64,000 nt of DNA, taken from positions 1 to 64,000 of the forward strand of contig NZ_RHNY01000001.1 of the NCBI RefSeq assembly GCF_003946345.1, read 5' to 3'. Below the pieces are notes generated by a model, which worked only from the letters and a program-made list of their open reading frames with translations, did no database searches and was not told the origin of the DNA. The DNA comes from Levilactobacillus tongjiangensis (GTDB lineage Bacteria > Bacillota > Bacilli > Lactobacillales > Lactobacillaceae). Both the position numbers and the translations under genes were made by a program. Shown here one piece after another: positions 1-64,000 of this stretch (positions within the stretch are counted from its first letter, which is position 1; each line of letters starts with the position of its first letter).

Positions 1-75
1 ACACGGAAGTTAAGCTTCAGCACGCTGATAGTAGTTGGGGGATCGCCCCCTGCGAGGATAGGACGTCGCTACGCG
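1..75 (+). rRNA. rrf: 5S ribosomal RNA, 3' part
   Basis: The first bases match the 3' two thirds of a lactobacillal 5S rRNA: the loop segment GAAGTTAAGCTTC, the helix around GTAGTTGGGGGATCGCC and the conserved TGCGAGGATAGGACG near the 3' end. The 5' part lies outside the window. An intrinsic terminator follows at once, so an rRNA operon ends here. The exact 3' end is uncertain by a few bases. Confidence 0.93.
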
Positions 76-81
76 AAGAGT

Positions 82-110
82 AAGGAATCCAGAGATGGAT
101 TCCTTTTTTT
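82..110 (+). terminator. Intrinsic terminator of the rRNA operon
   Basis: AAGGAATCC pairs with GGATTCCTT around a 6-base loop and is followed by a T run. Confidence 0.9.
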
Positions 111-297
111 ATACCATAAAATATACAAAAATCGTAATAGCGTACATTAATATACGAATATTAGAAGAATATACGGTTGAGGTGGTTTTCCAAACGGAAG
201 GCTTGTGCTATTATAGTTGTTATTACAAGATTTAGGGCAACTTGAATTATTAGTCAACTCGTAAGATCTTACATAAGAGAGAATAGGTGGAATGGGA

Positions 298-1587
298 ATG
301 AAAAGATATCGACAATATCGTCTTAGCCTAGGTTGGCAGATTTTAATTGGTTTGATTTTAGGGATTATTCTTGGTGTGGTCTTTTATCAAAACAAGATGG
401 CTATCACCGCCATGCAAAACATTGGGAACATGTTCATTGGGTTGATTCAAATGATCGTTCTACCCATCGTGGTGTCCTGTTTAACCGTCGGAATCGCCAA
501 CATGGGTGATATTAAGCAGTTAGGTCGAATTGGCGGTAAAACGCTGATTTATTTCGAAGTAATGACTACCATTGCAATTGCTCTGGGGTTGCTGGTTGGG
601 AACATCTTCCAACCTGGTTCCTTCATTGATATTCACCAACTGCAAAGTACCGATATCAGCCAGTACGTATCTTCTGCTAAATCAGCTAAGGATTCGGGTA
701 TTTGGGCAACGTTGATGGGAATTATTCCAACTAACATTTTCAAGTCCCTGGCAGAGGGCGACATGATGCCTGTCATCTTCTTCTCCGTCTTCTTTGGGTT
801 AGGAACTGCAGCCATTGGTAAACAGGGGCAAGTCATCACGCAAGCGTTAGACGCCGTTTCCCAGGTAATGTTCCGGGTAACCAACTGGGTCATGCATACC
901 GCACCAATCGGTGTCTGTGCATTGATTGGGGTTACCGTGGCCCAAATGGGGTTATCTGCGCTAGCACCTTTGGGGTATTTCATCCTGTTGGCATATGCCA
1001 CCATGGTAGTGTTTGTCTTGGTTGTAATGGGGATTGCAGCTAGAATCTTTAAATTTAGTCTCAAGGACCTGTTATTTGTGATTAAGGACGAAGCGGTCTT
1101 GGCTTTCTCGACCGCTAGTTCCGAAGCTACACTGCCACGGTTGATTGATAAAATGGATAAATTCGGGGTCAGCAAGGGAATTGTCTCCTTCGTTATTCCA
1201 ACCGGATATACCTTTAACCTGGATGGTTCGGCTATCTACCAATCCTTGGCGGCACTCTTCTTAGCGCAGGCCTACCATATTCATCTGAGTCTTGGTCAAC
1301 AGATTACGTTGCTGGTGGTGTTGATGATTACCAGTAAAGGAATGGCCGGTGTGCCTGGTGCCTCATTTGTAGTGTTACTAGCAACGATTTCAACGATTGG
1401 GGTCCCAATGAGTGGACTGACCTTTATTGCTGGGATCGACCGTCTCGTTGATATGGGTCGGACGGCGGTTAACGTTGTTGGGAACTCGCTGGCAACGGTT
1501 ATTATTGCCAAGTCTGAACATGAATTTGATGAGGACAAGAGTCAAAAGTTCTTAGAACATATGAAAAATCGACGGGCTAAAGCCTAA
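298..1587 (+). CDS. gltP: Dicarboxylate/amino acid:cation symporter (GltP/DctA family)
   Basis: Secondary transporter of the DAACS family, importing glutamate/aspartate or C4-dicarboxylates with H+ or Na+ across the cytoplasmic membrane. Family marks are the serine-rich re-entrant loop STASSEATLP, the TM7 motif TFNLDGSAIY, the second re-entrant loop KGMAGVPGASF, and the TM8 segment DMGRTAVNVVGNSLA, whose Asp and Arg contact substrate in the family. About eight membrane segments; 430 residues is the usual length. An upstream ATG at 292 sits only one base from AGGTGG, so I start at 298 (spacing 7). Monocistronic. The exact substrate cannot be told from sequence. Confidence 0.9.
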   Translation: MKRYRQYRLSLGWQILIGLILGIILGVVFYQNKMAITAMQNIGNMFIGLIQMIVLPIVVSCLTVGIANMGDIKQLGRIGGKTLIYFEVMTTIAIALGLLVGNIFQPGSFIDIHQLQSTDISQYVSSAKSAKDSGIWATLMGIIPTNIFKSLAEGDMMPVIFFSVFFGLGTAAIGKQGQVITQALDAVSQVMFRVTNWVMHTAPIGVCALIGVTVAQMGLSALAPLGYFILLAYATMVVFVLVVMGIAARIFKFSLKDLLFVIKDEAVLAFSTASSEATLPRLIDKMDKFGVSKGIVSFVIPTGYTFNLDGSAIYQSLAALFLAQAYHIHLSLGQQITLLVVLMITSKGMAGVPGASFVVLLATISTIGVPMSGLTFIAGIDRLVDMGRTAVNVVGNSLATVIIAKSEHEFDEDKSQKFLEHMKNRRAKA

Positions 1588-1592
1588 TAAAT

Positions 1593-1638
1593 AAAAGCAG
1601 CCGTTCAATTCATCAAGAATTGAACGGCTGCTTTTTTG
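1593..1638 (+). terminator. Intrinsic terminator after the symporter gene
   Basis: An 18-bp perfect stem (1593-1610 with 1618-1635) with a 7-base loop and a T run. Confidence 0.93.
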
Positions 1639-1639
1639 C

Positions 1640-1940
1640 GTATTGGAACGCTTTGGAATACCAGCTCATCAATAACGCGGGACAACGCGTGCGGGGTGAT
1701 TCCCATCAGCCCATGGGCAATTGACAGTTGCTATTGATAACCAGTGATTGGTTTGGTATTGGGTTATTCGTATCGACCATTAGAAGTTAAAAACCAACTT
1801 ATTTGAAACGGCGTCAGTTACTAGTTATTTTCCTCCCCACAGGGTTCCCCCAGCGGTGAAGCGTCGTTACGAGTGGTAACGCTATTCGGACTAGCACGTC
1901 AATGCATTGTAGTTGAATAGTGCCGAGAAAAAGACGTAAC
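1640..1940. other. Gap without a recognised gene
   Basis: No convincing gene on either strand. On the minus strand a short open stretch (about 1630-1735) reads protein-like (GITPHALSRVIDELVF) but has no start context and runs into the terminator stem, so it may be a remnant. The gap is the distal end of the transcript that would issue from the M-box at 2345-2506. Confidence 0.5.
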
Positions 1941-2081
1941 TCAAGCTTGTGTTTTCCAGGTAAGAGGCTTGAATCCGACTAGCTCACGAACGAGTTCAGA
2001 GAAGGCCAAACGAGTTACGGTCGGTTGCAACGCCGACAGCGTTTGGGATAAAGTGGCTAGTCGATTCTGTTTAAAGTCCAT
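1941..2081 (-). CDS. Possible small protein (46 aa) downstream of the M-box
   Basis: A 46-codon ORF starting MDFKQNRLATL and ending in LTWKTQA. Its ATG overlaps the stop of the upstream reading frame as TAATG, the usual sign of translational coupling, and GGAGG lies a few bases upstream. It contains an amphipathic stretch (LSALQPTVTRLAFSELVRELV). I do not recognise the family. It lies in the transcript controlled by the M-box and its terminator. Part of the underlying DNA weakly resembles the dispersed repeats elsewhere in the window, so a non-coding explanation is possible. Confidence 0.3.
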   Translation of the reverse strand: MDFKQNRLATLSQTLSALQPTVTRLAFSELVRELVGFKPLTWKTQA

Positions 2082-2236
2082 TAGTCGAACCTCCGCATCA
2101 AGCTACGGGGTCCGGGAAAGGGAAAGCTAAAGTATTGTCCTCCTCAAAGCGTCAACCAAGAGGTGTGAACAGACTGTAACTCTCCCACCGGCGAGTAATA
2201 ACACGCTCCGGGATCATCTAAAAGTTGCGTTGTCAT
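2081..2236 (-). pseudogene. Short reading frame with in-frame TGA behind the M-box
   Basis: The ATG at 2236 follows an exceptionally complete Shine-Dalgarno (AAGGAGGTGAT, 2242-2252 on the minus strand). Thirty codons (MTTQLLDDPGACYY...) end in TGA. The same frame then stays open for 20 more codons (GGQYFSFPFPGPRSLMRRF) and ends in TAATG, coupling to the next ORF. This fits either a 51-residue small protein broken by one nonsense mutation or a 30-residue leader peptide. No family recognised. Confidence 0.35.
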
Positions 2237-2284
2237 GTTCAATCACCTCCTTAATGTATTGACGACAGTGACAACTGACGATAA

Positions 2285-2320
2285 ATTAAAAGCGCTTAGC
2301 CATAACTAGCTAAGCGCACA
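2285..2320 (-). terminator. Riboswitch expression-platform terminator
   Basis: GCGCTTAGC and GCTAAGCGC form a perfect 9-bp stem (2292-2300 with 2309-2317) followed on the minus strand by TTTTAATTT. It lies between the M-box aptamer and the first small ORF, as expected for Mg2+-dependent termination. Confidence 0.8.
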
Positions 2321-2344
2321 CCGAAAGACATTTTGTGAACGAAT

Positions 2345-2506
2345 TTAGCTAGTCGTTGAGTTTTAGCACTATACGGCGTAGTTAGTTGTTCATAACAGCT
2401 ACATTAGAGCAGGCCTTAATTTGACCTGACCAGCTGACTCATTGGCGTTTCTCGACGTTTCTGAGCAGTAGCATTTTCCGTATAGGAGCCTCACCTAACA
2501 GCTTCT
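2345..2506 (-). promoter_or_regulatory. M-box (ykoK) magnesium riboswitch aptamer
   Basis: On the minus strand the conserved M-box blocks occur in order: GTTAGGTGAGGCTCCT, CTACTGCTCAGAAACGTCGA, AAACGCCAATGAGTCA, then the distal CCGTATAGTGCTAAAACTC. These are the signature segments of the ykoK/M-box RNA, which binds several Mg2+ ions and turns downstream expression off when Mg2+ is plentiful. A terminator follows 25-60 bases later. Unlike the textbook arrangement (mgtE, corA or mgtA downstream), only two tiny reading frames follow. Confidence 0.93.
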
Positions 2507-2523
2507 AATTTATCTATGACTCT

Positions 2524-2552
2524 AGTCTAACGTATTTTTTTACCAGACGCAA
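2524..2552 (-). promoter_or_regulatory. Promoter of the M-box transcript
   Basis: On the minus strand TTGCGT, a 17-base spacer and TAGACT place the start a few bases before the aptamer. Confidence 0.55.
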
Positions 2553-2652
2553 GCAAAACCGTTCATACCCATTAAATAATAATTATTATAACTAACTAAT
2601 CGCCCAATCCACCAAGATATTTGAGGTTTTAATCTCTAGTTTAGAATGGTTA

Positions 2653-2681
2653 TTGATAAAGATGCTTAAAACAGTTATGCT
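2653..2681 (+). promoter_or_regulatory. Sigma-A promoter of the peroxiredoxin gene
   Basis: TTGATA (2653-2658), a 17-base spacer and TATGCT (2676-2681), about 40 bases before the start codon. Confidence 0.75.
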
Positions 2682-2722
2682 AAGAGTGTACCGCAACGAC
2701 ATAACTGAAGGGAGTCGTTCAT

Positions 2723-3286
2723 ATGAATTTCATTGGTTCAGCATTACCAGATTTTTCGGTCCAAGCGTTTCAAAACGGGGAGGTTACGACCCTAACCCCG
2801 GCTGATTTAAAAGGACACTGGTCAGTTTTGTTCTTCTATCCCGCAGACTTTTCATTTGTTTGTCCAACGGAGCTGGGGGATCTAGCCGAACACTATGCTG
2901 CCTTTCAAGCACAGAATGCAGAAATTTATAGTATTTCAGAGGATACAGAATTTGTTCATCAAGCTTGGCACGAACAGAGTCCAGAGGTGGGCCAGGTAGC
3001 CTACCCTATGATTGCCGATCCAGCCGGTCAATTAGCGCGGCACTACGAAGTGTTAGATGAGTCTGCCGGTCAGGCGTACCGCGGGGTCTTCATCCTAGAT
3101 CCACAGGGGGAAGTCCGGTCATACACCATCAATGACATGGGAATTGGCCGCAATGCTAGTGAAATTCTGCGGACGCTAACGGCAGCACAATTTGTTGCTG
3201 AGCATGGTGACCGGGTTTGTCCAGCTAACTGGCATCCTGGTGATGAAACCTTAAAGCCAGGAACGAACCTCGTTGGTAAAATTTAA
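2723..3286 (+). CDS. ahpC: AhpC-type 2-Cys peroxiredoxin
   Basis: Thiol peroxidase that reduces H2O2 and organic hydroperoxides in the cytoplasm. Peroxidatic Cys47 lies in FVCPTE after the FYPADFSF segment, the conserved Arg120 is in YRGVFI, and resolving Cys166 is in RVCPANW. Length (187 aa) is typical of AhpC. GGGAG precedes the ATG and a strong promoter lies upstream. No ahpF reductase gene is adjacent, so the electron donor must be encoded elsewhere. Single-gene transcript ending in a bidirectional terminator. Confidence 0.95.
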   Translation: MNFIGSALPDFSVQAFQNGEVTTLTPADLKGHWSVLFFYPADFSFVCPTELGDLAEHYAAFQAQNAEIYSISEDTEFVHQAWHEQSPEVGQVAYPMIADPAGQLARHYEVLDESAGQAYRGVFILDPQGEVRSYTINDMGIGRNASEILRTLTAAQFVAEHGDRVCPANWHPGDETLKPGTNLVGKI

Positions 3287-3292
3287 CTGTTA

Positions 3293-3330
3293 ATAAAAAA
3301 GGATTGTCCTTTGGAGGCAATCCTTTTCAC
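3293..3330. terminator. Bidirectional terminator between convergent genes
   Basis: AAAAAAGGATTG pairs with CAATCCTTTT with A and T runs on opposite sides; it serves the peroxiredoxin gene and the minus-strand gene ending at 3341. Confidence 0.8.
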
Positions 3331-3340
3331 GTATATAGCG

Positions 3341-3688
3341 TTATTTTCCTTCTGGAATCCCAACGTATTGCTGTTTGTACCAACCGTCCCAAGTGAGGTC
3401 CTTGAGGGCACCACTGGCGCTGTACGCCAAGTTAACGGTCTTAAGAATTGTGAGGAATAAGTCTGACTTATTCGCCAGTACACCAGCAACTAACTCATCG
3501 GGTGAAAAATATTTATTAGAATAAAGGTACATGTTAATGTCGTTCATGGCATAGTCAACCTTGAACTGAGATAAGATTTCCAAATCATTGGTCCGGTAAT
3601 GCCGAATGTAAAAGTGAGCAAAGTCACTCAGTGCTGTCTGCCGGGCGTTCTCATCTAGGTCGGTAATCGTTAAATCTTCGTTTTGCAA
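3341..3688 (-). CDS. Hypothetical protein (115 aa)
   Basis: No family recognised. Soluble, mixed alpha-type sequence with aromatic-rich blocks (FAHFYIRHYR, WDGWYKQQYVG); no signal peptide or membrane segment. The frame is open to 3736, but AGGAGG at 3698-3703 points to a TTG start at 3688 (spacing 9), giving an N-terminus MQNEDLTITD. The gene is convergent with the peroxiredoxin gene and transcribed alone. Confidence 0.75.
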   Translation of the reverse strand: MQNEDLTITDLDENARQTALSDFAHFYIRHYRTNDLEILSQFKVDYAMNDINMYLYSNKYFSPDELVAGVLANKSDLFLTILKTVNLAYSASGALKDLTWDGWYKQQYVGIPEGK

Positions 3689-3883
3689 AATTGGAGACCT
3701 CCTCAAAAATTCTAAACTGCGTCGAGTATCGGTCAAAGTCGGTCGGTGCCCTTAAGTCCATTATGGCACATTTTTTTGATTCATGATGAGTTGCGGCGTA
3801 TTTTTTTAGTGTTTAACGGCTAAGCTAGACAAATTCCTAGTGTATAATGTTTAAGTGATGATTGAGAAGGGAGTTACTGACAA

Positions 3884-4525
3884 ATGCGGGTATTGATTGT
3901 TGGTGCCAACGGCCAAGTGGGACGCTTGCTAGTCACTCAGCTTTTGGCAAAGGGGGATGAACCCATTGCCGGGCTACGGCCTGATGAGGATGGCGAAGAC
4001 TGGGAGGATTTAGGCGTTGCGGTACGCCGCTTAGACTTGTTAACGAAGCCGGAACACATTGCGAGTGCTTTAATGGGCGTCGATGCCGTGGTATTTGCGG
4101 CAGGGTCTGGTGGTCGAACGAAGGATGACATGACGTTGCTGATCGATTTAGATGGCGCAGTCAAGACGATGCAGGCTGCTGAAATTGCTGGTGTTCATCG
4201 ATTTATTATGATCAGCATGCTGTTTGCTGAGGATCGTAACCGGTGGGCTGATCCCCTGAAATCACTCTACGTTGCGAAATTTTATGCCGATAACTGGCTA
4301 GTCCATCAAACTAATTTAGCGTACACCATTGTGCAACCTGGCGCGCTATCCTTCCATCCAGCGACTGGCAAAATTCAGAGTGATCCACTAGCGGTTGGGA
4401 GTATTCCCCGCGCGGATTTAGCAGCCTTCATGGTGGCTGCTCTCCACGCGCCTCAAACCATAGGCAAAACGATTCCACTGTTGAGCGGTACGCAGTCAAT
4501 CAATCAGGTTATTAATCAACTGTAG
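3884..4525 (+). CDS. NAD(P)-binding atypical short-chain dehydrogenase (NmrA/YwnB-like)
   Basis: Rossmann-fold protein of the atypical/extended SDR group. The nucleotide-binding glycine motif GANGQVG is at residues 7-13 right after the first strand, and the later VVFAAGSGG and IVQPGALSF segments fit the fold. 213 residues, no membrane segments. The canonical YxxxK pair is replaced by SLYVAKFYAD, as in NmrA-like members, so it may act as a redox sensor or reductase of unknown substrate. Start chosen after GAAGGGAG; a TATAAT -10 lies at 3843-3848. Confidence 0.85.
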   Translation: MRVLIVGANGQVGRLLVTQLLAKGDEPIAGLRPDEDGEDWEDLGVAVRRLDLLTKPEHIASALMGVDAVVFAAGSGGRTKDDMTLLIDLDGAVKTMQAAEIAGVHRFIMISMLFAEDRNRWADPLKSLYVAKFYADNWLVHQTNLAYTIVQPGALSFHPATGKIQSDPLAVGSIPRADLAAFMVAALHAPQTIGKTIPLLSGTQSINQVINQL

Positions 4526-4612
4526 GCATAATTGTTGCATACTATGGACGACTTTGCTAAACTATAAATAGTTAGAAATGCCCCTCAGATTTTTGCTAAG
4601 GAGGTTACGGTT

Positions 4613-4876
4613 ATGACTGAGAACATGGTATTGGCCCCGCCGCAAGCCCTGGAACTAGCGAAACACCTTGATGAATGGGCGAAATGGCGACAGACGGTTG
4701 ACCGGACGACGGCGGACTTAGATTGGAACCAGTTTATTGAAAAAAGTCGGGAGAAGGCAGAGTGGGAAGCCGGCTTAGCAGCTGAAATTGCCCACTGGGA
4801 GAGCCTCCACGCGATTCAAATGGCATTGACGGATAACTTAGCTGGTGTGACCCACGGCGGCCACACACGGCAATAA
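4613..4876 (+). CDS. Hypothetical small protein (87 aa)
   Basis: Perfect ribosome site (AAGGAGG) before the ATG and a strong terminator after the stop support a real gene. The product is helical and charged, rich in Trp and Glu (LDEWAKWRQ, REKAEWEAGL, HWESLH), and ends in a His/Gly tail. No signal peptide or membrane segment. No family recognised. It follows the SDR gene by 87 bases and may be co-transcribed, as no terminator separates them. Confidence 0.75.
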   Translation: MTENMVLAPPQALELAKHLDEWAKWRQTVDRTTADLDWNQFIEKSREKAEWEAGLAAEIAHWESLHAIQMALTDNLAGVTHGGHTRQ

Positions 4877-4902
4877 TTATCCAATAAACAGTAAAGAAAA
4901 AT

Positions 4903-4934
4903 AAAAAATGCTAACCGGTTGGTTAGCATTTTTT
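4903..4934. terminator. Intrinsic terminator
   Basis: A 14-bp stem (4903-4916 with 4921-4934), four-base loop, A and T runs on opposite sides, so it can act on both strands. Confidence 0.93.
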
Positions 4935-4981
4935 GGTGGGCAATTTAGATCATGGCGCTAACTTTTTAGGAATGCGCAGGC

Positions 4982-5176
4982 CTACTTCCGTTTGGCCGAC
5001 TGCTTTTCTAATTCTTTGAGAGGACCGATTCTGTTCGTTACCCAAAGAGGAACCAGACAGGCCTAGCCAACGATTGCGGTAGAGAATAGGTTGTGAGTAG
5101 CAGTTGACGAATTGGCCCACCAGGGGTTAGCAATTAGAGCGCCAATGGTAATAACGTTGCATAGTAGTGTCGGTAA
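4982..5176 (-). pseudogene. Remnant of a membrane-protein C-terminus
   Basis: The minus strand reads LPTLLCNVITIGALIANPWW, a short loop, LFSTAIVG, one TAG, then ACLVPLWVTNRIGPLKELEK and a lysine/arginine-rich end. That is two hydrophobic helices and a basic tail in one frame broken by a single stop, with no start codon or ribosome site upstream. I infer a truncated, nonsense-mutated gene for an integral membrane protein; the parent family was not identified. It fills most of the 4936-5260 gap. Confidence 0.5.
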
Positions 5177-5261
5177 CTAAGTTGGGTGAATTACTGTGCT
5201 GAGCGTGCTTGCAGAGTTGGCTGACCAGCATTCTGGATTCCTGAATTAAGTTCAGTTACAA

Positions 5262-5294
5262 AAAAGCTCACGACCGAGATGGTCGTGAGCTTTT
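5262..5294. terminator. Terminator of gnd
   Basis: AAAAGCTCACGACC pairs with GGTCGTGAGCTTTT around a 5-base loop; on the minus strand a T run follows. Confidence 0.93.
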
Positions 5295-5317
5295 CAAGCT
5301 TACATTTAAAATTGATT

Positions 5318-6760
5318 CTATTGTTCTTCGTACCAGCTGTAATGGAAGTTTCCATCGCGGTCGTTACGTTCGTAGGTGTGGGCACCAAAGTAGTCCCGTT
5401 GTGCTTGTAACAAGTTAGCAGGCAAGACTTCAGCACGGAAGCTATCGTAGTAAGTGATAGCAGCTGACAGACTAGGAACGGGGATGCCGGCTTGAACAGC
5501 CATAGCAACCACGTCACGAATGGATTGTTGGTACTTAGTGGCAATATCCTTGAAGTAGCTGTCGAACAATAAGTTGGTCAGCTTAGGATCCTTGTCAAAA
5601 GCATCGGTGATGTTTTGCAGGAATTGGGCACGGATAATGCAACCGCCACGCCAGATTTGTGCTAATTCACCGAACTTCAAGTCCCAATCGTTAGCTTCAG
5701 AAGCGAACCGAAGTTGTTCGAATCCTTGGGCATAACTCATCAACTTACCAAAGAAGAGGGCTTGACGAACTTCTTCAACAAACTTGTCCTTGTCACCAAC
5801 GTCAACGTTGCTTTGCTTTTCAGCAGCTGGCAAGTACTTAGAAGCCTTGACACGTTCGTCTTTTAACATCGAGATGTAACGGGCGTAAACGGCTTCGGTG
5901 ATAACTGATTGTGGAACCTGAACGTCTAAGGCGTCTTCGGAACTCCACTTACCAGTCCCTTTGTTGTTCCCACGGTCCTTGATAGCGTCGACGATTGGTA
6001 AGTTCTTGTCGTCGCCCAAGTCATCTTTACGGGAGAGGATATCGGCAGTGATTTCAACTAAGTAGCTGTCCAATTCACCCTTGTTCCATTCTTTAAAGAT
6101 GTCGGCCATGTCATCAACGGAGATACCGGCAACGTTACGCATGATGTTGTAGCTTTCATCGATCAGCTCTTCATCACCGTATTCGATACCGTTGTGGACC
6201 ATCTTAACGTAGTGACCAGCACCGTTAGGGCCAATGTAAGTAACACATGATTTGCCATCTTGAGGGGCCTTAGCTGCAATCTTAGTTAAGATTGGTTCAA
6301 CTAAGTCGTAAGCTTCTTTTTGGCCACCAGGCATCAGTGAAGGACCTTGTAAGGCACCTAATTCACCACCGGAAACCCCCATACCAATGAAGTTGATCCC
6401 GGATTTGTCGAGTTCTGCGTTCCGCGCCATCGTGTCGTGGAAGTTGGTGTTCCCACCATCGATCAGGACGTCACCTTTGTCTAACAGTGGAAGTAATTCA
6501 TGAATAACGGCGTCGGTTGGCTTACCAGCCTTAACCATCAAGAGAATCCGCCGTGGCGTTTCCAGTGATTTGACGAAGTCCTCAACTGTGTAGCTAGGAA
6601 CCAACTTCTTTTCGCTGTGGTCTGCCATAACTTTTTCCGTCTTGTTAGATGAACGGTTGTAAATACCAACGGTGTAACCGCGGCTTTCAATGTTCAGGGC
6701 TAAGTTTTTGCCCATAACCGCCATACCAACAACACCAATATTTGCTTTTTGATCTGCCAT
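5318..6760 (-). CDS. gnd: 6-phosphogluconate dehydrogenase (decarboxylating)
   Basis: Oxidises 6-phosphogluconate to ribulose-5-phosphate plus CO2 with NAD(P)+ in the oxidative pentose-phosphate/phosphoketolase route. Dinucleotide motif GVVGMAVMG at residues 9-17, cofactor loop NRSSNKTE, substrate segments [19 protein letters not shown] and [15 protein letters not shown] (catalytic Lys and Glu near residues 183-190), and the C-terminal tail [14 protein letters not shown] that closes the partner subunit's active site. 480 residues, full length, long (GndA-type) class. Monocistronic with its own terminator; zwf, its pathway partner, lies 8 kb away on the same strand. Confidence 0.97.
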
Positions 6761-6959
6761 TAGTAACCTTCCTTTGTGTTTAAAATTAGGAACGACTTTC
6801 CATCCATTAGTGTAGCATTGAACAATATAAAAGGAAAATCATTTGACCCCATTCTTGAAAGAAATTTTTCTTTTTCAAAAGTCCATTTACAAATGACAGC
6901 GGTTACTTAACGATGGCCCTAGTGGTGGGCTAAGTCAGTAAATTATGGGCATCACGGCG

Positions 6960-7391
6960 CTACTTTTGTTCATGCTGGAAGTTACGAATATTTGCGGCCA
7001 CTTTACCCAGTAGTTCTTCGAGGAGGGCTTTTTCTCCAGTGGATAAACCAGCGGTCCCGGCGGTAAGGATGGATTGCTCGTATTTCCTGAGGGCGGGATA
7101 CATGGCCTGGCCCTTAGCGGTGGCCTTGAGTAAGCGTAATTTCTTATTGTGGCTGTCGAGTTGACGTTCAACAAAGTCGTTGGTGGTCAACTTACGAACG
7201 GTTCGCAGACAGGTGGAAGGGTCAACGTGTAATTGATCAGCTAACTCAGTTTGGGTGATGCCGGGGTTCTCAACGATTCGCATTAAATAGATAAATTGGT
7301 TGCTTTGCAAGTCGTCAGGCTTAAATACCCGATTCCCGATAACGGCGTTGGCCCGGGCAATCAATCCGATGCTTCTAAAATAATTTTGCAT
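6960..7391 (-). CDS. MarR-family transcriptional regulator
   Basis: Winged-helix regulator of 143 residues. The DNA-binding helix-turn-helix lies around residues 48-75 (ITQTELADQLHVDPSTCLRTVRKL) and the wing follows (VERQLDSHNKKLRLLKAT); flanking helices make the dimer interface. It is divergent from the GNAT gene at 7473, and an 18-bp perfect palindrome lies between them, so it most likely represses itself and the acetyltransferase. The effector is unknown. Confidence 0.9.
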   Translation of the reverse strand: MQNYFRSIGLIARANAVIGNRVFKPDDLQSNQFIYLMRIVENPGITQTELADQLHVDPSTCLRTVRKLTTNDFVERQLDSHNKKLRLLKATAKGQAMYPALRKYEQSILTAGTAGLSTGEKALLEELLGKVAANIRNFQHEQK

Positions 7392-7432
7392 AAGTTTTCC
7401 TCCGATAGTTGCGTTTGCAATTAAAAGGTGTC

Positions 7433-7450
7433 ATAATATAGCTATATTAT
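7433..7450. promoter_or_regulatory. Probable MarR operator
   Basis: A perfect 18-bp palindrome (ATAATATAGCTATATTAT) in the 81-bp divergent spacer, overlapping the -10 region of the GNAT gene (TTGCAA at 7415-7420, TATAGC at 7437-7442) and AT-rich promoter bases on the other strand. Confidence 0.7.
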
Positions 7451-7472
7451 AACACAAAGTGAGTCTTATATT

Positions 7473-7916
7473 ATGATTAAATGGTTAACTTACGGCTTGG
7501 AAGATATGTCCGCCATGGATTTATATAAAGTTGCATATGAACGTATTGAGACTTTTGTAGTCGCGCAAAAACGTATTTATCAAGAAATTGATGACGTTGA
7601 CCCCGTGGCTCGTCATATTCTGGGCTATCAGGATGGGGAATTGGTAGCTTACGCCCGGGTCTTTATGGACGGGGATCACGTCACCTTTGGTCGGGTTTTG
7701 ACGGCACCGGAACATCGTGGCGAAGGGTTAGGTCGTCAATTGATGGCTCAGATTGAGGCCGAAATCAAGCGGAGCTTCCCAGGCGAGCCAATCAGTATTG
7801 AAGCCCAGGTCGACAAGCAACATTTTTATGAAAAATTTGGTTATCAAGTTGAAGGGGATATGTTCCTGTTTAACAGCACGCCGCATTTGCAAATGATTAA
7901 AGCGGCATTGGTTTAA
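7473..7916 (+). CDS. GNAT N-acetyltransferase, ElaA-like
   Basis: Acetyl-CoA-dependent N-acyltransferase of 147 residues. N-terminal ERIETFVVAQKRIYQEID and DPVARHILGY match the ElaA subgroup; the acetyl-CoA pyrophosphate loop is EHRGEGLGRQLM (motif A, R/Q-x-x-G-x-G pattern), followed by HFYEKFGYQVEGDMF (motif B). The acceptor substrate is unknown. The start follows a weak AAGTGAG site. It is divergent from, and probably controlled by, the MarR regulator. Confidence 0.88.
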   Translation: MIKWLTYGLEDMSAMDLYKVAYERIETFVVAQKRIYQEIDDVDPVARHILGYQDGELVAYARVFMDGDHVTFGRVLTAPEHRGEGLGRQLMAQIEAEIKRSFPGEPISIEAQVDKQHFYEKFGYQVEGDMFLFNSTPHLQMIKAALV

Positions 7917-8011
7917 AGTGATAGTCGCCCATCGCTGCCTAGAGTTCTGGCCGAGATTGTACCCAGAGCAATGGCGGCCGGTATTGTGGGCAGCGAATAA
8001 ATAGATTTGTT

Positions 8012-8043
8012 AAGACGCTGGCTGCTGGCTGACGTCTTTTTTT
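8012..8043 (+). terminator. Intrinsic terminator after the GNAT gene
   Basis: AAGACG pairs with CGTCTT around a GC-rich loop and a seven-T run follows. The rest of the 7917-8214 spacer shows nothing else clear. Confidence 0.7.
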
Positions 8044-8214
8044 GGCCGAAAATTATAGCAAAATTAGATTGCGGACAATTAAATTTCACGTGACGTAGGA
8101 TTCGGTTTATTTTATGGGCAAATGGCCACTTTCTCGGTGGTATCAGGTACAATGCGGGGGTCAGTGGGGGACTGAATGGCAGTTCCCACGGTAATGCTTT
8201 AGGGGGAGGATATT

Positions 8215-10530
8215 ATGAATAAGAGAAGTGACATGAAGGTTCATTATAAGATGTTTAAGAGCGGGAAGGCGTGGGTGTTCGCGAGCATCACGGCTGGAAT
8301 TTTGGCCGTCAGTTTTGGGAATGTGACTGCCCAGGCGAATGAGCAGAACATTTCAAAGGCTACCACGGAGGTTGAAGTTACCCAGACGGTTGCCGCTGAG
8401 CAAGCCGATGCGGCTGAATCGGAAACGGCCGTCACTGGAAATGAGGCAACGCCTGAAGTACCAGCGACAACGATGACCGTTGAATCCACCGCCAGTAGTG
8501 AGCCAGGGGATGCTGCCATGTCCGAGGCGCAACCAGCTGTAGCAGCACCGGCGACATCGACTGCTGTTCCCGCATCGTCAGTGGCAGATCAGCAGCCCGA
8601 TACTGTAGCGCCAGCAGCCACGACGCGACCAGCTCAGGCAATGACGGTCGTTGAATCCGCGGCTCCGGCCAGCGCCACACCAGAACCAACGACGCGCCCC
8701 GCAAATGTAACCGCTTCATCCGTGGCAAATCACTCGGGGGCTGACCATACGATTGCTGCTGTACCGCTAGTGCAGGCTGAATTAGCTAAGCCCGCGACAA
8801 TTCAATTAGCCCATAGTAAGGACACGGCGACGATTGATTTATGGATGCCTAATAAAACGTTGCAGCAGGTTATTTTATTAACCCTGCAGGGGTTGAATGG
8901 TGTGGACAAGACCTGGGATAGTGTTGCCGACATCACGCAGAAAGATTTGGCGTTGTTGAAATCATTAAATATTCGTGGTTTTAAAGGGTATTCGACCTAT
9001 ATTGACGGTAAGACAGAATTTTCGATTGAGGGGCTCGAGTACGCAGTTAACTTGGAAAGTATTGATATGGGGAATGACTTTAACGCATCGCCAGGCGCCT
9101 ATTTTGGGGACTTAGTGGACATCAAACCGTTGGCCAACTTGCAACACCTGACAACGGTGGCATTACAGGGAAATCGGATTAAAGACGTGACACCGCTAGC
9201 GAACCTACAGAACGTGACGTCATTGACCATTTATTACAACCACATTCGGGATTTTTCATCGTTGAAGGGTAAGCACTACGACGAGTTTAAAAACTTTAGT
9301 CAGTTTATTTTGCTGGACCAGGTAATGATCGATCAGGCGACTCAGACTGGTCATCTGCAGATCCAATGTTTAAACGCCGATGGCTCTGTGGCGCCCTTGG
9401 CGGTTTACGGGAGTGTGGTTGGTGAGCCGGTCTTCAATGACCCAGAGGCCGATGAACCGCTCTATCACTTTTATTATGTGGGCGGGAATGCCGTAGCGGA
9501 TGGTAACGGGGGGCTGAACTACTCATATATTCAGCCACAAAAGCCAGGCGTGACGGAATCGCCAGCTCCAGGCTTTGGAGTGGCACCGCTGGCAGATTAT
9601 TATTATTTGACGGGGGTAAACCGCCCTGCTGGTAGTAGTATTCCCAATTTTGTTGTGATTCAACCTTATGCAATGTCGCATACCGGGGCAAACGTAGTCG
9701 TTCACCATCAGGATACGGCGGGCAACCAGCTGGCACCGGATGAAACCTTGACGGCCGGATTGGTGGGTGAGAACTACAACACGGCGGCGGTAACCATTCC
9801 CGGGTATACGTTGACGGCGACACCAGACAATGCGACGGGCCAGTTTGGCGAAACGACCATTGATGTAACTTATGTGTACGCTCAGGACAATGGGGGAACG
9901 CAGGTTAAGCCACCAGTGGTGACGCCACCAGCGACTCAAACGACAGTCACGGTTCACCACCAAACGGCGACTGGACAGACGGTGGCGGCTGATCAAGTTT
10001 ATGCGGGGAAACCGGGGATGGCTTACACCACCCAGGCAGCCCAGCCGACGGGGTACGTCCTGCTGACAACGCCCGCCAACGCACAAGGGACGTTTGGTGA
10101 CACGAATATTACCGTGACCTACATTTACGCACCTTTGCAAACGGATGGTGGTGGCGACCAGGTAAATCCAGGGGAGACGCCGGGAACTCCCAATCCGGAT
10201 GGGGGTCAGCAACCGCAACCGGGCGACCAGGGCAATCCAGCGGGGCCATCAACTGGCACTACGGGGGATACTGGTGACCATGTACCAGGAGCTGATAACG
10301 TCGCGATTGGTGGCGGTAGTGCTGGCGTAACGAGTGAAACGACAGGGTCGGTACAACTGGCACACCAGCATTCATCGACAGCGATGACTGGTTCCGCAGC
10401 TACTACTTTACCGGATCACCAGGCCACAACGTTGCCGCAAACAGGAAATCGACAATCACCGGCAATTTGGGGAGTTGCTTTATTAATCAGTGTACTAGGG
10501 CTATTTGGACTGAAGCGTCGGGTTAAATAA
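8215..10530 (+). CDS. LPXTG-anchored surface protein with LRR and MucBP-like repeats
   Basis: Secreted, sortase-anchored protein of 771 aa, a likely adhesin. The N-terminus carries a KxYKxGK-type signal (YKMFKSGKAWVF) and a hydrophobic core ending near TAQANE. Residues about 45-190 are Ala/Thr/Pro-rich stalk. About 270-355 hold leucine-rich repeats (IKPLANLQHLTTVALQGNR, VTPLANLQNVTSLTIYYN). About 491-557 and 577-639 are two MucBP-like units (VVVHHQDTAGNQLAPDE, VTVHHQTATGQTVAADQ). A Gly/Pro spacer leads to LPQTG at 740-744, a hydrophobic helix and KRRVK. The start follows GGGGGAGG. Sortase is not in the window. Ligand inferred only by family (mucus or host surface). Confidence 0.92.
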   Translation: MNKRSDMKVHYKMFKSGKAWVFASITAGILAVSFGNVTAQANEQNISKATTEVEVTQTVAAEQADAAESETAVTGNEATPEVPATTMTVESTASSEPGDAAMSEAQPAVAAPATSTAVPASSVADQQPDTVAPAATTRPAQAMTVVESAAPASATPEPTTRPANVTASSVANHSGADHTIAAVPLVQAELAKPATIQLAHSKDTATIDLWMPNKTLQQVILLTLQGLNGVDKTWDSVADITQKDLALLKSLNIRGFKGYSTYIDGKTEFSIEGLEYAVNLESIDMGNDFNASPGAYFGDLVDIKPLANLQHLTTVALQGNRIKDVTPLANLQNVTSLTIYYNHIRDFSSLKGKHYDEFKNFSQFILLDQVMIDQATQTGHLQIQCLNADGSVAPLAVYGSVVGEPVFNDPEADEPLYHFYYVGGNAVADGNGGLNYSYIQPQKPGVTESPAPGFGVAPLADYYYLTGVNRPAGSSIPNFVVIQPYAMSHTGANVVVHHQDTAGNQLAPDETLTAGLVGENYNTAAVTIPGYTLTATPDNATGQFGETTIDVTYVYAQDNGGTQVKPPVVTPPATQTTVTVHHQTATGQTVAADQVYAGKPGMAYTTQAAQPTGYVLLTTPANAQGTFGDTNITVTYIYAPLQTDGGGDQVNPGETPGTPNPDGGQQPQPGDQGNPAGPSTGTTGDTGDHVPGADNVAIGGGSAGVTSETTGSVQLAHQHSSTAMTGSAATTLPDHQATTLPQTGNRQSPAIWGVALLISVLGLFGLKRRVK

Positions 10531-10532
10531 AT

Positions 10533-10578
10533 AAAAAAATCGTGGCTCTTCAAATTGATGAAGGTCGCGATTTTTTTA
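10533..10578. terminator. Bidirectional terminator
   Basis: AAAAAAATCG pairs with CGATTTTTTT around an imperfect inner stem; it lies between the surface-protein gene and the convergent RpiR gene. Confidence 0.8.
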
Positions 10579-10579
10579 T

Positions 10580-11422
10580 TTATTGGTGTTTTTTGAGAAT
10601 GACCTGGCGGATATCTTTCAAGACGTTATCGGCCGCGTCGCCAAAATATTGTGCAGTCAGCATGTATAGGCAATCATTTATCGCCAACTGTGATGTTAAT
10701 GATAAGAGCGCTTCTGATCGATAGCGAGAATCTTCGGAGATTGAAAAGAAATTTACGTTACCAAAGTCAGCTAAAGGTGAGTTGGGGAAGCTAGTGATGA
10801 CGATAATGGGGACATGTTTATGTTTTAAAGCTCGTGCAATATCTAAGGTGTCGGTGTCGTTACCAGTATGGGAGATGACAACGGCACAATCATCTTTGGT
10901 TAGTCTTGAGGCTTGCATGAGAGCTAGGTGATATTCGTCATCGTGTAGAACTGTTAGTGGTACTCGTAGAAATTTATGATAAGCGTCAAGAGCAACGATA
11001 TTAGAGCCACCAAGTCCAAAAAATTCAAGTCGGTCTGAATGGACGATGTAATGAATAGCCCGCTTAAGATCGTCTTCGTTCATCAAGTCAAACGTGCCAT
11101 TCAAGGTTTCAATATTTGCATCTAGCGTTTTTTTGGCAACCATCATAGGCGTATCGGTGTCTGATATTTCCTGAATAATTGGCGTATCTTCCTCCATCTG
11201 ATTGGAGAGCGCCCATTTTAATTGGGAATAGTTTGTGTATCCAAGTTGCTTGGCAAAACGGGAGATGGTGGCAACAGACACGTGACAATCAGTTGCCATT
11301 TCGGTAACTGTCTTCGAAGAAGCGTTGGTCCCGTTGATAATGATGTAATCGGCTATCCGTTTACTGCTTCGACCCAGTTCTGGATATATTTTTTTGATAC
11401 GTTCGATAATGCTAAGTTCCAT
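10580..11422 (-). CDS. RpiR-family regulator of the ascorbate PTS operon
   Basis: Sugar-phosphate-sensing regulator of 280 aa. The N-terminal RpiR helix-turn-helix covers about residues 1-75 (VTEMATDCHVSVATISRFAKQLGY) and a SIS sugar-phosphate-binding domain about 115-250 (DRLEFFGLGGSNIVA, CAVVISHTGNDTDTLDI). The frame is open to 11464, but AAGGGAG precedes the ATG at 11422, so I start there. It is divergent from ulaC and presumably controls the ula genes in response to a pathway phosphoester. In enterics ula is controlled by the DeoR-type UlaR, so this is a different control logic. Confidence 0.9.
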   Translation of the reverse strand: MELSIIERIKKIYPELGRSSKRIADYIIINGTNASSKTVTEMATDCHVSVATISRFAKQLGYTNYSQLKWALSNQMEEDTPIIQEISDTDTPMMVAKKTLDANIETLNGTFDLMNEDDLKRAIHYIVHSDRLEFFGLGGSNIVALDAYHKFLRVPLTVLHDDEYHLALMQASRLTKDDCAVVISHTGNDTDTLDIARALKHKHVPIIVITSFPNSPLADFGNVNFFSISEDSRYRSEALLSLTSQLAINDCLYMLTAQYFGDAADNVLKDIRQVILKKHQ

Positions 11423-11502
11423 ATTTAATTCTCCCTTAAGTATTCGCCAGTGAGTTTGTGTCATAACCTTAACATTTGAATTTCTGTTTTTCCACCTTGC
11501 AA

Positions 11503-11516
11503 TGAAAGCGCTTATG
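11503..11516. promoter_or_regulatory. cre-like site upstream of ula
   Basis: TGAAAGCGCTTATG matches the left and central parts of the CcpA cre consensus (TGNAANCGNTNNCA) but not the final CA. It lies in the RpiR/ulaC divergent spacer. Confidence 0.5.
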
Positions 11517-11617
11517 AGTATAATCGAAAATGTAAAAAAGAATCAAATAATTTGTTTTAATAATGACGAATATTTACATAACGTTTCGGCTTTTATTCAT
11601 GTAAGGGGGACTTATAG

Positions 11618-12076
11618 ATGGCTACAAATCCAAATTTATCGATTGACCAAGTCCAGTTAAAGGTTCATGCCGATGATTGGGAAGATGCGATTAAGGTTGC
11701 AGCACAGCCGTTAGTAGATAGTGACAATATTACGGATGGTTATGTGAACGCAATGATTCAATCGGTTAAGAAATTGGGACCGTATATTGTTATTGCACCG
11801 GGATTAGCTTTAGGTCATGCTAGACCTTCAGCCGATGTTCATCGGACCGGCTTTGCCATTGCAACGCTGCGTGATCCCGTGAAGTTTGGGAACAAAGATA
11901 ATGACCCCGTTGATTTAGTCGTTATTTTAGCCTCCGTTAGTGATACGGATCATTTGGCCTTATTACAAAAAATTGTGGCATTTCTTAATGAACCAAGTAA
12001 TTTGAAGGTTTTGAGAAATGCAACGACCTCTGTTGAAGCACAGAAAATCGTCAATCAAATTAATGGGGGGAACTAG
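11618..12076 (+). CDS. ulaC: PTS ascorbate-specific EIIA component
   Basis: Phosphoryl-transfer protein of the L-ascorbate phosphotransferase system (PTS EIIA type 2 fold), 152 aa, cytoplasmic. Phospho-accepting His67 lies in GLALGHARP. It passes phosphate from HPr to the EIIB Cys. First gene of a tight ulaC-ulaA-ulaB-ulaG operon; AAGGGGGA precedes the start codon and the next gene starts two bases after its stop. Ascorbate specificity is inferred from the ulaG lactonase in the operon. Confidence 0.92.
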   Translation: MATNPNLSIDQVQLKVHADDWEDAIKVAAQPLVDSDNITDGYVNAMIQSVKKLGPYIVIAPGLALGHARPSADVHRTGFAIATLRDPVKFGNKDNDPVDLVVILASVSDTDHLALLQKIVAFLNEPSNLKVLRNATTSVEAQKIVNQINGGN

Positions 12077-12078
12077 AC

Positions 12079-13404
12079 ATGCAAGTGATAAATTTTTTGG
12101 TTTACCAGGTTCTTAGCAACGAAACGATTTTTCTAGGCTTAGTTGCTCTGGTTGGTTTGCTATTACAACGAAAAAAATTCCCGCAGGTGATTGATGGCAC
12201 CGTAAAAACTGTCATTGGTTTGACAGTCCTTTCTTCTGGTGCTGGTATTCTAATTTCTTCATTGTCGCCAGTGGTTACGAAGCTGAATTCAACACTACAT
12301 GTTAAGGGTGTTTTGCCAACTAACGATGCTGTGTTTGGAGTCGTGTTACGGTTTAGTACGATTGCAAAAGATACGGTTATTACGTTTTTGCTGGCGTTCT
12401 TCCTACACTTGATTTTAGTTAGAGTTACCCCAGGTAAGGACTTTAAAAACGCATATTTAACAGCTCACCTGATGCTTTATCATGCAGCCTTTATGAACGT
12501 TACGTTACCAGTGGTTTTACACACAAATGGTTTTTGGACCGTGGTGGTTGGAACAATTTTAAACGCCATTTACTACACATATTCACCTGCAATTCCACGA
12601 ATCATTTCTCGTCCGTGGATGCATGATGTTTCAACGTTAGGGTTTATGGACCAAGTGGGGTCGATTCTTGCCCACTTTATTGGTAAGTGGTTTGGTAGCT
12701 CAAAGCCAGAGCAAGATGCTGATAATATGAAGCTCCCTAAGTGGGCCTCAATGTTTCGTGACAACACCATTGTTCTATTCTTCTTGATGCCAATTATCTT
12801 TATTGGTATTGGGTTAGCTGTTGGCCAGAGTGGGATTCAATCCTTAGCTGGAACTGGTCCTGATGCGACCAACTGGATCATGTGGCTGATTATTCAAGGA
12901 TTTACGTTTACTGCTGGGATTGTTATCTTACTGTCTGGGGTTCGGATGTTCATCGGTTCAATTGTCCCAGCGTTTAAAGGAATCTCTGACAAATTCTTGC
13001 CAGGCGCCATTCCAGCTTTGGATGCACCAACGATTTTTCCTTACTCACCAATGGGTGGTATGTTTGGTTTCTTAGGTTCCACGGTTGGTTGTATTATTGT
13101 TACTTTTGCGACAATCCTGCTCCATTCACCAGTGATTGTTTTTCCAAGTCCTATCATTATGTATTTTGATGGTAATGTCATGGGGGTATTTGGTAACAAG
13201 GCTGGTGGTTGGCGTGGTGCAATTATGGCTGGGTTTATCACAGGTATTATTTCTTCAGCCGCAGTCATTTTGTTCTACCCACTGACCGGTGCCGTTTACG
13301 GTAGTGGATTAACTTGGTCAAACATTGACTACGCCGTTGTTTGGATGCCATTGATGTACTTATTGAAGTTGATTCGGACGTTAGTTGTTGGCATGATTCT
13401 TTAA
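12079..13404 (+). CDS. ulaA: PTS ascorbate-specific EIIC permease
   Basis: Membrane-embedded transporter of the UlaA/SgaT family that imports L-ascorbate with phosphorylation. About ten hydrophobic segments over 441 residues and family-typical stretches such as LTVLSSGAGILI, LTAHLMLYHAAFMNVTLP near the middle, and PALDAPTIFPYSPMGGMFGF. The start follows GGGGGGAA. It lies between the EIIA and EIIB genes, so the three form a complete PTS. Ascorbate is the best-supported substrate, but related pentitol-type substrates cannot be ruled out. Confidence 0.93.
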   Translation: MQVINFLVYQVLSNETIFLGLVALVGLLLQRKKFPQVIDGTVKTVIGLTVLSSGAGILISSLSPVVTKLNSTLHVKGVLPTNDAVFGVVLRFSTIAKDTVITFLLAFFLHLILVRVTPGKDFKNAYLTAHLMLYHAAFMNVTLPVVLHTNGFWTVVVGTILNAIYYTYSPAIPRIISRPWMHDVSTLGFMDQVGSILAHFIGKWFGSSKPEQDADNMKLPKWASMFRDNTIVLFFLMPIIFIGIGLAVGQSGIQSLAGTGPDATNWIMWLIIQGFTFTAGIVILLSGVRMFIGSIVPAFKGISDKFLPGAIPALDAPTIFPYSPMGGMFGFLGSTVGCIIVTFATILLHSPVIVFPSPIIMYFDGNVMGVFGNKAGGWRGAIMAGFITGIISSAAVILFYPLTGAVYGSGLTWSNIDYAVVWMPLMYLLKLIRTLVVGMIL

Positions 13405-13439
13405 AAAATATCTCAGAATAAAATTTGGAGGGTTCTATC

Positions 13440-13724
13440 ATGAAAATTATTGCGGTATGTGGTTTAGGTGTTGGTTCCAGTGTTATTGCTAAGATGAATA
13501 TTGAAAGTATTGTCTCGGATGAGGGGAAAGACGATGTCACTGTTGATACGATTGACTTGGGAAGCATTCGTAGCGCACCTGCAGATATTTACGTTACGAC
13601 GCGTGAACTTTTTGATAACTTTCCAGAAGAGTACAAGGCTAAAACGATTGTTCTGACTAATTTTGTAGATAAGAACGATATTAAAGCACACTTGGACCCT
13701 AAGATGGCAGAACTTCAAAAGTAA
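13440..13724 (+). CDS. ulaB: PTS ascorbate-specific EIIB component
   Basis: Small (94 aa) cytoplasmic EIIB of the lactose/ascorbate fold. Phospho-accepting Cys7 sits in AVCGLGVGSS right after the first strand. It accepts phosphate from UlaC and donates it to sugar bound in UlaA. The ATG at 13440 is preceded by GGAGGG at spacing 7; an in-frame TTG at 13425 lies inside that ribosome site and is rejected. Third gene of the operon. Confidence 0.93.
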   Translation: MKIIAVCGLGVGSSVIAKMNIESIVSDEGKDDVTVDTIDLGSIRSAPADIYVTTRELFDNFPEEYKAKTIVLTNFVDKNDIKAHLDPKMAELQK

Positions 13725-13753
13725 CGCTTTTACGTGAGGAGCATGAATAAACA

Positions 13754-14827
13754 ATGACAGTAGATAACGTAAATGATGTGACTGAGCAGACTTGGAAAGA
13801 TGAAGTTTTTCCCGAGTGGGGAACGTGGCTAAACGAAGAAATTGACCGAACTAAGGTTGCTCAGGGTAAGTTTGCAATGTGGTGGCTGGTCAACATGGGA
13901 ATCTGGATTAAGTCTGATCATCAGACTAGCATTGCTATCGATTTGTGGTGTGGTACTGGTAAAACGACACATGATAAGCCGGATATGTCTCCGCGCCATC
14001 AATGGTCCCGACTGACTGGTGGTCGTAAAATTCAGCCCAATTTGCGGGCACAACCGATGGTAATTAATCCGTTTGCGATTCATAACTTGGATGCATATCT
14101 AGTTACCCATTTTCACCATGACCACATTGATATGAACGTTGCGGCAGCGATTCTGCAAAACGTTGAAGAACCGATTCCCTTCATCGGACCCAAGGATGTG
14201 GTTGATCAGTGGTTAGATTGGGGAGTGCCAGCGGATAGATGCCAGGTGGTCAAACCAGGCGACGTCGTTAAAATTAAGGATGTTGAAATTGACGTAACCG
14301 ATTCTTTCGACCGTTCTGTCTTGATTACTGATCCGGATGAAAAGAATTTACCGGATGATAGTCAGGTGCCAGACATGGATGAGCGAGCCGTTAACTACGT
14401 CATCAAGACGAGTGCCGGCAATATTTATGATGCTGCCGACTCGCACTACTCATCCTACTTTGCCAAACACGGACAGGATTTTGATGTCGATGTTGCTGTG
14501 GTAGCATATGGAGAGAATCCAATCGGTGTTCAAGATAAGATGACCTCAGTAGATGTTTTGAGAGCTGCAGAAGCCCTACAAACAAATGTTGTTATTCCTT
14601 TACACTGGGACGTTTGGTCGAACATGCTTGGTGATCCCACAGAGGTTGAACAAGTTTGGAAGATGCGCAAGGAACGTTTCAATTATAAGTTCCATCCATT
14701 TTCATGGTTACCAGGTGGACACTTCATCTACCCGGACGATAAGGATAAGCTCGAATACTATCATGAACGTGGTTTTGAAGATTGCTACACACACGACATT
14801 AACTTACCGTATAAGTCATTCCTATAA
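13754..14827 (+). CDS. ulaG: L-ascorbate-6-phosphate lactonase
   Basis: Metal-dependent hydrolase of the metallo-beta-lactamase fold that opens the lactone of L-ascorbate-6-phosphate to 3-keto-L-gulonate-6-phosphate. Metal-binding HFHHDHID is at residues 119-126; further ligands are likely in DAADSHYS and PLHWDVW. 357 aa, the usual UlaG length. Last gene of the operon, closed by a strong terminator. The next enzymes (UlaD decarboxylase, UlaE and UlaF epimerases) are not encoded in the window, so catabolism needs genes elsewhere. Confidence 0.95.
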   Translation: MTVDNVNDVTEQTWKDEVFPEWGTWLNEEIDRTKVAQGKFAMWWLVNMGIWIKSDHQTSIAIDLWCGTGKTTHDKPDMSPRHQWSRLTGGRKIQPNLRAQPMVINPFAIHNLDAYLVTHFHHDHIDMNVAAAILQNVEEPIPFIGPKDVVDQWLDWGVPADRCQVVKPGDVVKIKDVEIDVTDSFDRSVLITDPDEKNLPDDSQVPDMDERAVNYVIKTSAGNIYDAADSHYSSYFAKHGQDFDVDVAVVAYGENPIGVQDKMTSVDVLRAAEALQTNVVIPLHWDVWSNMLGDPTEVEQVWKMRKERFNYKFHPFSWLPGGHFIYPDDKDKLEYYHERGFEDCYTHDINLPYKSFL

Positions 14828-14831
14828 TTAG

Positions 14832-14871
14832 CAAAAAACCGCTCATCGAAATTTCGATGAGCGGTTTTTGC
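14832..14871. terminator. Bidirectional terminator between ulaG and zwf
   Basis: Near-perfect palindrome (AAAAACCGCTCATCGAAA pairing with its complement) with T runs on both strands. Confidence 0.93.
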
Positions 14872-14879
14872 TTTTATGA

Positions 14880-16367
14880 TTAGTTGTTCAAACGGTAGAT
14901 CCATTCACGGTGGTCGCGTTGAATTAATTCTTCAGCAGCGGCTGGTCCCATTGAATGTGGCGTGTAGTTAGGGAATTGTGGTTCTTGTAAGTCCCAAACA
15001 CGACGGATTTGGTCAACGAACTTCCATGCGTAGGAAACTTCTGGCCAACTGGAGAAGTTGGTCCCATCGCCGTTCAAGACGTCATGAATCAGACGTTCGT
15101 ATGGTTCTGGCGTATCCTTGGACTTTTCAGCATCAACCAAGTAATCCAACTTGATTGGTTCCGTTGAGAAGCCAGTGTCGTTCGTCTTGGCGTTCAATTG
15201 TAGTGAGAACCCTGCGTGTGGTTCAACAAAGATCGTCAAAACGTTGGCAGCCAATGGCGTGTTTTGTGATTGTGGGAAGGCAAAGATATCAACTAATGGA
15301 CGCTTGAAGACAACGTCAACTCGTGTGAACTTGTCAGCTAACATCTTACCAGTCCGGACGTAGAATGGGGTACCTGACCAACGGTAGTTATCAAATAATA
15401 ACTTACCAGCAACGAAGGTTTCAGTCGTTGAATCAACTGGAACGTTGTCTTCGTGACGGTAGTCTGGTTGGTCGTTAACGGCACCGTATTGGCCACGAAC
15501 GAAGTTAGTTGCGGCGTCAGCAACGTTGTAGACCCGCAGGCTCCGTAAAGCTTTCACCTTTTCAGCCCGGATATCAGTATCCGTGAAGGCAACTGGTTGT
15601 TCCATGGCTAACAGAGAAACGATTTGCATGATATGGTTTTGAACCATATCACGTAAGGCACCACTGTTGTCATAGTAGGAAGCCCGTTCTTCAACCCCTA
15701 ATTTTTCGGACAACGTTACTTGGATGTTATCGATGTAACGGTTGTTCCAAAGGGATTCAACTAAGGTGTTCCCAAAGCGCAAGGCTTCAATGTTTTGAAT
15801 CATTTCCTTACCTAAGTAGTGGTCGATCCGGAAGATTTGGTCTTCTTCGAAGGACTTGCTTAAGGCATCGTTTAATTCTTTAGCAGAGTCGTAGTCACGG
15901 CCAAATGGCTTTTCAATGACCAGACGGTTGAAGGCGTCTTTGTTCGTGGACATCAGACCTTGTGTCTTCAAGTCTTGGGCAATAGTACCGAAGAATTGTG
16001 GTGCCATGGACAGGTAGAAGATCCGGTTGCCGTCTAATTTGTACTTCTTATCAAGCTTGTCAGCGGCGTCCTTTAAGACGGAGTAGTGAGCAACGTTCGT
16101 AACGTCATGTGCTTGGTAGTAGAAGTGAGAAATGAAGTCAGTTGCTTCCTTAGAATCTGACCGGTTACCGCTATCAGCCAAAGACTTCTTGATAGCTGCC
16201 CGGAACTTTTCGTCGTCGAGTGTTTGACGAGAAGTCCCGATAACTGCGAAATGGGACCGCAAGTTACCCTTCCGATAGAGGTTGAACAGACTTGGGTAGA
16301 GTTTCCGGTAAGCTAAGTCACCAGTACCACCGAAGAATACGAATAAAGCTTTACGTTCAGTTGCCAC
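14880..16367 (-). CDS. zwf: Glucose-6-phosphate 1-dehydrogenase
   Basis: First enzyme of the oxidative pentose-phosphate/phosphoketolase path. The sequence follows the well-studied Leuconostoc enzyme closely: FFGGTGDLAYRKLYPS nucleotide loop, GTSRQTL (the Arg-Gln pair that lets the Leuconostoc enzyme use both NADP+ and NAD+), EKPFGRDYDSA, the active-site RIDHYLGKEMIQN, and QNHIMQIV with the catalytic His. 495 aa, full length. Dual cofactor use is inferred by homology. Its leader carries a hairpin (16447-16472). It shares the downstream terminator with ulaG. Confidence 0.96.
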   Translation of the reverse strand: MATERKALFVFFGGTGDLAYRKLYPSLFNLYRKGNLRSHFAVIGTSRQTLDDEKFRAAIKKSLADSGNRSDSKEATDFISHFYYQAHDVTNVAHYSVLKDAADKLDKKYKLDGNRIFYLSMAPQFFGTIAQDLKTQGLMSTNKDAFNRLVIEKPFGRDYDSAKELNDALSKSFEEDQIFRIDHYLGKEMIQNIEALRFGNTLVESLWNNRYIDNIQVTLSEKLGVEERASYYDNSGALRDMVQNHIMQIVSLLAMEQPVAFTDTDIRAEKVKALRSLRVYNVADAATNFVRGQYGAVNDQPDYRHEDNVPVDSTTETFVAGKLLFDNYRWSGTPFYVRTGKMLADKFTRVDVVFKRPLVDIFAFPQSQNTPLAANVLTIFVEPHAGFSLQLNAKTNDTGFSTEPIKLDYLVDAEKSKDTPEPYERLIHDVLNGDGTNFSSWPEVSYAWKFVDQIRRVWDLQEPQFPNYTPHSMGPAAAEELIQRDHREWIYRLNN

Positions 16368-16446
16368 GAGATCGTCACTCCTTAAATTTTAAGTACGTTA
16401 TATGAGTAGCATCTACAAATAGAAAAAACAATGATTAATCGGTTAG

Positions 16447-16472
16447 TCAGTGTGGGAGCAAAACCACACTGA
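16447..16472 (-). promoter_or_regulatory. Hairpin in the zwf leader
   Basis: TCAGTGTGG and CCACACTGA form a perfect 9-bp stem with an 8-base loop, between a probable -10 (TATAAT on the minus strand, 16518-16523) and the zwf start. No T run follows directly, so it is more likely a leader structure than a terminator. Confidence 0.55.
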
Positions 16473-16724
16473 GTCCGCGAGTTATCTAAACGACTGTCTA
16501 GACCACTTCAAAAAGGAATTATACACTACTTCACCGTGAAAAGCTAACTTTTTAAAGCAAGAATTTTAAATTTGGACAACCGGTTGCAACGCTGAAGAAA
16601 CAACGTTTTCAGTAAAAATTCATTTTCATGAAAACAAATCATTTTATGTGAATTGCAATGGAAACGCCTTTCGCCAATCGCTTAAAATGAAATCGCTAAC
16701 ACTTGTAGTCTAGCAGAAAACCCC

Positions 16725-16746
16725 GTCACTGCAAGTGTAACGGGGC
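16725..16746 (-). terminator. Terminator of the LPQTS surface-protein gene
   Basis: CCCCGT and ACGGGG arms with a short inner stem, followed on the minus strand by TTTT. Confidence 0.65.
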
Positions 16747-16758
16747 GGAATGCTGAAA

Positions 16759-18912
16759 TTAATTTCTTTTAACGTAGGTCTTGCCGAGCCAAGAGAGACT
16801 GAGCAAGCTAGCTAACCCTAATAAAACCAAGAATGAGGTTGATCGGTCACTCGTCTGGGGTAGCGTTGTTTGGGCCTTTGTGGTGCGCTTGGGATTTGAA
16901 CGAGTGGGGGATTTCTGAGTAATGGGTAATTGAACGACTGGCGATTGAGCAGTCTGAACATTGGCTGCCAAGGCAACACGGTTTTGCTTGGAAACCGACT
17001 GCTCTGGACTGAGGGCTGCTTGGGTATCGTCGATTGCGTCGGCTGAGCCACCATTGACGACGATTGTTGCAATTTCCTGTTGTTGGGGGTGGCTCACTGG
17101 CTGTGTTTGAGCAGCAGGCGCTGTTGCGGCAGTTGCTGCTATTGTTTGTGTGGTGATCTGTTGAGCGATGGTTGCGGCTGTCGTGGTGCCATGGTCGTCT
17201 GTACTATCGGTGTCCTCGACTGGCGGCGTCGGGAGATTACCCGTAATATCAAAGCCAGCGATTGGTGAGGTCGGTGTTGTTGGGGTAAGCGCCTGCTTCT
17301 TAAAGACCAGTGTGACTGCTTGAGGATCAAGCGTGTAGACTCCTCTTAATTTAGCTGCTTGACCGGCGACTAGTTGGTAGTCCTTAAGTTGCGTGAGGGC
17401 GGTTAAATCATAAGTTTCGCCCAATTTGGCAGCTGCACCAAGGCTAACGTCGTTCTGCAAAACGCTTCCAGCTTCATCTGTAAAGGAGATAGTCACAGTT
17501 GGTGAGGCCTGCCAGTTGGCTAAGCGGAAGATCCGGGTATCGTAAATCAGCTCAGCTCCTCCTGCATACGTAGCTTTAATGTACGCAATATTTGGCGAGG
17601 TAGTTCCCCGAATAAAGCCAAGCTGACCGTATGTGATGTATTTAGAGAAGCTAGCACTCGTAATTTGCTGAGGATTATCAAAATAGATTTGACCATTGTT
17701 GAGGTTAGTAATTGGCGTATAGGTTCCTACGTCAGCGGTATTAAAGGAGTAGGTTTTGCCGTTCGCTAAAAGTTGTCCATCCAAACCGTAAGATTCGTCG
17801 GGGATAAGCGTCACTGGCTGACCAATAACAACGTTCACTTGATGATTACTGTAGAAGGATTCGCCGATTGCCAAGATTTGTGTGTCGGCTTTGATACCGC
17901 CTAGTGGAGAGAAGTCGGACAGGTTATTTCCAGAGAGATCGATTTGACTGAGCGGTGTCATACCTAGTTGATAGCCATTATTGCCAATGATGGTTAGCCA
18001 GGGTGCTAACAAGGCTAACTGACGATTCTGTAAGGCTTGATAATCATTGGAATAGATATTGCCTCTGAGAGCAAAGCGGGCAATTTTAGTGGGATCGATT
18101 CGGGTGAGCTGGTTCAGCATGTCGTCACTAAGGTAGCCGGAATAGTAGTCAGTGATTGAGAGGTTAGTGAACCGTAGATTAGTTAGCGGTGTGAGATCAA
18201 AGTAAGGAGAAGCAGTTCCGTCAGACTTAATTGGAGAGTATGTCAGGGTTAGATCAATCAGTGCAGTTGAGGGTAGGTACTGAAGGGCGTCTAATCCACT
18301 CATGTCGTTGATAGTAGCCAGATTTAAGGTTAAGGTGGTTCCTTTGAATTGCCGAATAGCACCAACGGTTAGGCTACCGGTTGTTGTTAAGCCTAACGCA
18401 GACTTAACGGCTGCGGTTAAACTGGCATCCTTAATTGTTACGATCTGATCATCAGCGGGAGTTGCCGCTTTCAGCAATGCTGACCGGTTAGGCTGGCGGA
18501 TGGTGTTTTCTGCTGTGACAGGAGCTGGCGTATCAGAATTGACGGGATTTTTTGGTGTGATTGGTGGTGTGGTCCCTTTGTGACTGTCGCTGGTTGTTTC
18601 GTCATTAGTCACTGGCTCAGTCTTAGGCTTGTTAGTTGAATCGTCAATCTGGTTATCCGAATTGGTGTTTCTTAAATCGCTACTTGAGTTGCTAGGAGTT
18701 GATGAGGTCAGCACTGCTGATTTAGTTGGAGCTGAACTAGTGTCCTCTTTAGGAGAACTAGTCTCACTGTCTTGGTTATCTGGGATTGAATCTGCATGGC
18801 CAACGGTGACCGTTCCGCCTCCTAGCAGGATTCCACTGGCTATTGCAGCAAGTACCCAATGTGTTTTTAGAGATAAAGGTTTAATATATCCATGATTACT
18901 GCTGACTATCAT
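16759..18912 (-). CDS. LRR surface protein with variant sorting signal LPQTS
   Basis: Secreted cell-wall protein of 717 aa. Hydrophobic signal segment at residues about 20-40 (HWVLAAIASGILLGGGT), Ser/Thr/Asn-rich linker to about 150, a leucine-rich region about 155-345 (LTLNLATINDMSGLDAL, SQIDLSGNNLSDFSPL), an Ig-like/MucBP-like section about 470-545, then an Ala/Thr/Gln stalk. The C-terminus has TTLPQTSDRS, a hydrophobic helix and YVKRN, a sortase signal in which the usual final Gly is Ser. The start at 18912 is chosen because GGGAGGG precedes it; an ATG at 18927 overlaps that site. Same overall plan as the protein at 8215 but without clear sequence identity. Confidence 0.88.
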   Translation of the reverse strand: MIVSSNHGYIKPLSLKTHWVLAAIASGILLGGGTVTVGHADSIPDNQDSETSSPKEDTSSAPTKSAVLTSSTPSNSSSDLRNTNSDNQIDDSTNKPKTEPVTNDETTSDSHKGTTPPITPKNPVNSDTPAPVTAENTIRQPNRSALLKAATPADDQIVTIKDASLTAAVKSALGLTTTGSLTVGAIRQFKGTTLTLNLATINDMSGLDALQYLPSTALIDLTLTYSPIKSDGTASPYFDLTPLTNLRFTNLSITDYYSGYLSDDMLNQLTRIDPTKIARFALRGNIYSNDYQALQNRQLALLAPWLTIIGNNGYQLGMTPLSQIDLSGNNLSDFSPLGGIKADTQILAIGESFYSNHQVNVVIGQPVTLIPDESYGLDGQLLANGKTYSFNTADVGTYTPITNLNNGQIYFDNPQQITSASFSKYITYGQLGFIRGTTSPNIAYIKATYAGGAELIYDTRIFRLANWQASPTVTISFTDEAGSVLQNDVSLGAAAKLGETYDLTALTQLKDYQLVAGQAAKLRGVYTLDPQAVTLVFKKQALTPTTPTSPIAGFDITGNLPTPPVEDTDSTDDHGTTTAATIAQQITTQTIAATAATAPAAQTQPVSHPQQQEIATIVVNGGSADAIDDTQAALSPEQSVSKQNRVALAANVQTAQSPVVQLPITQKSPTRSNPKRTTKAQTTLPQTSDRSTSFLVLLGLASLLSLSWLGKTYVKRN

Positions 18913-19093
18913 GCTGATCCCTCCCATAAGTTATTTACATGATTAGCATACCCTGGTCGTAGAGTGGTTACTACACCAGAATATCCATTATATAACCATA
19001 TTAAATTGCTACAGAATTAACAGCGCAAATAATTTTGATATCTAAATAAGCAGGCGTGCTAAAATAGGCGTAATTTAGAAAAGAGGAATGCCT

Positions 19094-19921
19094 ATGAAAC
19101 AGCCTTGGTATCAACAGCCAATTACCACAGTGACCACCTATACTGATTTAATGACCCTCTTCCAAGAGTTGGGTTTACAAGAACAGGATACTTGTCTCGT
19201 ACATACGTCGTTAAGTGCTTTTGGATTTATTCCGGGTGGTGAACAGACACTAATTGCGGCTTTGAAAGCTGGTCTGGCGAAAGGCAATATTGCCATGCCG
19301 GCTCAGTCATCTGATTTATCTGACCCCCATGAGTGGATCAATCCACCGGTTCAAACGGCGCATCAGGATCAAGTGATGGCGGCACTGCCAGGCTTTGACC
19401 GACAGCTCACGCCGTGTCATTTGATTGGCGCGTTACCGGAGTATTTTCGCAGCTTACCGGGTACGCAACGAAGCGGCCATCCAACCTGTTCGATGACCGC
19501 TTGGGGTGTTCAGGCACAACATATTTGTGAAACAACAACCTATGATCTGCCCTTCGGTGCCCAGGGACCGCTTCAAAAGTTATACGACTTGAACGCGAAA
19601 GTCCTCTTCTTAGGGACTGATTTTGAAACGGGAACGGCGATTCACTTGGCTGAATCCACGTTGCCGCGGCCGGTTTTTGAAGAACGAGCGCCGATTCAAA
19701 CGGCCGGTCAAAAGCAATGGGTGTCCTTTAAAATGGTGGAGTTGGAGCCCTATGATGATTTCAATGAAATGGGTGCGCAGTTCATGGCAGCTAAGCCGGA
19801 GAGTGTGCGGCAGGCAGCCATTGGAAATGATCGGACGGCGCTGGCCTTTTCAATGCGCGATCTAGTCGACTTCGCCCGTGAATACTACCGGCAGCGGGAC
19901 TTAGCTGAGGGCTTGAATTAG
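19094..19921 (+). CDS. AAC(3)-family aminoglycoside N-acetyltransferase-like protein
   Basis: Acetyl-CoA-dependent acetyltransferase of the antibiotic NAT (AAC(3)/YokD) family, about 275 aa. Family segments: VHTSLSAFGFIPGGEQTLI near the N-terminus, MPAQSSDLSDP, SGHPTCSMTAWG and FGAQGPLQKLYDLNAKVLFLG, plus HLAE. I start at the ATG at 19094, seven bases from GAGGA, not at 19088. Members of this family are common as chromosomal genes of unknown substrate in lactobacilli, so drug resistance should not be assumed. Monocistronic. Confidence 0.85.
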   Translation: MKQPWYQQPITTVTTYTDLMTLFQELGLQEQDTCLVHTSLSAFGFIPGGEQTLIAALKAGLAKGNIAMPAQSSDLSDPHEWINPPVQTAHQDQVMAALPGFDRQLTPCHLIGALPEYFRSLPGTQRSGHPTCSMTAWGVQAQHICETTTYDLPFGAQGPLQKLYDLNAKVLFLGTDFETGTAIHLAESTLPRPVFEERAPIQTAGQKQWVSFKMVELEPYDDFNEMGAQFMAAKPESVRQAAIGNDRTALAFSMRDLVDFAREYYRQRDLAEGLN

Positions 19922-20141
19922 GTGGGCTTCGGCGTTGAATTAGGGACAATCGGTAGTGATTAATTCGACAGCAATTTATTATGATGGCTAACTGTTTTCT
20001 TCATTAAAGGGGAGTTAGCTTCGTCAGGTAACTATTAGCGAATACTTAGGGCCATTAGCCATGTATATTAAAGATAGTGTTAAGCCTTATTAAAAAACTG
20101 TAAACTCCTGTTCGGTACGGGCACTAATTTATACAAAATCT

Positions 20142-20149
20142 GTTATACT
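20142..20149 (+). promoter_or_regulatory. Extended -10 promoter of the cationic secreted protein
   Basis: TGTTATACT, a TG-extended -10, about 60 bases before the start codon. Otherwise the 19922-20212 spacer shows nothing I can name. Confidence 0.5.
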
Positions 20150-20212
20150 ACTAGTCGGTTATAAAAATAAATACCGGCTGGAAATCGCCGGTAGATTAAG
20201 GGGTCAGGAATA

Positions 20213-21049
20213 ATGAAGAAATTTATGGTTGCATTGACCGGGTTGGTCACGTTAGCCACGGTAGGCGCTACGGTCCCAGCTACGGCGATCACTCCAGCAG
20301 CAACAACTACGGCACACGCTGCGACGAAGCACATCGGTCCCAGCCTGAGTGTTAAGGCTATCTCTACGTCTTCCAGCAAGGTTGCGGGGACGGCTACTAA
20401 GGGTTCTAAGGTTACTGTTAAGGCAACCAAGAATGCTAAGAAGAACCTTGCTAGTGGGACTGCTTCAAAGACGACGGGGAAGTTCTCCATTAAGTTATCT
20501 AAGAAGTTGAAGAAGAACGCTAACGTTTACGTTTACGCAACGAATCCAAAGACGAAGGCTTACTTCTACCGGATCATCCGGGTCCAAGCTGCTTCGACTA
20601 AGGCTGCTACGACTAAGAAGACAACCACTAAGAAGACGACCACTAAAAAGGCCGCTACTAAGAAGACAACTACCAAGAAAGCTACGACTTCAACCAAGAA
20701 GAGTACGGCTAGCTTTTCCGTGAAGACACCAACTGGTACTTGGAAGTCCAACACGGCTAACAAGTATTCACAAAAGATGGTCTTCAGCCAAAAGACTGGT
20801 TTTAACCAATACCTCTACAAGAATGGTAAGAAGGTTAAGACGTTAGTTTCTTACGCTAAGTACAGTGTAGATGCTAAGACCCCAACGTTCTGGAAGATTT
20901 CATACACCCCTAAGGGTTCTAAGTCCTCTAAGACGCTTTACCTGCGCTTCACTTCTGCTAAGAAGTTCAAGATCGTTAACAGCAAGAACAAGGTCGTTGC
21001 CGTTAAGGCCGGCGTTGCTCCAGCTGCTAAGTGGACTTTCACGAAGTAG
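20213..21049 (+). CDS. Secreted, highly cationic repeat protein
   Basis: 278 aa with a signal peptide (FMVALTGLVTLATVGATV, likely cut after AHA). Residues about 42-125 look like a bacterial Ig-type domain (VAGTATKGSKVTVKAT, GKFSIKLSKKL). Residues about 130-165 are a low-complexity KKTTTKK tandem linker, and about 168-278 form a second basic beta-rich domain (GTWKSNTANKYSQKMVF). Lysine dominates, so the pI is very high and the protein probably stays on the wall through teichoic acids. No anchor motif. No family function recognised. Own promoter and terminator. Confidence 0.85.
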   Translation: MKKFMVALTGLVTLATVGATVPATAITPAATTTAHAATKHIGPSLSVKAISTSSSKVAGTATKGSKVTVKATKNAKKNLASGTASKTTGKFSIKLSKKLKKNANVYVYATNPKTKAYFYRIIRVQAASTKAATTKKTTTKKTTTKKAATKKTTTKKATTSTKKSTASFSVKTPTGTWKSNTANKYSQKMVFSQKTGFNQYLYKNGKKVKTLVSYAKYSVDAKTPTFWKISYTPKGSKSSKTLYLRFTSAKKFKIVNSKNKVVAVKAGVAPAAKWTFTK

Positions 21050-21075
21050 GCTTTAAAATTCAAACTTAACTTGTG

Positions 21076-21113
21076 AGACTGGTAACTCAGTAATGGGGTG
21101 CCAGTCTTTTTTC
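21076..21113 (+). terminator. Intrinsic terminator
   Basis: AGACTGG pairs with CCAGTCT, followed by TTTTT. Confidence 0.85.
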
Positions 21114-21128
21114 GTAAAACTAATGGAT

Positions 21129-21171
21129 ACAAATAGCGGCCACCCTCTAGGAAGAGTGACCGCTATTTGTG
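21129..21171 (-). terminator. Probable terminator of the metal ATPase gene
   Basis: ACAAATAGCGG and CCGCTATTTGT arms with a further imperfect inner stem. No strong T run follows on the minus strand, so termination may be weak. Confidence 0.55.
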
Positions 21172-21189
21172 AGTTGTTAGAAGCAAGGA

Positions 21190-23091
21190 TTAGTTCGTTG
21201 CGAGTTGTTGGGCAACTGGCTTAGCATCCTTGGTACCGCGAGGATGGTAACCAATCAACCGCATGGCGTTGAAGATGACGACCAGGATAGAGGCTTCGTG
21301 GACGAACATACCACTGGCCATGTAGATGTAGCCGTAAACCAGGCCAATTAGCAGGAAGGCTACTGTTAAGATGGCAATCGTAATGTTTTCCTTCGTGTTG
21401 GCAGAGGTCTTTTTAGCTAAGCCAACGGCGTGGTTCAAAGCTGTGAAGCTGGATTGCATCAAGACGACGTCGGCCGTTTCAATTGCCACGTCGGTCCCGC
21501 CACCCATGGCGATGCCGACACTAGCCGTGGCTAGGGAAGGACTATCGTTGATCCCGTCACCAACGAAGGCAACGTTACGACCCATATCTTGAAACTTTTT
21601 AACGAAGGTGACCTTGTCAGCTGGGAGTAAGTCGGCGTGAACTTCGTCGATACTGAGAGATTCAGCAACGGCTTGAGCAGTGGCTTGGTTGTCACCAGTT
21701 AACATGACCAGGTGCTTGATACCTTGCCGCTTGAGGGCGGCTAAAGCTTCTGGAACTTCAGGACGAACGGTATCAGCGACGCCTAAGATAAAGGCTAGTT
21801 TGCCTTGGTAGCCAACCAGAACGGTGGATTGACCGTCGTCTTGCATGGTGTGGAGATCATTCAGCTGGTCTGCTGTCAACTCGATACCGTTATCGTTTAA
21901 CAGAGCAGCGTTACCAACAAATAACTGATTGTCATGCCAGTTGCCGGCCATGCCACGACCTTTGATAGTTTCAGTTTCTAAAGTAGCAGTATCTGCTGGT
22001 AAATGAGCGGATAGGTGGGCCACAATGGCCTGAGCCAAGGGGTGATCGGAGGTCTTTTCAATTTGAGCGACACCGGCTAGGAGCGTTTTATCGTCAGTGT
22101 AGGATTTCGTATCAGCTACCGTCATTTTGCCAGTAGTTAACGTCCCAGTCTTATCAAACACAATGGTGTCGACTTTAGCTAAACTTTCAACGACGTCTCC
22201 ACCCTTGATAAGGATACCGTTCTTAGCACCGTTACCGATACCAGCTACGTTGGAAACCGGTGCACCGATAACTAAGGCCCCAGGGCAACCGAGTACCAGC
22301 ACGGTGATGGCCAAGCGAAGGTCGCGGGAGAAGACAAAGACTAAGATGGCGATGATTAAAACGGCTGGTGTATAGTATTGAGCGAATTTATCAATAAACT
22401 TTTCAGCGGGAGACTTGGTATCTTGGGCTTCTTCAACCAATTCAATGATCTTAGAGAAGGTGGTCTCGTCACCAACCTGGGTGGCTTCAATCGTTAAGGT
22501 GCCACTTTCAACCATGGCACCGGAGAAGACACCGTCACCATCAGCTTTGTTGATAGGCCGGGATTCACCGGTGATGGAGGCTTCGTTAACGTAACCGGAG
22601 CCACTAACAACTTTACCATCGACGGGGACTTGCCCACCGGCTTTGACAAGAACGACGTTGCCTTCTTCTAGGTCATCGACATCGACTTCTTCAAGGGAGC
22701 CGTCGTCTTGGACCAGTTCGGCAGTGGTGGGGGCCATTTCAGTCAGGGATTGAATGGCGCCACGGGTCTTGGCCAACGTTTTCTGTTCCAGGTAGGAACC
22801 GAAGAGAAATAGGAAAGTCACAATAGCAGATTCTTCAAATTCACCAATCGCGAATGCCCCAATAACGGCGATTCCGACTAGCAGTTCAATGCTAAAAACT
22901 TTGGCCTTCAGGGCGCTGATTGCTCTCAAGACAATTGGTGCTGCGGCAATCACGGAAGCGACGATCCAGGCAACGTCGGTAACATAAGGAACGTGAGTAA
23001 ACCAGGTGTTCAGGAAGCCGAGAATGATTAAGCCAGCTGACCAGAAGGTAATGGGATTCGTATGTGCGTAGATAAACCGTTGAAATTTCAT
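21190..23091 (-). CDS. Heavy-metal P1B-type ATPase with CPG motif
   Basis: Metal-exporting P-type ATPase (633 aa). A TM-rich N-terminus without a fused HMA domain, actuator loop with SITGESRPINK, TM metal motif GCPGALVIG (residue about 268) in place of the usual CPC, phosphorylation loop FDKTGTLTTGK (Asp about 311), SDHPLAQAI nucleotide-site HP pair, and GDGINDSPSL. The metal could be Zn/Cd/Co or Cu. A stand-alone HMA chaperone and Dps lie 3.7 kb upstream on the same strand under the same palindrome. The ATG at 23091 is chosen (AAAGGA at spacing 8); 23100 overlaps the ribosome site. Confidence 0.92.
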   Translation of the reverse strand: MKFQRFIYAHTNPITFWSAGLIILGFLNTWFTHVPYVTDVAWIVASVIAAAPIVLRAISALKAKVFSIELLVGIAVIGAFAIGEFEESAIVTFLFLFGSYLEQKTLAKTRGAIQSLTEMAPTTAELVQDDGSLEEVDVDDLEEGNVVLVKAGGQVPVDGKVVSGSGYVNEASITGESRPINKADGDGVFSGAMVESGTLTIEATQVGDETTFSKIIELVEEAQDTKSPAEKFIDKFAQYYTPAVLIIAILVFVFSRDLRLAITVLVLGCPGALVIGAPVSNVAGIGNGAKNGILIKGGDVVESLAKVDTIVFDKTGTLTTGKMTVADTKSYTDDKTLLAGVAQIEKTSDHPLAQAIVAHLSAHLPADTATLETETIKGRGMAGNWHDNQLFVGNAALLNDNGIELTADQLNDLHTMQDDGQSTVLVGYQGKLAFILGVADTVRPEVPEALAALKRQGIKHLVMLTGDNQATAQAVAESLSIDEVHADLLPADKVTFVKKFQDMGRNVAFVGDGINDSPSLATASVGIAMGGGTDVAIETADVVLMQSSFTALNHAVGLAKKTSANTKENITIAILTVAFLLIGLVYGYIYMASGMFVHEASILVVIFNAMRLIGYHPRGTKDAKPVAQQLATN

Positions 23092-23171
23092 GGGAAGCAT
23101 CCTTTCTTGGTGTCTGTTTAAATTGTTCTATCCTTGTTGATGTCTTTATTATGCCGCGGAACCTGCGACAT

Positions 23172-23193
23172 TAACTTGATGTGAATCAAGTTA
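23172..23193. promoter_or_regulatory. FNR/CRP-like palindrome before the metal ATPase
   Basis: TAACTTGATGTGAATCAAGTTA, a 22-bp dyad containing TTGAT-N4-ATCAA. On the minus strand 18 bases separate it from CATAAT, which centres it near -41. The same layout occurs at 27088-27109. Confidence 0.75.
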
Positions 23194-23263
23194 GCGAAAT
23201 TCTTTTGTATAACGTTTCGATTTTTCAGTCATGATAGAATAATTGGCTTAAATTAATCGCTCT

Positions 23264-23440
23264 CCGGCGGCCAGAGACGGGGCCTGCTGTGGGGACGCTT
23301 CAGGCAAAGAGCGGGCTTCTCGCTCGATTTGAAGCTACGAAAACCACGTATCTTCAAAGTCGCCCATGGCCTAGGTTGGCTAAGATCGCCAACCAATGCC
23401 ATTTTCACGGCTGGCCCCGTCCCTGGCCGCCTCCGGCTGG
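23264..23440 (+). repeat. Dispersed structured repeat, family A (copy 1)
   Basis: About 175 bp with terminal inverted arms: CCGGCGGCCAGAGACGGGG at the left and the complementary CCCCGTCCCTGGCCGCC plus CTCCGG at the right. The core GCCTGCTGTGGGGACGCTTC, then AAAGAGCGGGCTTCTCGCTC and TTCAAAGTCGCCC, recurs at 57128-57298 and, more diverged, at 50149-50328, 50530-50680 and 50771-50950. No coding capacity. The rest of the 23200-23260 spacer shows nothing. Confidence 0.8.
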
Positions 23441-23486
23441 GATTATTTGTGGCCTAAGTTGAACTTGAAGCTCAGGGTGTAGATCA

Positions 23487-23650
23487 GAGCCGTGAGGTCG
23501 GCAGATATGGGCTCAGGCGCGAAGTTATTCTTAGTCAGCGGGTGATTTTCCGCTGGCTTAGAATAAGACCAAGCTTGTAGACTCGTGTTTTTCGAGGCTT
23601 CAAGTTGTGTCCGCACCGTTCCAGCCCATATCTGCCGGCCGGTAAGGCGG
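23487..23650 (-). repeat. Dispersed structured repeat, family B (copy 1)
   Basis: On the minus strand CGCCTTACCGG, GATATGGGCTGGAACGGTGC, a central hairpin (TTATTCTAA with TAAGAATAA) and GCGCCTGAGCCCATATCTGC followed by CGACCTC. The same blocks in the same order occur at 63335-63497, and its left part alone at 50110-50148. Confidence 0.8.
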
Positions 23651-23674
23651 ACTCACTATTTGGGTTTATGTACA

Positions 23675-23709
23675 AAAAAGATTCGGGAGGATTGGTCCCG
23701 AATCTTTTT
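23675..23709. terminator. Terminator of the GH31 gene
   Basis: AAAAAGATTCGGGA pairs with TCCCGAATCTTTTT around a 7-base loop; A and T runs suit either strand. Confidence 0.9.
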
Positions 23710-23743
23710 AATCGCTGCAAGCGCAGTGGAAATGGCGGGCAGT

Positions 23744-26047
23744 TTATGCCTGATAACTCGCTGTGGCGGCATCGTAGTGAAGCAGAAGCTGGTGGTCAGC
23801 GAGGTCTAGTTGAATGGTTTGATAAACCGGTTCGAAGCCATGATGGGTTAGACGAACCTGTACCTGTCCGTCCGTTACGCTGATAGTATAGCGGTTATAG
23901 TGGCCATCCTGGTAGGCGAAGTCAGTCCCATTGTCCTGATAATGCTGGTAGGTGGTTGTGTTGCCGTAAAGCTTGAAGGTCATAGTTGTATCAGGTTCAT
24001 CTGAAATATAGGAAACGGCTGGCCCCCAAGGAAGCACCGTCCCTTTTTTCACGAATAATGGTAACTTATCCAGTGGCGCGGCGACGACAATGTCTTGTTC
24101 GCCGCGATACTCTTGATTATTCCAGAAGTCGATCCAGTCCCCAGCTGGGAGGTAGACCAGCCGCTTGGTCTGAGACTTTTGAACGATGGGCGCTACGAGC
24201 AGACTGTCACCCACCATGAATTCATCATCCAGGTTGCGGACACGCTGGTCGGCAGGATAATTCAACACAAGGGGCCGCATGATTGGCAGACCAGTCTGCG
24301 TTTCGTCAGCGAAAAGATCGTAAAGGAAGGGGATGAACCGGTAACGTAGTTTTAGATAGCGCCGGTAAATGCTAAGGGTGGGTTCCCCAAAGCTCCAGGG
24401 TTCTTGGTGTCGCGTTCCCATGGCCGCGTGATTCCGTAACAGTGGGCTGAAGATGGCCGCTTCGATCCAACGAGTCAGGAGTTCAGCGGACGAATCGGAA
24501 GCGAAGCCACCAATGTCGGTACCGGCAAAGCTGAATCCGCTCAGTCCCAAGTTACAGAGCTGGGGAATCATCATTTGTAGATGTGGCCACATACTGCGGT
24601 TATCACCAGTCCAGACAGTCGAATACTTCTGAGTACCGGCATAGGCAGCTCGGGTGATGACGAAGGGCCGTGTGCCTTGATGTTCCTTGAGTCCGGCGTA
24701 CGTGGCGCGCGCCATGTTATGGCCGTAAACGTTGTGCATTTTTTTATGGGTCGCGGGGGTGTCCTGGTCGCTAAACACTGTATCCAGAGGGATTTCACCG
24801 TCAAACGATGCGGGTTCGTTCATATCGTTCCAAATACCCGCCACGCCGGTATCCGTGAGAACTTTCGTATTTTGTGCCCACCAGTGGCGAACGGCCGGGC
24901 GACCAAAGTCTGGAAAGGCCGAATTACCGGGCCAAACTTTGTTGATGTAGGTTTCACCGGCCGGGGTCTTCACAAAGTAGTCGTGTTGCAGGCCCTCTTG
25001 GTAGATGGTGTAATCGGGGTCCTGCTTAACGCCCGGATCAATGATGGGGACGACCTTAAATCCTTGCTGCTTCAGGTGGGCAACAAACTTAGCCGGGTCC
25101 GCGTACTTGGCGCGATCCCAAGTGAAGACGCGATAGCCGCGCATGTAGTCGACGTCAAAGTGAATGGCGTCGCAAGGCAGATTCTTTTCCCGCAGATTAT
25201 CAGCAATGGCTTGCACCTCGGCCTGGCTAGCACTGTACCCCCAACGGGATTGTTGGTAGCCTAAAGTCCATTTCTGAGGCAGTGGTGTGCGACCAGTGAG
25301 GTAGGTGTAGTTGGTCACGATAGCTTTCAAGGTGGCACCACCTAGAATGTAGTAATCCAGGTTGCCGGCCACCGCGCTGTAGAAGTAGTAGTGGTTGCTT
25401 TCCTTGCCCAAATCCAAGTGACTCTTATAGGGGTTGTCGAAGAAGAGGCCGTAAGGGTGGCCGTTCTTAAGGCCTAGTAGCACGGGAATCGATTTATAAA
25501 TATTGGGCAGAATTTCTAGTTGGGGGTCGGGGTAATCAATATTCCAGTTATCATATTCAAACCCCCGTTTGTCGAGGTAGCCGGTCTTGTCGCCGAGGCC
25601 GTAGAGGTGTTCATCTGCGGCTAGTTCTTTGACGACCTGGTAGTAACTTGCATGATCATCAATGGTGACGTTGGTCACGCTGTGCCCTTCCGCTTCAACT
25701 AGTTTTTGGTGAACTTTATCGACCCCTTTATCAAGGAGGTGGCGCTCACCACGAAAATCAGTGATGAGTGCGTGACCAGCTGCATCGTAAACGTCAACGT
25801 GACCGTCAGCGTCGAGCTTGACGGTAAGGTCACTGGTAGTGAGTACATATTGGTGAGCAACGACCGTCAAGTCATAGTCGGTTGGCTGCTGTTTGTCATC
25901 TTCAATGGCATAAGACTGGCCGGTTTCACCGCGGTTGGCAAAGACCCGAATGATACTAGGGGTCAGGATGCTTAATTGTAGCGGTCGGTGAGGGTAATCA
26001 AAGGTAATCGTTTGTTGATTTTGCTGATACTTGGGTAAGGTAGACAT
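23744..26047 (-). CDS. GH31 alpha-glucosidase
   Basis: Intracellular retaining alpha-glucosidase (767 aa, no signal peptide) that releases glucose from maltose- or isomaltose-type oligosaccharides. The catalytic nucleophile Asp is in GIWNDMNEPASF and the acid/base Asp in VWTGDNRSMW; other family marks are HFDVDYM and GFSFAGTDIGGF, with an N-terminal galactose-mutarotase-like domain and C-terminal beta domains. The frame runs to 26134, but AAAGGAG before the ATG at 26047 fixes the start. A perfect cre site overlaps its promoter, so glucose repression through CcpA is expected. Confidence 0.93.
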   Translation of the reverse strand: MSTLPKYQQNQQTITFDYPHRPLQLSILTPSIIRVFANRGETGQSYAIEDDKQQPTDYDLTVVAHQYVLTTSDLTVKLDADGHVDVYDAAGHALITDFRGERHLLDKGVDKVHQKLVEAEGHSVTNVTIDDHASYYQVVKELAADEHLYGLGDKTGYLDKRGFEYDNWNIDYPDPQLEILPNIYKSIPVLLGLKNGHPYGLFFDNPYKSHLDLGKESNHYYFYSAVAGNLDYYILGGATLKAIVTNYTYLTGRTPLPQKWTLGYQQSRWGYSASQAEVQAIADNLREKNLPCDAIHFDVDYMRGYRVFTWDRAKYADPAKFVAHLKQQGFKVVPIIDPGVKQDPDYTIYQEGLQHDYFVKTPAGETYINKVWPGNSAFPDFGRPAVRHWWAQNTKVLTDTGVAGIWNDMNEPASFDGEIPLDTVFSDQDTPATHKKMHNVYGHNMARATYAGLKEHQGTRPFVITRAAYAGTQKYSTVWTGDNRSMWPHLQMMIPQLCNLGLSGFSFAGTDIGGFASDSSAELLTRWIEAAIFSPLLRNHAAMGTRHQEPWSFGEPTLSIYRRYLKLRYRFIPFLYDLFADETQTGLPIMRPLVLNYPADQRVRNLDDEFMVGDSLLVAPIVQKSQTKRLVYLPAGDWIDFWNNQEYRGEQDIVVAAPLDKLPLFVKKGTVLPWGPAVSYISDEPDTTMTFKLYGNTTTYQHYQDNGTDFAYQDGHYNRYTISVTDGQVQVRLTHHGFEPVYQTIQLDLADHQLLLHYDAATASYQA

Positions 26048-26105
26048 GTGGGTAAGACTCCTTTTGACTGTTTCTCTTCTATAATAAACGGTTACCCCCG
26101 GACAA

Positions 26106-26119
26106 TGCAAACGGTTGCA
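26106..26119. promoter_or_regulatory. cre site of the GH31 gene
   Basis: TGCAAACGGTTGCA matches TGNAANCGNTNNCA at every fixed position and is itself nearly palindromic. Its TTGCA end overlaps a plausible minus-strand -35 (TTGCAT), 17-18 bases from TTATTA/TATTAT. Confidence 0.85.
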
Positions 26120-26161
26120 AAATGTGATGGCCACTTTAACCGGTTCAGTTTGGCGACAAAA

Positions 26162-26195
26162 AAAGTGTTAGCACCTCGCAGTGTGCTAACACTAT
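26162..26195 (-). terminator. Terminator of the HMA-dps operon
   Basis: AGTGTTAGCAC and GTGCTAACACT arms with an 8-base loop; seven T follow on the minus strand. Confidence 0.93.
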
Positions 26196-26207
26196 TCTTA
26201 ACGCTGA

Positions 26208-26762
26208 TTAATCATCGTCGTCATCATCGTCTTCTTCATCCAAACCATCACGAGCATCGTTACCCAGCAGAGCTTGAAGTTCGCGAATGATGTGGTTGTT
26301 CGTTCCACGTAAGTCGGTTAGGAAACTAGCTAAGGCAGGACGTTCTTCCTTTTCAGCTAGTTTAATGGCCCGGTCGACAAATAAGTTATGGGTGTCGGTG
26401 TCGTGGACTAACTCGCTAATTTGTTCTTCAGCGGGTAAGTACTTCTTGTCGCCGCCTTCTTGTAGCATGTTGTAGTTGTGGAATTCCTTAGTCGTGGTTG
26501 ACACGATTTCGCCTTCATCTAAAAGCAATTCACCCAGTGCATCGAACTGTTGACGGTAGGTGGCGATGTACCCGTTGAGCAGTTGACGGACGCTCAGAGC
26601 CAGCGGACCCTTGACGGACCAGCGAACCTGATGAAATTTTACGATAGAAATATGCAGGTTGGAGAGAATGTGGTTGGTCATGGCACCAGCGGTGGGAACG
26701 TGGTGGTCGTGTTCAGTTTGGGCTTGTTCGGCAGCGTAACGGTCTTCAATAGTAGTAGTCAT
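26208..26762 (-). CDS. dps: Dps-family ferritin-like DNA-protection protein
   Basis: Dodecameric mini-ferritin that oxidises and stores iron and shields DNA. 184 aa with the Dps four-helix core: NLHISIVKFHQVRWSVKGP carries the His of the inter-subunit ferroxidase site and FDALGELLLDEGEIV its Asp/Glu partners. The C-terminus ends in a run of about ten acidic residues (EEDDDDDDD), an unusual tail. Second gene of a two-gene operon behind the HMA chaperone (29-base gap). Linking Dps with a metallochaperone suggests protection against metal-driven Fenton damage. Confidence 0.92.
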   Translation of the reverse strand: MTTTIEDRYAAEQAQTEHDHHVPTAGAMTNHILSNLHISIVKFHQVRWSVKGPLALSVRQLLNGYIATYRQQFDALGELLLDEGEIVSTTTKEFHNYNMLQEGGDKKYLPAEEQISELVHDTDTHNLFVDRAIKLAEKEERPALASFLTDLRGTNNHIIRELQALLGNDARDGLDEEDDDDDDD

Positions 26763-26791
26763 TGGATGAACTTCCTTTCGGTGAGTAGGGA

Positions 26792-27019
26792 TTAGAGAGC
26801 TTTAACTTTAGAGCTTTGAACAGCATAGCCTAGGTCGGTGACGGTATTTTCGAGGTCATCGGCAGATACGGCTGCGTCATCAAACTCGGCTTTAACCTTG
26901 CTGGCGTTGAACAGAACCTTGACGTTCTTCACGCCATCCTTTTTGCTCAAAGCGCCTTCGATTTTAGTCATGCAAGATGGGCAGGTCAGCGCGTCTAATT
27001 TCATGGTTACTTTACTCAT
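26792..27019 (-). CDS. HMA-domain metallochaperone
   Basis: A 75-residue stand-alone heavy-metal-associated domain of ferredoxin-like fold. The metal site is TCPSCMTKIE (CxxC at residues 13-16); KNVKVLFNASKVKAEFDD and the C-terminal LGYAV match the CopZ-type pattern. It would deliver Cu(I) or another soft metal, presumably to the ATPase at 21190-23091, which lacks its own HMA domain. Start fixed by GGAGGT. First gene of the HMA-dps operon, downstream of the palindrome at 27088-27109. Confidence 0.92.
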   Translation of the reverse strand: MSKVTMKLDALTCPSCMTKIEGALSKKDGVKNVKVLFNASKVKAEFDDAAVSADDLENTVTDLGYAVQSSKVKAL

Positions 27020-27087
27020 AATGAATACCTCCTAGGTTTTCGTTTGTCTTGATTACATAAGTTAGTATACGGTCAGTGGCGACAAAA

Positions 27088-27109
27088 GAACTTGACTCAA
27101 ATCAAGTTC
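27088..27109. promoter_or_regulatory. FNR/CRP-like palindrome before the HMA-dps operon
   Basis: GAACTTGACTCAAATCAAGTTC, with TTGAC-N4-ATCAA inside a longer dyad. On the minus strand it is followed after 18 bases by TATACT, the same geometry as at 23172-23193. Both share TGTCGC just downstream of the dyad. Confidence 0.75.
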
Positions 27110-27230
27110 ACCCATTTATTTGAAGAAAATCGAAAATTATTGGGTACATTAGCGTCTAGGTCTTTGTGTTTCGCAATAAAGCTAAGTATGCGACAATGGA
27201 TGCAGAGTGAAAATTAAGTGAGGGACTATA

Positions 27231-28391
27231 ATGGGAAAAACAAAAAAAGAAGTGAGTATGGCCGGTATTGTATCGGCGACCCTTCTATTGAACGCTGCAG
27301 CAGCGTGTATGTGGCCGTTGACGACGGTCTACATGCATAATCAACTCCATCAAAGTCTGACGTTGGCGGGGATTGCCTTGCTGGGGATGTCGTTGTGCAT
27401 GATTCTGGGGAATTGGCTGGGTGGCCGAATGTTTGACCGCTGGTCGCCATTTTGGTCGGCAATTGTGGGAACACTCTGTTCTTTGGTACCAATGATGACG
27501 CTGATCTTTGTCCACGGGTGGCCAATCTTTGGCATCATGCTCCTGTTCATTGGGTTAGGCGACGGCATCGTGATGACCGTGGTCAATTCCTTTGCGGCGA
27601 CCGTGAAGTCTGTTGAAAGTCGCAAGGTTTTCAATTACCTCTATATTGGGATGAACTTAGGGGTCGTTGTCGGCACACTGATGGTGGGGGTCTTGATGGC
27701 TCACGGGGTCACATTAGTCTTTATCGTGGCAGCGTTGAGCTATCTGGCCCTCTTACTGATCTTTTTGTTTGATTTCCGGGCGAACATTGAGCAGAGGAGC
27801 TTCGAACATAGTCGGGGGCCCGCAAAGCCAGCCCAGTTGAATCTGATTTGGCTAATTGCTTTTCTAGTCTTCTGCCTCTATATGAGCTATTCCCTGTGGG
27901 AAAGTGTGATTTCGGTTCATATGACGGGCCTAGGGATTTCATTTGAAAAATACAGTCTTCTCTGGACGTTGAATGGTCTCATGATCGTCTTTGGCCAACC
28001 AATCGTCAATCGGTTGGCGGCACGTTTCCGGTTGAGTTCTCAAATTTGGGTAGGAACCCTGATTTTTATCCTCTCCTTCCTATTGTTAGTGTTTGCTAAG
28101 AGCTATGCCATGTTTGTCCTGACCATGGTTATCTTAACGTTTGGTGAGATGACCGGCTTTCCAGGAATCCCCGCGTGGATCGATGGTCTGGCTGGTGATA
28201 ATGACAAGGGAAAGTTCCAAGGCATCTACAATATGGCCATTTCATTTGGTCGGGCAGTGGGTCCCTTGTACGGTGGCTTGATTATTGAATACGGTAGTTA
28301 TCAATCCCTATTCTGGTCAGTAACGGGCCTGATGTTGCTGGCACTGGCTGGTGTGATGGGCCGTAACCGGCTGAATCGTCGGAGAGGGTAA
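27231..28391 (+). CDS. MFS transporter
   Basis: Major facilitator permease of 386 aa with twelve hydrophobic segments. The cytoplasmic loop after TM2 carries GGRMFDRWSPFW, the motif-A position typical of drug:H+ antiporter-like members, and the mid-protein loop is basic. Substrate unknown. GTGAGGGA precedes the start. It is divergent from the HMA-dps operon and shares its 210-bp spacer with the palindrome, so joint control is possible but not shown. Strong terminator downstream. Confidence 0.85.
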   Translation: MGKTKKEVSMAGIVSATLLLNAAAACMWPLTTVYMHNQLHQSLTLAGIALLGMSLCMILGNWLGGRMFDRWSPFWSAIVGTLCSLVPMMTLIFVHGWPIFGIMLLFIGLGDGIVMTVVNSFAATVKSVESRKVFNYLYIGMNLGVVVGTLMVGVLMAHGVTLVFIVAALSYLALLLIFLFDFRANIEQRSFEHSRGPAKPAQLNLIWLIAFLVFCLYMSYSLWESVISVHMTGLGISFEKYSLLWTLNGLMIVFGQPIVNRLAARFRLSSQIWVGTLIFILSFLLLVFAKSYAMFVLTMVILTFGEMTGFPGIPAWIDGLAGDNDKGKFQGIYNMAISFGRAVGPLYGGLIIEYGSYQSLFWSVTGLMLLALAGVMGRNRLNRRRG

Positions 28392-28414
28392 CACCTTTAA
28401 ATAGCAGTGTGGGT

Positions 28415-28456
28415 GGCTTTTGCTGAACCTTTAGGGGGACAGTAAAAGCCTTTTTT
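28415..28456 (+). terminator. Intrinsic terminator after the MFS gene
   Basis: GGCTTTTGCTG pairs with CAGTAAAAGCC, followed by six T. Confidence 0.88.
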
Positions 28457-28457
28457 G

Positions 28458-28616
28458 GTGGTGCAATCTCCGCATAAACCGGTGTGGGCCGGGGGATCCA
28501 GGCTTAAAACAATTTTTTTTGGTGCCCAGAAGAATAATTTGGCTAGTGAGAAGGTCGACTTTGTGAATTGGTATACCTATAACGGGAGATACGGGTATAC
28601 CGCTTTTCCGAAATGA
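28458..28616 (+). pseudogene. Short open frame, possible gene remnant
   Basis: A 52-codon frame from GTG reads protein-like at its end (LASEKVDFVNWYTYNGRYGY, then TAFPK). It starts inside the preceding terminator's T run and has no ribosome site, so it is more likely the tail of a decayed gene. Family not recognised. Confidence 0.25.
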
Positions 28617-28684
28617 AAACAAGGCCTTCATAGTTGAGCGATAATGAGAAAACTCTAATGATATTCCGCCTGGTTACAGTTTAA

Positions 28685-28810
28685 ATGGATAAATTTAGTC
28701 GGACACAACTGAAAGACACTGCTTATTATTTTATTTGGTCACTTTACAAACAAGCAAATGGCCCTTCACAAAGGGGTTTGGTAGGCCTAGTCTTATGCGA
28801 AATCCTATAA
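28685..28810 (+). pseudogene. 41-codon frame, possible truncated gene
   Basis: Reads MDKFSRTQLKDTAYYFIWSL then YKQANGPSQRGLVGLVLCEI. The composition is protein-like, but no ribosome site precedes the ATG and no terminator follows. Possibly the N-terminus of a lost protein. The remainder of the 28457-29063 gap holds only the cre site below. Confidence 0.25.
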
Positions 28811-28922
28811 TGAAGCTTGTGTATTATGTAATTAATACGAGCAGTTCATTAAAAAATCTTTTGTAAAAATATTCGCATGCAACGTTTTCAGTAAAAGCGA
28901 CCAAATCCGGCGCCACTAAAGG

Positions 28923-28936
28923 GGAAAGCGCTTCCA
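28923..28936. promoter_or_regulatory. cre site upstream of ald
   Basis: GGAAAGCGCTTCCA fits the cre consensus at all fixed positions except the first base, 128 bases before the ald start. Confidence 0.65.
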
Positions 28937-29063
28937 ATCACGTGATAATTGACTTCCGTTTTTGAAAAAAATTCGACGAAATTCCATGAAATCCTTGCCA
29001 ATTCCATGTGAAAGGTATAGCATAATAGTCGTAGTTAAATAACTTACAAGGAAGTGTTTTTAC

Positions 29064-30176
29064 ATGCAAATTGCCGTTATTAAAGAGCAAAAGGAAGGCG
29101 AAGGCCGTGTGGCCGCAACACCTGAAAATGTTCGCAAGATGGTAGAAGCAGGTAATGAAGTACTGGTTGAAAAAGACGCTGGTGTCGGTGCTGGTTTCAG
29201 TAACGATGAATTCGTCGAAGCTGGTGGGAAACTCGTTAGCCATGCTGAAGGTTGGAAAGCTGACCTGATCATCAAGGTTAAGGAACCAGATCCAGAAGAA
29301 TACCAATACTTCTCCAAGGGCAAGATTGTTTGGGGCTTTCAACATTTAGCTTCATCTAAGCCTACTGTAGAAGCAATGATGAAGGCTGGTACGACCGCAA
29401 TTGGTGGCGAAACTATCGTTGAAGATGGCAAGCTGGCATTGCTTTCCCCTATGAGTCAAATCGCAGGGCGTCGTTCAGTTATCATGGGTGCTTACTACTT
29501 GGAAGCACAACACCAAGGCGAAGGTATCTTACTTCCAGGTATCCCTGTTCCTGGTATCCACGCTGGTAACGTTGTTATCTTTGGTGGTGGTCACGCTGCT
29601 ATTGGTGCCACAGATATGGCTTTAGGTTTGGGTTGCTCCGTAGTTATCATTGAATTAAATGACGACCGGATCAAAGAACTTGAAACACAATTTGCTGGCA
29701 AGAACGTACGTGTTGTTAAGTCCAACGAAGAAAACTTGGCTAAGGAAATCAAGGATGCTGATATCTTTGTATCAACTATTCTTATTCCTGGTTCTCGTCC
29801 ACCGAAGTTGGTCAAGGAATACATGGTTAAGTCAATGAAGAAGGGCTCCGTTATCGTCGATGTTGCCATCGACCAAGGTGGGACCGTTGAAACGATTGAC
29901 AAGCCTACGACTATTGATGACCCTGTATTCATCAAAGACGGCGTTATTCACTATGCTGTTCCTAACCAACCAGGTGCTGTTCCACGTACCGCTACGATGG
30001 CACTTGCTGCAGGAAACTTGAAGTACTTATTGGAAATCGCTGACAAGGGCATCGATGATGCTATCAAGTCCGATCCAGCCTTAGCTTCAGGGGTCAACCT
30101 GTACGAAGGTAAAGTTACTAATGAAGGTTTGGCTAAGTCACTCGACTTACCATACACTGAATTACAAAACGCTTAA
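29064..30176 (+). CDS. ald: Alanine dehydrogenase
   Basis: NAD-dependent oxidative deamination of L-alanine to pyruvate and ammonia (reversible), cytoplasmic, 370 aa. Family marks: KEQKEGEGRVAATPENV at the N-terminus, KVKEPDPEEY with the substrate Lys, WGFQHLA with the catalytic His, SQIAGRRSVIMGAYYLE, nucleotide loop VVIFGGGHAAIG, and NQPGAVPRTATMAL. Start follows AAGGAAG. Threonine dehydratase lies 71 bases downstream with no clear terminator, so the two may form an operon for amino-acid deamination to 2-oxoacids. Confidence 0.95.
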   Translation: MQIAVIKEQKEGEGRVAATPENVRKMVEAGNEVLVEKDAGVGAGFSNDEFVEAGGKLVSHAEGWKADLIIKVKEPDPEEYQYFSKGKIVWGFQHLASSKPTVEAMMKAGTTAIGGETIVEDGKLALLSPMSQIAGRRSVIMGAYYLEAQHQGEGILLPGIPVPGIHAGNVVIFGGGHAAIGATDMALGLGCSVVIIELNDDRIKELETQFAGKNVRVVKSNEENLAKEIKDADIFVSTILIPGSRPPKLVKEYMVKSMKKGSVIVDVAIDQGGTVETIDKPTTIDDPVFIKDGVIHYAVPNQPGAVPRTATMALAAGNLKYLLEIADKGIDDAIKSDPALASGVNLYEGKVTNEGLAKSLDLPYTELQNA

Positions 30177-30247
30177 TAATCGCTTATCTTACTTAGGTTT
30201 CAAAACTTAAAAGTTTGAGTTTCAAACACAATTGAGGAGTGAAAATA

Positions 30248-31285
30248 ATGGCTGCAAATGATGTAGTATTAAAGACGAACGACCTGCTCAACATTCAAGA
30301 TATCGAAGAAGCAAGAAGTATTGTTTCGAAGTATGCTCGGAGAACGCCATTGGTTAAGTCCATGTTCCTGAGTAACAACGTTGTTGGTGGGGATGTTTAC
30401 CTCAAATTGGAAAACATGCAATTAACCGGTTCTTTCAAGTTCCGTGGTGCTAACAACAAGATCAACCACTTGACCGACGCTGAAAAGGCTCGTGGTGTTA
30501 TCACTGCTTCTGCTGGTAACCATGCTCAAGGTGTTGCCTTGACCAGTAAGTTACTTGGCATTGACGCAACTGTTGTTATGCCTGACGAAGCTCCACAAAT
30601 GAAGCGTGACGCAACTGCCGGCTACGGTGCCGAAGTTGATATTCACGGTGCATTGTTCGACGATGCTCACAAGTGGATGGCAGAACGTGGTAAAAAAGAA
30701 GGCAAGACCATTGTCGATCCATTTAACGACAAGTACGTTATGGCTGGACAAGGGACTATCGGTCTTGAAATCCTTGATGACCTATGGGATGTTGACACTG
30801 TCATCGTACCATGTGGTGGTGGGGGCTTAATCGGTGGTATTGCTACCGCTTTGAAGTCATTCAACCCATCAATCCACGTTGTCGGTGTACAATCTGAAAA
30901 CGTTCATGGTATGAAGGCATCTATCGATGCTGGTAAGATCGTTACCCACCATAAAGACTTAACTCTTGCTGATGGTACCGATGTTTCCACTCCTGGTGAC
31001 ATTACGTTCCCAGTTGTTTCAAACTTGGTTGACGAAATTGTCTTAGTTTCCGAAGAAGACATTGCTAAGGCTATGAAGGACTTACTGCAACGGACCAAAG
31101 TTGTTGCTGAAGGTGCTGGTGCCTTACCAACTGCTGCCCTCGAAGCTCACAAGATCGACGACAAGTGGTTAAAGGACAAGAAGGTTGTTGCCATGGTATC
31201 TGGTGGTAACGTTGACCTTGAACGTGTATCAAACATCATCGACCACTTCTTCTCACCAGTTAAAACTGAAGGCGGAATTGGCTAG
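30248..31285 (+). CDS. Threonine/serine dehydratase (PLP)
   Basis: Pyridoxal-phosphate enzyme that deaminates L-threonine to 2-oxobutyrate (or serine to pyruvate), 345 aa. PLP lysine in TGSFKFRGANNK, ASAGNHAQGVA after it, and the glycine-rich phosphate loop CGGGGLIGG. Length fits catabolic TdcB or short IlvA without the C-terminal regulatory ACT domain, so feedback inhibition by isoleucine is not expected. The ATG at 30248 follows GAGGAG; the in-frame GTG at 30239 lies inside that site. Transcribed with ald, ending at the duplicated terminator. Confidence 0.92.
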   Translation: MAANDVVLKTNDLLNIQDIEEARSIVSKYARRTPLVKSMFLSNNVVGGDVYLKLENMQLTGSFKFRGANNKINHLTDAEKARGVITASAGNHAQGVALTSKLLGIDATVVMPDEAPQMKRDATAGYGAEVDIHGALFDDAHKWMAERGKKEGKTIVDPFNDKYVMAGQGTIGLEILDDLWDVDTVIVPCGGGGLIGGIATALKSFNPSIHVVGVQSENVHGMKASIDAGKIVTHHKDLTLADGTDVSTPGDITFPVVSNLVDEIVLVSEEDIAKAMKDLLQRTKVVAEGAGALPTAALEAHKIDDKWLKDKKVVAMVSGGNVDLERVSNIIDHFFSPVKTEGGIG

Positions 31286-31328
31286 AGATTAAATAAATAA
31301 GCATTAATGTAACGTATGTTGAACATCA

Positions 31329-31378
31329 GGGATGTTACAGTTGACTATGTAACAGTTGACTATGTAACATCCCTTTTG
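31329..31378 (+). terminator. Terminator with a tandemly duplicated loop
   Basis: GGGATGTTAC (31329-31338) pairs with GTAACATCCC (31364-31373), followed by TTTT. The loop holds two exact copies of AGTTGACTATGTAAC (31339-31353 and 31354-31368). Confidence 0.85.
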
Positions 31379-31401
31379 TTCCGAAGAGGATTGAGTTAAG
31401 T

Positions 31402-32757
31402 ATGAATGATGATCAACAATTATCGCGATCGCTAAAGAATAGACATATTCAATTAATCGCCATTGGAGGAGCAATTGGGACCGGACTGTTCTTAGGCTCA
31501 GGGACTGCAATCCATGAAGCCGGACCGTCCATTATCCTGTCATATCTGATTACTGGTATCATTTGCTTCTTTTTGATGCGCAGTGTCGGGGAATTGTTGC
31601 TTTCGGATACGCGTCTCCACTCGTTTATCGACTTCGTGGGACGTTACTTAGGGAACAGATTTGAGTTTGTCTTAGGTTGGACGTATTGGTTCTGTTGGAT
31701 CAGTATCGCCATGGCTGATTTAACGGCGTCTGGAATTTATATCCGGTTTTGGTTCCCACATTTTCCACAGTGGGCGACCCCCTTACTCATCATCGTGTTG
31801 TTATTACTGGTCAACTTGGCCAACGTTGATTTGTTTGGGGAAATGGAATCTTGGTTTTCAATGATCAAGGTCGTTGCCATACTGTTGTTAATTGTGATTG
31901 GGCTTTACCTTATCGGTACGAATTTTACAACGCCGAATACAGTTGCTAGTTTTAGTAACTTGTACAGCCATGGTGGGGTCTTCCCAACTGGTATTAAAGG
32001 ATTCATGGCCTCGTTCCAGATGATTGTGTTTGCCTTCGTCGGGATTGAAATGGTCGGGATCACTGCTGGTGAAACGGAAAGTCCCGAGAAGAACTTGCCC
32101 AAAGCGGTTAACAGTTTGCCGCTGCGGATTGGGTTGTTCTACATTGGTTCAATGATCATTATCATGTCCGTTTATCCTTGGAACAAATTAGCTCAAACGC
32201 AAAGTCCATTTGTCCAAATGTTTGCTGATATTGGTATCAATGCAGCTGCTGGTGTCGTTAACTTTGTTGTGTTGACTGCAGCCTTGTCTGCCTGCAATTC
32301 TGCCATTTTCACCACTAGTCGTACGCTATGGTCATTAGCAAAGGGTCACAACGCTTCACAACGGTTCAAGCACGTGAATAAAAATCACGTTCCACAAAAC
32401 GCGCTACTACTGTCCTCAGCAGCCTTGCTGATTGTGGTTGTGTTGAACTATGTGATGCCGAAGGATGTCTTTAGTTTAATTTCCGGTGTGGCCACGGTTA
32501 GTTTCCTATTCGTTTGGTCCGTCTTGATCATCACTCACTTAGTCTATAGACGTAAGAATAAAGAAAGCGCTGAACATAATATTTTTCCAGCACCATTCTA
32601 TCCTTACGCCGACTACATTGCGCTTGCATTTTATGCGATTATCTTTGTCATCCTGTTTTTCAGCTCTAGCATGCGTCTTTCACTGTACGTTTCTGTATTG
32701 TGGATCATATGCCTGTTCCTTATTTATGAGGTTGTCAAAAAAGTTAGGAGGACTTGA
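31402..32757 (+). CDS. Amino-acid permease, AAT family (CycA/AapA-like)
   Basis: APC-superfamily amino-acid:H+ symporter, 451 aa, twelve hydrophobic segments. The N-terminal LKNRHIQLIAIGGAIGTGLF and GSGTAIHEAGPSIILSY are hallmarks of the AAT group, and GIEMVGITAGETESPEKNLP marks the central loop. Substrates in the group include D-/L-alanine, glycine, D-serine and threonine, which fits the neighbouring alanine and threonine dehydrogenase/dehydratase genes, but the exact substrate is not readable. GAAGAGGA precedes the start region. The second permease starts two bases after its stop. Confidence 0.88.
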   Translation: MNDDQQLSRSLKNRHIQLIAIGGAIGTGLFLGSGTAIHEAGPSIILSYLITGIICFFLMRSVGELLLSDTRLHSFIDFVGRYLGNRFEFVLGWTYWFCWISIAMADLTASGIYIRFWFPHFPQWATPLLIIVLLLLVNLANVDLFGEMESWFSMIKVVAILLLIVIGLYLIGTNFTTPNTVASFSNLYSHGGVFPTGIKGFMASFQMIVFAFVGIEMVGITAGETESPEKNLPKAVNSLPLRIGLFYIGSMIIIMSVYPWNKLAQTQSPFVQMFADIGINAAAGVVNFVVLTAALSACNSAIFTTSRTLWSLAKGHNASQRFKHVNKNHVPQNALLLSSAALLIVVVLNYVMPKDVFSLISGVATVSFLFVWSVLIITHLVYRRKNKESAEHNIFPAPFYPYADYIALAFYAIIFVILFFSSSMRLSLYVSVLWIICLFLIYEVVKKVRRT

Positions 32758-32759
32758 TC

Positions 32760-34115
32760 ATGGCTGATAAAGCAAATTCTGGGGGAATGAAGAAGTCGAT
32801 TGGTTTCTTCGCCGCCTTATCAACTGTTATGGGTACGGTTATTGGTACCGGGGTGTTCTTTAAAGCCGCCGCTGTTACCGACTCAACTGGAACCATCAGT
32901 TTAGCATTACTCGTTTGGTTCTTAGGTGGGGTTATTACCATCTGTGCCGGGTTAACGGGGGCCGAACTGGCCGCTGCTTGGCCTGAAACCGGTGGGTTGA
33001 CCAAGTACATCGAACACTCATACGGTGGTTTCTGGGGTTTCTTAGCCGGCTGGGCACAAGCAATTATTTATTTCCCGGCTAACGTTGCCGCCATTGCCAT
33101 TGCCTTCGGGACGCAATTTGCGAACCTGTTTGGCTTAGCACAAAGCTGGATTGTTCCAGTTGGGTTAATCACTGCCTTCTCCTTAGTTCTGATCAACTGG
33201 ATCAGTGCTAAGGCTGGTGGTTGGGTAACTTCAGTTGCCTTGGTTGTTAAGTTGATTCCATTGGCAGTTATCGTGCTGCTTGGTTTCTTCCACTCAACCA
33301 GCGTTGATTTCTCTCTGTTCCCAGTTGTTGCCGGACCACACCGTGAATTCTGGTCTGCATTAGGTAACGGGCTGCTTGCCACTATGTTCGCATACGATGG
33401 CTGGCTGCACGTTGGGAACATTGCCGGTGAAATGAAGAACCCTAAGAAGGACTTACCAAAGGCTATTGCTTTAGGTATTGCCCTCATCATGGTTGTTTAC
33501 TTACTGGTTAACGCTGTGTTCCTGTACATCGAACCAGTTGACCACGTTGCTGGTAACTTGAACGTTGCCTCCGATGTTGCTAAGGTATTGTTCGGTGGTG
33601 TTGGTGGTAAGTTCATCACGATTGGTATCCTGATCTCCGTATTTGGTGGGTTGAACGGTTATACCATGACTGGTATGCGGATTCCTTATGCCATGGGTAA
33701 AGAACACAAATTACCATTTGGTGATGTCTTTGCTAAATTGAACAAAGCTGGTGTCCCTTGGGCTGCTGGTTTGATTCAATACATCATTGCCTTCATCATG
33801 ATCTTATCTGGGCAATTTGATGCGATTACCAACATGTTGATCTTCGTTATCTGGGTATTCTACTGCATGGCCTTCGCTGCTGTTATTTTCTTACGGAAGA
33901 CACAGCCTAACTTGAACCGGCCATACAAGGTTCCACTATTCCCAGTTATTCCGTTGATTGCCTTGGTTGGTGGTATCTTCATTCTGGTTTCCACGATCAT
34001 CCAACAATTTACGACTACGATGATTGGTGTCGTTGCTACGGCAATTGGTATTCCAATCTACATGTACCTGAAGAAGAAGTGGAAGTACGACGAACCTAAG
34101 ACTAAGGAAGACTAA
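32760..34115 (+). CDS. Amino-acid permease, APC superfamily (SteT-like)
   Basis: Second membrane transporter of the pair, 451 aa, twelve hydrophobic segments. N-terminal IGFFAALSTVMGTVIGTGVF followed by FKAAAVTDSTG is the APC TM1 pattern, and YDGWLHVGNIAGEMKNPKKD is the central-loop motif of the LAT/SteT exchanger group. A serine/threonine exchange role is plausible beside threonine dehydratase; this is inference. ATG at 32760 chosen because AGGAGG (32746-32751) lies eight bases upstream; tightly coupled to the preceding permease gene. Confidence 0.87.
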   Translation: MADKANSGGMKKSIGFFAALSTVMGTVIGTGVFFKAAAVTDSTGTISLALLVWFLGGVITICAGLTGAELAAAWPETGGLTKYIEHSYGGFWGFLAGWAQAIIYFPANVAAIAIAFGTQFANLFGLAQSWIVPVGLITAFSLVLINWISAKAGGWVTSVALVVKLIPLAVIVLLGFFHSTSVDFSLFPVVAGPHREFWSALGNGLLATMFAYDGWLHVGNIAGEMKNPKKDLPKAIALGIALIMVVYLLVNAVFLYIEPVDHVAGNLNVASDVAKVLFGGVGGKFITIGILISVFGGLNGYTMTGMRIPYAMGKEHKLPFGDVFAKLNKAGVPWAAGLIQYIIAFIMILSGQFDAITNMLIFVIWVFYCMAFAAVIFLRKTQPNLNRPYKVPLFPVIPLIALVGGIFILVSTIIQQFTTTMIGVVATAIGIPIYMYLKKKWKYDEPKTKED

Positions 34116-34143
34116 GCGTTAGGTGCGTTAAAATTCTAAAAAT

Positions 34144-34194
34144 AAAGAGTTACGTGTCAATTCGATTGTGAATTGATGCGCAACTCTTTTTTTG
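34144..34194 (+). terminator. Intrinsic terminator of the permease pair
   Basis: AAAGAGTT...TCAATTC pairs with GAATTGA...AACTCTTT, with an 8-base inner loop and T7. Confidence 0.88.
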
Positions 34195-34339
34195 TTTTGA
34201 TTAAATTAGTTATGAAATCGTTCGCTGTCAAATTTGGAAGGGATATTAATATTGTAATAGGAGATTTCGTTGTTTGCAGAGCTGATGATTGTATCTAAGT
34301 TTGAGAGGCGTAAGATGCAAAGAAAAGGGAGGTTACGCC

Positions 34340-35503
34340 ATGTTAATTGATTTTACGCTGACAAATTTCCGTTCATTCAAGAATCCAGTAACGTTGTCGT
34401 TAGTGGCCACCAACGCTGGTGGGGCGGAACGCTCATTGCCATTAACTGGAACGAAGCGCGGACTGAAGTGTGCTGCCTTATGTGGCACGAACGGTGTTGG
34501 CAAGAGTAATGTTTTAGCTGGTTTATTACGGATGCAACAGATGGTCGTAACCCCAACGGAAGAAATTACAGATGATTTGCCCTTTGAGCCATTCCAATTG
34601 GATGGTGGTTCTAGCCAACGACCCACCACTTTTGCGGTAACGTTTAAACGAGCGGGAATCGCCTACCGATATGCTTTTAGTTATCAAGCAAATCAAGTAT
34701 TGGATGAGTCACTTCAGGCGACGATTCCTGGTGAGAATCCCAAGGTCTTATTCTCGCGAGAAGGTGGCCAATTCGTTCAGGTACCAGTTGGCCAGCATAC
34801 AGCAATTAATAATACACGGCCGAATGCATTGATGCTGTTTGCGCTACAGAAATGGAATTACGCACCGGCTATCGAGGTGTTTCGCTGGTTCAGTGATGAT
34901 TTGGTCAGTTTGGATAGTCAGCCAAGGGTTAACGGGCGCTTAAACGAGGATGTTGTAGCTCAGCTGACGCAATTTCTACACGCTGTGGGGTGCGAGGTGG
35001 CTGGCGTAATTCAGCATCAAGTAGCAGTTCAATTTTTAGATGGGTCACGTTATGACCGACCCGACCTCTACTTGCGTTATGAAAAGTACGATGATGCGGG
35101 CGAGGTTGTAGACGTTGTCGAACTACCCTTATCACGAGTTTCAGTCGGGACCCAGCAACTAGTCGCGTTTGGTCTTGCCCTGATTCAGGCACAAACGGCG
35201 GCTCATCCACAGACATTACTAGCCGATGAATTTGCCAGTGCGTTGCACCCGGAAGTGGCCCTAGCTTTGCTAGCCTTAGTGAATTCAACGGCCATGCACA
35301 GTCAGATTGTGCTCGTAACGCCGCAATTTGGTCTATTGGGTGGTCAGCTACGTCCTGATCAGTTGTACCTGGTCACTAAGAATTATCGCGGGGAAAGCCA
35401 CTTGACCCAACAATTGGCTCCCGAGATGGCTGCCCGGCAGGTGGCCATGCAATCACAACCTAACGTGGATATGGGTATCTTGCGGGCGACCTTTACCTTA
35501 TGA
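34340..35503 (+). CDS. Solitary AAA-type ATPase (COG1106-like)
   Basis: ABC-like/SMC-type P-loop ATPase of 387 aa. N-terminal MLIDFTLTNFRSFKNPV strand, Walker A in CGTNGVGKSN (residues about 52-60), a signature-like SVGTQQLVAFGL, Walker B in TLLADEFASALHPE, and a C-terminal DQLYLVTKN switch region. Such ATPases form part of RloB/AbiL-type and other phage-defence or DNA-repair modules, but no RloB-like partner is adjacent. Function therefore unknown. The ATG at 34340 follows AAGGGAGG; the frame itself opens at 34289. Confidence 0.8.
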   Translation: MLIDFTLTNFRSFKNPVTLSLVATNAGGAERSLPLTGTKRGLKCAALCGTNGVGKSNVLAGLLRMQQMVVTPTEEITDDLPFEPFQLDGGSSQRPTTFAVTFKRAGIAYRYAFSYQANQVLDESLQATIPGENPKVLFSREGGQFVQVPVGQHTAINNTRPNALMLFALQKWNYAPAIEVFRWFSDDLVSLDSQPRVNGRLNEDVVAQLTQFLHAVGCEVAGVIQHQVAVQFLDGSRYDRPDLYLRYEKYDDAGEVVDVVELPLSRVSVGTQQLVAFGLALIQAQTAAHPQTLLADEFASALHPEVALALLALVNSTAMHSQIVLVTPQFGLLGGQLRPDQLYLVTKNYRGESHLTQQLAPEMAARQVAMQSQPNVDMGILRATFTL

Positions 35504-35510
35504 TGCCCAA

Positions 35511-35535
35511 AAAGGGTGGGAAAGCTTCCCACCCT
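35511..35535 (-). terminator. Terminator of the nrdI-nitroreductase pair
   Basis: AGGGTGGGAA pairs with TTCCCACCCT with a 3-base loop; TTTTT follows on the minus strand. Confidence 0.88.
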
Positions 35536-35548
35536 CCAGATCATCTAA

Positions 35549-36295
35549 TTAATGTAACCATCCCTGCTGATGAATACTAGTTAAGATTCCAGCACGTTGC
35601 TGTGGATCTCGGGATAGTTCGGTAGCAATGTGGTGAGTAAAGGTTTCATCACGCTGATGGGTGCCGCGTTGATGGTAATAGTCAGTGACGAGTTGATCAT
35701 AGCTTTGTAGCACCTGATCAGCGGGTGACAGAACGTGGTAACCGTTAGTGAAGTGCATTAGCTGTTGTGGCAGACGAGGTTTCTGTTCCGGCTGCTCGGC
35801 TGGATGGCCAATGGCAATTCCAAGAACGGGCAAAGTTAGTTCCGGTAAATCTAGGAGGCTAATTAGACGTGGGACGTCATTTAAAATGCTGCCCATGATG
35901 GTGCTGCCTAGACCCAAGCTTTCACCAGCAGTCACAATGGCTTCAGTGGCAATAGTGGCATCAAAAATACCAGCAAGTAACTTATCCAGACTATGCAAGT
36001 TAGCTTGGGTGGTGTCATCGTTGGGTGCTAGGCTCTGGTTCCGGTACTGATCAGCAATCATCACAAAGTAGTGGCCCGCACTTTCTAGCCAGTGGTGGCC
36101 AGTTATGTCGGCTAACACGGCCAACTTAGCTGGGTCGGTGATACTGATGATACTATATTGTTGAGAGAACGTGCTGGTGGCCGCATGTTGCGCGGCATCA
36201 ATTAAAGTTGCGACTTCGGCTTCTGTGAGTGGCTCAGACGTAAATTTACGAACGCTCCGATGGTTTTGCAGGGTTGTTAGGGTTGGGCTAGCCAT
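35549..36295 (-). CDS. FMN-dependent nitroreductase / NADPH oxidoreductase (NfrA/NfsA-like)
   Basis: Flavoenzyme of the nitroreductase fold, 248 aa. FMN-binding NHRSVRKFTSEP at residues about 11-22, STFSQQYSIISITDP, and GLGSTIMGSILND near the middle place it with NfsA/NfrA oxygen-insensitive reductases; the C-terminal extension is usual for the group. It would reduce nitroaromatics, quinones or free flavin with NAD(P)H. Its ATG overlaps the end of nrdI by 8 bases, with GGAGGTGA inside the nrdI end, so the two are translationally coupled; it could supply electrons to that flavodoxin. Confidence 0.88.
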   Translation of the reverse strand: MASPTLTTLQNHRSVRKFTSEPLTEAEVATLIDAAQHAATSTFSQQYSIISITDPAKLAVLADITGHHWLESAGHYFVMIADQYRNQSLAPNDDTTQANLHSLDKLLAGIFDATIATEAIVTAGESLGLGSTIMGSILNDVPRLISLLDLPELTLPVLGIAIGHPAEQPEQKPRLPQQLMHFTNGYHVLSPADQVLQSYDQLVTDYYHQRGTHQRDETFTHHIATELSRDPQQRAGILTSIHQQGWLH

Positions 36296-36761
36296 GAGCA
36301 GTCACCTCCCGTGAGCGAGCTACGAGAGCGTCATAGACGCGGGTCTCATCGCGGGGGACACCACGTAATTCATAGTTGGCGACAAACGGGACTGAGTATT
36401 TTTGCGCGTAACGTTTAGCAGTCAGACAATACTGTTCGTTGAAATTGCGGTTACCACTGCCAACCACCCCTATCAATGCCTTAGCGTTATCTTGGTAATC
36501 AATGTATTCACCTAGAATATTCGTCATGAGTTCTTTGACGCCGTTATCAATACCGTTACCGCCGTCCAGGTAGGTGGGAACGAAGCAAAAGTAAGGGGCT
36601 GTTTCAGACTTGAAATCGGTCATCTCATCGATTTCGGTTGCGTTGATTTCCGGAAGGTCAGGGTCCGCCGCGTGTTTTTTAGCGGCGTACGCCGTGAGAT
36701 TCTTGACGAAATTACGCGTGTTACCTTCGATAGATATAAATAAAATACGTAAAGGTTGCAT
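36288..36761 (-). CDS. nrdI: NrdI-type flavodoxin
   Basis: Flavodoxin-like protein (157 aa) that in class Ib ribonucleotide reductase systems supplies the oxidant to load the Mn2-tyrosyl cofactor of NrdF. Marks: ILFISIEGNTRNFVKNL (FMN phosphate loop), FVPTYLDGGNGID and GVVGSGNRNFNEQYC, matching the longer streptococcal/lactobacillal NrdI. No nrdE, nrdF or nrdH is nearby; it pairs instead with a nitroreductase. ATG at 36761 chosen for GGAGGG upstream; the frame extends to 36848 without a ribosome site. Confidence 0.88.
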   Translation of the reverse strand: MQPLRILFISIEGNTRNFVKNLTAYAAKKHAADPDLPEINATEIDEMTDFKSETAPYFCFVPTYLDGGNGIDNGVKELMTNILGEYIDYQDNAKALIGVVGSGNRNFNEQYCLTAKRYAQKYSVPFVANYELRGVPRDETRVYDALVARSREVTAHG

Positions 36762-36837
36762 AGTTTTCCCTCCGGTTTTCTGAGTTATTGGTTTCAGTGT
36801 ACACGATTTTGAATCGAAATGCTGGTGATAGGGGGAC

Positions 36838-36866
36838 TTGTCAAACAAAAAACAGTATGCTATTCT
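36838..36866 (+). promoter_or_regulatory. Promoter of the ABC-F leader
   Basis: TTGTCA, exactly 17 bases, TATTCT. Predicted start near 36873, giving a leader of about 217 bases before the ABC-F start. Confidence 0.75.
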
Positions 36867-36872
36867 TTTGGT

Positions 36873-37052
36873 AATCTAAGAAAGAACGAGGTATTCAGCC
36901 GATGCGTAACTAATTAATCCACAAATGTCAGTCAACTTTCACCGCTAGACGGGTGGAGTGGGCTTGTGATTTGGGGTTGATGGTTACGCCGGCTGAGTGG
37001 CTAAGGACATTCAGTGGGCGCCATTTCCGAACGGAAAGCGGCCACTTTTTTA
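36873..37052 (+). promoter_or_regulatory. Probable translation-coupled attenuator of the ABC-F gene
   Basis: The leader contains a mini-ORF (36902-36913), a long-range pairing CAGCCG(AT)GCGTAAC with GTTACGCCGGCTG (36983-36995) that buries the mini-ORF, and a terminator-like hairpin (about 37013-37052, inner stem TTTCC/GGAAA with loop GAAC, outer AGTGG/CCACT, then six T). A second GAGTGGC (about 36995-37001) can compete for GCCACT. This resembles drug-inducible attenuators in front of ABC-F and erm genes. Inducer unknown. Confidence 0.65.
36902..36913 (+). CDS. Three-codon leader ORF (Met-Arg-Asn-stop)
   Basis: ATG CGT AAC TAA, with GAGG ten bases upstream. Its codons lie inside the long-range leader stem. 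Very short Met-Arg leader peptides are known to stall drug-bound ribosomes in erm-type leaders, so it may be the sensor. Too short to judge by composition. Confidence 0.5.
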   Translation: MRN

Positions 37053-37089
37053 GTACCATCAATCCCTGCTATTAAAGGGGGACGAACTT

Positions 37090-38604
37090 TTGACACAAAT
37101 AAATTTAGCGAATATTGAAAAGACAGTTGCTGGTACGACTTTGTTTACAGTTCAACGGTTGTCGGCTACGGATGGTGCCCGGGTAGGAATTATCGGAGCA
37201 AATGGGACGGGTAAAACAACCCTGGCCAAGATTATTGCTGGGGTCGATACGCAGTTTAGCGGTGAGCGGCACGTGACGGCGCCGGTGACGTTGGTCCCAC
37301 AGATTGCACCGGCGATGGGGCAATCGGGTGGTCAGAGTATGTTGGCGCGAGTGCGGGTGGCCCTGGCGCAACGACCAGCGATTTTAATTTTAGATGAACC
37401 TTCCGCTAATCTAGACGATGAGCATCAGCGCTGGTTACAGGAACAGTTATTGCGGTTTAAGGGGATTCTAATTGTCATCTCGCATGACCGGTCACTCCTG
37501 ACGGCAATTACAACGCAGGTTTGGTCGTTAGAAGAACAGACGTATACACCATATAATGGCAACTTTGCAAAGTTCACCACGTATCGTGAACAGCGACGAG
37601 AAAATACTTTGTCGCAATATCACCACGAACAACGTGAGCAACGTGACTTACGTGAAGCTGTTCAAGCACGACATGAAAAGGCTGCGCGTATTCGCAAGGG
37701 GAGTCGGCAGATGAGTGCTGGCGAACGTGCAAATTCCCAGTCGGTTCGGGAACAGAATGCCGGTAAGATGGAACGTGGTGCCCGGGCCTTAAAGGATCGC
37801 GCCAACCGGCAGACAGTGACGGTTAAACCACATGAGACGGCACCGTTAAAATTAGTTGCCACCGATCTACCACCAGTTCGCGGTAAGTTCTTAGTGACCG
37901 TCAATGAACTTGATTTACAACGCGACGGGCGGATGCTCTTACAACGAGCAAGTTTACGGGTAGCACCTGGTGAACGGGTTGCTTTGGTCGGACCGAACGG
38001 TAGTGGTAAATCAACGTTGATTGAAGCAATTTTAGCGCATCAGGCGAATACGCGATTGGCGCCCAGTGCCCGGGTGGGTTATTTCCATCAAGATATGACT
38101 GTATTGCCACAGGAGCAAACGGTTTGGCAGTTTATGAGTCGGGCCACGGCGCTTGATGGGAATCGTACTCGTCTGATTATGGGGGCGTTTGGATTATCGG
38201 CAATCTTCTACGAACGGCTCATTGGTGAGTTGAGTGGGGGCGAACAAGTTAAACTCCAATTACTTGCGATTTTAGTCAGTGCTAGCAACCTGTTGATTTT
38301 GGACGAACCAACCAATTATCTGGACTTACCTGCGTTGCAGGCGTTGGCAGAATATCTGGTTAATTATCCGGGTACCGTGGTCTTTGTGGCGCATGACCAA
38401 GATTTTCGGCAACAGGTGGCCACCCGGACCTTGGTTTTCAAGAACCAAAAATTGTTGGATCCCACCAAAACAGCCAAGGGGACTCCAGCTTCAGACTTAC
38501 CGCGATTACAATTTGAATATGATCAATTGATGATGGCGCCTGAACTTGATACCCAACGTTTGCGAGAATTACGTGAACAAATCGCGGCGTTAAAAGCGAA
38601 GTAA
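37090..38604 (+). CDS. ABC-F ATPase, antibiotic-resistance (ribosome-protection) type
   Basis: Soluble protein with two ABC domains and no membrane part, 504 aa. Domain 1: Walker A GANGTGKTT (about residues 37-45), signature SGGQSMLARVRVAL, Walker B LILDEPSANLDD, switch ISHD. Charged linker about 170-255 (EQREQRDLREAVQARHEKAA), the element that reaches the ribosomal drug site. Domain 2: GPNGSGKST, LSGGEQVKLQLLAI, LILDEPTNYLDL, VAHDQ. TTG start after AAGGGGGA. Size and leader fit ARE-ABC-F proteins (Vga/Lsa/VmlR/Msr group) better than housekeeping EttA/Uup. The drug class protected cannot be read from sequence. Confidence 0.88.
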   Translation: MTQINLANIEKTVAGTTLFTVQRLSATDGARVGIIGANGTGKTTLAKIIAGVDTQFSGERHVTAPVTLVPQIAPAMGQSGGQSMLARVRVALAQRPAILILDEPSANLDDEHQRWLQEQLLRFKGILIVISHDRSLLTAITTQVWSLEEQTYTPYNGNFAKFTTYREQRRENTLSQYHHEQREQRDLREAVQARHEKAARIRKGSRQMSAGERANSQSVREQNAGKMERGARALKDRANRQTVTVKPHETAPLKLVATDLPPVRGKFLVTVNELDLQRDGRMLLQRASLRVAPGERVALVGPNGSGKSTLIEAILAHQANTRLAPSARVGYFHQDMTVLPQEQTVWQFMSRATALDGNRTRLIMGAFGLSAIFYERLIGELSGGEQVKLQLLAILVSASNLLILDEPTNYLDLPALQALAEYLVNYPGTVVFVAHDQDFRQQVATRTLVFKNQKLLDPTKTAKGTPASDLPRLQFEYDQLMMAPELDTQRLRELREQIAALKAK

Positions 38605-38736
38605 ACTGAGAGTTTACTAAGAAAATGCCGATGGAATCGCTTTCTATTAGCTTTTTCTAAATTAACGCTTACGAAGACTTGTTTTTTCTGCTAAAGTAAT
38701 CCATTGTGTTCGAAATGAAAGTGAGTGTGAAAACAA

Positions 38737-40176
38737 ATGGATTCAGTACAAGACAGCCATTCAGAAATGGCGAAAAAAGCTCGTGTACAAGTTGAACATC
38801 CTATGCTTGCAATGATGGGGATGTTAATCGGGGGCTTTGTTGGGATGTTTTCAGAAACGTCCTTAAACATTGCGTTGCCACAGTTAATGGTCCAACTGGG
38901 CGTTACGACGGCCACGATTCAGTGGTTAGTTACGGGTTATATGTTGATGGTCGGGGTTGTTTTACCACTATCAAGTATTATTACAAAATGGTTTACCACA
39001 CGACAGGTTATTCTGTTCGCGTTGATTGATTTCGCTGTTGGTGCCGTCATCTCGGCCACCGCACCAGGTTTCGGCGTTCTGCTGTTTGGTCGGATGATCC
39101 AAGGGATTGCGACTGGGCTGATTTTACCGTTGATGTTTACGGTGGCTATGCAAATTTTCCCACCTTATAAGTTGGGTGCTGCTATGGGTGTGATTAGTCT
39201 GGTGATTATGTTTGCACCAGCCGTTGGCCCAACTTTAGCGGGTATTGTTTTGGGCGTCGCTTCTTGGCGATGGATTTTCTGGCTATTCGTACCTTTCTTA
39301 GTTATTGCCTTTATCTTCGCGGTAACATCCTTGACTAATATTGCTGAAATTACGCGGCCTAAGGTGGATTTATTATCGATCATCTTATCCACGATCGGCT
39401 TTGGGAGCTTAGTCATGGGGGTCAGCTTGGCTAGTGATCATGGTTGGGGGTCAGGTGCTGTCATTGGTGCCCTGATCTTGGGCCTGGTTGTCTTAGCTTG
39501 GTATACACACCGTCAATTGAATACGGAGAAGCCGGTCTTAAATTTACGAGCCTTTGCTATTCCTGGTTTCCGGATGGGTGCCGTGTTAGTTATGATTAAC
39601 TTTGGGATTATCTTATCTGCCATGTACCTGTTACCAATGGTTATTCAAAAAGGACTGTTGGTTCCAGTAGCGTTAACCGGGATCATCATGTTCCCTGGTG
39701 GGATTGTAAATGCCCTTGTGTCAGCCGGTGCTGGTCGGTTGTACGACCGGGTAGGTGCCCAGAAGCCAGTCCGAGTAGGCTTTATTATTTCGATGGTGGG
39801 GGCGTTAATGTTAGCCTTTACGTCGACCTCATCAGCTGTTTGGTATATTATTTTAGCTCACGTTGTCCTCATGATTGGGGTACCATTGGCGATGTCACCA
39901 TCGCAAACCCATGGGTTAAACGCCTTAACGGGCCCAATTGCCGCCGACGGGAGTGCCATCATGAATACGTTCCAACAAGTTGTTGGGGCGATTTCAACGG
40001 CGATTGCGACTAGTCTGTTGGGAATTGGTCAAGCAGCATACACTGCGACGAGTGGTGTGAACCACGCCGCTGGGGCCTTCGTAAACGGTGCCCACTATGG
40101 GTTCTACTTTACGTTTATCTTAGCGTTAGTTGGTTTCCTGTTAGCTTTACGTTTACCTAAAACTGAAAGTAAGTAA
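38737..40176 (+). CDS. DHA2-family MFS multidrug exporter
   Basis: Drug:H+ antiporter of the 14-TM EmrB/QacA/LmrB group, 479 aa. TM1 SLNIALPQLMVQLG followed by TIQWLVTGYMLMVGVVLPLS is the family's motif, with GRMIQGIATGLILPLMF in TM4 and GPTLAGIVLGVASWRWIF for motif C and the TM5 end. It may be the efflux counterpart of the ABC-F protein upstream (132-base gap), although a shared transcript is not established. Terminator directly after the stop. Confidence 0.9.
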   Translation: MDSVQDSHSEMAKKARVQVEHPMLAMMGMLIGGFVGMFSETSLNIALPQLMVQLGVTTATIQWLVTGYMLMVGVVLPLSSIITKWFTTRQVILFALIDFAVGAVISATAPGFGVLLFGRMIQGIATGLILPLMFTVAMQIFPPYKLGAAMGVISLVIMFAPAVGPTLAGIVLGVASWRWIFWLFVPFLVIAFIFAVTSLTNIAEITRPKVDLLSIILSTIGFGSLVMGVSLASDHGWGSGAVIGALILGLVVLAWYTHRQLNTEKPVLNLRAFAIPGFRMGAVLVMINFGIILSAMYLLPMVIQKGLLVPVALTGIIMFPGGIVNALVSAGAGRLYDRVGAQKPVRVGFIISMVGALMLAFTSTSSAVWYIILAHVVLMIGVPLAMSPSQTHGLNALTGPIAADGSAIMNTFQQVVGAISTAIATSLLGIGQAAYTATSGVNHAAGAFVNGAHYGFYFTFILALVGFLLALRLPKTESK

Positions 40177-40177
40177 C

Positions 40178-40213
40178 AAAAAGACCGAGCAAGCGCGCTC
40201 GGTCTTTTTTCGG
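40178..40213. terminator. Bidirectional terminator
   Basis: AAAAGACCGAGC pairs with GCTCGGTCTTTT, with a short loop and T runs; between the exporter and the convergent AEC gene. Confidence 0.92.
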
Positions 40214-40224
40214 TATTAAGAGGA

Positions 40225-41154
40225 TTATAGCCAATTACTTAAGGTGAAGACTACTGGGATGGTGACGATGCAGAGAATAGTCGACAAACTCATCAATGTC
40301 ACGGCGGGCGTGGTATCTCCGTGATCCTTTAGGGTAAAGAGCACAACGTTACCCGCCACGGGACAGGCTGCCATGAGCACGGTCGTGTACAGGGGAATGC
40401 CGGTTACGCCAAATCCGGTCAAAATCAGCAGGCAGATAACTGGGAAAATTAAGTTTCGCAGTAGGAGCGGCGTCCATAACCGGGCGTCTAGCGTATGTCG
40501 ATTGAGCTTAACCGCAGCTAGGCTATTGCCGATAACAATCATGGATAATGGCGTATTGATTGAGCTGACGTAAGTGATGGTTTGGTTTAAGAGGCTTGGC
40601 AGCTGCGCAGCACTCATAAAGATTAAGAGGCCAATAATAATGGCGATGATGTTGGGATTTAGAAGAATTTGGCGCCATTTGACGCGTGAATCTTGACCAT
40701 TATGGGGCGTAAAAAGGGCAATGCCGTGCGTCCAACAAAAGACGTTAAATCCAGCTAGGGAGGCAACGGCGAAGAAAACGCCAGTGCTGCCAAAGAGTGC
40801 GCTGGCTAAGGGAATACCCATGAAACCGGCGTTTGAATAGACCGCTCCAAACTGCATGATACGTTTTAAATTAGGATTTGAGACGCGTTTAAAGATGAGG
40901 TTCGTTACGAGGACCATGATGAAGTAAGTGATGATGATGCCTAACATGACAATGCCTAGGGTACGTAATCTGCTGGTAGAGAAGTGTTGCTCGAATGCAT
41001 TAATAATTAAGCAAGGGGAAACGATGTATAAGAGAATGTTGGTTAAGTCGGTAGCGGTCTGGCCGTGCATGAACCCTAATTTATTGGTGAGTAGACCGAC
41101 GGCCATTAGAATAAACATTAAGATAATTTGATTTGCGAGCTGGGAAATATCCAT
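40225..41154 (-). CDS. AEC-family carrier (malate permease/auxin-efflux-like)
   Basis: Integral membrane carrier of the auxin efflux carrier superfamily, 309 aa, about ten hydrophobic segments. Typical features are the N-terminal VGLLTNKLGFM and NILLYIVSPCLIINAF, the mid-protein GAVYSNAGFMGIPLASALFG and the C-terminal MAACPVAGNVVLFT. In lactobacilli members transport malate or other organic acids; the substrate here is unknown. The ATG at 41154 fits homologous starts, although the nearest AGAGGA is 15 bases away; the frame opens at 41178. Confidence 0.85.
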   Translation of the reverse strand: MDISQLANQIILMFILMAVGLLTNKLGFMHGQTATDLTNILLYIVSPCLIINAFEQHFSTSRLRTLGIVMLGIIITYFIMVLVTNLIFKRVSNPNLKRIMQFGAVYSNAGFMGIPLASALFGSTGVFFAVASLAGFNVFCWTHGIALFTPHNGQDSRVKWRQILLNPNIIAIIIGLLIFMSAAQLPSLLNQTITYVSSINTPLSMIVIGNSLAAVKLNRHTLDARLWTPLLLRNLIFPVICLLILTGFGVTGIPLYTTVLMAACPVAGNVVLFTLKDHGDTTPAVTLMSLSTILCIVTIPVVFTLSNWL

Positions 41155-41337
41155 AGGGTGTGCGTTGCTTCCTCTCAAAACTGATATGAAAATAACACTA
41201 GGTTTTATTATGTAATCAAGTTTTTGGCAATGTCAATGATGACACGCCTTTTCTCGCGTCCGTATAAGTAATACAATGAATAGTGAAAACCATCAAGGGC
41301 ATCATTTGCTGGTTTTCGGGGTAGGGGGTTGTAACGG

Positions 41338-41541
41338 ATGCATTTAAACAAAAATTTTTATCGATCAATGAACTTTTGGGGTGGAATTTCTGCTGAAATC
41401 TTGGGGTTTTGGGGCTTTTCGCCCTTAACGACCACGAGTATTTTGGATCTAGTTTTTTCACTCGCACTCATTGTCTTGGGAATTTACGAGTTGTTCTGTG
41501 GTTTAATCGTTGTTAGAATGGGCCAGGATGATTCTAAATAA
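41338..41541 (+). CDS. Small membrane protein, first of a paralogous pair
   Basis: 67 aa with two hydrophobic segments (SAEILGFWGFSPL, ILDLVFSLALIVLGIYELF) and short basic ends. N-terminal FYRSMNFWGGI resembles FVHSLDFWSGI of the gene at 41590, so the pair looks like a tandem duplication. GGGGTTGTAACGG before the ATG is a modest ribosome site. Function unknown. Confidence 0.65.
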   Translation: MHLNKNFYRSMNFWGGISAEILGFWGFSPLTTTSILDLVFSLALIVLGIYELFCGLIVVRMGQDDSK

Positions 41542-41589
41542 TAGCTGACTGGCGGGGGCTAGTTAGTGATTAAAAGCAGGAGGGACAGT

Positions 41590-41772
41590 ATGACTTTCAA
41601 CCGACGCTTTGTTCATTCATTGGATTTCTGGAGTGGCATCTTGATTATGTTTCTGATGATTTGGAACATTTTACCATTCCGAGTAGCCAGTGTTTTTTGG
41701 TGGGTATGTTTCCTACTATTCTTAGGTGGCGTGTTTTATTTTGTTAAGGGGTTAGTTAAGATTCGTCACTAG
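41590..41772 (+). CDS. Small membrane protein, second of a paralogous pair
   Basis: 60 aa, two hydrophobic segments (GILIMFLMIWNIL and VFWWVCFLLFLGGVFYFV) and a basic end KIRH. ATG at 41590 follows GGAGGGACAGT; the frame is open to 41566. Same layout as the preceding gene (RxF-xxS-x-x-FW-x-GI near the start). Followed by a terminator. Function unknown. Confidence 0.7.
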   Translation: MTFNRRFVHSLDFWSGILIMFLMIWNILPFRVASVFWWVCFLLFLGGVFYFVKGLVKIRH

Positions 41773-41795
41773 TTAGAACAGTCTACATAAGGTGT

Positions 41796-41822
41796 TTACG
41801 GCCAAATGGCCGTTTTTTTTTT
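41796..41822 (+). terminator. Terminator of the small membrane-protein pair
   Basis: ACGGCCA pairs with TGGCCGT, followed by more than eight T. Confidence 0.88.
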
Positions 41823-41823
41823 A

Positions 41824-41855
41824 CAAAAAAAACGCGACAACTAAGTCGCGCTTCT
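41824..41855 (-). terminator. Terminator of the CNNM/CBS gene
   Basis: On the minus strand GCGCGAC, a short loop, GTCGCG, then eight T. Confidence 0.9.
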
Positions 41856-41868
41856 ACAAGGCTTATCT

Positions 41869-43236
41869 TCAGTTTTCTTTGTCTTCATCAGGTGCTTCCG
41901 TCGTGATCTGTTTCTGTGGCGGATTGACCGTAACTTCTAACCAATTGATAAAGGAATTTTCGTAGTCCAGGACCTTTAAGTCGAAGTTCTTCAATTGAAT
42001 GACGTCATTGACCTTTACATCTGGGTAGTTATCGATAATAAACCCAGCCATCGTAACCGTATCAGAGGCTTCAAACCCTTTAATGTCTGTATTAAAGTAA
42101 CGTTCGAAGTCATAGGTCGTCATCTTCCCATTCACTTGGAAGGTGCCGTTGGGTTGCTTGAAAATATATTGGTCGTTGGCATCGTCAATTTCATCACGGA
42201 CGGTCCCAAACAGTTCTTCGTAAATATCCTTATCCGTAATGATCCCGGAAGTTCCCCCATATTCGTCAACGACAACGACGATAGGGGTCCGCTTCTTGAT
42301 CATTTGCTGTAGGACTTGGGTAATTGGTGTGGTTTCAGGCGTAGTTGAAATATCTCGAATTAACTTGTCTACACGAATGGAAGAATCCACTTGCGTTTGA
42401 CGAATTAAGTCATAGTTATAAACGTAGCCTAAAATCTTATCTTTATCATTGTCAGCAACCACAGGAAGCCGGCTGAACCGTTCCTGGAGGTACACCGTCA
42501 AGGCTTCCTTGACGGTCGACGTAATGTCGATAACCTCAAGTTGCGTCCGGTCGATCATGATGTCTTTGGCCACTTTGTCGTTCAACTCGAAGGCCCGCTG
42601 CATGTAGACTAAGTCGTTCTTTTCAAGCTCCCCACCTTCCACGGCACTCCGTGAGAGGTTCAAAATTTCAGCTTGGGAGAAGACTTCGTCGCTTTCGTTA
42701 GCAACTTTAAGACCCATCAAGCGCACAACGCCGGAAGCACTGGAGTTGAGTAACCAAACGAATGGGTAGAATAGAACGTGGCAATAATGCAGAGGTGTGA
42801 CCACTAACATTAAAACCTTCATTGGCATGTCGATAGAAATGTTCTTGGGGACGATTTCGGTGAAGACCACTTCTAAGTAAGTCAGGAGTAAAACCCCGAA
42901 AATGACCGCGATAGTGTGAGCTGTCGCGCCATTTAGGTGGGCGGGTGCAATCCCGTCTAGCAAGAGGTCAACGAAGAACGTTTCCCCAATCCACCCTAAG
43001 ATAATACCGGCAAGGGACACCCCTACCTGAGTTGTTGATAAATATTCATTTAAATTGGTGACCATTTTCATGGCCCGATTAAGCTTGGTTGACGGCTTAT
43101 CGCTCTCGGCGATTTTTTCTTCAAGAGCGCTAGGCCGAGTCTGAACCAAAGCAAACTCGCAGGCAACAAAGAAAGCTGCAAAAAAGAAGGTAATTAAAAT
43201 AATAATTAGATTCACAACTATCTGACCGCTATCCAC
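41869..43236 (-). CDS. CNNM/CorC-family membrane protein with CBS domains
   Basis: 455 aa. N-terminal DUF21/CNNM transmembrane domain, residues about 1-200 (four hydrophobic segments, KNISIDMPMKVLM), a tandem CBS pair about 215-345 (DIMIDRTQLEVID, RFSRLPVVADNDKDKILGYV, TPIVVVVDEYGGTSGIITDKD), and a CorC/HlyC C-terminal domain about 360-440 (VNGKMTTYDFERYFN). Annotated elsewhere as hemolysin-like; the family is better linked to Mg2+/Co2+ efflux or Mg2+ homeostasis. Monocistronic. Confidence 0.92.
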   Translation of the reverse strand: MDSGQIVVNLIIILITFFFAAFFVACEFALVQTRPSALEEKIAESDKPSTKLNRAMKMVTNLNEYLSTTQVGVSLAGIILGWIGETFFVDLLLDGIAPAHLNGATAHTIAVIFGVLLLTYLEVVFTEIVPKNISIDMPMKVLMLVVTPLHYCHVLFYPFVWLLNSSASGVVRLMGLKVANESDEVFSQAEILNLSRSAVEGGELEKNDLVYMQRAFELNDKVAKDIMIDRTQLEVIDITSTVKEALTVYLQERFSRLPVVADNDKDKILGYVYNYDLIRQTQVDSSIRVDKLIRDISTTPETTPITQVLQQMIKKRTPIVVVVDEYGGTSGIITDKDIYEELFGTVRDEIDDANDQYIFKQPNGTFQVNGKMTTYDFERYFNTDIKGFEASDTVTMAGFIIDNYPDVKVNDVIQLKNFDLKVLDYENSFINWLEVTVNPPQKQITTEAPDEDKEN

Positions 43237-43444
43237 ACATCATTCCTCATTTCATTAGTTCTATCCCTTTATTATAGCGCGTCTCAGCACCATTTCACAG
43301 GGGGTGAATTGAAGCAAATTGTACCCTTTATAGGTTCGCTTAGCAACCGAACATCGCCAAAAAAGTCAAGATAGAATGGAATACTTAACGTTTGGCAAAA
43401 AAAGGACTAGACTTGAATTAGTAACATCAAAGGAGATTTTGATT

Positions 43445-43810
43445 ATGGCAGATACACCAAAGGAAGAACAAGCAGAAACACCGAAGATCGACATTCCAGC
43501 TGAAGACGTGGAAAAGGCTTCGAAGTTGGTTCTGGATCCGGGGTATGTGACGAAAAAGGATCTACCAAAGATGGCAGATTTAGCCTGGGCAACCGCGCTA
43601 TCTGATGCTGTAACGAAGCATTTCTTAAACGACGACGATGACCACGACCCTTACGTCTACTTCGAGCAATTTGACTTTGCCGGTGGGGACATTGATTCTA
43701 TCATCTTTAACATGGACGTCGTCAAGACCCGTGAAGGCGCTTTGCACGACTTAGCCGATGCACTGGGTGAAAAGATTGTTGATCATGACGTTCAACAAAC
43801 CACTTACTAA
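43445..43810 (+). CDS. Hypothetical acidic protein (121 aa)
   Basis: Strongly acidic soluble protein (FLNDDDDHDPYVYFEQFDFA; KIVDHDVQQTTY end) without signal or membrane segments. AAAGGAG before the ATG at 43445 sets the start, giving MADTPKEEQAETPK; the frame opens at 43376. Own terminator. No family recognised; the N-terminal 25 residues look disordered. Confidence 0.8.
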   Translation: MADTPKEEQAETPKIDIPAEDVEKASKLVLDPGYVTKKDLPKMADLAWATALSDAVTKHFLNDDDDHDPYVYFEQFDFAGGDIDSIIFNMDVVKTREGALHDLADALGEKIVDHDVQQTTY

Positions 43811-43820
43811 AATTGGTGAT

Positions 43821-43857
43821 AAAGGATTCAGTGCCTAGCACTGGATCCTTTTTTGAC
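43821..43857 (+). terminator. Intrinsic terminator
   Basis: AAAGGATTCAGTGC pairs with GCACTGGATCCTTT with a 3-base loop and a T run. Confidence 0.9.
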
Positions 43858-43879
43858 AGTGATCGTTCAGAAAAAGTGC

Positions 43880-43973
43880 TATACTACAAGCACTTGGCAG
43901 GGGCACGACCGCTTGTGTATGATGGCCGTGTTTTCAGAAAGGCGCGCAGAAATTTTCTGCACGCCTTTTTTGT
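43880..43973 (+). ncRNA. Candidate small RNA (promoter to terminator)
   Basis: A TG-extended -10 (TGCTATACT, hexamer 43880-43885) is followed after about 50 bases by a strong terminator: AAAGGCG-GCAGAAA paired with TTTCTGC-CGCCTTT (43938-43971) plus a T run. No reading frame with a ribosome site lies between, so the predicted product is a transcript of about 80 bases (43892-43972). No TTGACA at proper spacing (one lies 21 bases upstream). It could instead be a leader attenuator for the lipoprotein gene at 44211. No known RNA family recognised. Confidence 0.5.
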
Positions 43974-44210
43974 CCCTGAATCGGTGACTACTAAATTTGG
44001 CGTGAAGCTAAGTATAGCATGGATGAGTAGCGGATGGGTCTTTCAGAAAAGTTTTTTAGTTTACCCAGTTAGTAGCTTGTTTGTCTGCGAATTGAGAGGG
44101 TTAGCATGTGGCTAACTTGGACGTTTAAAAGTGGAACTTAGTGGCGAACGCACCATCAAATTGGTAGGCTGAAAGAAAAATGACTTTTAGGGAAGATTCA
44201 GGTGATACGG

Positions 44211-45005
44211 ATGAGAAGAATCGTTCAGGGATTATTGCTGCTGGCTTTAGTCAGTGGTCTAACAGGGTGTACCGCCACATCAGGCTATCGGGCAAAGCAC
44301 ACAATTCAGACGGGAAAATTACGGGCGACGACGTTTTCTTTGGTGGCCAGTGCGGAGAATTCGACGACCAATTACCACCAACAGTACGGTTATATTGAAG
44401 ATATTGGCGACGGCCGTGGCTATACAGCGGGTATTATTGGGTTCACCAGCGCGACGGGTGACTTGCGCCAGGTTGTCCAACGGTATGTCCGGCTAAAATC
44501 CTATCACAATGGGTTACGGCGTTATTTGCCAGCCCTACGCAGAGTCAATGGCTCGGCATCGCACACGGGACTGGGCTCGGGCTTTGTTAAAGCTTGGCAT
44601 CAGGCTGCCAAGGATCCGCAGATGATTCGCGCCCAGGACACAATCCTGAATCGCCAGTACTTACGACCGGTTCTGAAGGCGGCCAAACAGGATGATCTGA
44701 GCCCGCTGGGTCAATATATTTATTACGATGCTGTGGTCGTTCATGGTCCTGGTGAAGATAGTCAGAGCTTCGGCGGTATTCGCCGCCAGGCTAAGCGGTT
44801 TGCTAAAACACCCCGACAAGGTGGGAATCAGGCGGACTACTTGCGGGCGTTTTTACAAGCACGAGCTAAGGTAATGAAACAAGAACGGGCACATAAGGAT
44901 TTATCACGATTGAACGTTCAACGTCAATTCATTAAGGATAAAAATTATCAGCTTAAGCGGCCACTCAGTTGGCGGATGTACGGGGACGCCTATCGGTTAA
45001 GCTGA
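44211..45005 (+). CDS. GH46 chitosanase-like lipoprotein
   Basis: 264 aa. Lipoprotein signal LVSGLTGCTA with lipidated Cys20, then a GH46 chitosanase domain. The family's acid Glu is in ASAENSTTN (Glu49) and the Asp in GDGRGYTAGIIGF (Asp67); their 18-residue spacing equals that in the Streptomyces enzyme. Later blocks LKAAKQDDLSPLGQY and YYDAVVVHGPG also match. It would cleave beta-1,4-linked glucosamine chains outside the membrane. Start ambiguous: GTG at 44202 or ATG at 44211 (AGGTGA at spacing 5); I chose the ATG. Confidence 0.85.
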   Translation: MRRIVQGLLLLALVSGLTGCTATSGYRAKHTIQTGKLRATTFSLVASAENSTTNYHQQYGYIEDIGDGRGYTAGIIGFTSATGDLRQVVQRYVRLKSYHNGLRRYLPALRRVNGSASHTGLGSGFVKAWHQAAKDPQMIRAQDTILNRQYLRPVLKAAKQDDLSPLGQYIYYDAVVVHGPGEDSQSFGGIRRQAKRFAKTPRQGGNQADYLRAFLQARAKVMKQERAHKDLSRLNVQRQFIKDKNYQLKRPLSWRMYGDAYRLS

Positions 45006-45168
45006 GTATGAGGTGATCGATGGATGGTCGCTGAGATCTGGTTCGATATACGCCTGCTTGATTTGACTAACTATCTTTGACCTTAAACAGCTATTTTACT
45101 CTTTTTATCTAGGAAATATGTAATCGTATTAATGAAATTGCTTAAATATCAGCTTACACCCCTTTGAA

Positions 45169-45195
45169 TTAGCACTCTAGATATCCGAGTGCTAA
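45169..45195. promoter_or_regulatory. CIRCE operator (HrcA site)
   Basis: TTAGCACTC, nine bases, GAGTGCTAA: a perfect CIRCE dyad, just upstream of the hsp20 promoter. HrcA repression is the established role. The rest of the 45006-45168 spacer shows nothing. Confidence 0.95.
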
Positions 45196-45199
45196 TTGC

Positions 45200-45228
45200 T
45201 TGCATTGCTGACCAATACTGACTATTAT
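45200..45228 (+). promoter_or_regulatory. Promoter of hsp20
   Basis: TTGCAT, 17-base spacer, TATTAT; the CIRCE ends five bases before the -35. Confidence 0.75.
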
Positions 45229-45268
45229 AGATAATGTAATCAAGCAAAGCAGAAAGGGGTTATTGATT

Positions 45269-45694
45269 ATGACTAACGATGTTATGAACCGGAACTATGA
45301 TTTCTTTGATCCAATGAATTTCTTCAATGAAGTGGGCAACTTGGGCCGCGACATGTTTAATGGTGAAGATACCATGAAGACCGACGTCGTTGAACACGCT
45401 AAGAATTACGTTGTAACTGCTGAGATGCCAGGATTCAAGAAGGATGACATTCACGTTGATTATCGTGACGAAACGTTGCGGATTGCTGGTAAGTCGGAAG
45501 TTAAGCAAGCGACTAAGGATGACGATGGTCGAGTCTTGCGGCAAGAACGTCACAGTCAAAACGTGGCCCGTTCCTTCTATCTGCCAGACATTGATCTCGA
45601 AAATGTTCAAGCTAACTACAATGAAGGTATCTTGACACTAACGCTGCCTAAGCAGACGAAGGTTGAAGATAACCATAAAATCAGTATCGACTAA
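45269..45694 (+). CDS. hsp20: Small heat-shock protein, Hsp20 family
   Basis: ATP-independent holdase chaperone, 141 aa. Alpha-crystallin domain about residues 40-135: YVVTAEMPGFKKDDIHVDYRD, ERHSQNVARSFYLPD, and the conserved NEGILTLTLPK near the end, followed by an I-x-I-like HKISID tail. Phe/Asn-rich N-terminal arm. ATG at 45269 follows AAAGGGG; the in-frame TTG at 45263 is less likely. The CIRCE places it in the HrcA heat-shock regulon. Confidence 0.95.
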   Translation: MTNDVMNRNYDFFDPMNFFNEVGNLGRDMFNGEDTMKTDVVEHAKNYVVTAEMPGFKKDDIHVDYRDETLRIAGKSEVKQATKDDDGRVLRQERHSQNVARSFYLPDIDLENVQANYNEGILTLTLPKQTKVEDNHKISID

Positions 45695-45700
45695 TTAAGT

Positions 45701-45808
45701 GTTGTATCCTGAAGCGAGTGAGGCAGAAGGCGTTTAGCTAGTGGGCGTTAACGTTCGGCGTTGATGGTAGCTAGTTGCCTTCTGGCACACGCTTCAGTAG
45801 GATAACAG
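45701..45808. repeat. Long imperfect inverted repeat after hsp20
   Basis: About 108 bp folding on itself: TATCCTGAAGCG and GCAGAAGGC on the left, GCCTTCTGGC and CGCTTCAGTAGGATA on the right, with further TAGCTAG pairing inside. No coding capacity. Distinct from families A and B. Confidence 0.7.
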
Positions 45809-45819
45809 TGGCGATAAGA

Positions 45820-45857
45820 AAGGGTCCAGGACTTTTGTCCTGGACCCTTATTTTTTC
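45820..45857. terminator. Bidirectional terminator
   Basis: AAGGGTCCAGGAC pairs with GTCCTGGACCCTT, loop TTTT, T run on the plus side; serves hsp20 and the convergent reductase gene. Confidence 0.88.
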
Positions 45858-45860
45858 GGA

Positions 45861-46709
45861 TTAGTATTGCTTACCCGTTTCGTAAACAATTTCTGGTTCA
45901 TTCCCGGTCCGTTGGTTTTTGTTCAGTAGATCAATCATCGTCATTTCATCTTCGGCAAGCGTGAAATCAAATACTTGGGCGTTTTCTTGAATTCGCTCAG
46001 CGTGTTGCGATTTGGGAATTGGTAAAATACCGTGTTGTAATTCCCACCGTAGAATAATTTGAGCTACCGATTTTTGATGGTGTTGCGCCATCTTGGCAAT
46101 CATTGGGTCCCCAAGGACGGCTCGTCGGCCCAGGGGACTCCAGGCCTCGGTAACAATATTTTGTTCCTTATCATAGGCCAGCAAGCCCTGTTGGTTTAAG
46201 TAGGGGTGGAACTCAACCTGGTTCACGACAGGCATTTCCTTGGCCTGCGTTGCCAGTAATTCCAAGTGGGCCACGGTGTAGTTGGAGACCCCGATGGATT
46301 TGACCTGACCGTTGGCCTTTAATTGTTCGAGCGCCTTCCAAGTTTCAAAGAAGTGTTCACGAACGGGCCAATGAATCAGCAGCAGGTCTAAGTAATCAGT
46401 CTGTAGGCGCTTTAGTGAGCCTTCTACGGCCTTCATAGTCCGGTCGTAACCTTGGACAGCTTCGGCGACCTTACTGGTTAAGAAGAGCGCTTCGCGGGGT
46501 AAACCGAGTTGATGCAGAGCAGGTCCCAGGATATCTTCATTTCGATAAAGCATTGCGGTATCGAAGAGTCGGTAGCCAGCGTCCCATGCGGTTTGAATTG
46601 TGTGGTTCATTGCTTTTTGGTCGCTAATTAAGTAAGTGCCGAAACCCATTGCGGGCATCTTCTTACCGTCAGCGAGGGTGATGGTATCTGAAATACTGGT
46701 AAGTGCCAT
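45861..46709 (-). CDS. Aldo/keto reductase
   Basis: NADPH-dependent oxidoreductase of the AKR5-like group, 282 aa, TIM barrel. Catalytic tetrad visible: Asp and Tyr in LFDTAMLYRNED, Lys in FLTSKVAEA, His in LLIHWPV. Cofactor-site motifs IGVSNYTVAHL, NQVEFHPYLNQ, and IPKSQHAERIQEN near the C-terminus. Reduces aldehydes, possibly 2,5-diketo-gluconate-type or methylglyoxal substrates. ATG at 46709 chosen (six bases from AGGAGA); 46715 abuts the ribosome site. Confidence 0.92.
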   Translation of the reverse strand: MALTSISDTITLADGKKMPAMGFGTYLISDQKAMNHTIQTAWDAGYRLFDTAMLYRNEDILGPALHQLGLPREALFLTSKVAEAVQGYDRTMKAVEGSLKRLQTDYLDLLLIHWPVREHFFETWKALEQLKANGQVKSIGVSNYTVAHLELLATQAKEMPVVNQVEFHPYLNQQGLLAYDKEQNIVTEAWSPLGRRAVLGDPMIAKMAQHHQKSVAQIILRWELQHGILPIPKSQHAERIQENAQVFDFTLAEDEMTMIDLLNKNQRTGNEPEIVYETGKQY

Positions 46710-46774
46710 TGTCATTCTCCTTTATGTCAGTCGATAAGTACTATCTTAGGCTAAAACAATAAAAATGACAACGC

Positions 46775-46936
46775 TTACCGTGGTCGTTTAAACTGGTCGT
46801 ATAGGTTGATACTAGCCTCAATCAACATCCCAGCCGTCATTAACCACATAGCCAACATATCTTGATGGGCGAGCATACAACCTAGTAGCACAATGTAGAG
46901 GATAAATAAGATGATCGCAGATGATTTATGATTCAT
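46775..46936 (-). CDS. Small membrane protein (53 aa)
   Basis: Reads MNHKSSAIILFILYIVLLG then CMLAHQDMLAMWLMTAGMLI and ends YDQFKRPR. Two hydrophobic helices separated by HQD, charged ends, and a good GGGAGG nine bases before the ATG. It lies between the aldo/keto reductase gene and the divergent cation ATPase. Family not recognised. Confidence 0.6.
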   Translation of the reverse strand: MNHKSSAIILFILYIVLLGCMLAHQDMLAMWLMTAGMLIEASINLYDQFKRPR

Positions 46937-47097
46937 AGTAATTCCTCCCTTGGATGATTAAACCACCTTCATTATAGTCATTTATGTGAGTAGTTGCGAT
47001 TCGGTAAAGGATTCGAAAAAGCTGAATGAATTTTGGGTGTCAGGGGGCCTTTATCTAGTACAATGGGGTAAAGAACCGGTGAAGGAGGCTTGGTGTG

Positions 47098-49443
47098 ATG
47101 ACGGCACATGAGCGTTACTTACCACCACTGGACTGTGGATTGACCGCAGAGAAAGTGAGTGATCGGGTGGCGGCGGGCCAGAAGAATGATCCGCTACCAC
47201 CGTTGACCCGAAGTGTAAAACAAATATTTCGGGATAATTTATTAACTCTATTTAACTTAATCAACATTATCTTGGGTGCCCTGGTATTTTTAACCGGGAG
47301 CTATAAAAATTTACTCTTTCTAGGCGTAGTCGTGGTCAATACGGGTATCGGTATTTTTCAAGAAATCCGGTCTAAACGCCAAGTCGACAAGCTTGCCCTG
47401 CTGTCAGAGGGGACGATTGACGTGCTCCGTGATGGACAGCTAACAGCGCATCATCAAGATGATATCGTGTTGGATGATATCTTGTCGCTAGGACGTGGGG
47501 ATCAGTTACCCGTCGATGGTCTGATTCGTGACACTGCCGGCTTGGAAGTCGATGAATCCCAGATTACTGGGGAGTCAACGCCCATTGAGAAGCATACCGG
47601 TGACACGCTGATCTCAGGTAGCGTCATCTTAGGCGGCCGGGCCATGGTCCAGGCGACAACGGTGGGTAGCGGGAGCTTTGTGAAGCAGTTGGCCCACTCT
47701 GCTAAGCAAAAGCGCCGCAATGCTAGTGAGTTACTCACAATCATTAATCGTATTATTAAAGTTTTGACCTTCGCCATTGTCCCATTGGGAGCCGCGCTCT
47801 TTATTTCGTCCATGATGCGGGGGCAAAGCCAAAACCGAGCCATTCTAGGAACTGTTGCCTCAATGGTGGGGATGATTCCAGAAGGGTTGGTCCTGTTGAC
47901 TTCCGTAGCGTTGGCGGCGGGTGCCTTTACTTTAGGCCGGCGGAACGTATTGGTACGAGAGTTGCCGGCCATTGAGGCGTTGGCACGAGTTGACGTCCTG
48001 TGTTTGGATAAGACTGGGACCATTACCAACGGCCAACTGCAGTTGGATCGGGTGGAGCCGATTGGCACGACATCAGTTGCCCAGCTGGAAACGATTTTAG
48101 CCCAGTTAGTGGCGGCCACGGGGGATGATAATGAAACGGCTCAGGCTGTTCAAAACGTTTTAGGTACGCCAGTGGTTGCTGCCCAAAATGTTTTGCCTTT
48201 CTCCTCCGGTAGAAAGTGGAGTGGGGCTGAGTTGGCCGACCGGGCGTACATCATGGGGGCACCAGAATTCATTTTTGAGACGGTACCTGCCAATGTGAAG
48301 CAGCGGATCGAAGCTTTGGCAAAGCAGGGTTACCGGGTACTTCTATTAGCACAAGCTGACCGGTTAACGACACCCAAACCAACGAATCCCCAGGCACTGG
48401 GGCTGATTCTAATTACGGATGAGTTGCGGCCACGGGCCAAAGATACCTTTAGTTTTTTCGCCAATCAGGACGTTGCCCTGAAGGTCATCTCGGGAGATAA
48501 TCCCGTAACGGTTGCCAGTATTGCTGAACGGGCGGAGATTACCGGGGCCCAGCAATTGATTGACATGAGTACGGTGGGCGCCACCCCTGATTACGGGCAG
48601 TTGGTCCAAGACTATAACGTCTTTGGCCGGGTGACGCCACAGCAAAAGGAGCAGTTGATCAAGGCTTATCAAACGGCGGGACATACGGTTGCTATGACCG
48701 GTGATGGGGTCAACGACTTACTGGCGCTGCGTCAAGCTGATTGTAGTATCGCCATGGCTTCGGGGAGTGAAGCTACTAAGAGTCTGGCTGATTTTGTCTT
48801 GGTCGACTCAAATTTTGATGCAATGATCAACGTTTTAAATGAAGGTCGGCGAGTCATCAATAATATTGAGCGGGTCGCCTCGTTATTCCTGATTAAAACG
48901 ATGTATTCCGTGGCGCTGACCCTAATTTTTATCTTCATGAATCACAGTTACCCGTTTGAACCGATTCAATTGACGCCTATCTCATCGTTGATGGTGGGGA
49001 TTCCAACGTTCTTCCTGGCTTTGCAACCAAACTACGCCCGGATTGCGGGACGGTTTATGAAGCAAGTTATGGAAATTGCAGCGCCCGCAGCGGTCTGCGT
49101 CATTGGGTATATTCTGGTGATCATGGCACTTGGAACGCAGTTTAAACTCGCCTTTGCCACGACCTCCACGTTGAGTGTGTTATTGACGGGGATGATCAGT
49201 CTCAACGCCTTATTGATGGTGGCTCGGCCACTGAACCGGTTTAAAATTGGGTTGGTGGCGTTGATGGCGGGACTATTTGCGATGGTCTTCCTCTTCTTTG
49301 GTCCAATTTTTTCGCTGGTTAATTTGCTCAACTGGCGCTTGGCCCTAATCTACTTGCCACTCATGGTCAGCGTGATTCCCGTATTCATCGTCGTTCAGGA
49401 CGTGCTGGGTCACCGAATTCTTAGTCGAATACGTTGGCGCTAG
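47098..49443 (+). CDS. Cation-transporting P-type ATPase (E1-E2, CaxP/Exp7-like)
   Basis: P-type ATPase of about 781 aa for a hard cation, probably Ca2+ or similar, not a heavy metal. Actuator ESQITGESTPIEK, TM4 site GMIPEGLVLLTSVALA (PEGL type), phosphorylation loop LCLDKTGTITNG (Asp about 304), short nucleotide domain, GDGVNDLLALRQAD hinge, then six C-terminal membrane helices. Closest in layout to the streptococcal Exp7/CaxP calcium exporters. AAGGAGG lies six bases from GTG 47095 and nine from ATG 47098; either may start the protein. Confidence 0.9.
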   Translation: MTAHERYLPPLDCGLTAEKVSDRVAAGQKNDPLPPLTRSVKQIFRDNLLTLFNLINIILGALVFLTGSYKNLLFLGVVVVNTGIGIFQEIRSKRQVDKLALLSEGTIDVLRDGQLTAHHQDDIVLDDILSLGRGDQLPVDGLIRDTAGLEVDESQITGESTPIEKHTGDTLISGSVILGGRAMVQATTVGSGSFVKQLAHSAKQKRRNASELLTIINRIIKVLTFAIVPLGAALFISSMMRGQSQNRAILGTVASMVGMIPEGLVLLTSVALAAGAFTLGRRNVLVRELPAIEALARVDVLCLDKTGTITNGQLQLDRVEPIGTTSVAQLETILAQLVAATGDDNETAQAVQNVLGTPVVAAQNVLPFSSGRKWSGAELADRAYIMGAPEFIFETVPANVKQRIEALAKQGYRVLLLAQADRLTTPKPTNPQALGLILITDELRPRAKDTFSFFANQDVALKVISGDNPVTVASIAERAEITGAQQLIDMSTVGATPDYGQLVQDYNVFGRVTPQQKEQLIKAYQTAGHTVAMTGDGVNDLLALRQADCSIAMASGSEATKSLADFVLVDSNFDAMINVLNEGRRVINNIERVASLFLIKTMYSVALTLIFIFMNHSYPFEPIQLTPISSLMVGIPTFFLALQPNYARIAGRFMKQVMEIAAPAAVCVIGYILVIMALGTQFKLAFATTSTLSVLLTGMISLNALLMVARPLNRFKIGLVALMAGLFAMVFLFFGPIFSLVNLLNWRLALIYLPLMVSVIPVFIVVQDVLGHRILSRIRWR

Positions 49444-49457
49444 GATAAATTGTCGTT

Positions 49458-49514
49458 TCTAGTCTTTATCTAGTCATTGAGACTAGATACTATGGTATAA
49501 TCAAGACTAGATAC
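49458..49514. promoter_or_regulatory. Repeat array around the DUF1836 promoter
   Basis: AGACTAGATAC occurs at 49480-49490 and 49504-49514, and its complement appears as TCTAGTCT (49458-49465) and ATCTAGTC (49468-49475). A TG-extended -10 (TGGTATAAT) lies between the two direct copies. Four half-sites around one promoter look like an operator cluster. Confidence 0.65.
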
Positions 49515-49533
49515 GGAAGGGCAGGGAAGATAC

Positions 49534-50058
49534 ATGGCGGATTTTAATCAATATACGCGGTGGGAACACCAGATGCACGGTGTGAAGTTGCCACGTTGGG
49601 ATGACTTACCCAAGTTTGATCTTTACATGGATCAGGTGACCGCACTGGTCAACGATGCGTTAGGGCCGTTGGGCATTGATATGGTGACGCCGGCAATGAT
49701 TAACAATTATGTGAAACACAATGTGATTTTGGCACCAGTGAAGAAGAAATACCAAACCATGCAGCTGACGGATATTTTGATGATCAGCCTGTTGAAACCC
49801 ATGTTCCAGACGGATACGGTTCGGACAGGTATCGACCAGATTACGGCTGGGGACTATCCCAAGCAAGCTTATGACAACTTCATTGAGCAGTTGGAGAATC
49901 GCTTGCATCATTTGGGTGAGGACCAGATTCAACCAGCCACTAAGAACTTAAATGAAAAATTGATGCAGGTCGCGGTGGATGCTGTAGTCGCCCGGCTGCA
50001 GTCTGAAAAGCTGTTAAAGCTGATTAAACGCCCATTACGTAAAATTGAAAAGAAATAG
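49534..50058 (+). CDS. DUF1836-domain protein, probable DNA-binding regulator
   Basis: 174 aa. LPRWDDLPKFDLYMDQVTAL, MINNYVKHNVILAPVKKKY and LTDILMISLLKPMFQ are characteristic of DUF1836, whose members look like MerR-type helix-turn-helix proteins. Lysine-rich C-terminus. Four repeats in its own promoter suggest autoregulation. Target genes unknown; the upstream cation ATPase (90-base gap) is one candidate. Confidence 0.88.
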   Translation: MADFNQYTRWEHQMHGVKLPRWDDLPKFDLYMDQVTALVNDALGPLGIDMVTPAMINNYVKHNVILAPVKKKYQTMQLTDILMISLLKPMFQTDTVRTGIDQITAGDYPKQAYDNFIEQLENRLHHLGEDQIQPATKNLNEKLMQVAVDAVVARLQSEKLLKLIKRPLRKIEKK

Positions 50059-50066
50059 TGCAACCA

Positions 50067-50098
50067 AAAGGCTCGGACATTTTGTCCGAGCCTTTTCT
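50067..50098. terminator. Intrinsic terminator
   Basis: AAAGGCTCGGACA pairs with TGTCCGAGCCTTT around a TTT loop. Confidence 0.92.
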
Positions 50099-50109
50099 AT
50101 GCGATACTT

Positions 50110-50148
50110 GGCGCCTTACCGGTCGCAGCAGATGGGCTGGAACGGTGC
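50110..50148 (+). repeat. Left part of a family B repeat
   Basis: CGCCTTACCGGTCGCAGCAG and ATGGGCTGGAACGGTGCCGA match the left arm of the B copy at 63335 almost base for base, then the sequence switches directly to a family A element. Confidence 0.75.
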
Positions 50149-50328
50149 CGACGGTTGGCAGGTCGGGGCCTGCTGTGTGAAACGGCCAAAGCCAAAGGGC
50201 GGTCTTTGGCCTCGACTTGAATCCCCGTAAAAGTCACGGGTATCCAAGTGCGTTCCGTGTTGTAAGTTCGGGAAAGCCCCCCGGACTTACAACACCGACA
50301 CGGCTGGTCCCCGCCCTGCCAACCGTCG
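50149..50328 (+). repeat. Family A repeat directly abutting a B half
   Basis: Terminal arms CGACGGTTGGCAGG (50149-50162) and CCTGCCAACCGTCG (50315-50328) are perfect complements. Inside are GGGGCCTGCTGTG, AAAGGGCGGTCTTTGGCCTC and ACACGGCTGGTCCCCGCCC, the family A blocks. No coding capacity. Confidence 0.75.
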
Positions 50329-50529
50329 ACGACAATGTGGTCTCATGTGAAAGTTAGTGTGTTTAGCCGAAAATGAAGCAATCGCTATTGGCTGTTTCAC
50401 TTGATTTGACTAGATGGGGTATCAGGTAGTCAGCTTATAAAGCTAGTCATTGAAATACCCACTATGCCTGATATAACAAGGATTGGGTATTGAGATTTAG
50501 TCAGTAGTAGGAAATTGCCGCCTCACCGA

Positions 50530-50680
50530 TCACCAAATTTGGACTGGGAACGCTTTGGGAAGGACGGGACAAGCCAAAGAGCGGTCTTACCCCTCGCTTG
50601 AAGCCACAAAAACCGTCTTTGAGTCGCCATTTTCAAGAAAATTATTTGAAAATCTCACGACTGAGTCCAAATTTGACTCA
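50530..50680 (+). repeat. Diverged family A repeat
   Basis: AAAGAGCGGTCTTACCCCTC, GCTTGAAGCCAC and TTTGAGTCGCC match the A core; the ends CCAAATTTGGACT and AGTCCAAATTTG are complementary. The stretch 50329-50529 before it holds no gene I can support. Confidence 0.6.
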
Positions 50681-50770
50681 CTCTTGGCTACCTAGTGGTA
50701 CGCCAATAATATTGCGTAAGTGCAGTCATTCAGGCATGCAAGCTAGCTTATTTTTCAAGAACCCGTTTAA

Positions 50771-50950
50771 CCGGAGGTGGTCAGAGGTGAAGCCAGCTGT
50801 GTCGACGCTGTTAGCCGATTTTCGGCTTACAGCGTGGGACGGGTTTGGAGACTGGTGGTTTTTCCAGGCTTCAAACCGAGCCGAAGGACCGCTTTTCAGG
50901 CCGCAGGCGTTCCCCACAGCAGGCGGAATCTCTGACAGCCACAGGTGGCT
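50771..50950 (-). repeat. Family A repeat, reverse orientation
   Basis: On the minus strand ATTCCGCCTGCTGTGGGGAA, AAAGCGGTCCTTCGGCTC, a long internal stem (GCTGTAAGCCGA with TCGGCTAACAGC) and ACAGCTGGCTTCACCTC plus CACCTCCGG reproduce the family A order. The 50951-51053 remainder shows nothing. Confidence 0.7.
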
Positions 50951-51053
50951 GGTGAGGCTAATTTTAAGTCTATAACGCCTTATTATTCTTGGTTTGATAA
51001 CGGTTCTCTAACTTTCAACCTTTAGCTAAAATACCTAAAACTCACCTACACCG

Positions 51054-52847
51054 TTACTGCGTTTGCGTTTCTAACGATAAATCATTCATGAACGTCAGCA
51101 GGAGGTTCGCGTAACTTGGGTGGTCCGTGTTGTCCTTGATTTCCTGTTGAATCAGGCTGAGATTGTTGGTAATCACACCGTTAGCGCCCATGAACATCAT
51201 CTGGTCCATCGTGGTAACGTCGTCGATATCCCAAGCGTAGACCTTCTTGTGCTCTCGGTTGGCCTGATCAATGAAGGTATCGTTTAAAGTAGTGGCCTCC
51301 ATGGTGTAAGCGTTGGCCCGAGTGTGGGGGAAGGTTAAGTTGTACGGCAGAATGTAGCTGACGAAGAGCTGTGGATGTGCCTGCTTCAAGCGATTCATGA
51401 TACCGTAGCTCAGGGTGTGCACCTGCTCATGATGGGCCATGATCCGGGTGCCAAATTGTCGGTAGAAACGGTCGGGTAAGTCCTTGGTGTCACCTGAACT
51501 GGTTTTGATTTCAATCAGTAGTTTCTGATGATGTTGAATGGCGGTGTTCAGGTAGTGGTCGAAGCTGGGAATCTTAGCCTGATAACCGTTTTCTGTGACG
51601 GTGACCTTAGTTAGCTGGGCCAACGTCATCTTAGAGACTGACCGTTTCAAATTAGCTAAGTTTTTCAGGTTGGCGTCGTGCATGACCACAAATTGATGAT
51701 CTTTGGTCTCACGAATGTCCATTTCCACGTAGTCTGGTTTTTCTTTACTGGTCTTAACCATGGCTGGAATGGTGTTCTGCACCCCGTTACCGTTGTCCAC
51801 ACCTCGGTGGGCAATTGTGAGTGGTTTACTCATGGCCAGGCCATTTAAGTAAATCAGGTTGAAGGCAACCATAAGGGCACTGATGACGGTCAGACCGCTG
51901 ATGATCAGGAGGCGAGTTCGTAACTTGGTCTTGGCCGGTTCCCGAAAACTGAAGAGGGAAAGTGGTGTCCGCCGGTGAGTATCGTGACTACTCAGAATAA
52001 CCATCATAAAGAGGATGGTCGAGTAGCAGACGATGAATTCTGTGATAACTTCCATTAAGAAGAGATTGAACGTCGCGATTGCCAACGCAATGCTGGTTTT
52101 ATCGAAGATCAGCTGACCCAGATAGATGGCGGCATAGATGATAGTCACGGCAATGCTGACCATAATCAAAGTCAGCACAATTTTACTGAGGTAATTCCAA
52201 AATTCGCCGCGGGTTCGCTGCCAGCTGAGACGGATGGCCTCACGACTGTGATAATGGTCGATCATCATCAACGGGAGTACCGCAATCAAACGAGTACCGA
52301 GGTAGGCAGCGACCACGTAAAATAGACCCAGTAGTACGGCCCACAGGGGGTTATCCATGAGATAGCTGACGATGAATGAAGGAATCTTGGCCTTGTTGAG
52401 CAAAGGGGTGGTAAATAATTCGCTCCCAAACGGCATGATGACGATAAAGTAGCCAATGAAGAATAGGAAGGTACTAGGCGAAGCCCCCGCAATGCTGCGG
52501 ACCGTTTCAGTCAAAACGGCTCTGGAAGAATCCGGTCGACCACTGCGAATGTTGGTGATCCCCAGTAAAAGGTAGGCAAACTGCCAGTAGATCAGGGTGA
52601 TAATTGCCAGGAGAATCAGCAACAGACCAGCGATAGCCAGGGGATGTTGGAGCGTGATGGTAACGATGTTGGTATAGGAAACGTAAGGAACACGTTGCCA
52701 TTTCATAAGGGCTGCAGTCAACCAAGTGAACGCGGGGACTGCTAAGTAGCTAATAACTAAGTTGGTTACGAAGACCAGGGTCACGTAACTGCCCCAGTGT
52801 TGGAAAAAGTGGTGGGTTGCTTCCCGCCAGAACCGCCAAGCTTGCAC
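51054..52847 (-). CDS. Membrane-anchored glycerophosphodiester phosphodiesterase
   Basis: 597 aa. Residues about 1-330 form a multi-pass membrane domain (several hydrophobic segments, as in the GDPD-associated membrane domain family); about 340-590 is a GDPD TIM barrel. Catalytic marks are IAHRGVDNGNGVQNT (His-Arg), YVEMDIRETKD (metal Glu and Asp), VVMHDANL (second His) and the late YAWDIDDV. It would hydrolyse glycerophosphodiesters or (lipo)teichoic-acid glycerol phosphate at the membrane. Divergent from adhE across a 420-bp control region. Confidence 0.9.
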   Translation of the reverse strand: MQAWRFWREATHHFFQHWGSYVTLVFVTNLVISYLAVPAFTWLTAALMKWQRVPYVSYTNIVTITLQHPLAIAGLLLILLAIITLIYWQFAYLLLGITNIRSGRPDSSRAVLTETVRSIAGASPSTFLFFIGYFIVIMPFGSELFTTPLLNKAKIPSFIVSYLMDNPLWAVLLGLFYVVAAYLGTRLIAVLPLMMIDHYHSREAIRLSWQRTRGEFWNYLSKIVLTLIMVSIAVTIIYAAIYLGQLIFDKTSIALAIATFNLFLMEVITEFIVCYSTILFMMVILSSHDTHRRTPLSLFSFREPAKTKLRTRLLIISGLTVISALMVAFNLIYLNGLAMSKPLTIAHRGVDNGNGVQNTIPAMVKTSKEKPDYVEMDIRETKDHQFVVMHDANLKNLANLKRSVSKMTLAQLTKVTVTENGYQAKIPSFDHYLNTAIQHHQKLLIEIKTSSGDTKDLPDRFYRQFGTRIMAHHEQVHTLSYGIMNRLKQAHPQLFVSYILPYNLTFPHTRANAYTMEATTLNDTFIDQANREHKKVYAWDIDDVTTMDQMMFMGANGVITNNLSLIQQEIKDNTDHPSYANLLLTFMNDLSLETQTQ

Positions 52848-53030
52848 AGTTCTCAGCTCCTCTCAAATGGGCCCGGTGAAGTTCTAGCGTGGAAGACGTA
52901 CTAGGGAGACCGTAGCCTGATTAATATCTCTACTTTAGCATATCCCACCGCCGTCCTCAGAAAAAATAAGATATTTTGTCGTTGAGGAGACTAAACGAGT
53001 GGTGCGCCGTGAGAATCTTGATCATTAAAA

Positions 53031-53044
53031 TGAAAGCGCTTGCA
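53031..53044. promoter_or_regulatory. cre site upstream of adhE
   Basis: TGAAAGCGCTTGCA matches TGNAANCGNTNNCA at every fixed position; about 150 bases upstream of the adhE -35. Confidence 0.8.
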
Positions 53045-53049
53045 GTTTA

Positions 53050-53067
53050 TAGTGATTTAATTCACAC
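53050..53067. promoter_or_regulatory. Rex-like box 1 of adhE
   Basis: TAGTGATTTAATTCACAC agrees with the Rex consensus TTGTGAAWWWWTTCACAA at 15 of 18 positions. Confidence 0.5.
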
Positions 53068-53169
53068 GTATGTTAAGGCTAAGTCTTTTGCGAAATGCGG
53101 GTCACGACCAACGCGGACGGTGTGATAAGAAGCCTGATGTAAAGCCGGTTAAGCAATCAAACGAATTAA

Positions 53170-53187
53170 TTGTGATATTTTTAACAA
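53170..53187. promoter_or_regulatory. Rex-like box 2 of adhE
   Basis: TTGTGATATTTTTAACAA agrees with the Rex consensus at 16 of 18 positions and lies seven bases upstream of the -35. Confidence 0.6.
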
Positions 53188-53194
53188 AAAGGTC

Positions 53195-53222
53195 TTGCAG
53201 ATTTTCAGAAACATGTTAAGAT
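53195..53222 (+). promoter_or_regulatory. Promoter of adhE
   Basis: TTGCAG, 16-base spacer, TAAGAT. Confidence 0.65.
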
Positions 53223-53273
53223 TATATTCGTGAAGAAGTTAACAAAGATGTTTTCAAAAACGGAGGCATGGAT

Positions 53274-55892
53274 ATGTTAAAAGATGTGAAAGAGAATTCT
53301 AAATTAAATGCAAAAGAAAGCGAAGAAACCGTCGACCAAATGATCGACCGGCTCACGCAAAAAGCCCATGATGCCTTGTGTGGCATGGACGATTTTTCCC
53401 AAGAACAAGTTGACCACATTGTGCATCAGATGGCCATTGCTGGCTTGGACCACCACATGGCGTTAGCTAAAGCGGCCTATGAAGAAACTGGTCGTGGTGT
53501 GATGGAAGATAAAGCAGTTAAAAACATGTTTGCCACTGAAGAAATCTGGCACTCAATTAAAAACGATAAGACGGTCGGAATTATTAAAGATGATCGCGAA
53601 CGGCAACTGATTACGGTGGCTGAACCCCTTGGCATCTTAGCTGGGGTCACACCAGTTACGAACCCGACCTCAACTACGCTGTTTAAGAGCTTGATTGCCG
53701 TAAAGACGCGGAACCCAATCATCTTTGCGTTCCACCCACAAGCCCAGAAGTCTTCTGTCATGGCCGCCAAGGTCGTGCGGGATGCTGCGATTGCTGCTGG
53801 GGCACCTGAAGGCGTCATCCAATGGATCGACAAGCCTAGTTTGGAAGCCACAACTGCACTGATGAATCACCCGATGGTGGCTAGTGTTCTGGCTACCGGT
53901 GGCCCTGGCATGGTTAAGGCAGCCTACTCAACTGGTAAGCCAGCCTTAGGGGTTGGACCCGGTAACGGTCCTGCCTACATTGAAAAGACGGCCAACATCA
54001 AGCGGGCCGTTTACGACATCGTCTTATCCAAGACGTTTGATAACGGGATGGTCTGTGCTTCTGAAAACAGTGCCGTCATCGACGCTGAGATTTACAACGA
54101 TGTGAAGCAAGAAATGCAAGACCGGGGTGTTTACTTCATTAAGAAGGCCGACGAGAAGGCTTTAGCCGATGCTATGTTTGTGCCAAATGGTGGGGTCAAG
54201 GGACCAATCGCTGGAATGTCAGCACGTAAGATTGCCGATTTGGCAGGCATCAAGGTGCCAGATAGCACCAAGGTCTTAGCAGCTGAAATCACCGGAGTTG
54301 GCGAAAAGTACCCACTCTCTCGTGAAAAACTCAGCCCAGTTATTTCCGTATACAAGGCTAGCAGTCAAGAGAAAGCCTTTGACCTCTGCAACCAGTTACT
54401 CCATTTCGGTGGGTTAGGGCATACGGCAGCCATCCATACCATGGATGACGACCTGGCCACTAAGTACGGTATCGTCATGAAGGCTAGTCGGGTGTTGGTC
54501 AACACACCATCCGCTATCGGTGGAATTGGGAACCTGTACAACGAAATGGTACCTTCCTTGACGTTAGGGACTGGTTCATGGGGTAAGAATTCCGTTTCCC
54601 ATAACGTTTCCTCATTCGACCTGTTGAACATCAAAACGATTGCAAAGCGGCGAAATAATATGCAATGGATTAAATTACCTCGAGTTTACTTTGAAAAGAC
54701 GTCTGTCCGTTACCTGAACGATATGCCTGGTGTTAAGCGGGTCTTCTTAGTAACTGACCCCGCCATGGTTGAGTTAGGGTACATTGACACGGTCTTAAAT
54801 GAATTAAAGCGGCAACCAAACGGCATTGAATACTCCTTATTCTCTGACGTTGAACCAGATCCAACGACTGACACGGTTAACCGTGGGGTCGCTCAAATGC
54901 GGATGTTCAAGCCAGATACCATTGTGGCTTTAGGTGGGGGTTCTGCCATGGACGCTGCCAAGAACATGTGGCTCTTCTATGAAGACCCTAACGCTAGCTT
55001 CTTTGGTGCTAAGCAGAAATTCATGGATATTCGGAAGCGGACTTACAGCTTCAACAAGCCACACAAGGCCCAATTTGTTGCTATTCCAACGACTTCCGGA
55101 ACTGGTTCAGAAGTCACGCCATTCTCCGTCATCACCGACTCTAAGACGCACGTGAAGTACCCATTGGCTGACTACGCATTGACCCCAGACGTTGCCATCG
55201 TGGACTCACAATTTATTGAAACGGTGCCTAAGAAGACGGTTGCTTACTCTGGCTTGGATGTGTTGACCCACGCGATTGAATCCTACGTGTCTAACATGGC
55301 TTCCGATTACACGCGGCCATGGTCCTTACAAGCCATGAAGTTGGTTATGGAAAACCTGACGGATTCCTACAATGGTGATATTCACGCCCGTGAAGAAATG
55401 CATAACGCTTCAACGTTGGCGGGGATGGCCTTTGCGAACGCCTTCCTAGGGGTCGACCACTCGATTGCTCACAAGTTAGGTGGAGAATTCGGTTTACCAC
55501 ACGGGTTGGCCATTGCGATTACGTTGCCTCACGTTATCCGGTACAACTTCAAGGAACCAACGAAGCTCTCCATGTGGCCAAAGTACGATCACTTCAGAGC
55601 CGACGAAGATTACGCACAGATTGCCCGTTACCTGGGACTATCCGGTAACAGCAAGGAAGAATTGAAGGAAGCCCTGGTTAAGCGGATCATCGACTTGGCT
55701 CACTCAGTTGGTGTAACCCTTAGCTTGAAGGCTAACGGCGTTGACAAGGCGCACTTCGATCAGGCCGTGGACAAGTTGGCTGAATTAGCCTTCGAGGACC
55801 AATGCACGACGGCTAACCCTAAGGAACCTTTGATTTCTGAACTAAAGCAAATCATGATTGACGAATACGACGGTAAGCATGTCGAGAAGTAA
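53274..55892 (+). CDS. adhE: Bifunctional acetaldehyde-CoA/alcohol dehydrogenase
   Basis: Converts acetyl-CoA to acetaldehyde and then ethanol, re-oxidising two NADH; the main electron sink of heterofermenters. Residues about 1-440: aldehyde dehydrogenase with GVGPGNGPAYIE and catalytic Cys in NGMVCASENSAV (about residue 260). Residues about 460-872: iron-dependent alcohol dehydrogenase with GGGSAMDAAK cofactor loop, TTSGTGSEVTPF, and metal ligands in LDVLTHAIESYVS and GVDHSIAHKLGG...GLPHG. ATG at 53274 is seven bases from GGAGG; 53268 is too close. Upstream cre and Rex-like boxes suggest carbon and NADH control. Confidence 0.96.
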   Translation: MLKDVKENSKLNAKESEETVDQMIDRLTQKAHDALCGMDDFSQEQVDHIVHQMAIAGLDHHMALAKAAYEETGRGVMEDKAVKNMFATEEIWHSIKNDKTVGIIKDDRERQLITVAEPLGILAGVTPVTNPTSTTLFKSLIAVKTRNPIIFAFHPQAQKSSVMAAKVVRDAAIAAGAPEGVIQWIDKPSLEATTALMNHPMVASVLATGGPGMVKAAYSTGKPALGVGPGNGPAYIEKTANIKRAVYDIVLSKTFDNGMVCASENSAVIDAEIYNDVKQEMQDRGVYFIKKADEKALADAMFVPNGGVKGPIAGMSARKIADLAGIKVPDSTKVLAAEITGVGEKYPLSREKLSPVISVYKASSQEKAFDLCNQLLHFGGLGHTAAIHTMDDDLATKYGIVMKASRVLVNTPSAIGGIGNLYNEMVPSLTLGTGSWGKNSVSHNVSSFDLLNIKTIAKRRNNMQWIKLPRVYFEKTSVRYLNDMPGVKRVFLVTDPAMVELGYIDTVLNELKRQPNGIEYSLFSDVEPDPTTDTVNRGVAQMRMFKPDTIVALGGGSAMDAAKNMWLFYEDPNASFFGAKQKFMDIRKRTYSFNKPHKAQFVAIPTTSGTGSEVTPFSVITDSKTHVKYPLADYALTPDVAIVDSQFIETVPKKTVAYSGLDVLTHAIESYVSNMASDYTRPWSLQAMKLVMENLTDSYNGDIHAREEMHNASTLAGMAFANAFLGVDHSIAHKLGGEFGLPHGLAIAITLPHVIRYNFKEPTKLSMWPKYDHFRADEDYAQIARYLGLSGNSKEELKEALVKRIIDLAHSVGVTLSLKANGVDKAHFDQAVDKLAELAFEDQCTTANPKEPLISELKQIMIDEYDGKHVEK

Positions 55893-55912
55893 GAACTATT
55901 GTGACTAGAGAT

Positions 55913-55947
55913 AAAAAGGTCAGGTGCCTCAGCGCCTGACCTTTTTG
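55913..55947 (+). terminator. Terminator of adhE
   Basis: AAAAAGGTCAGG and CCTGACCTTTTT arms with an inner GC stem. Confidence 0.92.
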
Positions 55948-56328
55948 CTGTACTTGAAGTCGTGCTGAGTGACGGGTGCGTAAGGTTTTAGCTGATATGT
56001 GTTTGGTGATTGAACGAGTTTCTACTATATTATATGAATAAAAATATTCGCTGAATTTTGAAATGGGCCGGTCAATTTGACTAAATTAGGTGGTTTTGAC
56101 CAAGCTATTGGGGATGAAAATAGCGGTGAATAATGAAAATGTTGATAAAAGAGGGGATTTATCATCAAATTTTCATGAAAGTGACCAAATTTTTGTGATT
56201 ATTTGGTGCAAAACACACCAAAAATTTACCCTCTTTTTCGCTAAAATGGGCAAATATGGGGTCAAAAAAGCGGTTTATGTGACAGTGACGTTACAAATAT
56301 TACGAAATGTCATACAGTAATATTTTTC
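55948..56328. other. Gap without a supported gene
   Basis: AT-rich spacer upstream of the first Apf-like gene. A 76-codon plus-strand frame (56090-56320) lacks a ribosome site and protein-like composition. I see no other feature before the WalR-like box. Confidence 0.6.
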
Positions 56329-56345
56329 TTAACACTGGCGTAACA
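56329..56345 (-). promoter_or_regulatory. WalR-like box
   Basis: On the minus strand TGTTAC-N5-TGTTAA fits the WalR (YycF) direct-repeat consensus TGTWAH-N5-TGTWAH; 14 bases upstream of the -35 of a wall-protein gene. Confidence 0.5.
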
Positions 56346-56359
56346 CAACGCCAATCTGG

Positions 56360-56387
56360 TTGACACAACCATCGGTTATTCTAATAC
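56360..56387 (+). promoter_or_regulatory. Promoter of the first Apf-like gene
   Basis: Consensus TTGACA, 16-base spacer, TAATAC. Confidence 0.8.
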
Positions 56388-56420
56388 CCGTTAAGCAAAC
56401 AAAGGAGGACATTCATTCTT

Positions 56421-57026
56421 ATGAATATCAAAAAAGCTTTAGTTAATACTTTGGGTACGGTTGCCGTTGTCGGTGCCGGTATCTTCGCCACTAATGTCAC
56501 GGCCAACGCCGATACTAATGTTACGGTCAAGCAGGGGGATTCTGTTTGGTCATTAGCTAGCAAGTATGATTCATCCGTTAGTGCCATTGAAAAGGCAAAC
56601 AGCCTGAGCAACTCCAACCTGATCTTCGTGGGTCAAAAGTTAAACGTGCCAAGCAGCACGCAAGCTGCCACGACTTCAGCTAACGCTTCTACTAAAAACT
56701 ACAGTCACCAAGCAACGACTACGCCAGCTAGCCAATCCACGACTAGCCAGGCAACCACGAACCACCACACGAGCACAACTTCTGCTTCTACTGGTGTTTC
56801 TGGTTCAGAAGCCAGTGCTAAGGCCTGGATCGCTAACAAGGAATCTGGCGGTTCATACTCAGCTACCAACGGCCAATACATCGGTAAGTACCAACTGAGC
56901 TCTTCCTACTTGAATGGTGACTACTCAGCCGCCAACCAAGAAAAGGTTGCTAACTCATACGTTGCTTCCCGTTACGGTTCATGGTCAGCTGCCCAAGCTT
57001 TCTGGCAAGCAAACGGCTGGTACTAA
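56421..57026 (+). CDS. apf: LysM-Apf-like secreted cell-wall protein 1
   Basis: 201 aa. Signal peptide (ALVNTLGTVAVVGAGIFA, cut near TANA), one LysM peptidoglycan-binding domain about residues 33-78 (VTVKQGDSVWSLASKYD, LIFVGQKLNVP), a Ser/Thr/Gln-rich linker, and a C-terminal module of about 65 aa (WIANKESGGSYSATNGQY, GKYQLSSSYLNGDYS, WQANGWY) found in lactobacillal aggregation-promoting factors and resembling lysozyme-like cores. First of three tandem paralogues. Strong GGAGG and promoter. Confidence 0.92.
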   Translation: MNIKKALVNTLGTVAVVGAGIFATNVTANADTNVTVKQGDSVWSLASKYDSSVSAIEKANSLSNSNLIFVGQKLNVPSSTQAATTSANASTKNYSHQATTTPASQSTTSQATTNHHTSTTSASTGVSGSEASAKAWIANKESGGSYSATNGQYIGKYQLSSSYLNGDYSAANQEKVANSYVASRYGSWSAAQAFWQANGWY

Positions 57027-57070
57027 ACCTAGTTTAGTAGCACCAACCAACTTACGTTTAAATTCAAGTA

Positions 57071-57106
57071 ACGCCCCTCGGATGCAGGTCCGATGGGCGT
57101 TTTTTG
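57071..57106 (+). terminator. Intrinsic terminator
   Basis: ACGCCC and CGGA arms pair with TCCG and GGGCGT, then six T. Confidence 0.85.
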
Positions 57107-57127
57107 TTGTTTAACTAAAGGCGCACT

Positions 57128-57298
57128 CCGGTAGCCAGGGATTCCGCCTGCTGTGGGGACGCTTCAGCCAAAGGGCGGGCTTCTCGCTCAATTTGGAGCC
57201 ACGAAGAACCCGTGTCTTCAAAGTCGCCCGTGCTGTAGACTGGAAAATCACCAGTCAACACCACCTTCACAGCTGGCTACATCCCTGGCTACCTCCGG
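57128..57298 (+). repeat. Dispersed structured repeat, family A (copy 2)
   Basis: Arms CCGGTAGCCAGGGAT and ATCCCTGGCTACCTCCGG. Compared with the copy at 23264, both arms changed together, keeping the pairing and the same three-base AGG asymmetry. The 57299-57600 remainder shows no gene; it leads into the promoter of the next Apf-like gene. Confidence 0.8.
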
Positions 57299-57707
57299 CT
57301 CTGATTGTGATGTAACGTGATTTACGAGCTAATTGATAGTAGAGGACGAACTTTGGTGGCCGGAAAGGCGGAAGAACACACTGAGTTGCCTAACTTTACG
57401 CGTTGAATTTGGCTGGAAATTGCAGTTTAGCCTAAAAAAGATGGTAAATTCACACTTTTTGACCGATTAATTTACGAGAGAAACTGTGTCAAACCGCTGA
57501 TTTCGTCATACCAGCGCAAAATAAAGGTCGAAAACCCGGTTAATGTTGCAACCTTATTAACCACATTACGCTTTGTCATTTAAGCCGGTTTTTCTTAATG
57601 TGGGTGTAACTCAGGAACAATCACGGTGTAACCTCCACAGGTTATGATATATCTTGTTAAGTAATTGATAGACAGATTCACTAATCAAAAGGAGGACATT
57701 CATTTTT

Positions 57708-58343
57708 ATGAATATCAAAAAAGTTTTAGTATCTACATTGGGAACTGCAGCCGTTTTAGGCGCTGGCTTCTTCGCTAGCACCACTTCCGCAAATGCCGAC
57801 GTCCGGGTTTCGGTTAAGTCGGGAGACACGGTTGCTAAGATCGCTAACCAATACAACTCCAGTGTTTCATCAATCGAACAAGCAAACAACTTAAAGAACG
57901 TTAACTTGATTTACGTCGGTGAATCCTTAGTGATTCCTAGCGCTGCTTCAACTAGCACAACTACGGCGGCTACGACTGGTTCAACGACCACGACGCCTAG
58001 CCAATCAACGACGTCAAACACTAACTCAGCAAACTACAGTGGCACTTCTAACTACAGCCACAAGACTGCTTCAACTGGAACGACCAGTTCAGCTTCTACA
58101 GCTTCGACGACCACGTCTGGCTCAAGCTCTTCAGCTAAGTCATGGATTGCAAACAAAGAATCCGGCGGTTCATACACTGCTACGAACGGGAACTACTACG
58201 GGAAGTACCAACTGAGCAAGTCTTACTTGCACGGTGATTACTCAGCCGCTAACCAAGAAAAGGTAGCCAACTCTTACGTATCTTCTCGTTATGGTTCATG
58301 GGCTGCTGCTAAGTCATTCTGGCAAGCAAACGGCTGGTACTAA
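57708..58343 (+). CDS. apf: LysM-Apf-like secreted cell-wall protein 2
   Basis: 211 aa, the same plan as the preceding gene: signal peptide starting MNIKKVLVSTLGTAAVLGAG, LysM about residues 32-77 (VSVKSGDTVAKIANQYNSSV, LIYVGESLVIPS), a longer Ser/Thr linker, and the Apf C-terminal module (WIANKESGGSYTATNGNYYG, GSWAAAKSFWQANGWY). N- and C-termini are nearly identical to copy 1 while the linker diverged, as expected for a duplication. GGAGG precedes the ATG. The upstream region (57600-57700) aligns with those of copies 1 and 3. Confidence 0.92.
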   Translation: MNIKKVLVSTLGTAAVLGAGFFASTTSANADVRVSVKSGDTVAKIANQYNSSVSSIEQANNLKNVNLIYVGESLVIPSAASTSTTTAATTGSTTTTPSQSTTSNTNSANYSGTSNYSHKTASTGTTSSASTASTTTSGSSSSAKSWIANKESGGSYTATNGNYYGKYQLSKSYLHGDYSAANQEKVANSYVSSRYGSWAAAKSFWQANGWY

Positions 58344-58380
58344 ACCGATTTAGACCAGTAGCTTAATTAAATTACGAAAT

Positions 58381-58417
58381 AAACGACGGAAAAGTCCTAG
58401 CGGCTGACCGTCGTTTT
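58381..58417 (+). terminator. Intrinsic terminator
   Basis: AAACGACGG pairs with CCGTCGTTT around an imperfect inner stem. Confidence 0.75.
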
Positions 58418-58577
58418 GTCGTGTCAAAATCCCGCTATTTCGGCATTTTCACGATGAATGTTACACCAGACCGCCAAAAATGGGGTTGGCCGTTACGTTT
58501 TTGTAACATTCGGACAATCTGGCTGTAACGTTTAAACGTTATGCTAAACTTAACAAATTCGCTAGGAGGGAAAATCT

Positions 58578-58928
58578 TTGAAATTAAAATCATTTTTCAT
58601 GGTCATCGTGACGGTTCTTACGTTGGCCGTTCCTAGTGTCACATCCGTTGTGACTCCAGCAACGACAGCAGAAGCCAGCACAACTTACGTTTCCACGTTA
58701 TCCAAGAAGGAAAAGAAGGCTAAGGCCTGGATCGCTATGAAGGAATCTGGCGGTAACTACCGCGCCCGTAATGGTCGTTACTACGGGAAGTATCAATTAA
58801 CGATCTCTATGTTACGTGGGGACTACAGCAAGACTAACCAAGAAAAGACCGCTGACAAGTACGCACACAACCGTTACGGCTCGTGGACGAAAGCCAAGCG
58901 TCACTGGTTGGGCTACGGCTGGTTCTAA
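58578..58928 (+). CDS. Short Apf-like secreted protein without LysM
   Basis: 116 aa, third of the tandem set. Signal peptide (FFMVIVTVLTLAVPSVTSVV) followed almost directly by the Apf module (WIAMKESGGNYRARNGRYYG, KYQLTISMLRGDYS, GSWTKAKRHWLGYGWF). The LysM domain and linker are absent, and the module is much more basic than in copies 1 and 2. TTG start after AGGAGGG at 58565-58571. Without LysM it should be released or held by charge. Confidence 0.88.
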   Translation: MKLKSFFMVIVTVLTLAVPSVTSVVTPATTAEASTTYVSTLSKKEKKAKAWIAMKESGGNYRARNGRYYGKYQLTISMLRGDYSKTNQEKTADKYAHNRYGSWTKAKRHWLGYGWF

Positions 58929-58948
58929 CTTAAAACTTAAATGAAATA

Positions 58949-58987
58949 AAATCCTCACTAGTCGGTTGGCTAGCGGGGATTTTTTGT
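58949..58987 (+). terminator. Intrinsic terminator
   Basis: AAAATCC...CTAG pairs with CTAG...GGATTTT, followed by T. Confidence 0.75.
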
Positions 58988-59011
58988 GTTTGGCGGGAAA
59001 AGGTCAGGCGG

Positions 59012-60406
59012 TCAATCAGCAAGTTGATTCCGTTTTAAGTCTAAGTGAAAGCGAAGGATGATCAACAGGTTGAATCCCAGGGCCATGGCAATCATCATCA
59101 GCCAAGCCCCGGGAAGACTTACATTGGTGGAGATTGCCGAACGGAGAACTTGAATCAAGTAGGTCATGGGTAGCCAAGGATTCACTAGTCTGGCCAAAGG
59201 GCTAACTAGCGGCAGGGGGTAGAGACCACCGGAGCTGGCTAACTGGAAGACGAGCACGATGGAGATGAGCCAAGTGCCAAAACCGCCTAGTAAGAGTCGC
59301 AGGCAGAAGATGAGGGAGAGAAATAGCAGTGACCCGAGAAAAATCGCTACCAGTAATTCAACCTGCGAACGGGCGGCAAGGTGATTGGCAAGAGCCAACG
59401 TGCTAGCGAGAATACCACTCTGAAGAATAGCAACCCCGCCGATTAGTAAGGCTTTGCTGCCCCACCAGTTCAGGGCCGACTGGGGTCGTTCATAAGTTCG
59501 GTGACCGTCGTACATGGTCCCTAGGGCAATCCCACCAACGTAGAGGCCAATGGCAATAGCAAAGGGGGCCATACCGGTCCCGTTGTTTGGAACGCTGGCC
59601 ATGTCATGTGTCTGTGCGACGATTGGTTGGGTAATGGCAGTCGCGTTGGCCGGTCCAGTTTGAATACCGGCCAGTCGACCACTGCCGGTAGTGAGAGCGT
59701 CACTCAGCTCTGCGTTGCCTTGCTCTAGGTGCAGTAGGCCGGTCATTGAGGCAGCGAGTCCTGCAGATAGTGCTGGATAGTGAGTCGGCGTTGTAGCAGT
59801 TTGCAGCTGCTGATTGCCATTTAAGAGTCGCTGAGTGCCACTGGTTAACTGGGTGTTACCAGCAGCGGCACGGCTCATGCCGGCCGTACTTCCCCGTAGC
59901 GCTTGTAGAAGGGTAGTTGATTCCAGTTGAGTGACGCTGTGGCTGACCTTAGCTGTAATTGTGTTCGCCACACCGGTCGTCATTTTAGAGACGATGAAGT
60001 TAGCACCGGAATTGATCTGATAGTGAAGGCGTAGTCTTTGAGGAGTTTTAGTCAGAAGAGTTGTCGCATTCTGTGAGAAGTTATGAGGGATGGTGACAAT
60101 TAGATAGATTTTCCCTTGACGTAACTGATGATTGGCAGTGGTATCGCTCAGTTGATGAAAGTCTAGGGAAGTGGAGGTTTTCAAGTTATGCGTCAGGGAT
60201 TGGCCAATGGCAATGTGATGGTTGTGGAAGGTAACGGGATGGTCGTGGTTAACGACGGCAACGGGGAGGTCGTCTGTGTGGCCGTACGTGTTCCACATGG
60301 AGGAGAGGTACAGGAAACAATAGATTGCGGGAATCAAGGCAATCATAAACAGGACGACAAACATTTTCTTATGTTGACAAAGAAATTGCCATTCACTTTT
60401 GAACAT
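59012..60406 (-). CDS. YhgE/Pip-type membrane protein (ABC-2-like)
   Basis: 464 aa. N-terminal helix then an extracytoplasmic domain with the YhgE/Pip start pattern (LPVAVVNHDHPVTFHNH, KIYLIVTIPHNFSQNATTLL), a shortened helical middle, and about five C-terminal membrane helices of ABC-2 permease type (FAIAIGLYVGGIALGTMYD). Known members are phage-receptor-like or ESX-type wall proteins; this is a short form. ATG at 60406 chosen (AAAGG nearby); the frame opens at 60487. Divergent from a TetR regulator. Confidence 0.87.
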   Translation of the reverse strand: MFKSEWQFLCQHKKMFVVLFMIALIPAIYCFLYLSSMWNTYGHTDDLPVAVVNHDHPVTFHNHHIAIGQSLTHNLKTSTSLDFHQLSDTTANHQLRQGKIYLIVTIPHNFSQNATTLLTKTPQRLRLHYQINSGANFIVSKMTTGVANTITAKVSHSVTQLESTTLLQALRGSTAGMSRAAAGNTQLTSGTQRLLNGNQQLQTATTPTHYPALSAGLAASMTGLLHLEQGNAELSDALTTGSGRLAGIQTGPANATAITQPIVAQTHDMASVPNNGTGMAPFAIAIGLYVGGIALGTMYDGHRTYERPQSALNWWGSKALLIGGVAILQSGILASTLALANHLAARSQVELLVAIFLGSLLFLSLIFCLRLLLGGFGTWLISIVLVFQLASSGGLYPLPLVSPLARLVNPWLPMTYLIQVLRSAISTNVSLPGAWLMMIAMALGFNLLIILRFHLDLKRNQLAD

Positions 60407-60474
60407 CAAATCACACCTTTCAAATAAACACTTGGTTGATTGACCGTCTACAGAATACGCATTGAAACTGAGGG

Positions 60475-60599
60475 AAGCAATCAACAATTTAGTGAGAGAT
60501 GTTTGGTGTTAGGGCAAGATAAATAGCCTAGATTCTGGTTTCATCGCATATGATTAGTGACATAACTAGCAACAGAAATGATCACGTTGTTGATTGCTT
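60475..60599. promoter_or_regulatory. Paired 13-bp inverted operators, YhgE/TetR spacer
   Basis: AAGCAATCAACAA (60475-60487) and its exact complement TTGTTGATTGCTT (60587-60599) flank the divergent promoter region, one near each gene. Candidate binding sites of the adjacent TetR regulator. Confidence 0.55.
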
Positions 60600-60665
60600 G
60601 GTGGTAGGAAAAGATGATTTAATTGGGGCAGAAAGTTCAGTGACCGATTATTTGGGGGGATGGGT

Positions 60666-61226
60666 ATGGAAAGTAATACGCAGGTATTGATGACGGAAGC
60701 TAGATTGCAACGCGCTTTTATTAAATTAATGGCGCAGGAGGGCTTTGACCGGTTGACGGTTCAGAAACTTACTCGGATTGCCGGCATTAATCGCGGAACG
60801 TTTTATTTACACTACTTGGATAAGTTTGATCTGTTGGCACACTATGAGGGGGAACTAGTTCAGCAGGTTACTGAGATCTTTCAGCGTTACACTAAGCCAG
60901 TACGGGTAACGGATACGTCACCAACGCGGGATGCCTTCTGGCAATTCTTTCAGTACGCCTATCGGCAGCGTGCGCTATTGATCACCCTGCTTCAAAGCCC
61001 CGCTTCTAGCCTCATGACTCAGACAAAAGCGGTTATCAATCAGGTCGTTGGGGTCCCACTGACTAAGAAGATGCCCACTGACTTTGCTCAGGAACTCATA
61101 TCGCAGGGAATCTTGGATTTCATTATTTTTTGGTTAACGCGACCAGAAGTATTAGCTCCACGGGCCGCTTACACAATCTTTGTGCAGTCGCGGACCCTTT
61201 CACCGCAGCAATTATTGACCGAGTAA
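60666..61226 (+). CDS. TetR-family transcriptional regulator
   Basis: 186 aa. N-terminal TetR helix-turn-helix about residues 10-55 (FIKLMAQEGFDRLTVQKLTR, then GINRGTFYLHYLDKFDLL). The C-terminal ligand/dimer domain resembles the DhaS-like group often found beside YhgE/Pip genes. ATG at 60666 chosen (GGGGGA at spacing 5); 60660 overlaps that site. Likely represses itself and the divergent YhgE/Pip gene. Confidence 0.9.
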   Translation: MESNTQVLMTEARLQRAFIKLMAQEGFDRLTVQKLTRIAGINRGTFYLHYLDKFDLLAHYEGELVQQVTEIFQRYTKPVRVTDTSPTRDAFWQFFQYAYRQRALLITLLQSPASSLMTQTKAVINQVVGVPLTKKMPTDFAQELISQGILDFIIFWLTRPEVLAPRAAYTIFVQSRTLSPQQLLTE

Positions 61227-61270
61227 GTGCAAAGAATGGACCAGTTTTTCACTAAAACGCGAATTCTTTC

Positions 61271-61299
61271 TTGAAAACGGTTACAAAATTCTTTAGACT
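61271..61299 (+). promoter_or_regulatory. ackA promoter with overlapping cre
   Basis: TTGAAA (61271-61276), 17-base spacer, TAGACT (61294-61299). cre TGAAAACGGTTACA (61272-61285) matches the consensus fully and covers most of the -35. Confidence 0.8.
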
Positions 61300-61336
61300 A
61301 GGAGGTAACCGAGAAAAAACGATTGGGAGGAGTATC

Positions 61337-62524
61337 ATGGCAAAAACATTAGCAATTAACGCAGGTAGTTCAACACTGAAGTGGAAGCTCTTTTCCATGC
61401 CCGAAGAAAAAGTTATCGCATCGGGTCTGGTTGACCGTTTGAACTTACCCGGCTCCATTTTTAAAGTGAAACTAGCGGACGGTAAAAAGATTACTGATAC
61501 GCAGGATAACATTACGAATGAACTCGCAGCGGCAATGGTGCTGACACGGTTGAAGTCCTACGGTATCGTGAAACACCTTAGCGAAATCACTGGGGTAGGT
61601 CACCGAATTGTTGCTGGTGGGGAAGTTTTCAAGGACTCCGCTGTCATTACGCCCATCGTGCTCAAGCAGATCAAGGAACTGAAAGACTATGCCCCCCTTC
61701 ACAACCCCGTGCAAGCGTACTACGTGGAAGTCTTCCAGAAATTATTGCCAGAGGCCAAGCAGGTCGCTGTCTTTGATACGTCACTGTACGCTGACATGCC
61801 CGCAGTCAACTATATGTATAGCATTCCTTACGAATACTATGAAAAATTTGGTGCCAGAAAGTATGGCGCTCACGGAACCAGTCACCGTTACGTAGCGCAC
61901 CGTACGGCCGAATTGCTGGGTAAACCGCTAGAGGACCTCAAACTGATCACGCTGCATTTGGGCTCTGGTTCGTCCGTCACGGCTTTTGATCACGGTCACG
62001 CTATCGATACCTCAATGGGCTTCACGCCGCTCGCAGGGGCCATGATGGGGACCCGTTCCGGGGACATTGACGCTTCACTGGTCGCCTTCCTGGCGGAGAA
62101 GCTCCACAAGACCATGCCAGAGATGATCGACGTCTTAAATAACAAGTCTGGTTTACTTGGTATTTCAGAACTCTCACCTGACCAACGGGATTTGGAGCAG
62201 ACACAGGATGAACGGCCGAAGTCAAAGCTGGCCCTGCAGATGTTTGTTGACCGTGTTGTTCGCTACGTGGGGAGCTACATCGCTGAATTAGGTGGCTTAG
62301 ATGCCATTGTCTTCACGGCGGGTTCTGGTGAAAATGGTGTTGAGATGCGCCAGGCGGTTGCTGACAAGCTGAGCTACTTTGGCATTGCTATCGATCCAGC
62401 CAAGAACGATTTCCGTGGGGAAGAACACATTGTGAGTCCTGATGGCAGTCATATCAAGACGTTGGTGGTACCAACGAATGAAGAATTAATGATTGTCCGG
62501 GACGTTGAACGTCTGACTAAATAG
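61337..62524 (+). CDS. ackA: Acetate kinase
   Basis: Transfers phosphate between acetyl-phosphate and ADP, giving ATP and acetate; ends the phosphoketolase branch. 395 aa, ASKHA fold. N-terminal LAINAGSSTLKWKLF, GVGHRIVAGGEVF (substrate Arg/His), VFDTSLYADMP with the catalytic Asp, YGAHGTSHRYV, LITLHLGSGSSVTAFDHGHA, MGFTPLAGAMMGTRSGDID and the late VPTNEELMIVRD with the Mg Glu. ATG at 61337 follows GGGAGGAG; the frame opens at 61271 inside the promoter. Confidence 0.96.
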   Translation: MAKTLAINAGSSTLKWKLFSMPEEKVIASGLVDRLNLPGSIFKVKLADGKKITDTQDNITNELAAAMVLTRLKSYGIVKHLSEITGVGHRIVAGGEVFKDSAVITPIVLKQIKELKDYAPLHNPVQAYYVEVFQKLLPEAKQVAVFDTSLYADMPAVNYMYSIPYEYYEKFGARKYGAHGTSHRYVAHRTAELLGKPLEDLKLITLHLGSGSSVTAFDHGHAIDTSMGFTPLAGAMMGTRSGDIDASLVAFLAEKLHKTMPEMIDVLNNKSGLLGISELSPDQRDLEQTQDERPKSKLALQMFVDRVVRYVGSYIAELGGLDAIVFTAGSGENGVEMRQAVADKLSYFGIAIDPAKNDFRGEEHIVSPDGSHIKTLVVPTNEELMIVRDVERLTK

Positions 62525-62560
62525 GGCACGGATTTAAGTGTGGATGATTGTTGCTAGTTA

Positions 62561-62603
62561 AAAGTAGTCTGACCAAGTTAGCTTGGCGGGACTGCTTTTT
62601 TCG
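62561..62603 (+). terminator. Terminator of ackA
   Basis: AGTAGTC...CCAAG pairs with CTTGG...GACTGCT, with loop TTAG and six T. Confidence 0.85.
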
Positions 62604-62838
62604 TTTAGCGAGCAACGGGACGACGGCGTACAAATCCCCAATAATACCGTACCATAACGGTGTTAAGGGTAACTTAAGTGGACCATTAACCCTTTCTTGA
62701 ACACTATGTCATTTCGGTAAAGACCGTGACAAATTGTCATGAAATTTACGTTCGTTTAATCAAGCGGTAACGTGATAATCACGGGTTTGAGATATTGCGG
62801 CAGTAAGCTATGGGTAATCGAAAGGGAGGAACACATTG

Positions 62839-63330
62839 ATGATTAAGAAAGTAATTATCACCACGTTAAGTACCGCCGCCGTTTTAGCCGCAGGTATCGG
62901 CGCCTCCAGTGTGACCGCTAATGCCAGTACCCTTCGTTCGCAGGCACCACGGAGCGCACAACGTTATCACTACCAACCACAAACTTCAACCTATGGGGCG
63001 ACCGCCTCAGCTACGACGAATGACACCACGATGACCACTACTAGTGCCACGACTAGCCAGGCAAGCGGGGCCACCATTACAGTTGCCCAATTTGAAAGTC
63101 AGGGTGTCGTTTACCTCAACGGAAATAAGTGGACGTACTATTCCGGGAGCCTGACCGCTGACGGCACGAAGATCAGTGCCAACGGTCTGGATCCTAATGG
63201 TTACCGGGTCGTGGCCGCACCGGCCAATGTGGCCTTTGGGACGAAGATTATGACGCCGTTAGGGATGGGTGTCGTGCATGACCGCGGAACGGCCATCACT
63301 GGTAACCACTACGACGTTGTTATCCAGTAG
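62839..63330 (+). CDS. Secreted 3D-domain protein, apparently shortened
   Basis: 163 aa. Signal peptide (VIITTLSTAAVLAAGIGASS, cut near NASTL), Ser/Thr-rich linker, then the start of a 3D domain of the lytic-transglycosylase/endolytic fold (LDPNGYRVVAAPANVAFGTK, GMGVVHDRGTAITGNHYDV). Stop follows directly (VVIQ), whereas the usual domain continues beyond DxxF/DVVx with another conserved strand. A family B repeat begins five bases after the stop. ATG at 62839 follows GGGAGGA. Probably a wall-hydrolase-related protein; activity doubtful if truncated. Confidence 0.8.
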   Translation: MIKKVIITTLSTAAVLAAGIGASSVTANASTLRSQAPRSAQRYHYQPQTSTYGATASATTNDTTMTTTSATTSQASGATITVAQFESQGVVYLNGNKWTYYSGSLTADGTKISANGLDPNGYRVVAAPANVAFGTKIMTPLGMGVVHDRGTAITGNHYDVVIQ

Positions 63331-63334
63331 TCGT

Positions 63335-63497
63335 CGCCTTACCGGTCACAGCAGATGGGCTGGAACGGTGCCGACACAATTTTAAGCCTCACCAAGCCCG
63401 TGAGTCTTAAAACTTGGTCTTATTCTAACTGCCAGAAAACCGCTAGCACTAAGAATAACGAGGCGCCTGAGCCCATCTACTGCGACCTCTCGGCTTT
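63335..63497 (+). repeat. Dispersed structured repeat, family B (copy 2)
   Basis: Arms GGTCACAGCAGATGGGCT and AGCCCATCTACTGCGACC pair; the core has CTTGGTCTTATTCTAA and AAGAATAAC. Collinear with the minus-strand copy at 23487-23650. Confidence 0.8.
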
Positions 63498-63574
63498 GAT
63501 TGCTGACCACAAATTAAAGTGAGTAGATTTTGTATGGTATGATAGCCCCTTGCTCGAATAGCAAATCATAAATT

Positions 63575-63618
63575 AACCGCGTCATCTCCTGGTTCTAGCC
63601 GGGGATGACGCGGTTTTT
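63575..63618. terminator. Intrinsic terminator
   Basis: AACCGCGTCATC pairs with GATGACGCGGTT, followed by TTT. The transcript it ends is unclear; a TATGAT hexamer lies near 63537. The 63619-63810 stretch holds no gene I can support. Confidence 0.75.
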
Positions 63619-63810
63619 AGGTGCTTTTTAGAAGGCTGGGGGAGCCAACATAAAATAGCATACTGGAAGCTTGAAAAAATTGCGAGGATTATCACGCCAT
63701 ACTAATTGGACCATCACTGGTCTGAGGTGGTAATCGGGTAGTTGTTGAAATGGTTTAAAATGTGTGACTAGTTCAGTAATCTCGATGATAGATTCGCGGG
63801 CTAATTGTTA

Positions 63811-63918
63811 CTAGCCAAATAATACTGAAATGAGGCACGGAATCAAAAAATAGAGCAGAAATGCGGAAATAATGATGCTTGTGCAACCACAACCGTCCGT
63901 GTCGTACTTTTCACACAT
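63811..63918 (-). CDS. Small Cys-rich membrane peptide (35 aa)
   Basis: Reads MCEKYDTDGCGCTSIIIS then AFLLYFLIPCLISVLFG. A short acidic head with a CGC motif (Cys2, 10, 12) is followed by one hydrophobic helix with a further Cys. GGGAGG lies seven to eight bases before the ATG, which supports expression. Family not recognised; upstream context is cut by the window end. Confidence 0.6.
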   Translation of the reverse strand: MCEKYDTDGCGCTSIIISAFLLYFLIPCLISVLFG

Positions 63919-64000
63919 GTCTTTTACCTCCCAACATCAGGCTTTTTCAAAAATTAGCGGGGGGAGCGTTACGAAAGTTATGCGGCCGAGCTATTTTACC

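Follow-up and report, generated by a model that had tools for sequence, protein, structure and literature searches.

Three-codon upstream open reading frames (uORFs) that control ABC-F genes are already known, and the leader described here adds lactobacilli. In Bacillus subtilis, vmlR is preceded by a uORF encoding Met-Ile-Asn (MIN), of which the start codon and the Shine-Dalgarno (SD) sequence are necessary (PMC9226507). As described there, the vmlR uORF lies inside an anti-antiterminator stem and is accompanied by an antiterminator and an intrinsic terminator. The leader in Levilactobacillus has the same elements, with Met-Arg-Asn (MRN) in place of Met-Ile-Asn. By published description, the two leaders are also of similar length (219 nt vs ~217 nt), and the vmlR gene product is related to the present ABC-F protein. 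A NusG pause motif and drug induction have been demonstrated for vmlR, and its SD-hiding hairpin is reported to be relieved upon induction; the present leader also has an SD-masking hairpin, but its computed opening is small. In Clostridioides difficile, the uORF of cplR encodes MR[I/M], drug induction has been demonstrated, and uORFs have been predicted for VmlR2 (MK[L/Q]) and LsaA (MAGN) (PMC10201436). The Met-Arg-Ile version is identical to five of the 61 Lactobacillaceae uORFs described below, and ribosome stalling is reported to free cplR. However, the cplR terminator stem itself hides the SD of the gene, whereas in the present leader the SD has a hairpin of its own, downstream of a separate terminator.

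Three further systems are comparable. The Listeria monocytogenes gene lmo0919, which encodes VgaL, the closest solved relative of the present ABC-F protein, is described as having a lincomycin-relieved attenuator (rli53; PMC11550727), a likeness by description. In Streptomyces, the are5sc uORF (MLV) has three codons like the present one, and toe-printing revealed a start-codon stall with lincosamides, pleuromutilins and streptogramin A and not with erythromycin (PMC12421871); it differs in preceding an actinobacterial ARE5 gene and in its UUG start. The msrD leader likewise involves uORF-controlled attenuation of an ABC-F gene, but is longer and macrolide-induced (PMC10314930). The sequence-only reading of the present locus had proposed that a three-codon sensor would be among the smallest known. 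This holds for its size and not for its novelty, because vmlR (MIN), cplR (MRI) and are5sc (MLV) are already in print. Among the papers listed for lactobacilli with ABC-F proteins, uORFs or attenuation, none deals with the present leader by its title or abstract opening.

The ABC-F gene and the architecture of its leader

The window, i.e. the whole 64,000-nucleotide stretch of DNA analysed, comes from a Levilactobacillus genome. Its ABC-F protein is 97% identical to its counterpart in L. yonginensis and has the two-ABC-domain architecture with linker of solved ribosome-protection proteins, to which it is related. Among proteins of solved structure, Lmo0919/VgaL is the nearest (E 1e-76), with an alignment over residues 4-482 that takes in the two ABC domains and their linker. 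The other top matches are a lincosamide-streptogramin A resistance protein and two entries named ExpZ, and Msr-type proteins rank lower. We take the solved protein 6ha8 to be VmlR. The solved protein 8buu is given as VmlR2 (PMC10201436). In two protein trees, the Lactobacillaceae proteins form a clade with a support of 100/100 that joins L023 and not the classical Vga-type proteins. The protein appears to be a Vga-like ribosome-protection protein; because it scores below the general NCBIfam ribosome-protection cut-off (369.9 vs 380 bits) and far below the Vga cut-off (353.9 vs 725 bits), the label is Vga-like only and any drug spectrum is a guess. The chromosomal gene is adjoined by an LmrB-like exporter gene, and the leader promoter sits downstream of a divergent nrdI gene. 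No relatives were found in viral contigs.

The features of the leader are listed in Table 1.

Table 1. Elements of the leader and of the ABC-F gene, in window coordinates
Feature	Position	Strand	Basis
Promoter: TTGTCA (36838-36843), 17-nt spacer, TG-TATTCT (36861-36866; extended -10)	36838..36866	+	promoter scan and relatives
uORF Shine-Dalgarno GAGG, 10 nt ahead of ATG	36888..36891	+	sequence; spacing of 9-11 nt in 61/61 leaders
Anti-antiterminator stem, 5' arm, includes uORF	36892..36926	+	folding and pair counts
uORF ATG-CGT-AAC-TAA (Met-Arg-Asn)	36902..36913	+	sequence; conservation in 61/62 orthologous leaders
Apical hairpin of stem with conserved GGGTGGAGTGG; possible pause hairpin	36929..36966	+	folding, pair counts
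Anti-antiterminator stem, 3' arm	36969..36999	+	folding and pair counts
Long-range helix, 5' side GGGGTTGATGG; shares bases with stem 3' arm	36973..36983	+	folding; 4 pairs changed on both sides
Antiterminator hairpin GCCGGCTGAGTG...CATTCAGTGGGC; overlaps terminator 5' arm	36988..37019	+	minimum free energy fold with blocked footprint; pair counts
Intrinsic terminator: hairpin (37013-37046) and T6 (37046-37051)	37013..37051	+	folding; 99.5% of cells paired
Long-range helix, 3' side CCATCAATCCC; competes with ABC-F SD pairing	37056..37066	+	folding, pair counts; weaker outside Levilactobacillus
Hairpin CCCT...AGGGG; partly masks ABC-F SD (AAAGGGGGA, 37074-37082)	37064..37082	+	folding
ABC-F gene, Vga-like, 504 aa, TTG start	37090..38604	+	profile scores, solved-protein matches, alignment

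The promoter proposed from the sequence is borne out: although promoter-like sites are no more frequent in the window than in shuffles (4 vs 3.4), the extended -10 recurs in 61/61 relatives and the -35/-10 pair in 59/61, both scored with loose patterns. The leader of ~217 nt, from the predicted start to the TTG of the ABC-F gene, the GAGG and the ATG-CGT-AAC-TAA were all found as claimed. So was the terminator ahead of the TTG, with 13 pairs and -18.0 kcal/mol, although a simple consensus terminator scan did not list it. The proposed 13-bp pairing with a two-base bulge is a stem that does bury the uORF, in which the A and U of the AUG bulge out, and it is longer than claimed. Nucleotides 36873-37060 fold with -76.5 kcal/mol compared to -50.4 kcal/mol (sd 4.2) for shuffles (z -6.3; 0/200 as low). 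The apical hairpin may possibly act as a pause hairpin, by analogy with SL-2 of vmlR. An apical GGGGTGGA element is conserved in leaders beyond the uORF. At the gathering score, Rfam has no family in the leader, and its sole match in the window is an M-box elsewhere.

Conservation of the uORF and of the competing helices

Orthologous leaders were collected from 40 genomes of the window's relatives, from named genomes (32 loci) and from a family search, in which 53 of 397 genomes matched at E<=1e-150 and 23 of these places were taken. Among the 71 distinct upstream regions, the 62 with a protein identity of at least 40% were kept, and nine below this value (L023-L030 and L062) were left out. 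The sequence-only reading had staked itself on conservation of the uORF in relatives, and 61 of the 62 do have a three-codon uORF preceded by an SD. The peptides are MRN (54), MRI (5), MRF (1) and MCN (1); the start codon is ATG in 59 and GTG in two, codon 2 is CGT (30), CGC (30) or TGC (1), codon 3 is AAC (55), ATC (5) or TTC (1), and the stop codon is TAA in all 61. The exception, from Secundilactobacillus oryzae (L054), is without the uORF arm; this truncated leader is nearly the same as a Limosilactobacillus reuteri plasmid copy (L268), which likewise is without this arm, and by eye both retain the downstream part of the leader including antiterminator and terminator.

With the uORF inside the stem, base conservation alone is weak proof of its translation. 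In the Levilactobacillus stem, however, the bulged A and U of the AUG are invariant in 33/33 leaders, while the other unpaired columns have a mean identity of 0.79 and 17% of them reach at least 0.97. The wobble base of the Arg codon changes together with the opposite arm (U-A in 20 of these leaders, C-G in six, U-G in two and not paired in five). Thus, invariant bulged AUG bases, together with a variable codon 3 and Arg wobble between a constant SD, start and stop, point to translation of the uORF.

Pairing was examined in two alignments, one of 33 Levilactobacillus leaders (A1) and one of 25 of the 28 uORF-bearing leaders of other genera (A2), from which L058, L060 and L076 were omitted as divergent. 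Four helices were tested by pair counts against shuffles and slid controls; since the counted structures were derived from two leaders, L001 and L074, part of the excess over slid controls is to be expected, and since shuffles ignore relatedness, the counts out of 500 are not probabilities. With this proviso, pairing is above slid controls and, by most measures, above shuffles. The repressed form, i.e. stem plus terminator, is paired in 86.5% of cells in A1 (covariation 0.126 vs 0.093 in shuffles, 0/500 as high) and in 80.4% in A2 (0.202 vs 0.144, 0/500 as high), where 23 pairs are changed on both sides. The covariation analysis of orthologous leaders suggested in the sequence-only reading thus places the repressed form above shuffles in both alignments.

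The antiterminator is paired in 75.1% of A1 cells only, because inner pairs derived from the window are unshared. Its covariation in A1 is 0.164 vs 0.129 in shuffles (0/500 as high), and 149/500 and 101/500 shuffles are as high in pairs changed on both sides and in pair types, respectively. In A2, a six-pair antiterminator is paired in 92.7% of cells, with 31/500 shuffles as high for covariation and 424/500 for pair types; support for the predicted antiterminator is modest outside Levilactobacillus. The long-range helix is paired in 90.3% of cells in A1, with four pairs changed on both sides and a covariation of 0.149 vs 0.115 (0/500), while by the pair-counting measures 35/500 (pairs) and 92/500 shuffles are as high. 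In A2, the corresponding numbers are 188/500 for cells paired, 62/500 for the score and 2/500 for pairs changed on both sides. The covariation score was lower in all slid controls; one slid version of the A1 antiterminator exceeded the real one in cells changed on both sides (10 vs 8). Pair changes on both sides thus support the stem and the terminator predicted from the sequence and, less evenly, the antiterminator and the long-range helix.

A stalled ribosome was mimicked by blocking a 32-nt footprint around the uORF start. In the window leader, the minimum free energy fold then contains the antiterminator and the long-range helix, and sequestration of the 5' arm of the terminator increases from 0.00 to 0.83 for a transcript that ends at the terminator loop. 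With this block, the terminator probability drops by at least 0.3 in 37/61 leaders, compared to 0/61 with a control block elsewhere. Sequestration of the terminator 5' arm increases by at least 0.3 in 33/61 leaders (9/33 in Levilactobacillus, 24/28 in the others). Some leaders, e.g. L007, L017 and L078, have no predicted switch by either measure, and in L089 the script probably picked the wrong T run. The ABC-F SD opens by at least 0.2 in 10/57 leaders and closes that far in none, the SD being unlocated in four. Because this opening is small, a transcriptional switch is better supported than a translational one. According to the folds and the pair counts, for the window as well as for Levilactobacillus, the anti-antiterminator, the antiterminator and the terminator are mutually exclusive.

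A model for attenuation by a ribosome on the uORF

Based on these data, we suggest a model in which the leader is a ribosome-controlled transcription attenuator of the ABC-F gene, probably with a second translational layer. We regard this model as highly probable; the feature itself is real and conserved, and it is almost certainly an attenuator under uORF control. Published experiments on vmlR and cplR demonstrate such a mechanism for uORFs of three codons. In the absence of drug, a ribosome would complete the three-codon uORF immediately and depart, the long stem would bury the uORF and keep its 3' arm occupied, and RNA polymerase would terminate near 37051, leaving the ABC-F gene off. By contrast, if a drug prevented formation of the first peptide bonds, the ribosome would stall on the uORF, most likely with the start codon in the P site, and would cover the 5' arm of the stem. 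The freed 3' arm would then form the antiterminator hairpin (36988-37019) and capture the base of the terminator, and the freed GGGGTTGATGG would pair with CCATCAATCCC beside the ABC-F SD. The sequence-only reading had a ribosome halted on Met-Arg-Asn open the stem and prevent termination. Opening of the stem by a ribosome on the uORF stands, while a stall on Met-Arg-Asn seems less likely than one at the start codon. The stem and terminator scheme also stands, to which the antiterminator hairpin and the second long-range pairing are added. The likelier inducers are lincosamides, pleuromutilins and streptogramin A rather than macrolides, because Lmo0919/VgaL and a lincosamide-streptogramin A resistance protein are the nearest solved proteins.

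One alternative concerns the level of control. As reported for cplR, where reporters kept drug control after removal of the U-tract (PMC10201436), stalling could act chiefly on ABC-F translation by release of the SD, with the terminator being secondary. The pairs changed on both sides of the long-range helix in Levilactobacillus fit this idea, but the predicted SD opening is confined to the 10/57 leaders, the helix is weak in other genera, and the terminator is upstream of the ABC-F SD and separate from it; we therefore find a chiefly translational effect unlikely. A riboswitch or an attenuator bound by a protein, with the uORF being incidental, would account for the length of the leader, its structure and its conservation beyond the uORF, including the apical GGGGTGGA. 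Yet the bulged AUG bases do not vary in Levilactobacillus, GTG replaces ATG in two of 61 leaders, TAA is kept in all 61, and other ABC-F leaders have different two- or three-codon ORFs at corresponding positions. Together with the lack of an Rfam match at the gathering score, for which a general riboswitch was rejected, this makes an incidental uORF highly improbable.

Attenuation could also depend on the peptide, i.e. a macrolide or ketolide would arrest the ribosome with a nascent Met-Arg-Asn chain, as in the longer erm and msrD leaders. The second codon encodes Arg in 60/61 leaders and the third Asn in 55/61, in line with such a sensor, although pairing also holds the same bases and this conservation is therefore confounded. 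Arg-containing arrest motifs are described for ketolides (PMC8298421), and a later study considers the sequence of the uORF crucial for vmlR (PMC10201436). The published vmlR variants point in both directions: MRK induces less well than MIN, which argues that codons can matter and against a pure start-codon stall, whereas MDN and MDK are at least equal to MIN (PMC9226507). Against a peptide sensor, Ile or Phe can replace Asn at codon 3 and Cys can replace Arg at codon 2, related ABC-F leaders have two-codon uORFs, and VgaL and Vga-type proteins are the closest solved relatives, with Msr-type proteins further down. All in all, peptide-specific arrest seems quite improbable to us, and a stall at the start codon, with the first peptide bond blocked, is more likely than one on a Met-Arg-Asn chain because orthologues differ in codon 3 and the uORFs of related leaders are only two codons long.

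Two-codon uORFs and the wider class

Tiny uORFs are also present ahead of more distant ABC-F genes. Five of eight such upstream regions have one: MRN in L024, MKF in L023, MKI in L025, MR in L027 and, by eye, MKL in L026. A survey with the Vga model gave a match in 106 of 398 Bacilli genomes; 30 loci were returned, one of them without upstream DNA, and a pattern search identified a three-codon ATG uORF behind an SD in 15 of the 30 (MKY, MIN, MIF, MIL, MKN, MKL and MYN). In 20 further chosen Vga-model leaders, there was a three-codon ATG frame in five (MKQ, MTN twice, MSK and MWN), a two-codon frame in four (ME in L224, MH in L227, MK in L235 and ML in L237, which also has MWN) and no short frame in seven; the SD pattern used misses real cases, as when it left L236 blank although the same place, as L250, gave Met-Lys-stop. 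In family f48 (matches in 20/33 genomes), 12/20 leaders have a two-codon uORF, seven a three-codon uORF and one has none. In family f2 (matches in 5/18 genomes), the uORF is of two codons in L239 and L241, of three in L242 and L243 and of six in L240.

By contrast, the NF000355 model was rejected as a source of the present leader's kin, being of the wrong subgroup. Among 60 upstream stretches chosen from the best matches listed in the order, one of only 103 nt, few short ATG uORFs were found by pattern: MYLIFM in L129, which we take to be the msrD leader peptide, and ...SMRLR in L151 and L152. Two Met-Lys-stop frames (L167 and L179) and some other short uORFs also came up. L129, L151 and L152 are known or likely Msr-type loci and make a useful positive control.

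In total, there are 15 two-codon uORFs in Vga-type ABC-F leaders of Bacilli, i.e. the 12 in f48 and those of L239, L241 and L224; L235 is the same place as L248 and was counted once, and L227 (Met-His-stop) and L237 (Met-Leu-stop) were set aside as their context differs. All 15 have the form ATG-(AAG/AAA/GAG/CGC)-(TAA/TAG), i.e. Met-Lys/Glu/Arg-stop, and exchanges between AAG and AAA and between TAA and TAG keep the frame. The uORF directly follows GGCCG or GGACA in 13/15, a descriptive and not a blind count, as this pattern was composed after reading the sequences. In all 15, its pairing with distant bases (median 0.56) is lower than that of the next eight bases, and in five it is almost unpaired (0.01-0.19), which there favours coding over pairing as the constraint. 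As a general rule, a position of the two-codon uORF in a bulge was rejected, since it holds in 5/15 only.

In a first protein tree (38 of 41 rows kept; L207, L239 and L241 were removed by the motif filter), the six two-codon rows make up one side of a branch. A second tree omitted nine of the 38, namely the near relatives L003, L019, L058, L072, L092, L246, L250 and L218 and, for its very long branch, L026, and added L239, L241, L264, L266 and L267, L265 being unused. In this tree of 34 proteins (eight two-codon, 25 three-codon and one six-codon, the last uncounted), well-supported branches force four changes of the two-codon state, be they gains or losses. These changes argue for a sensor that is indifferent to the nascent chain, and because Met-X-stop leaves hardly any nascent-chain signal, the class would sense a block of the first peptide bond. 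We thus lean towards a broad class whose sensing ORF may be as short as two codons and in which sensing occurs at the start codon throughout, including in the Met-Arg-Asn uORF.

If this is true, the two-codon uORFs would, to our knowledge, be smaller than any other drug-sensing reading frame. The titles and abstract openings of the papers listed name no two-codon drug sensor for ABC-F genes. A two-codon minigene has been described in the axe-txe toxin-antitoxin operon (PMC8708949). The two-codon relatives make it testable how small a reading frame can be and still sense a peptidyl-transferase drug, and whether the peptide is relevant; the main interest of the present leader is the wider class that it opens. 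For the lactobacilli themselves, the present leader, as a putative drug sensor, extends three-codon attenuators to this group, and a probably inducible chromosomal ABC-F gene could matter for the safety testing of starter and probiotic strains, as uninduced assays may miss induced resistance in such strains.

uORFs of other lengths ahead of ABC-F genes

Ahead of Vga-type ABC-F genes, two-codon uORFs are found in the leaders of the upstream regions L248-L257, L260, L262, L239, L241 and L224, where they read Met-Lys, Met-Glu or Met-Arg followed by a stop codon, and in the relatives of these leaders the uORF has three codons. The leader of L240, a sister of L239, has a six-codon uORF (MRIIQS). 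Upstream of other ABC-F genes of the same order, an SD sequence is followed by a Met-Lys-stop frame at two loci (L167 and L179).

Apical hairpin, spacing and gene neighbours

The primary sequence of GGGGTGGA in the apical hairpin is kept in most leaders of both alignments, i.e. of 33 Levilactobacillus leaders and of 25 other leaders, even where its partner varies. It is possible that GGGGTGGA acts as a pause signal.

By tblastn, nrdI, the divergent gene upstream of the window leader, is matched in 26 of the 31 named loci; the LmrB-like exporter is likewise matched in 26, with one of these matches only 28% identical. At four Levilactobacillus loci (L008, L012, L039 and L045), including L. brevis (L012), ~150-190 additional bases separate the leader from the ABC-F start, and in L008 these bases open a 77-codon ORF in a frame different from that of the ABC-F gene.

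Locations of the leaders, the hairpin and other features
Feature	Location	Strand	Remark
M-box magnesium riboswitch	window 2341-2509	minus	133.7 bits
Apical hairpin with GGGGTGGA	window 36929-36966		
LmrB-like exporter, DHA2 family	window 38737-40176		directly 3' of ABC-F gene
Leader without uORF arm	L054:1-248		Secundilactobacillus oryzae
Leader without uORF arm	L268:901-1200		Limosilactobacillus reuteri plasmid NZ_CP030091.1

Leaders without the uORF arm

The leaders of L054 and L268 are nearly shared, and both have lost the uORF arm. Judged by eye, the antiterminator and terminator are retained in both; on the plasmid, recombinase and IS30 genes lie near the leader. This leader type is a natural variant of the predicted switch.
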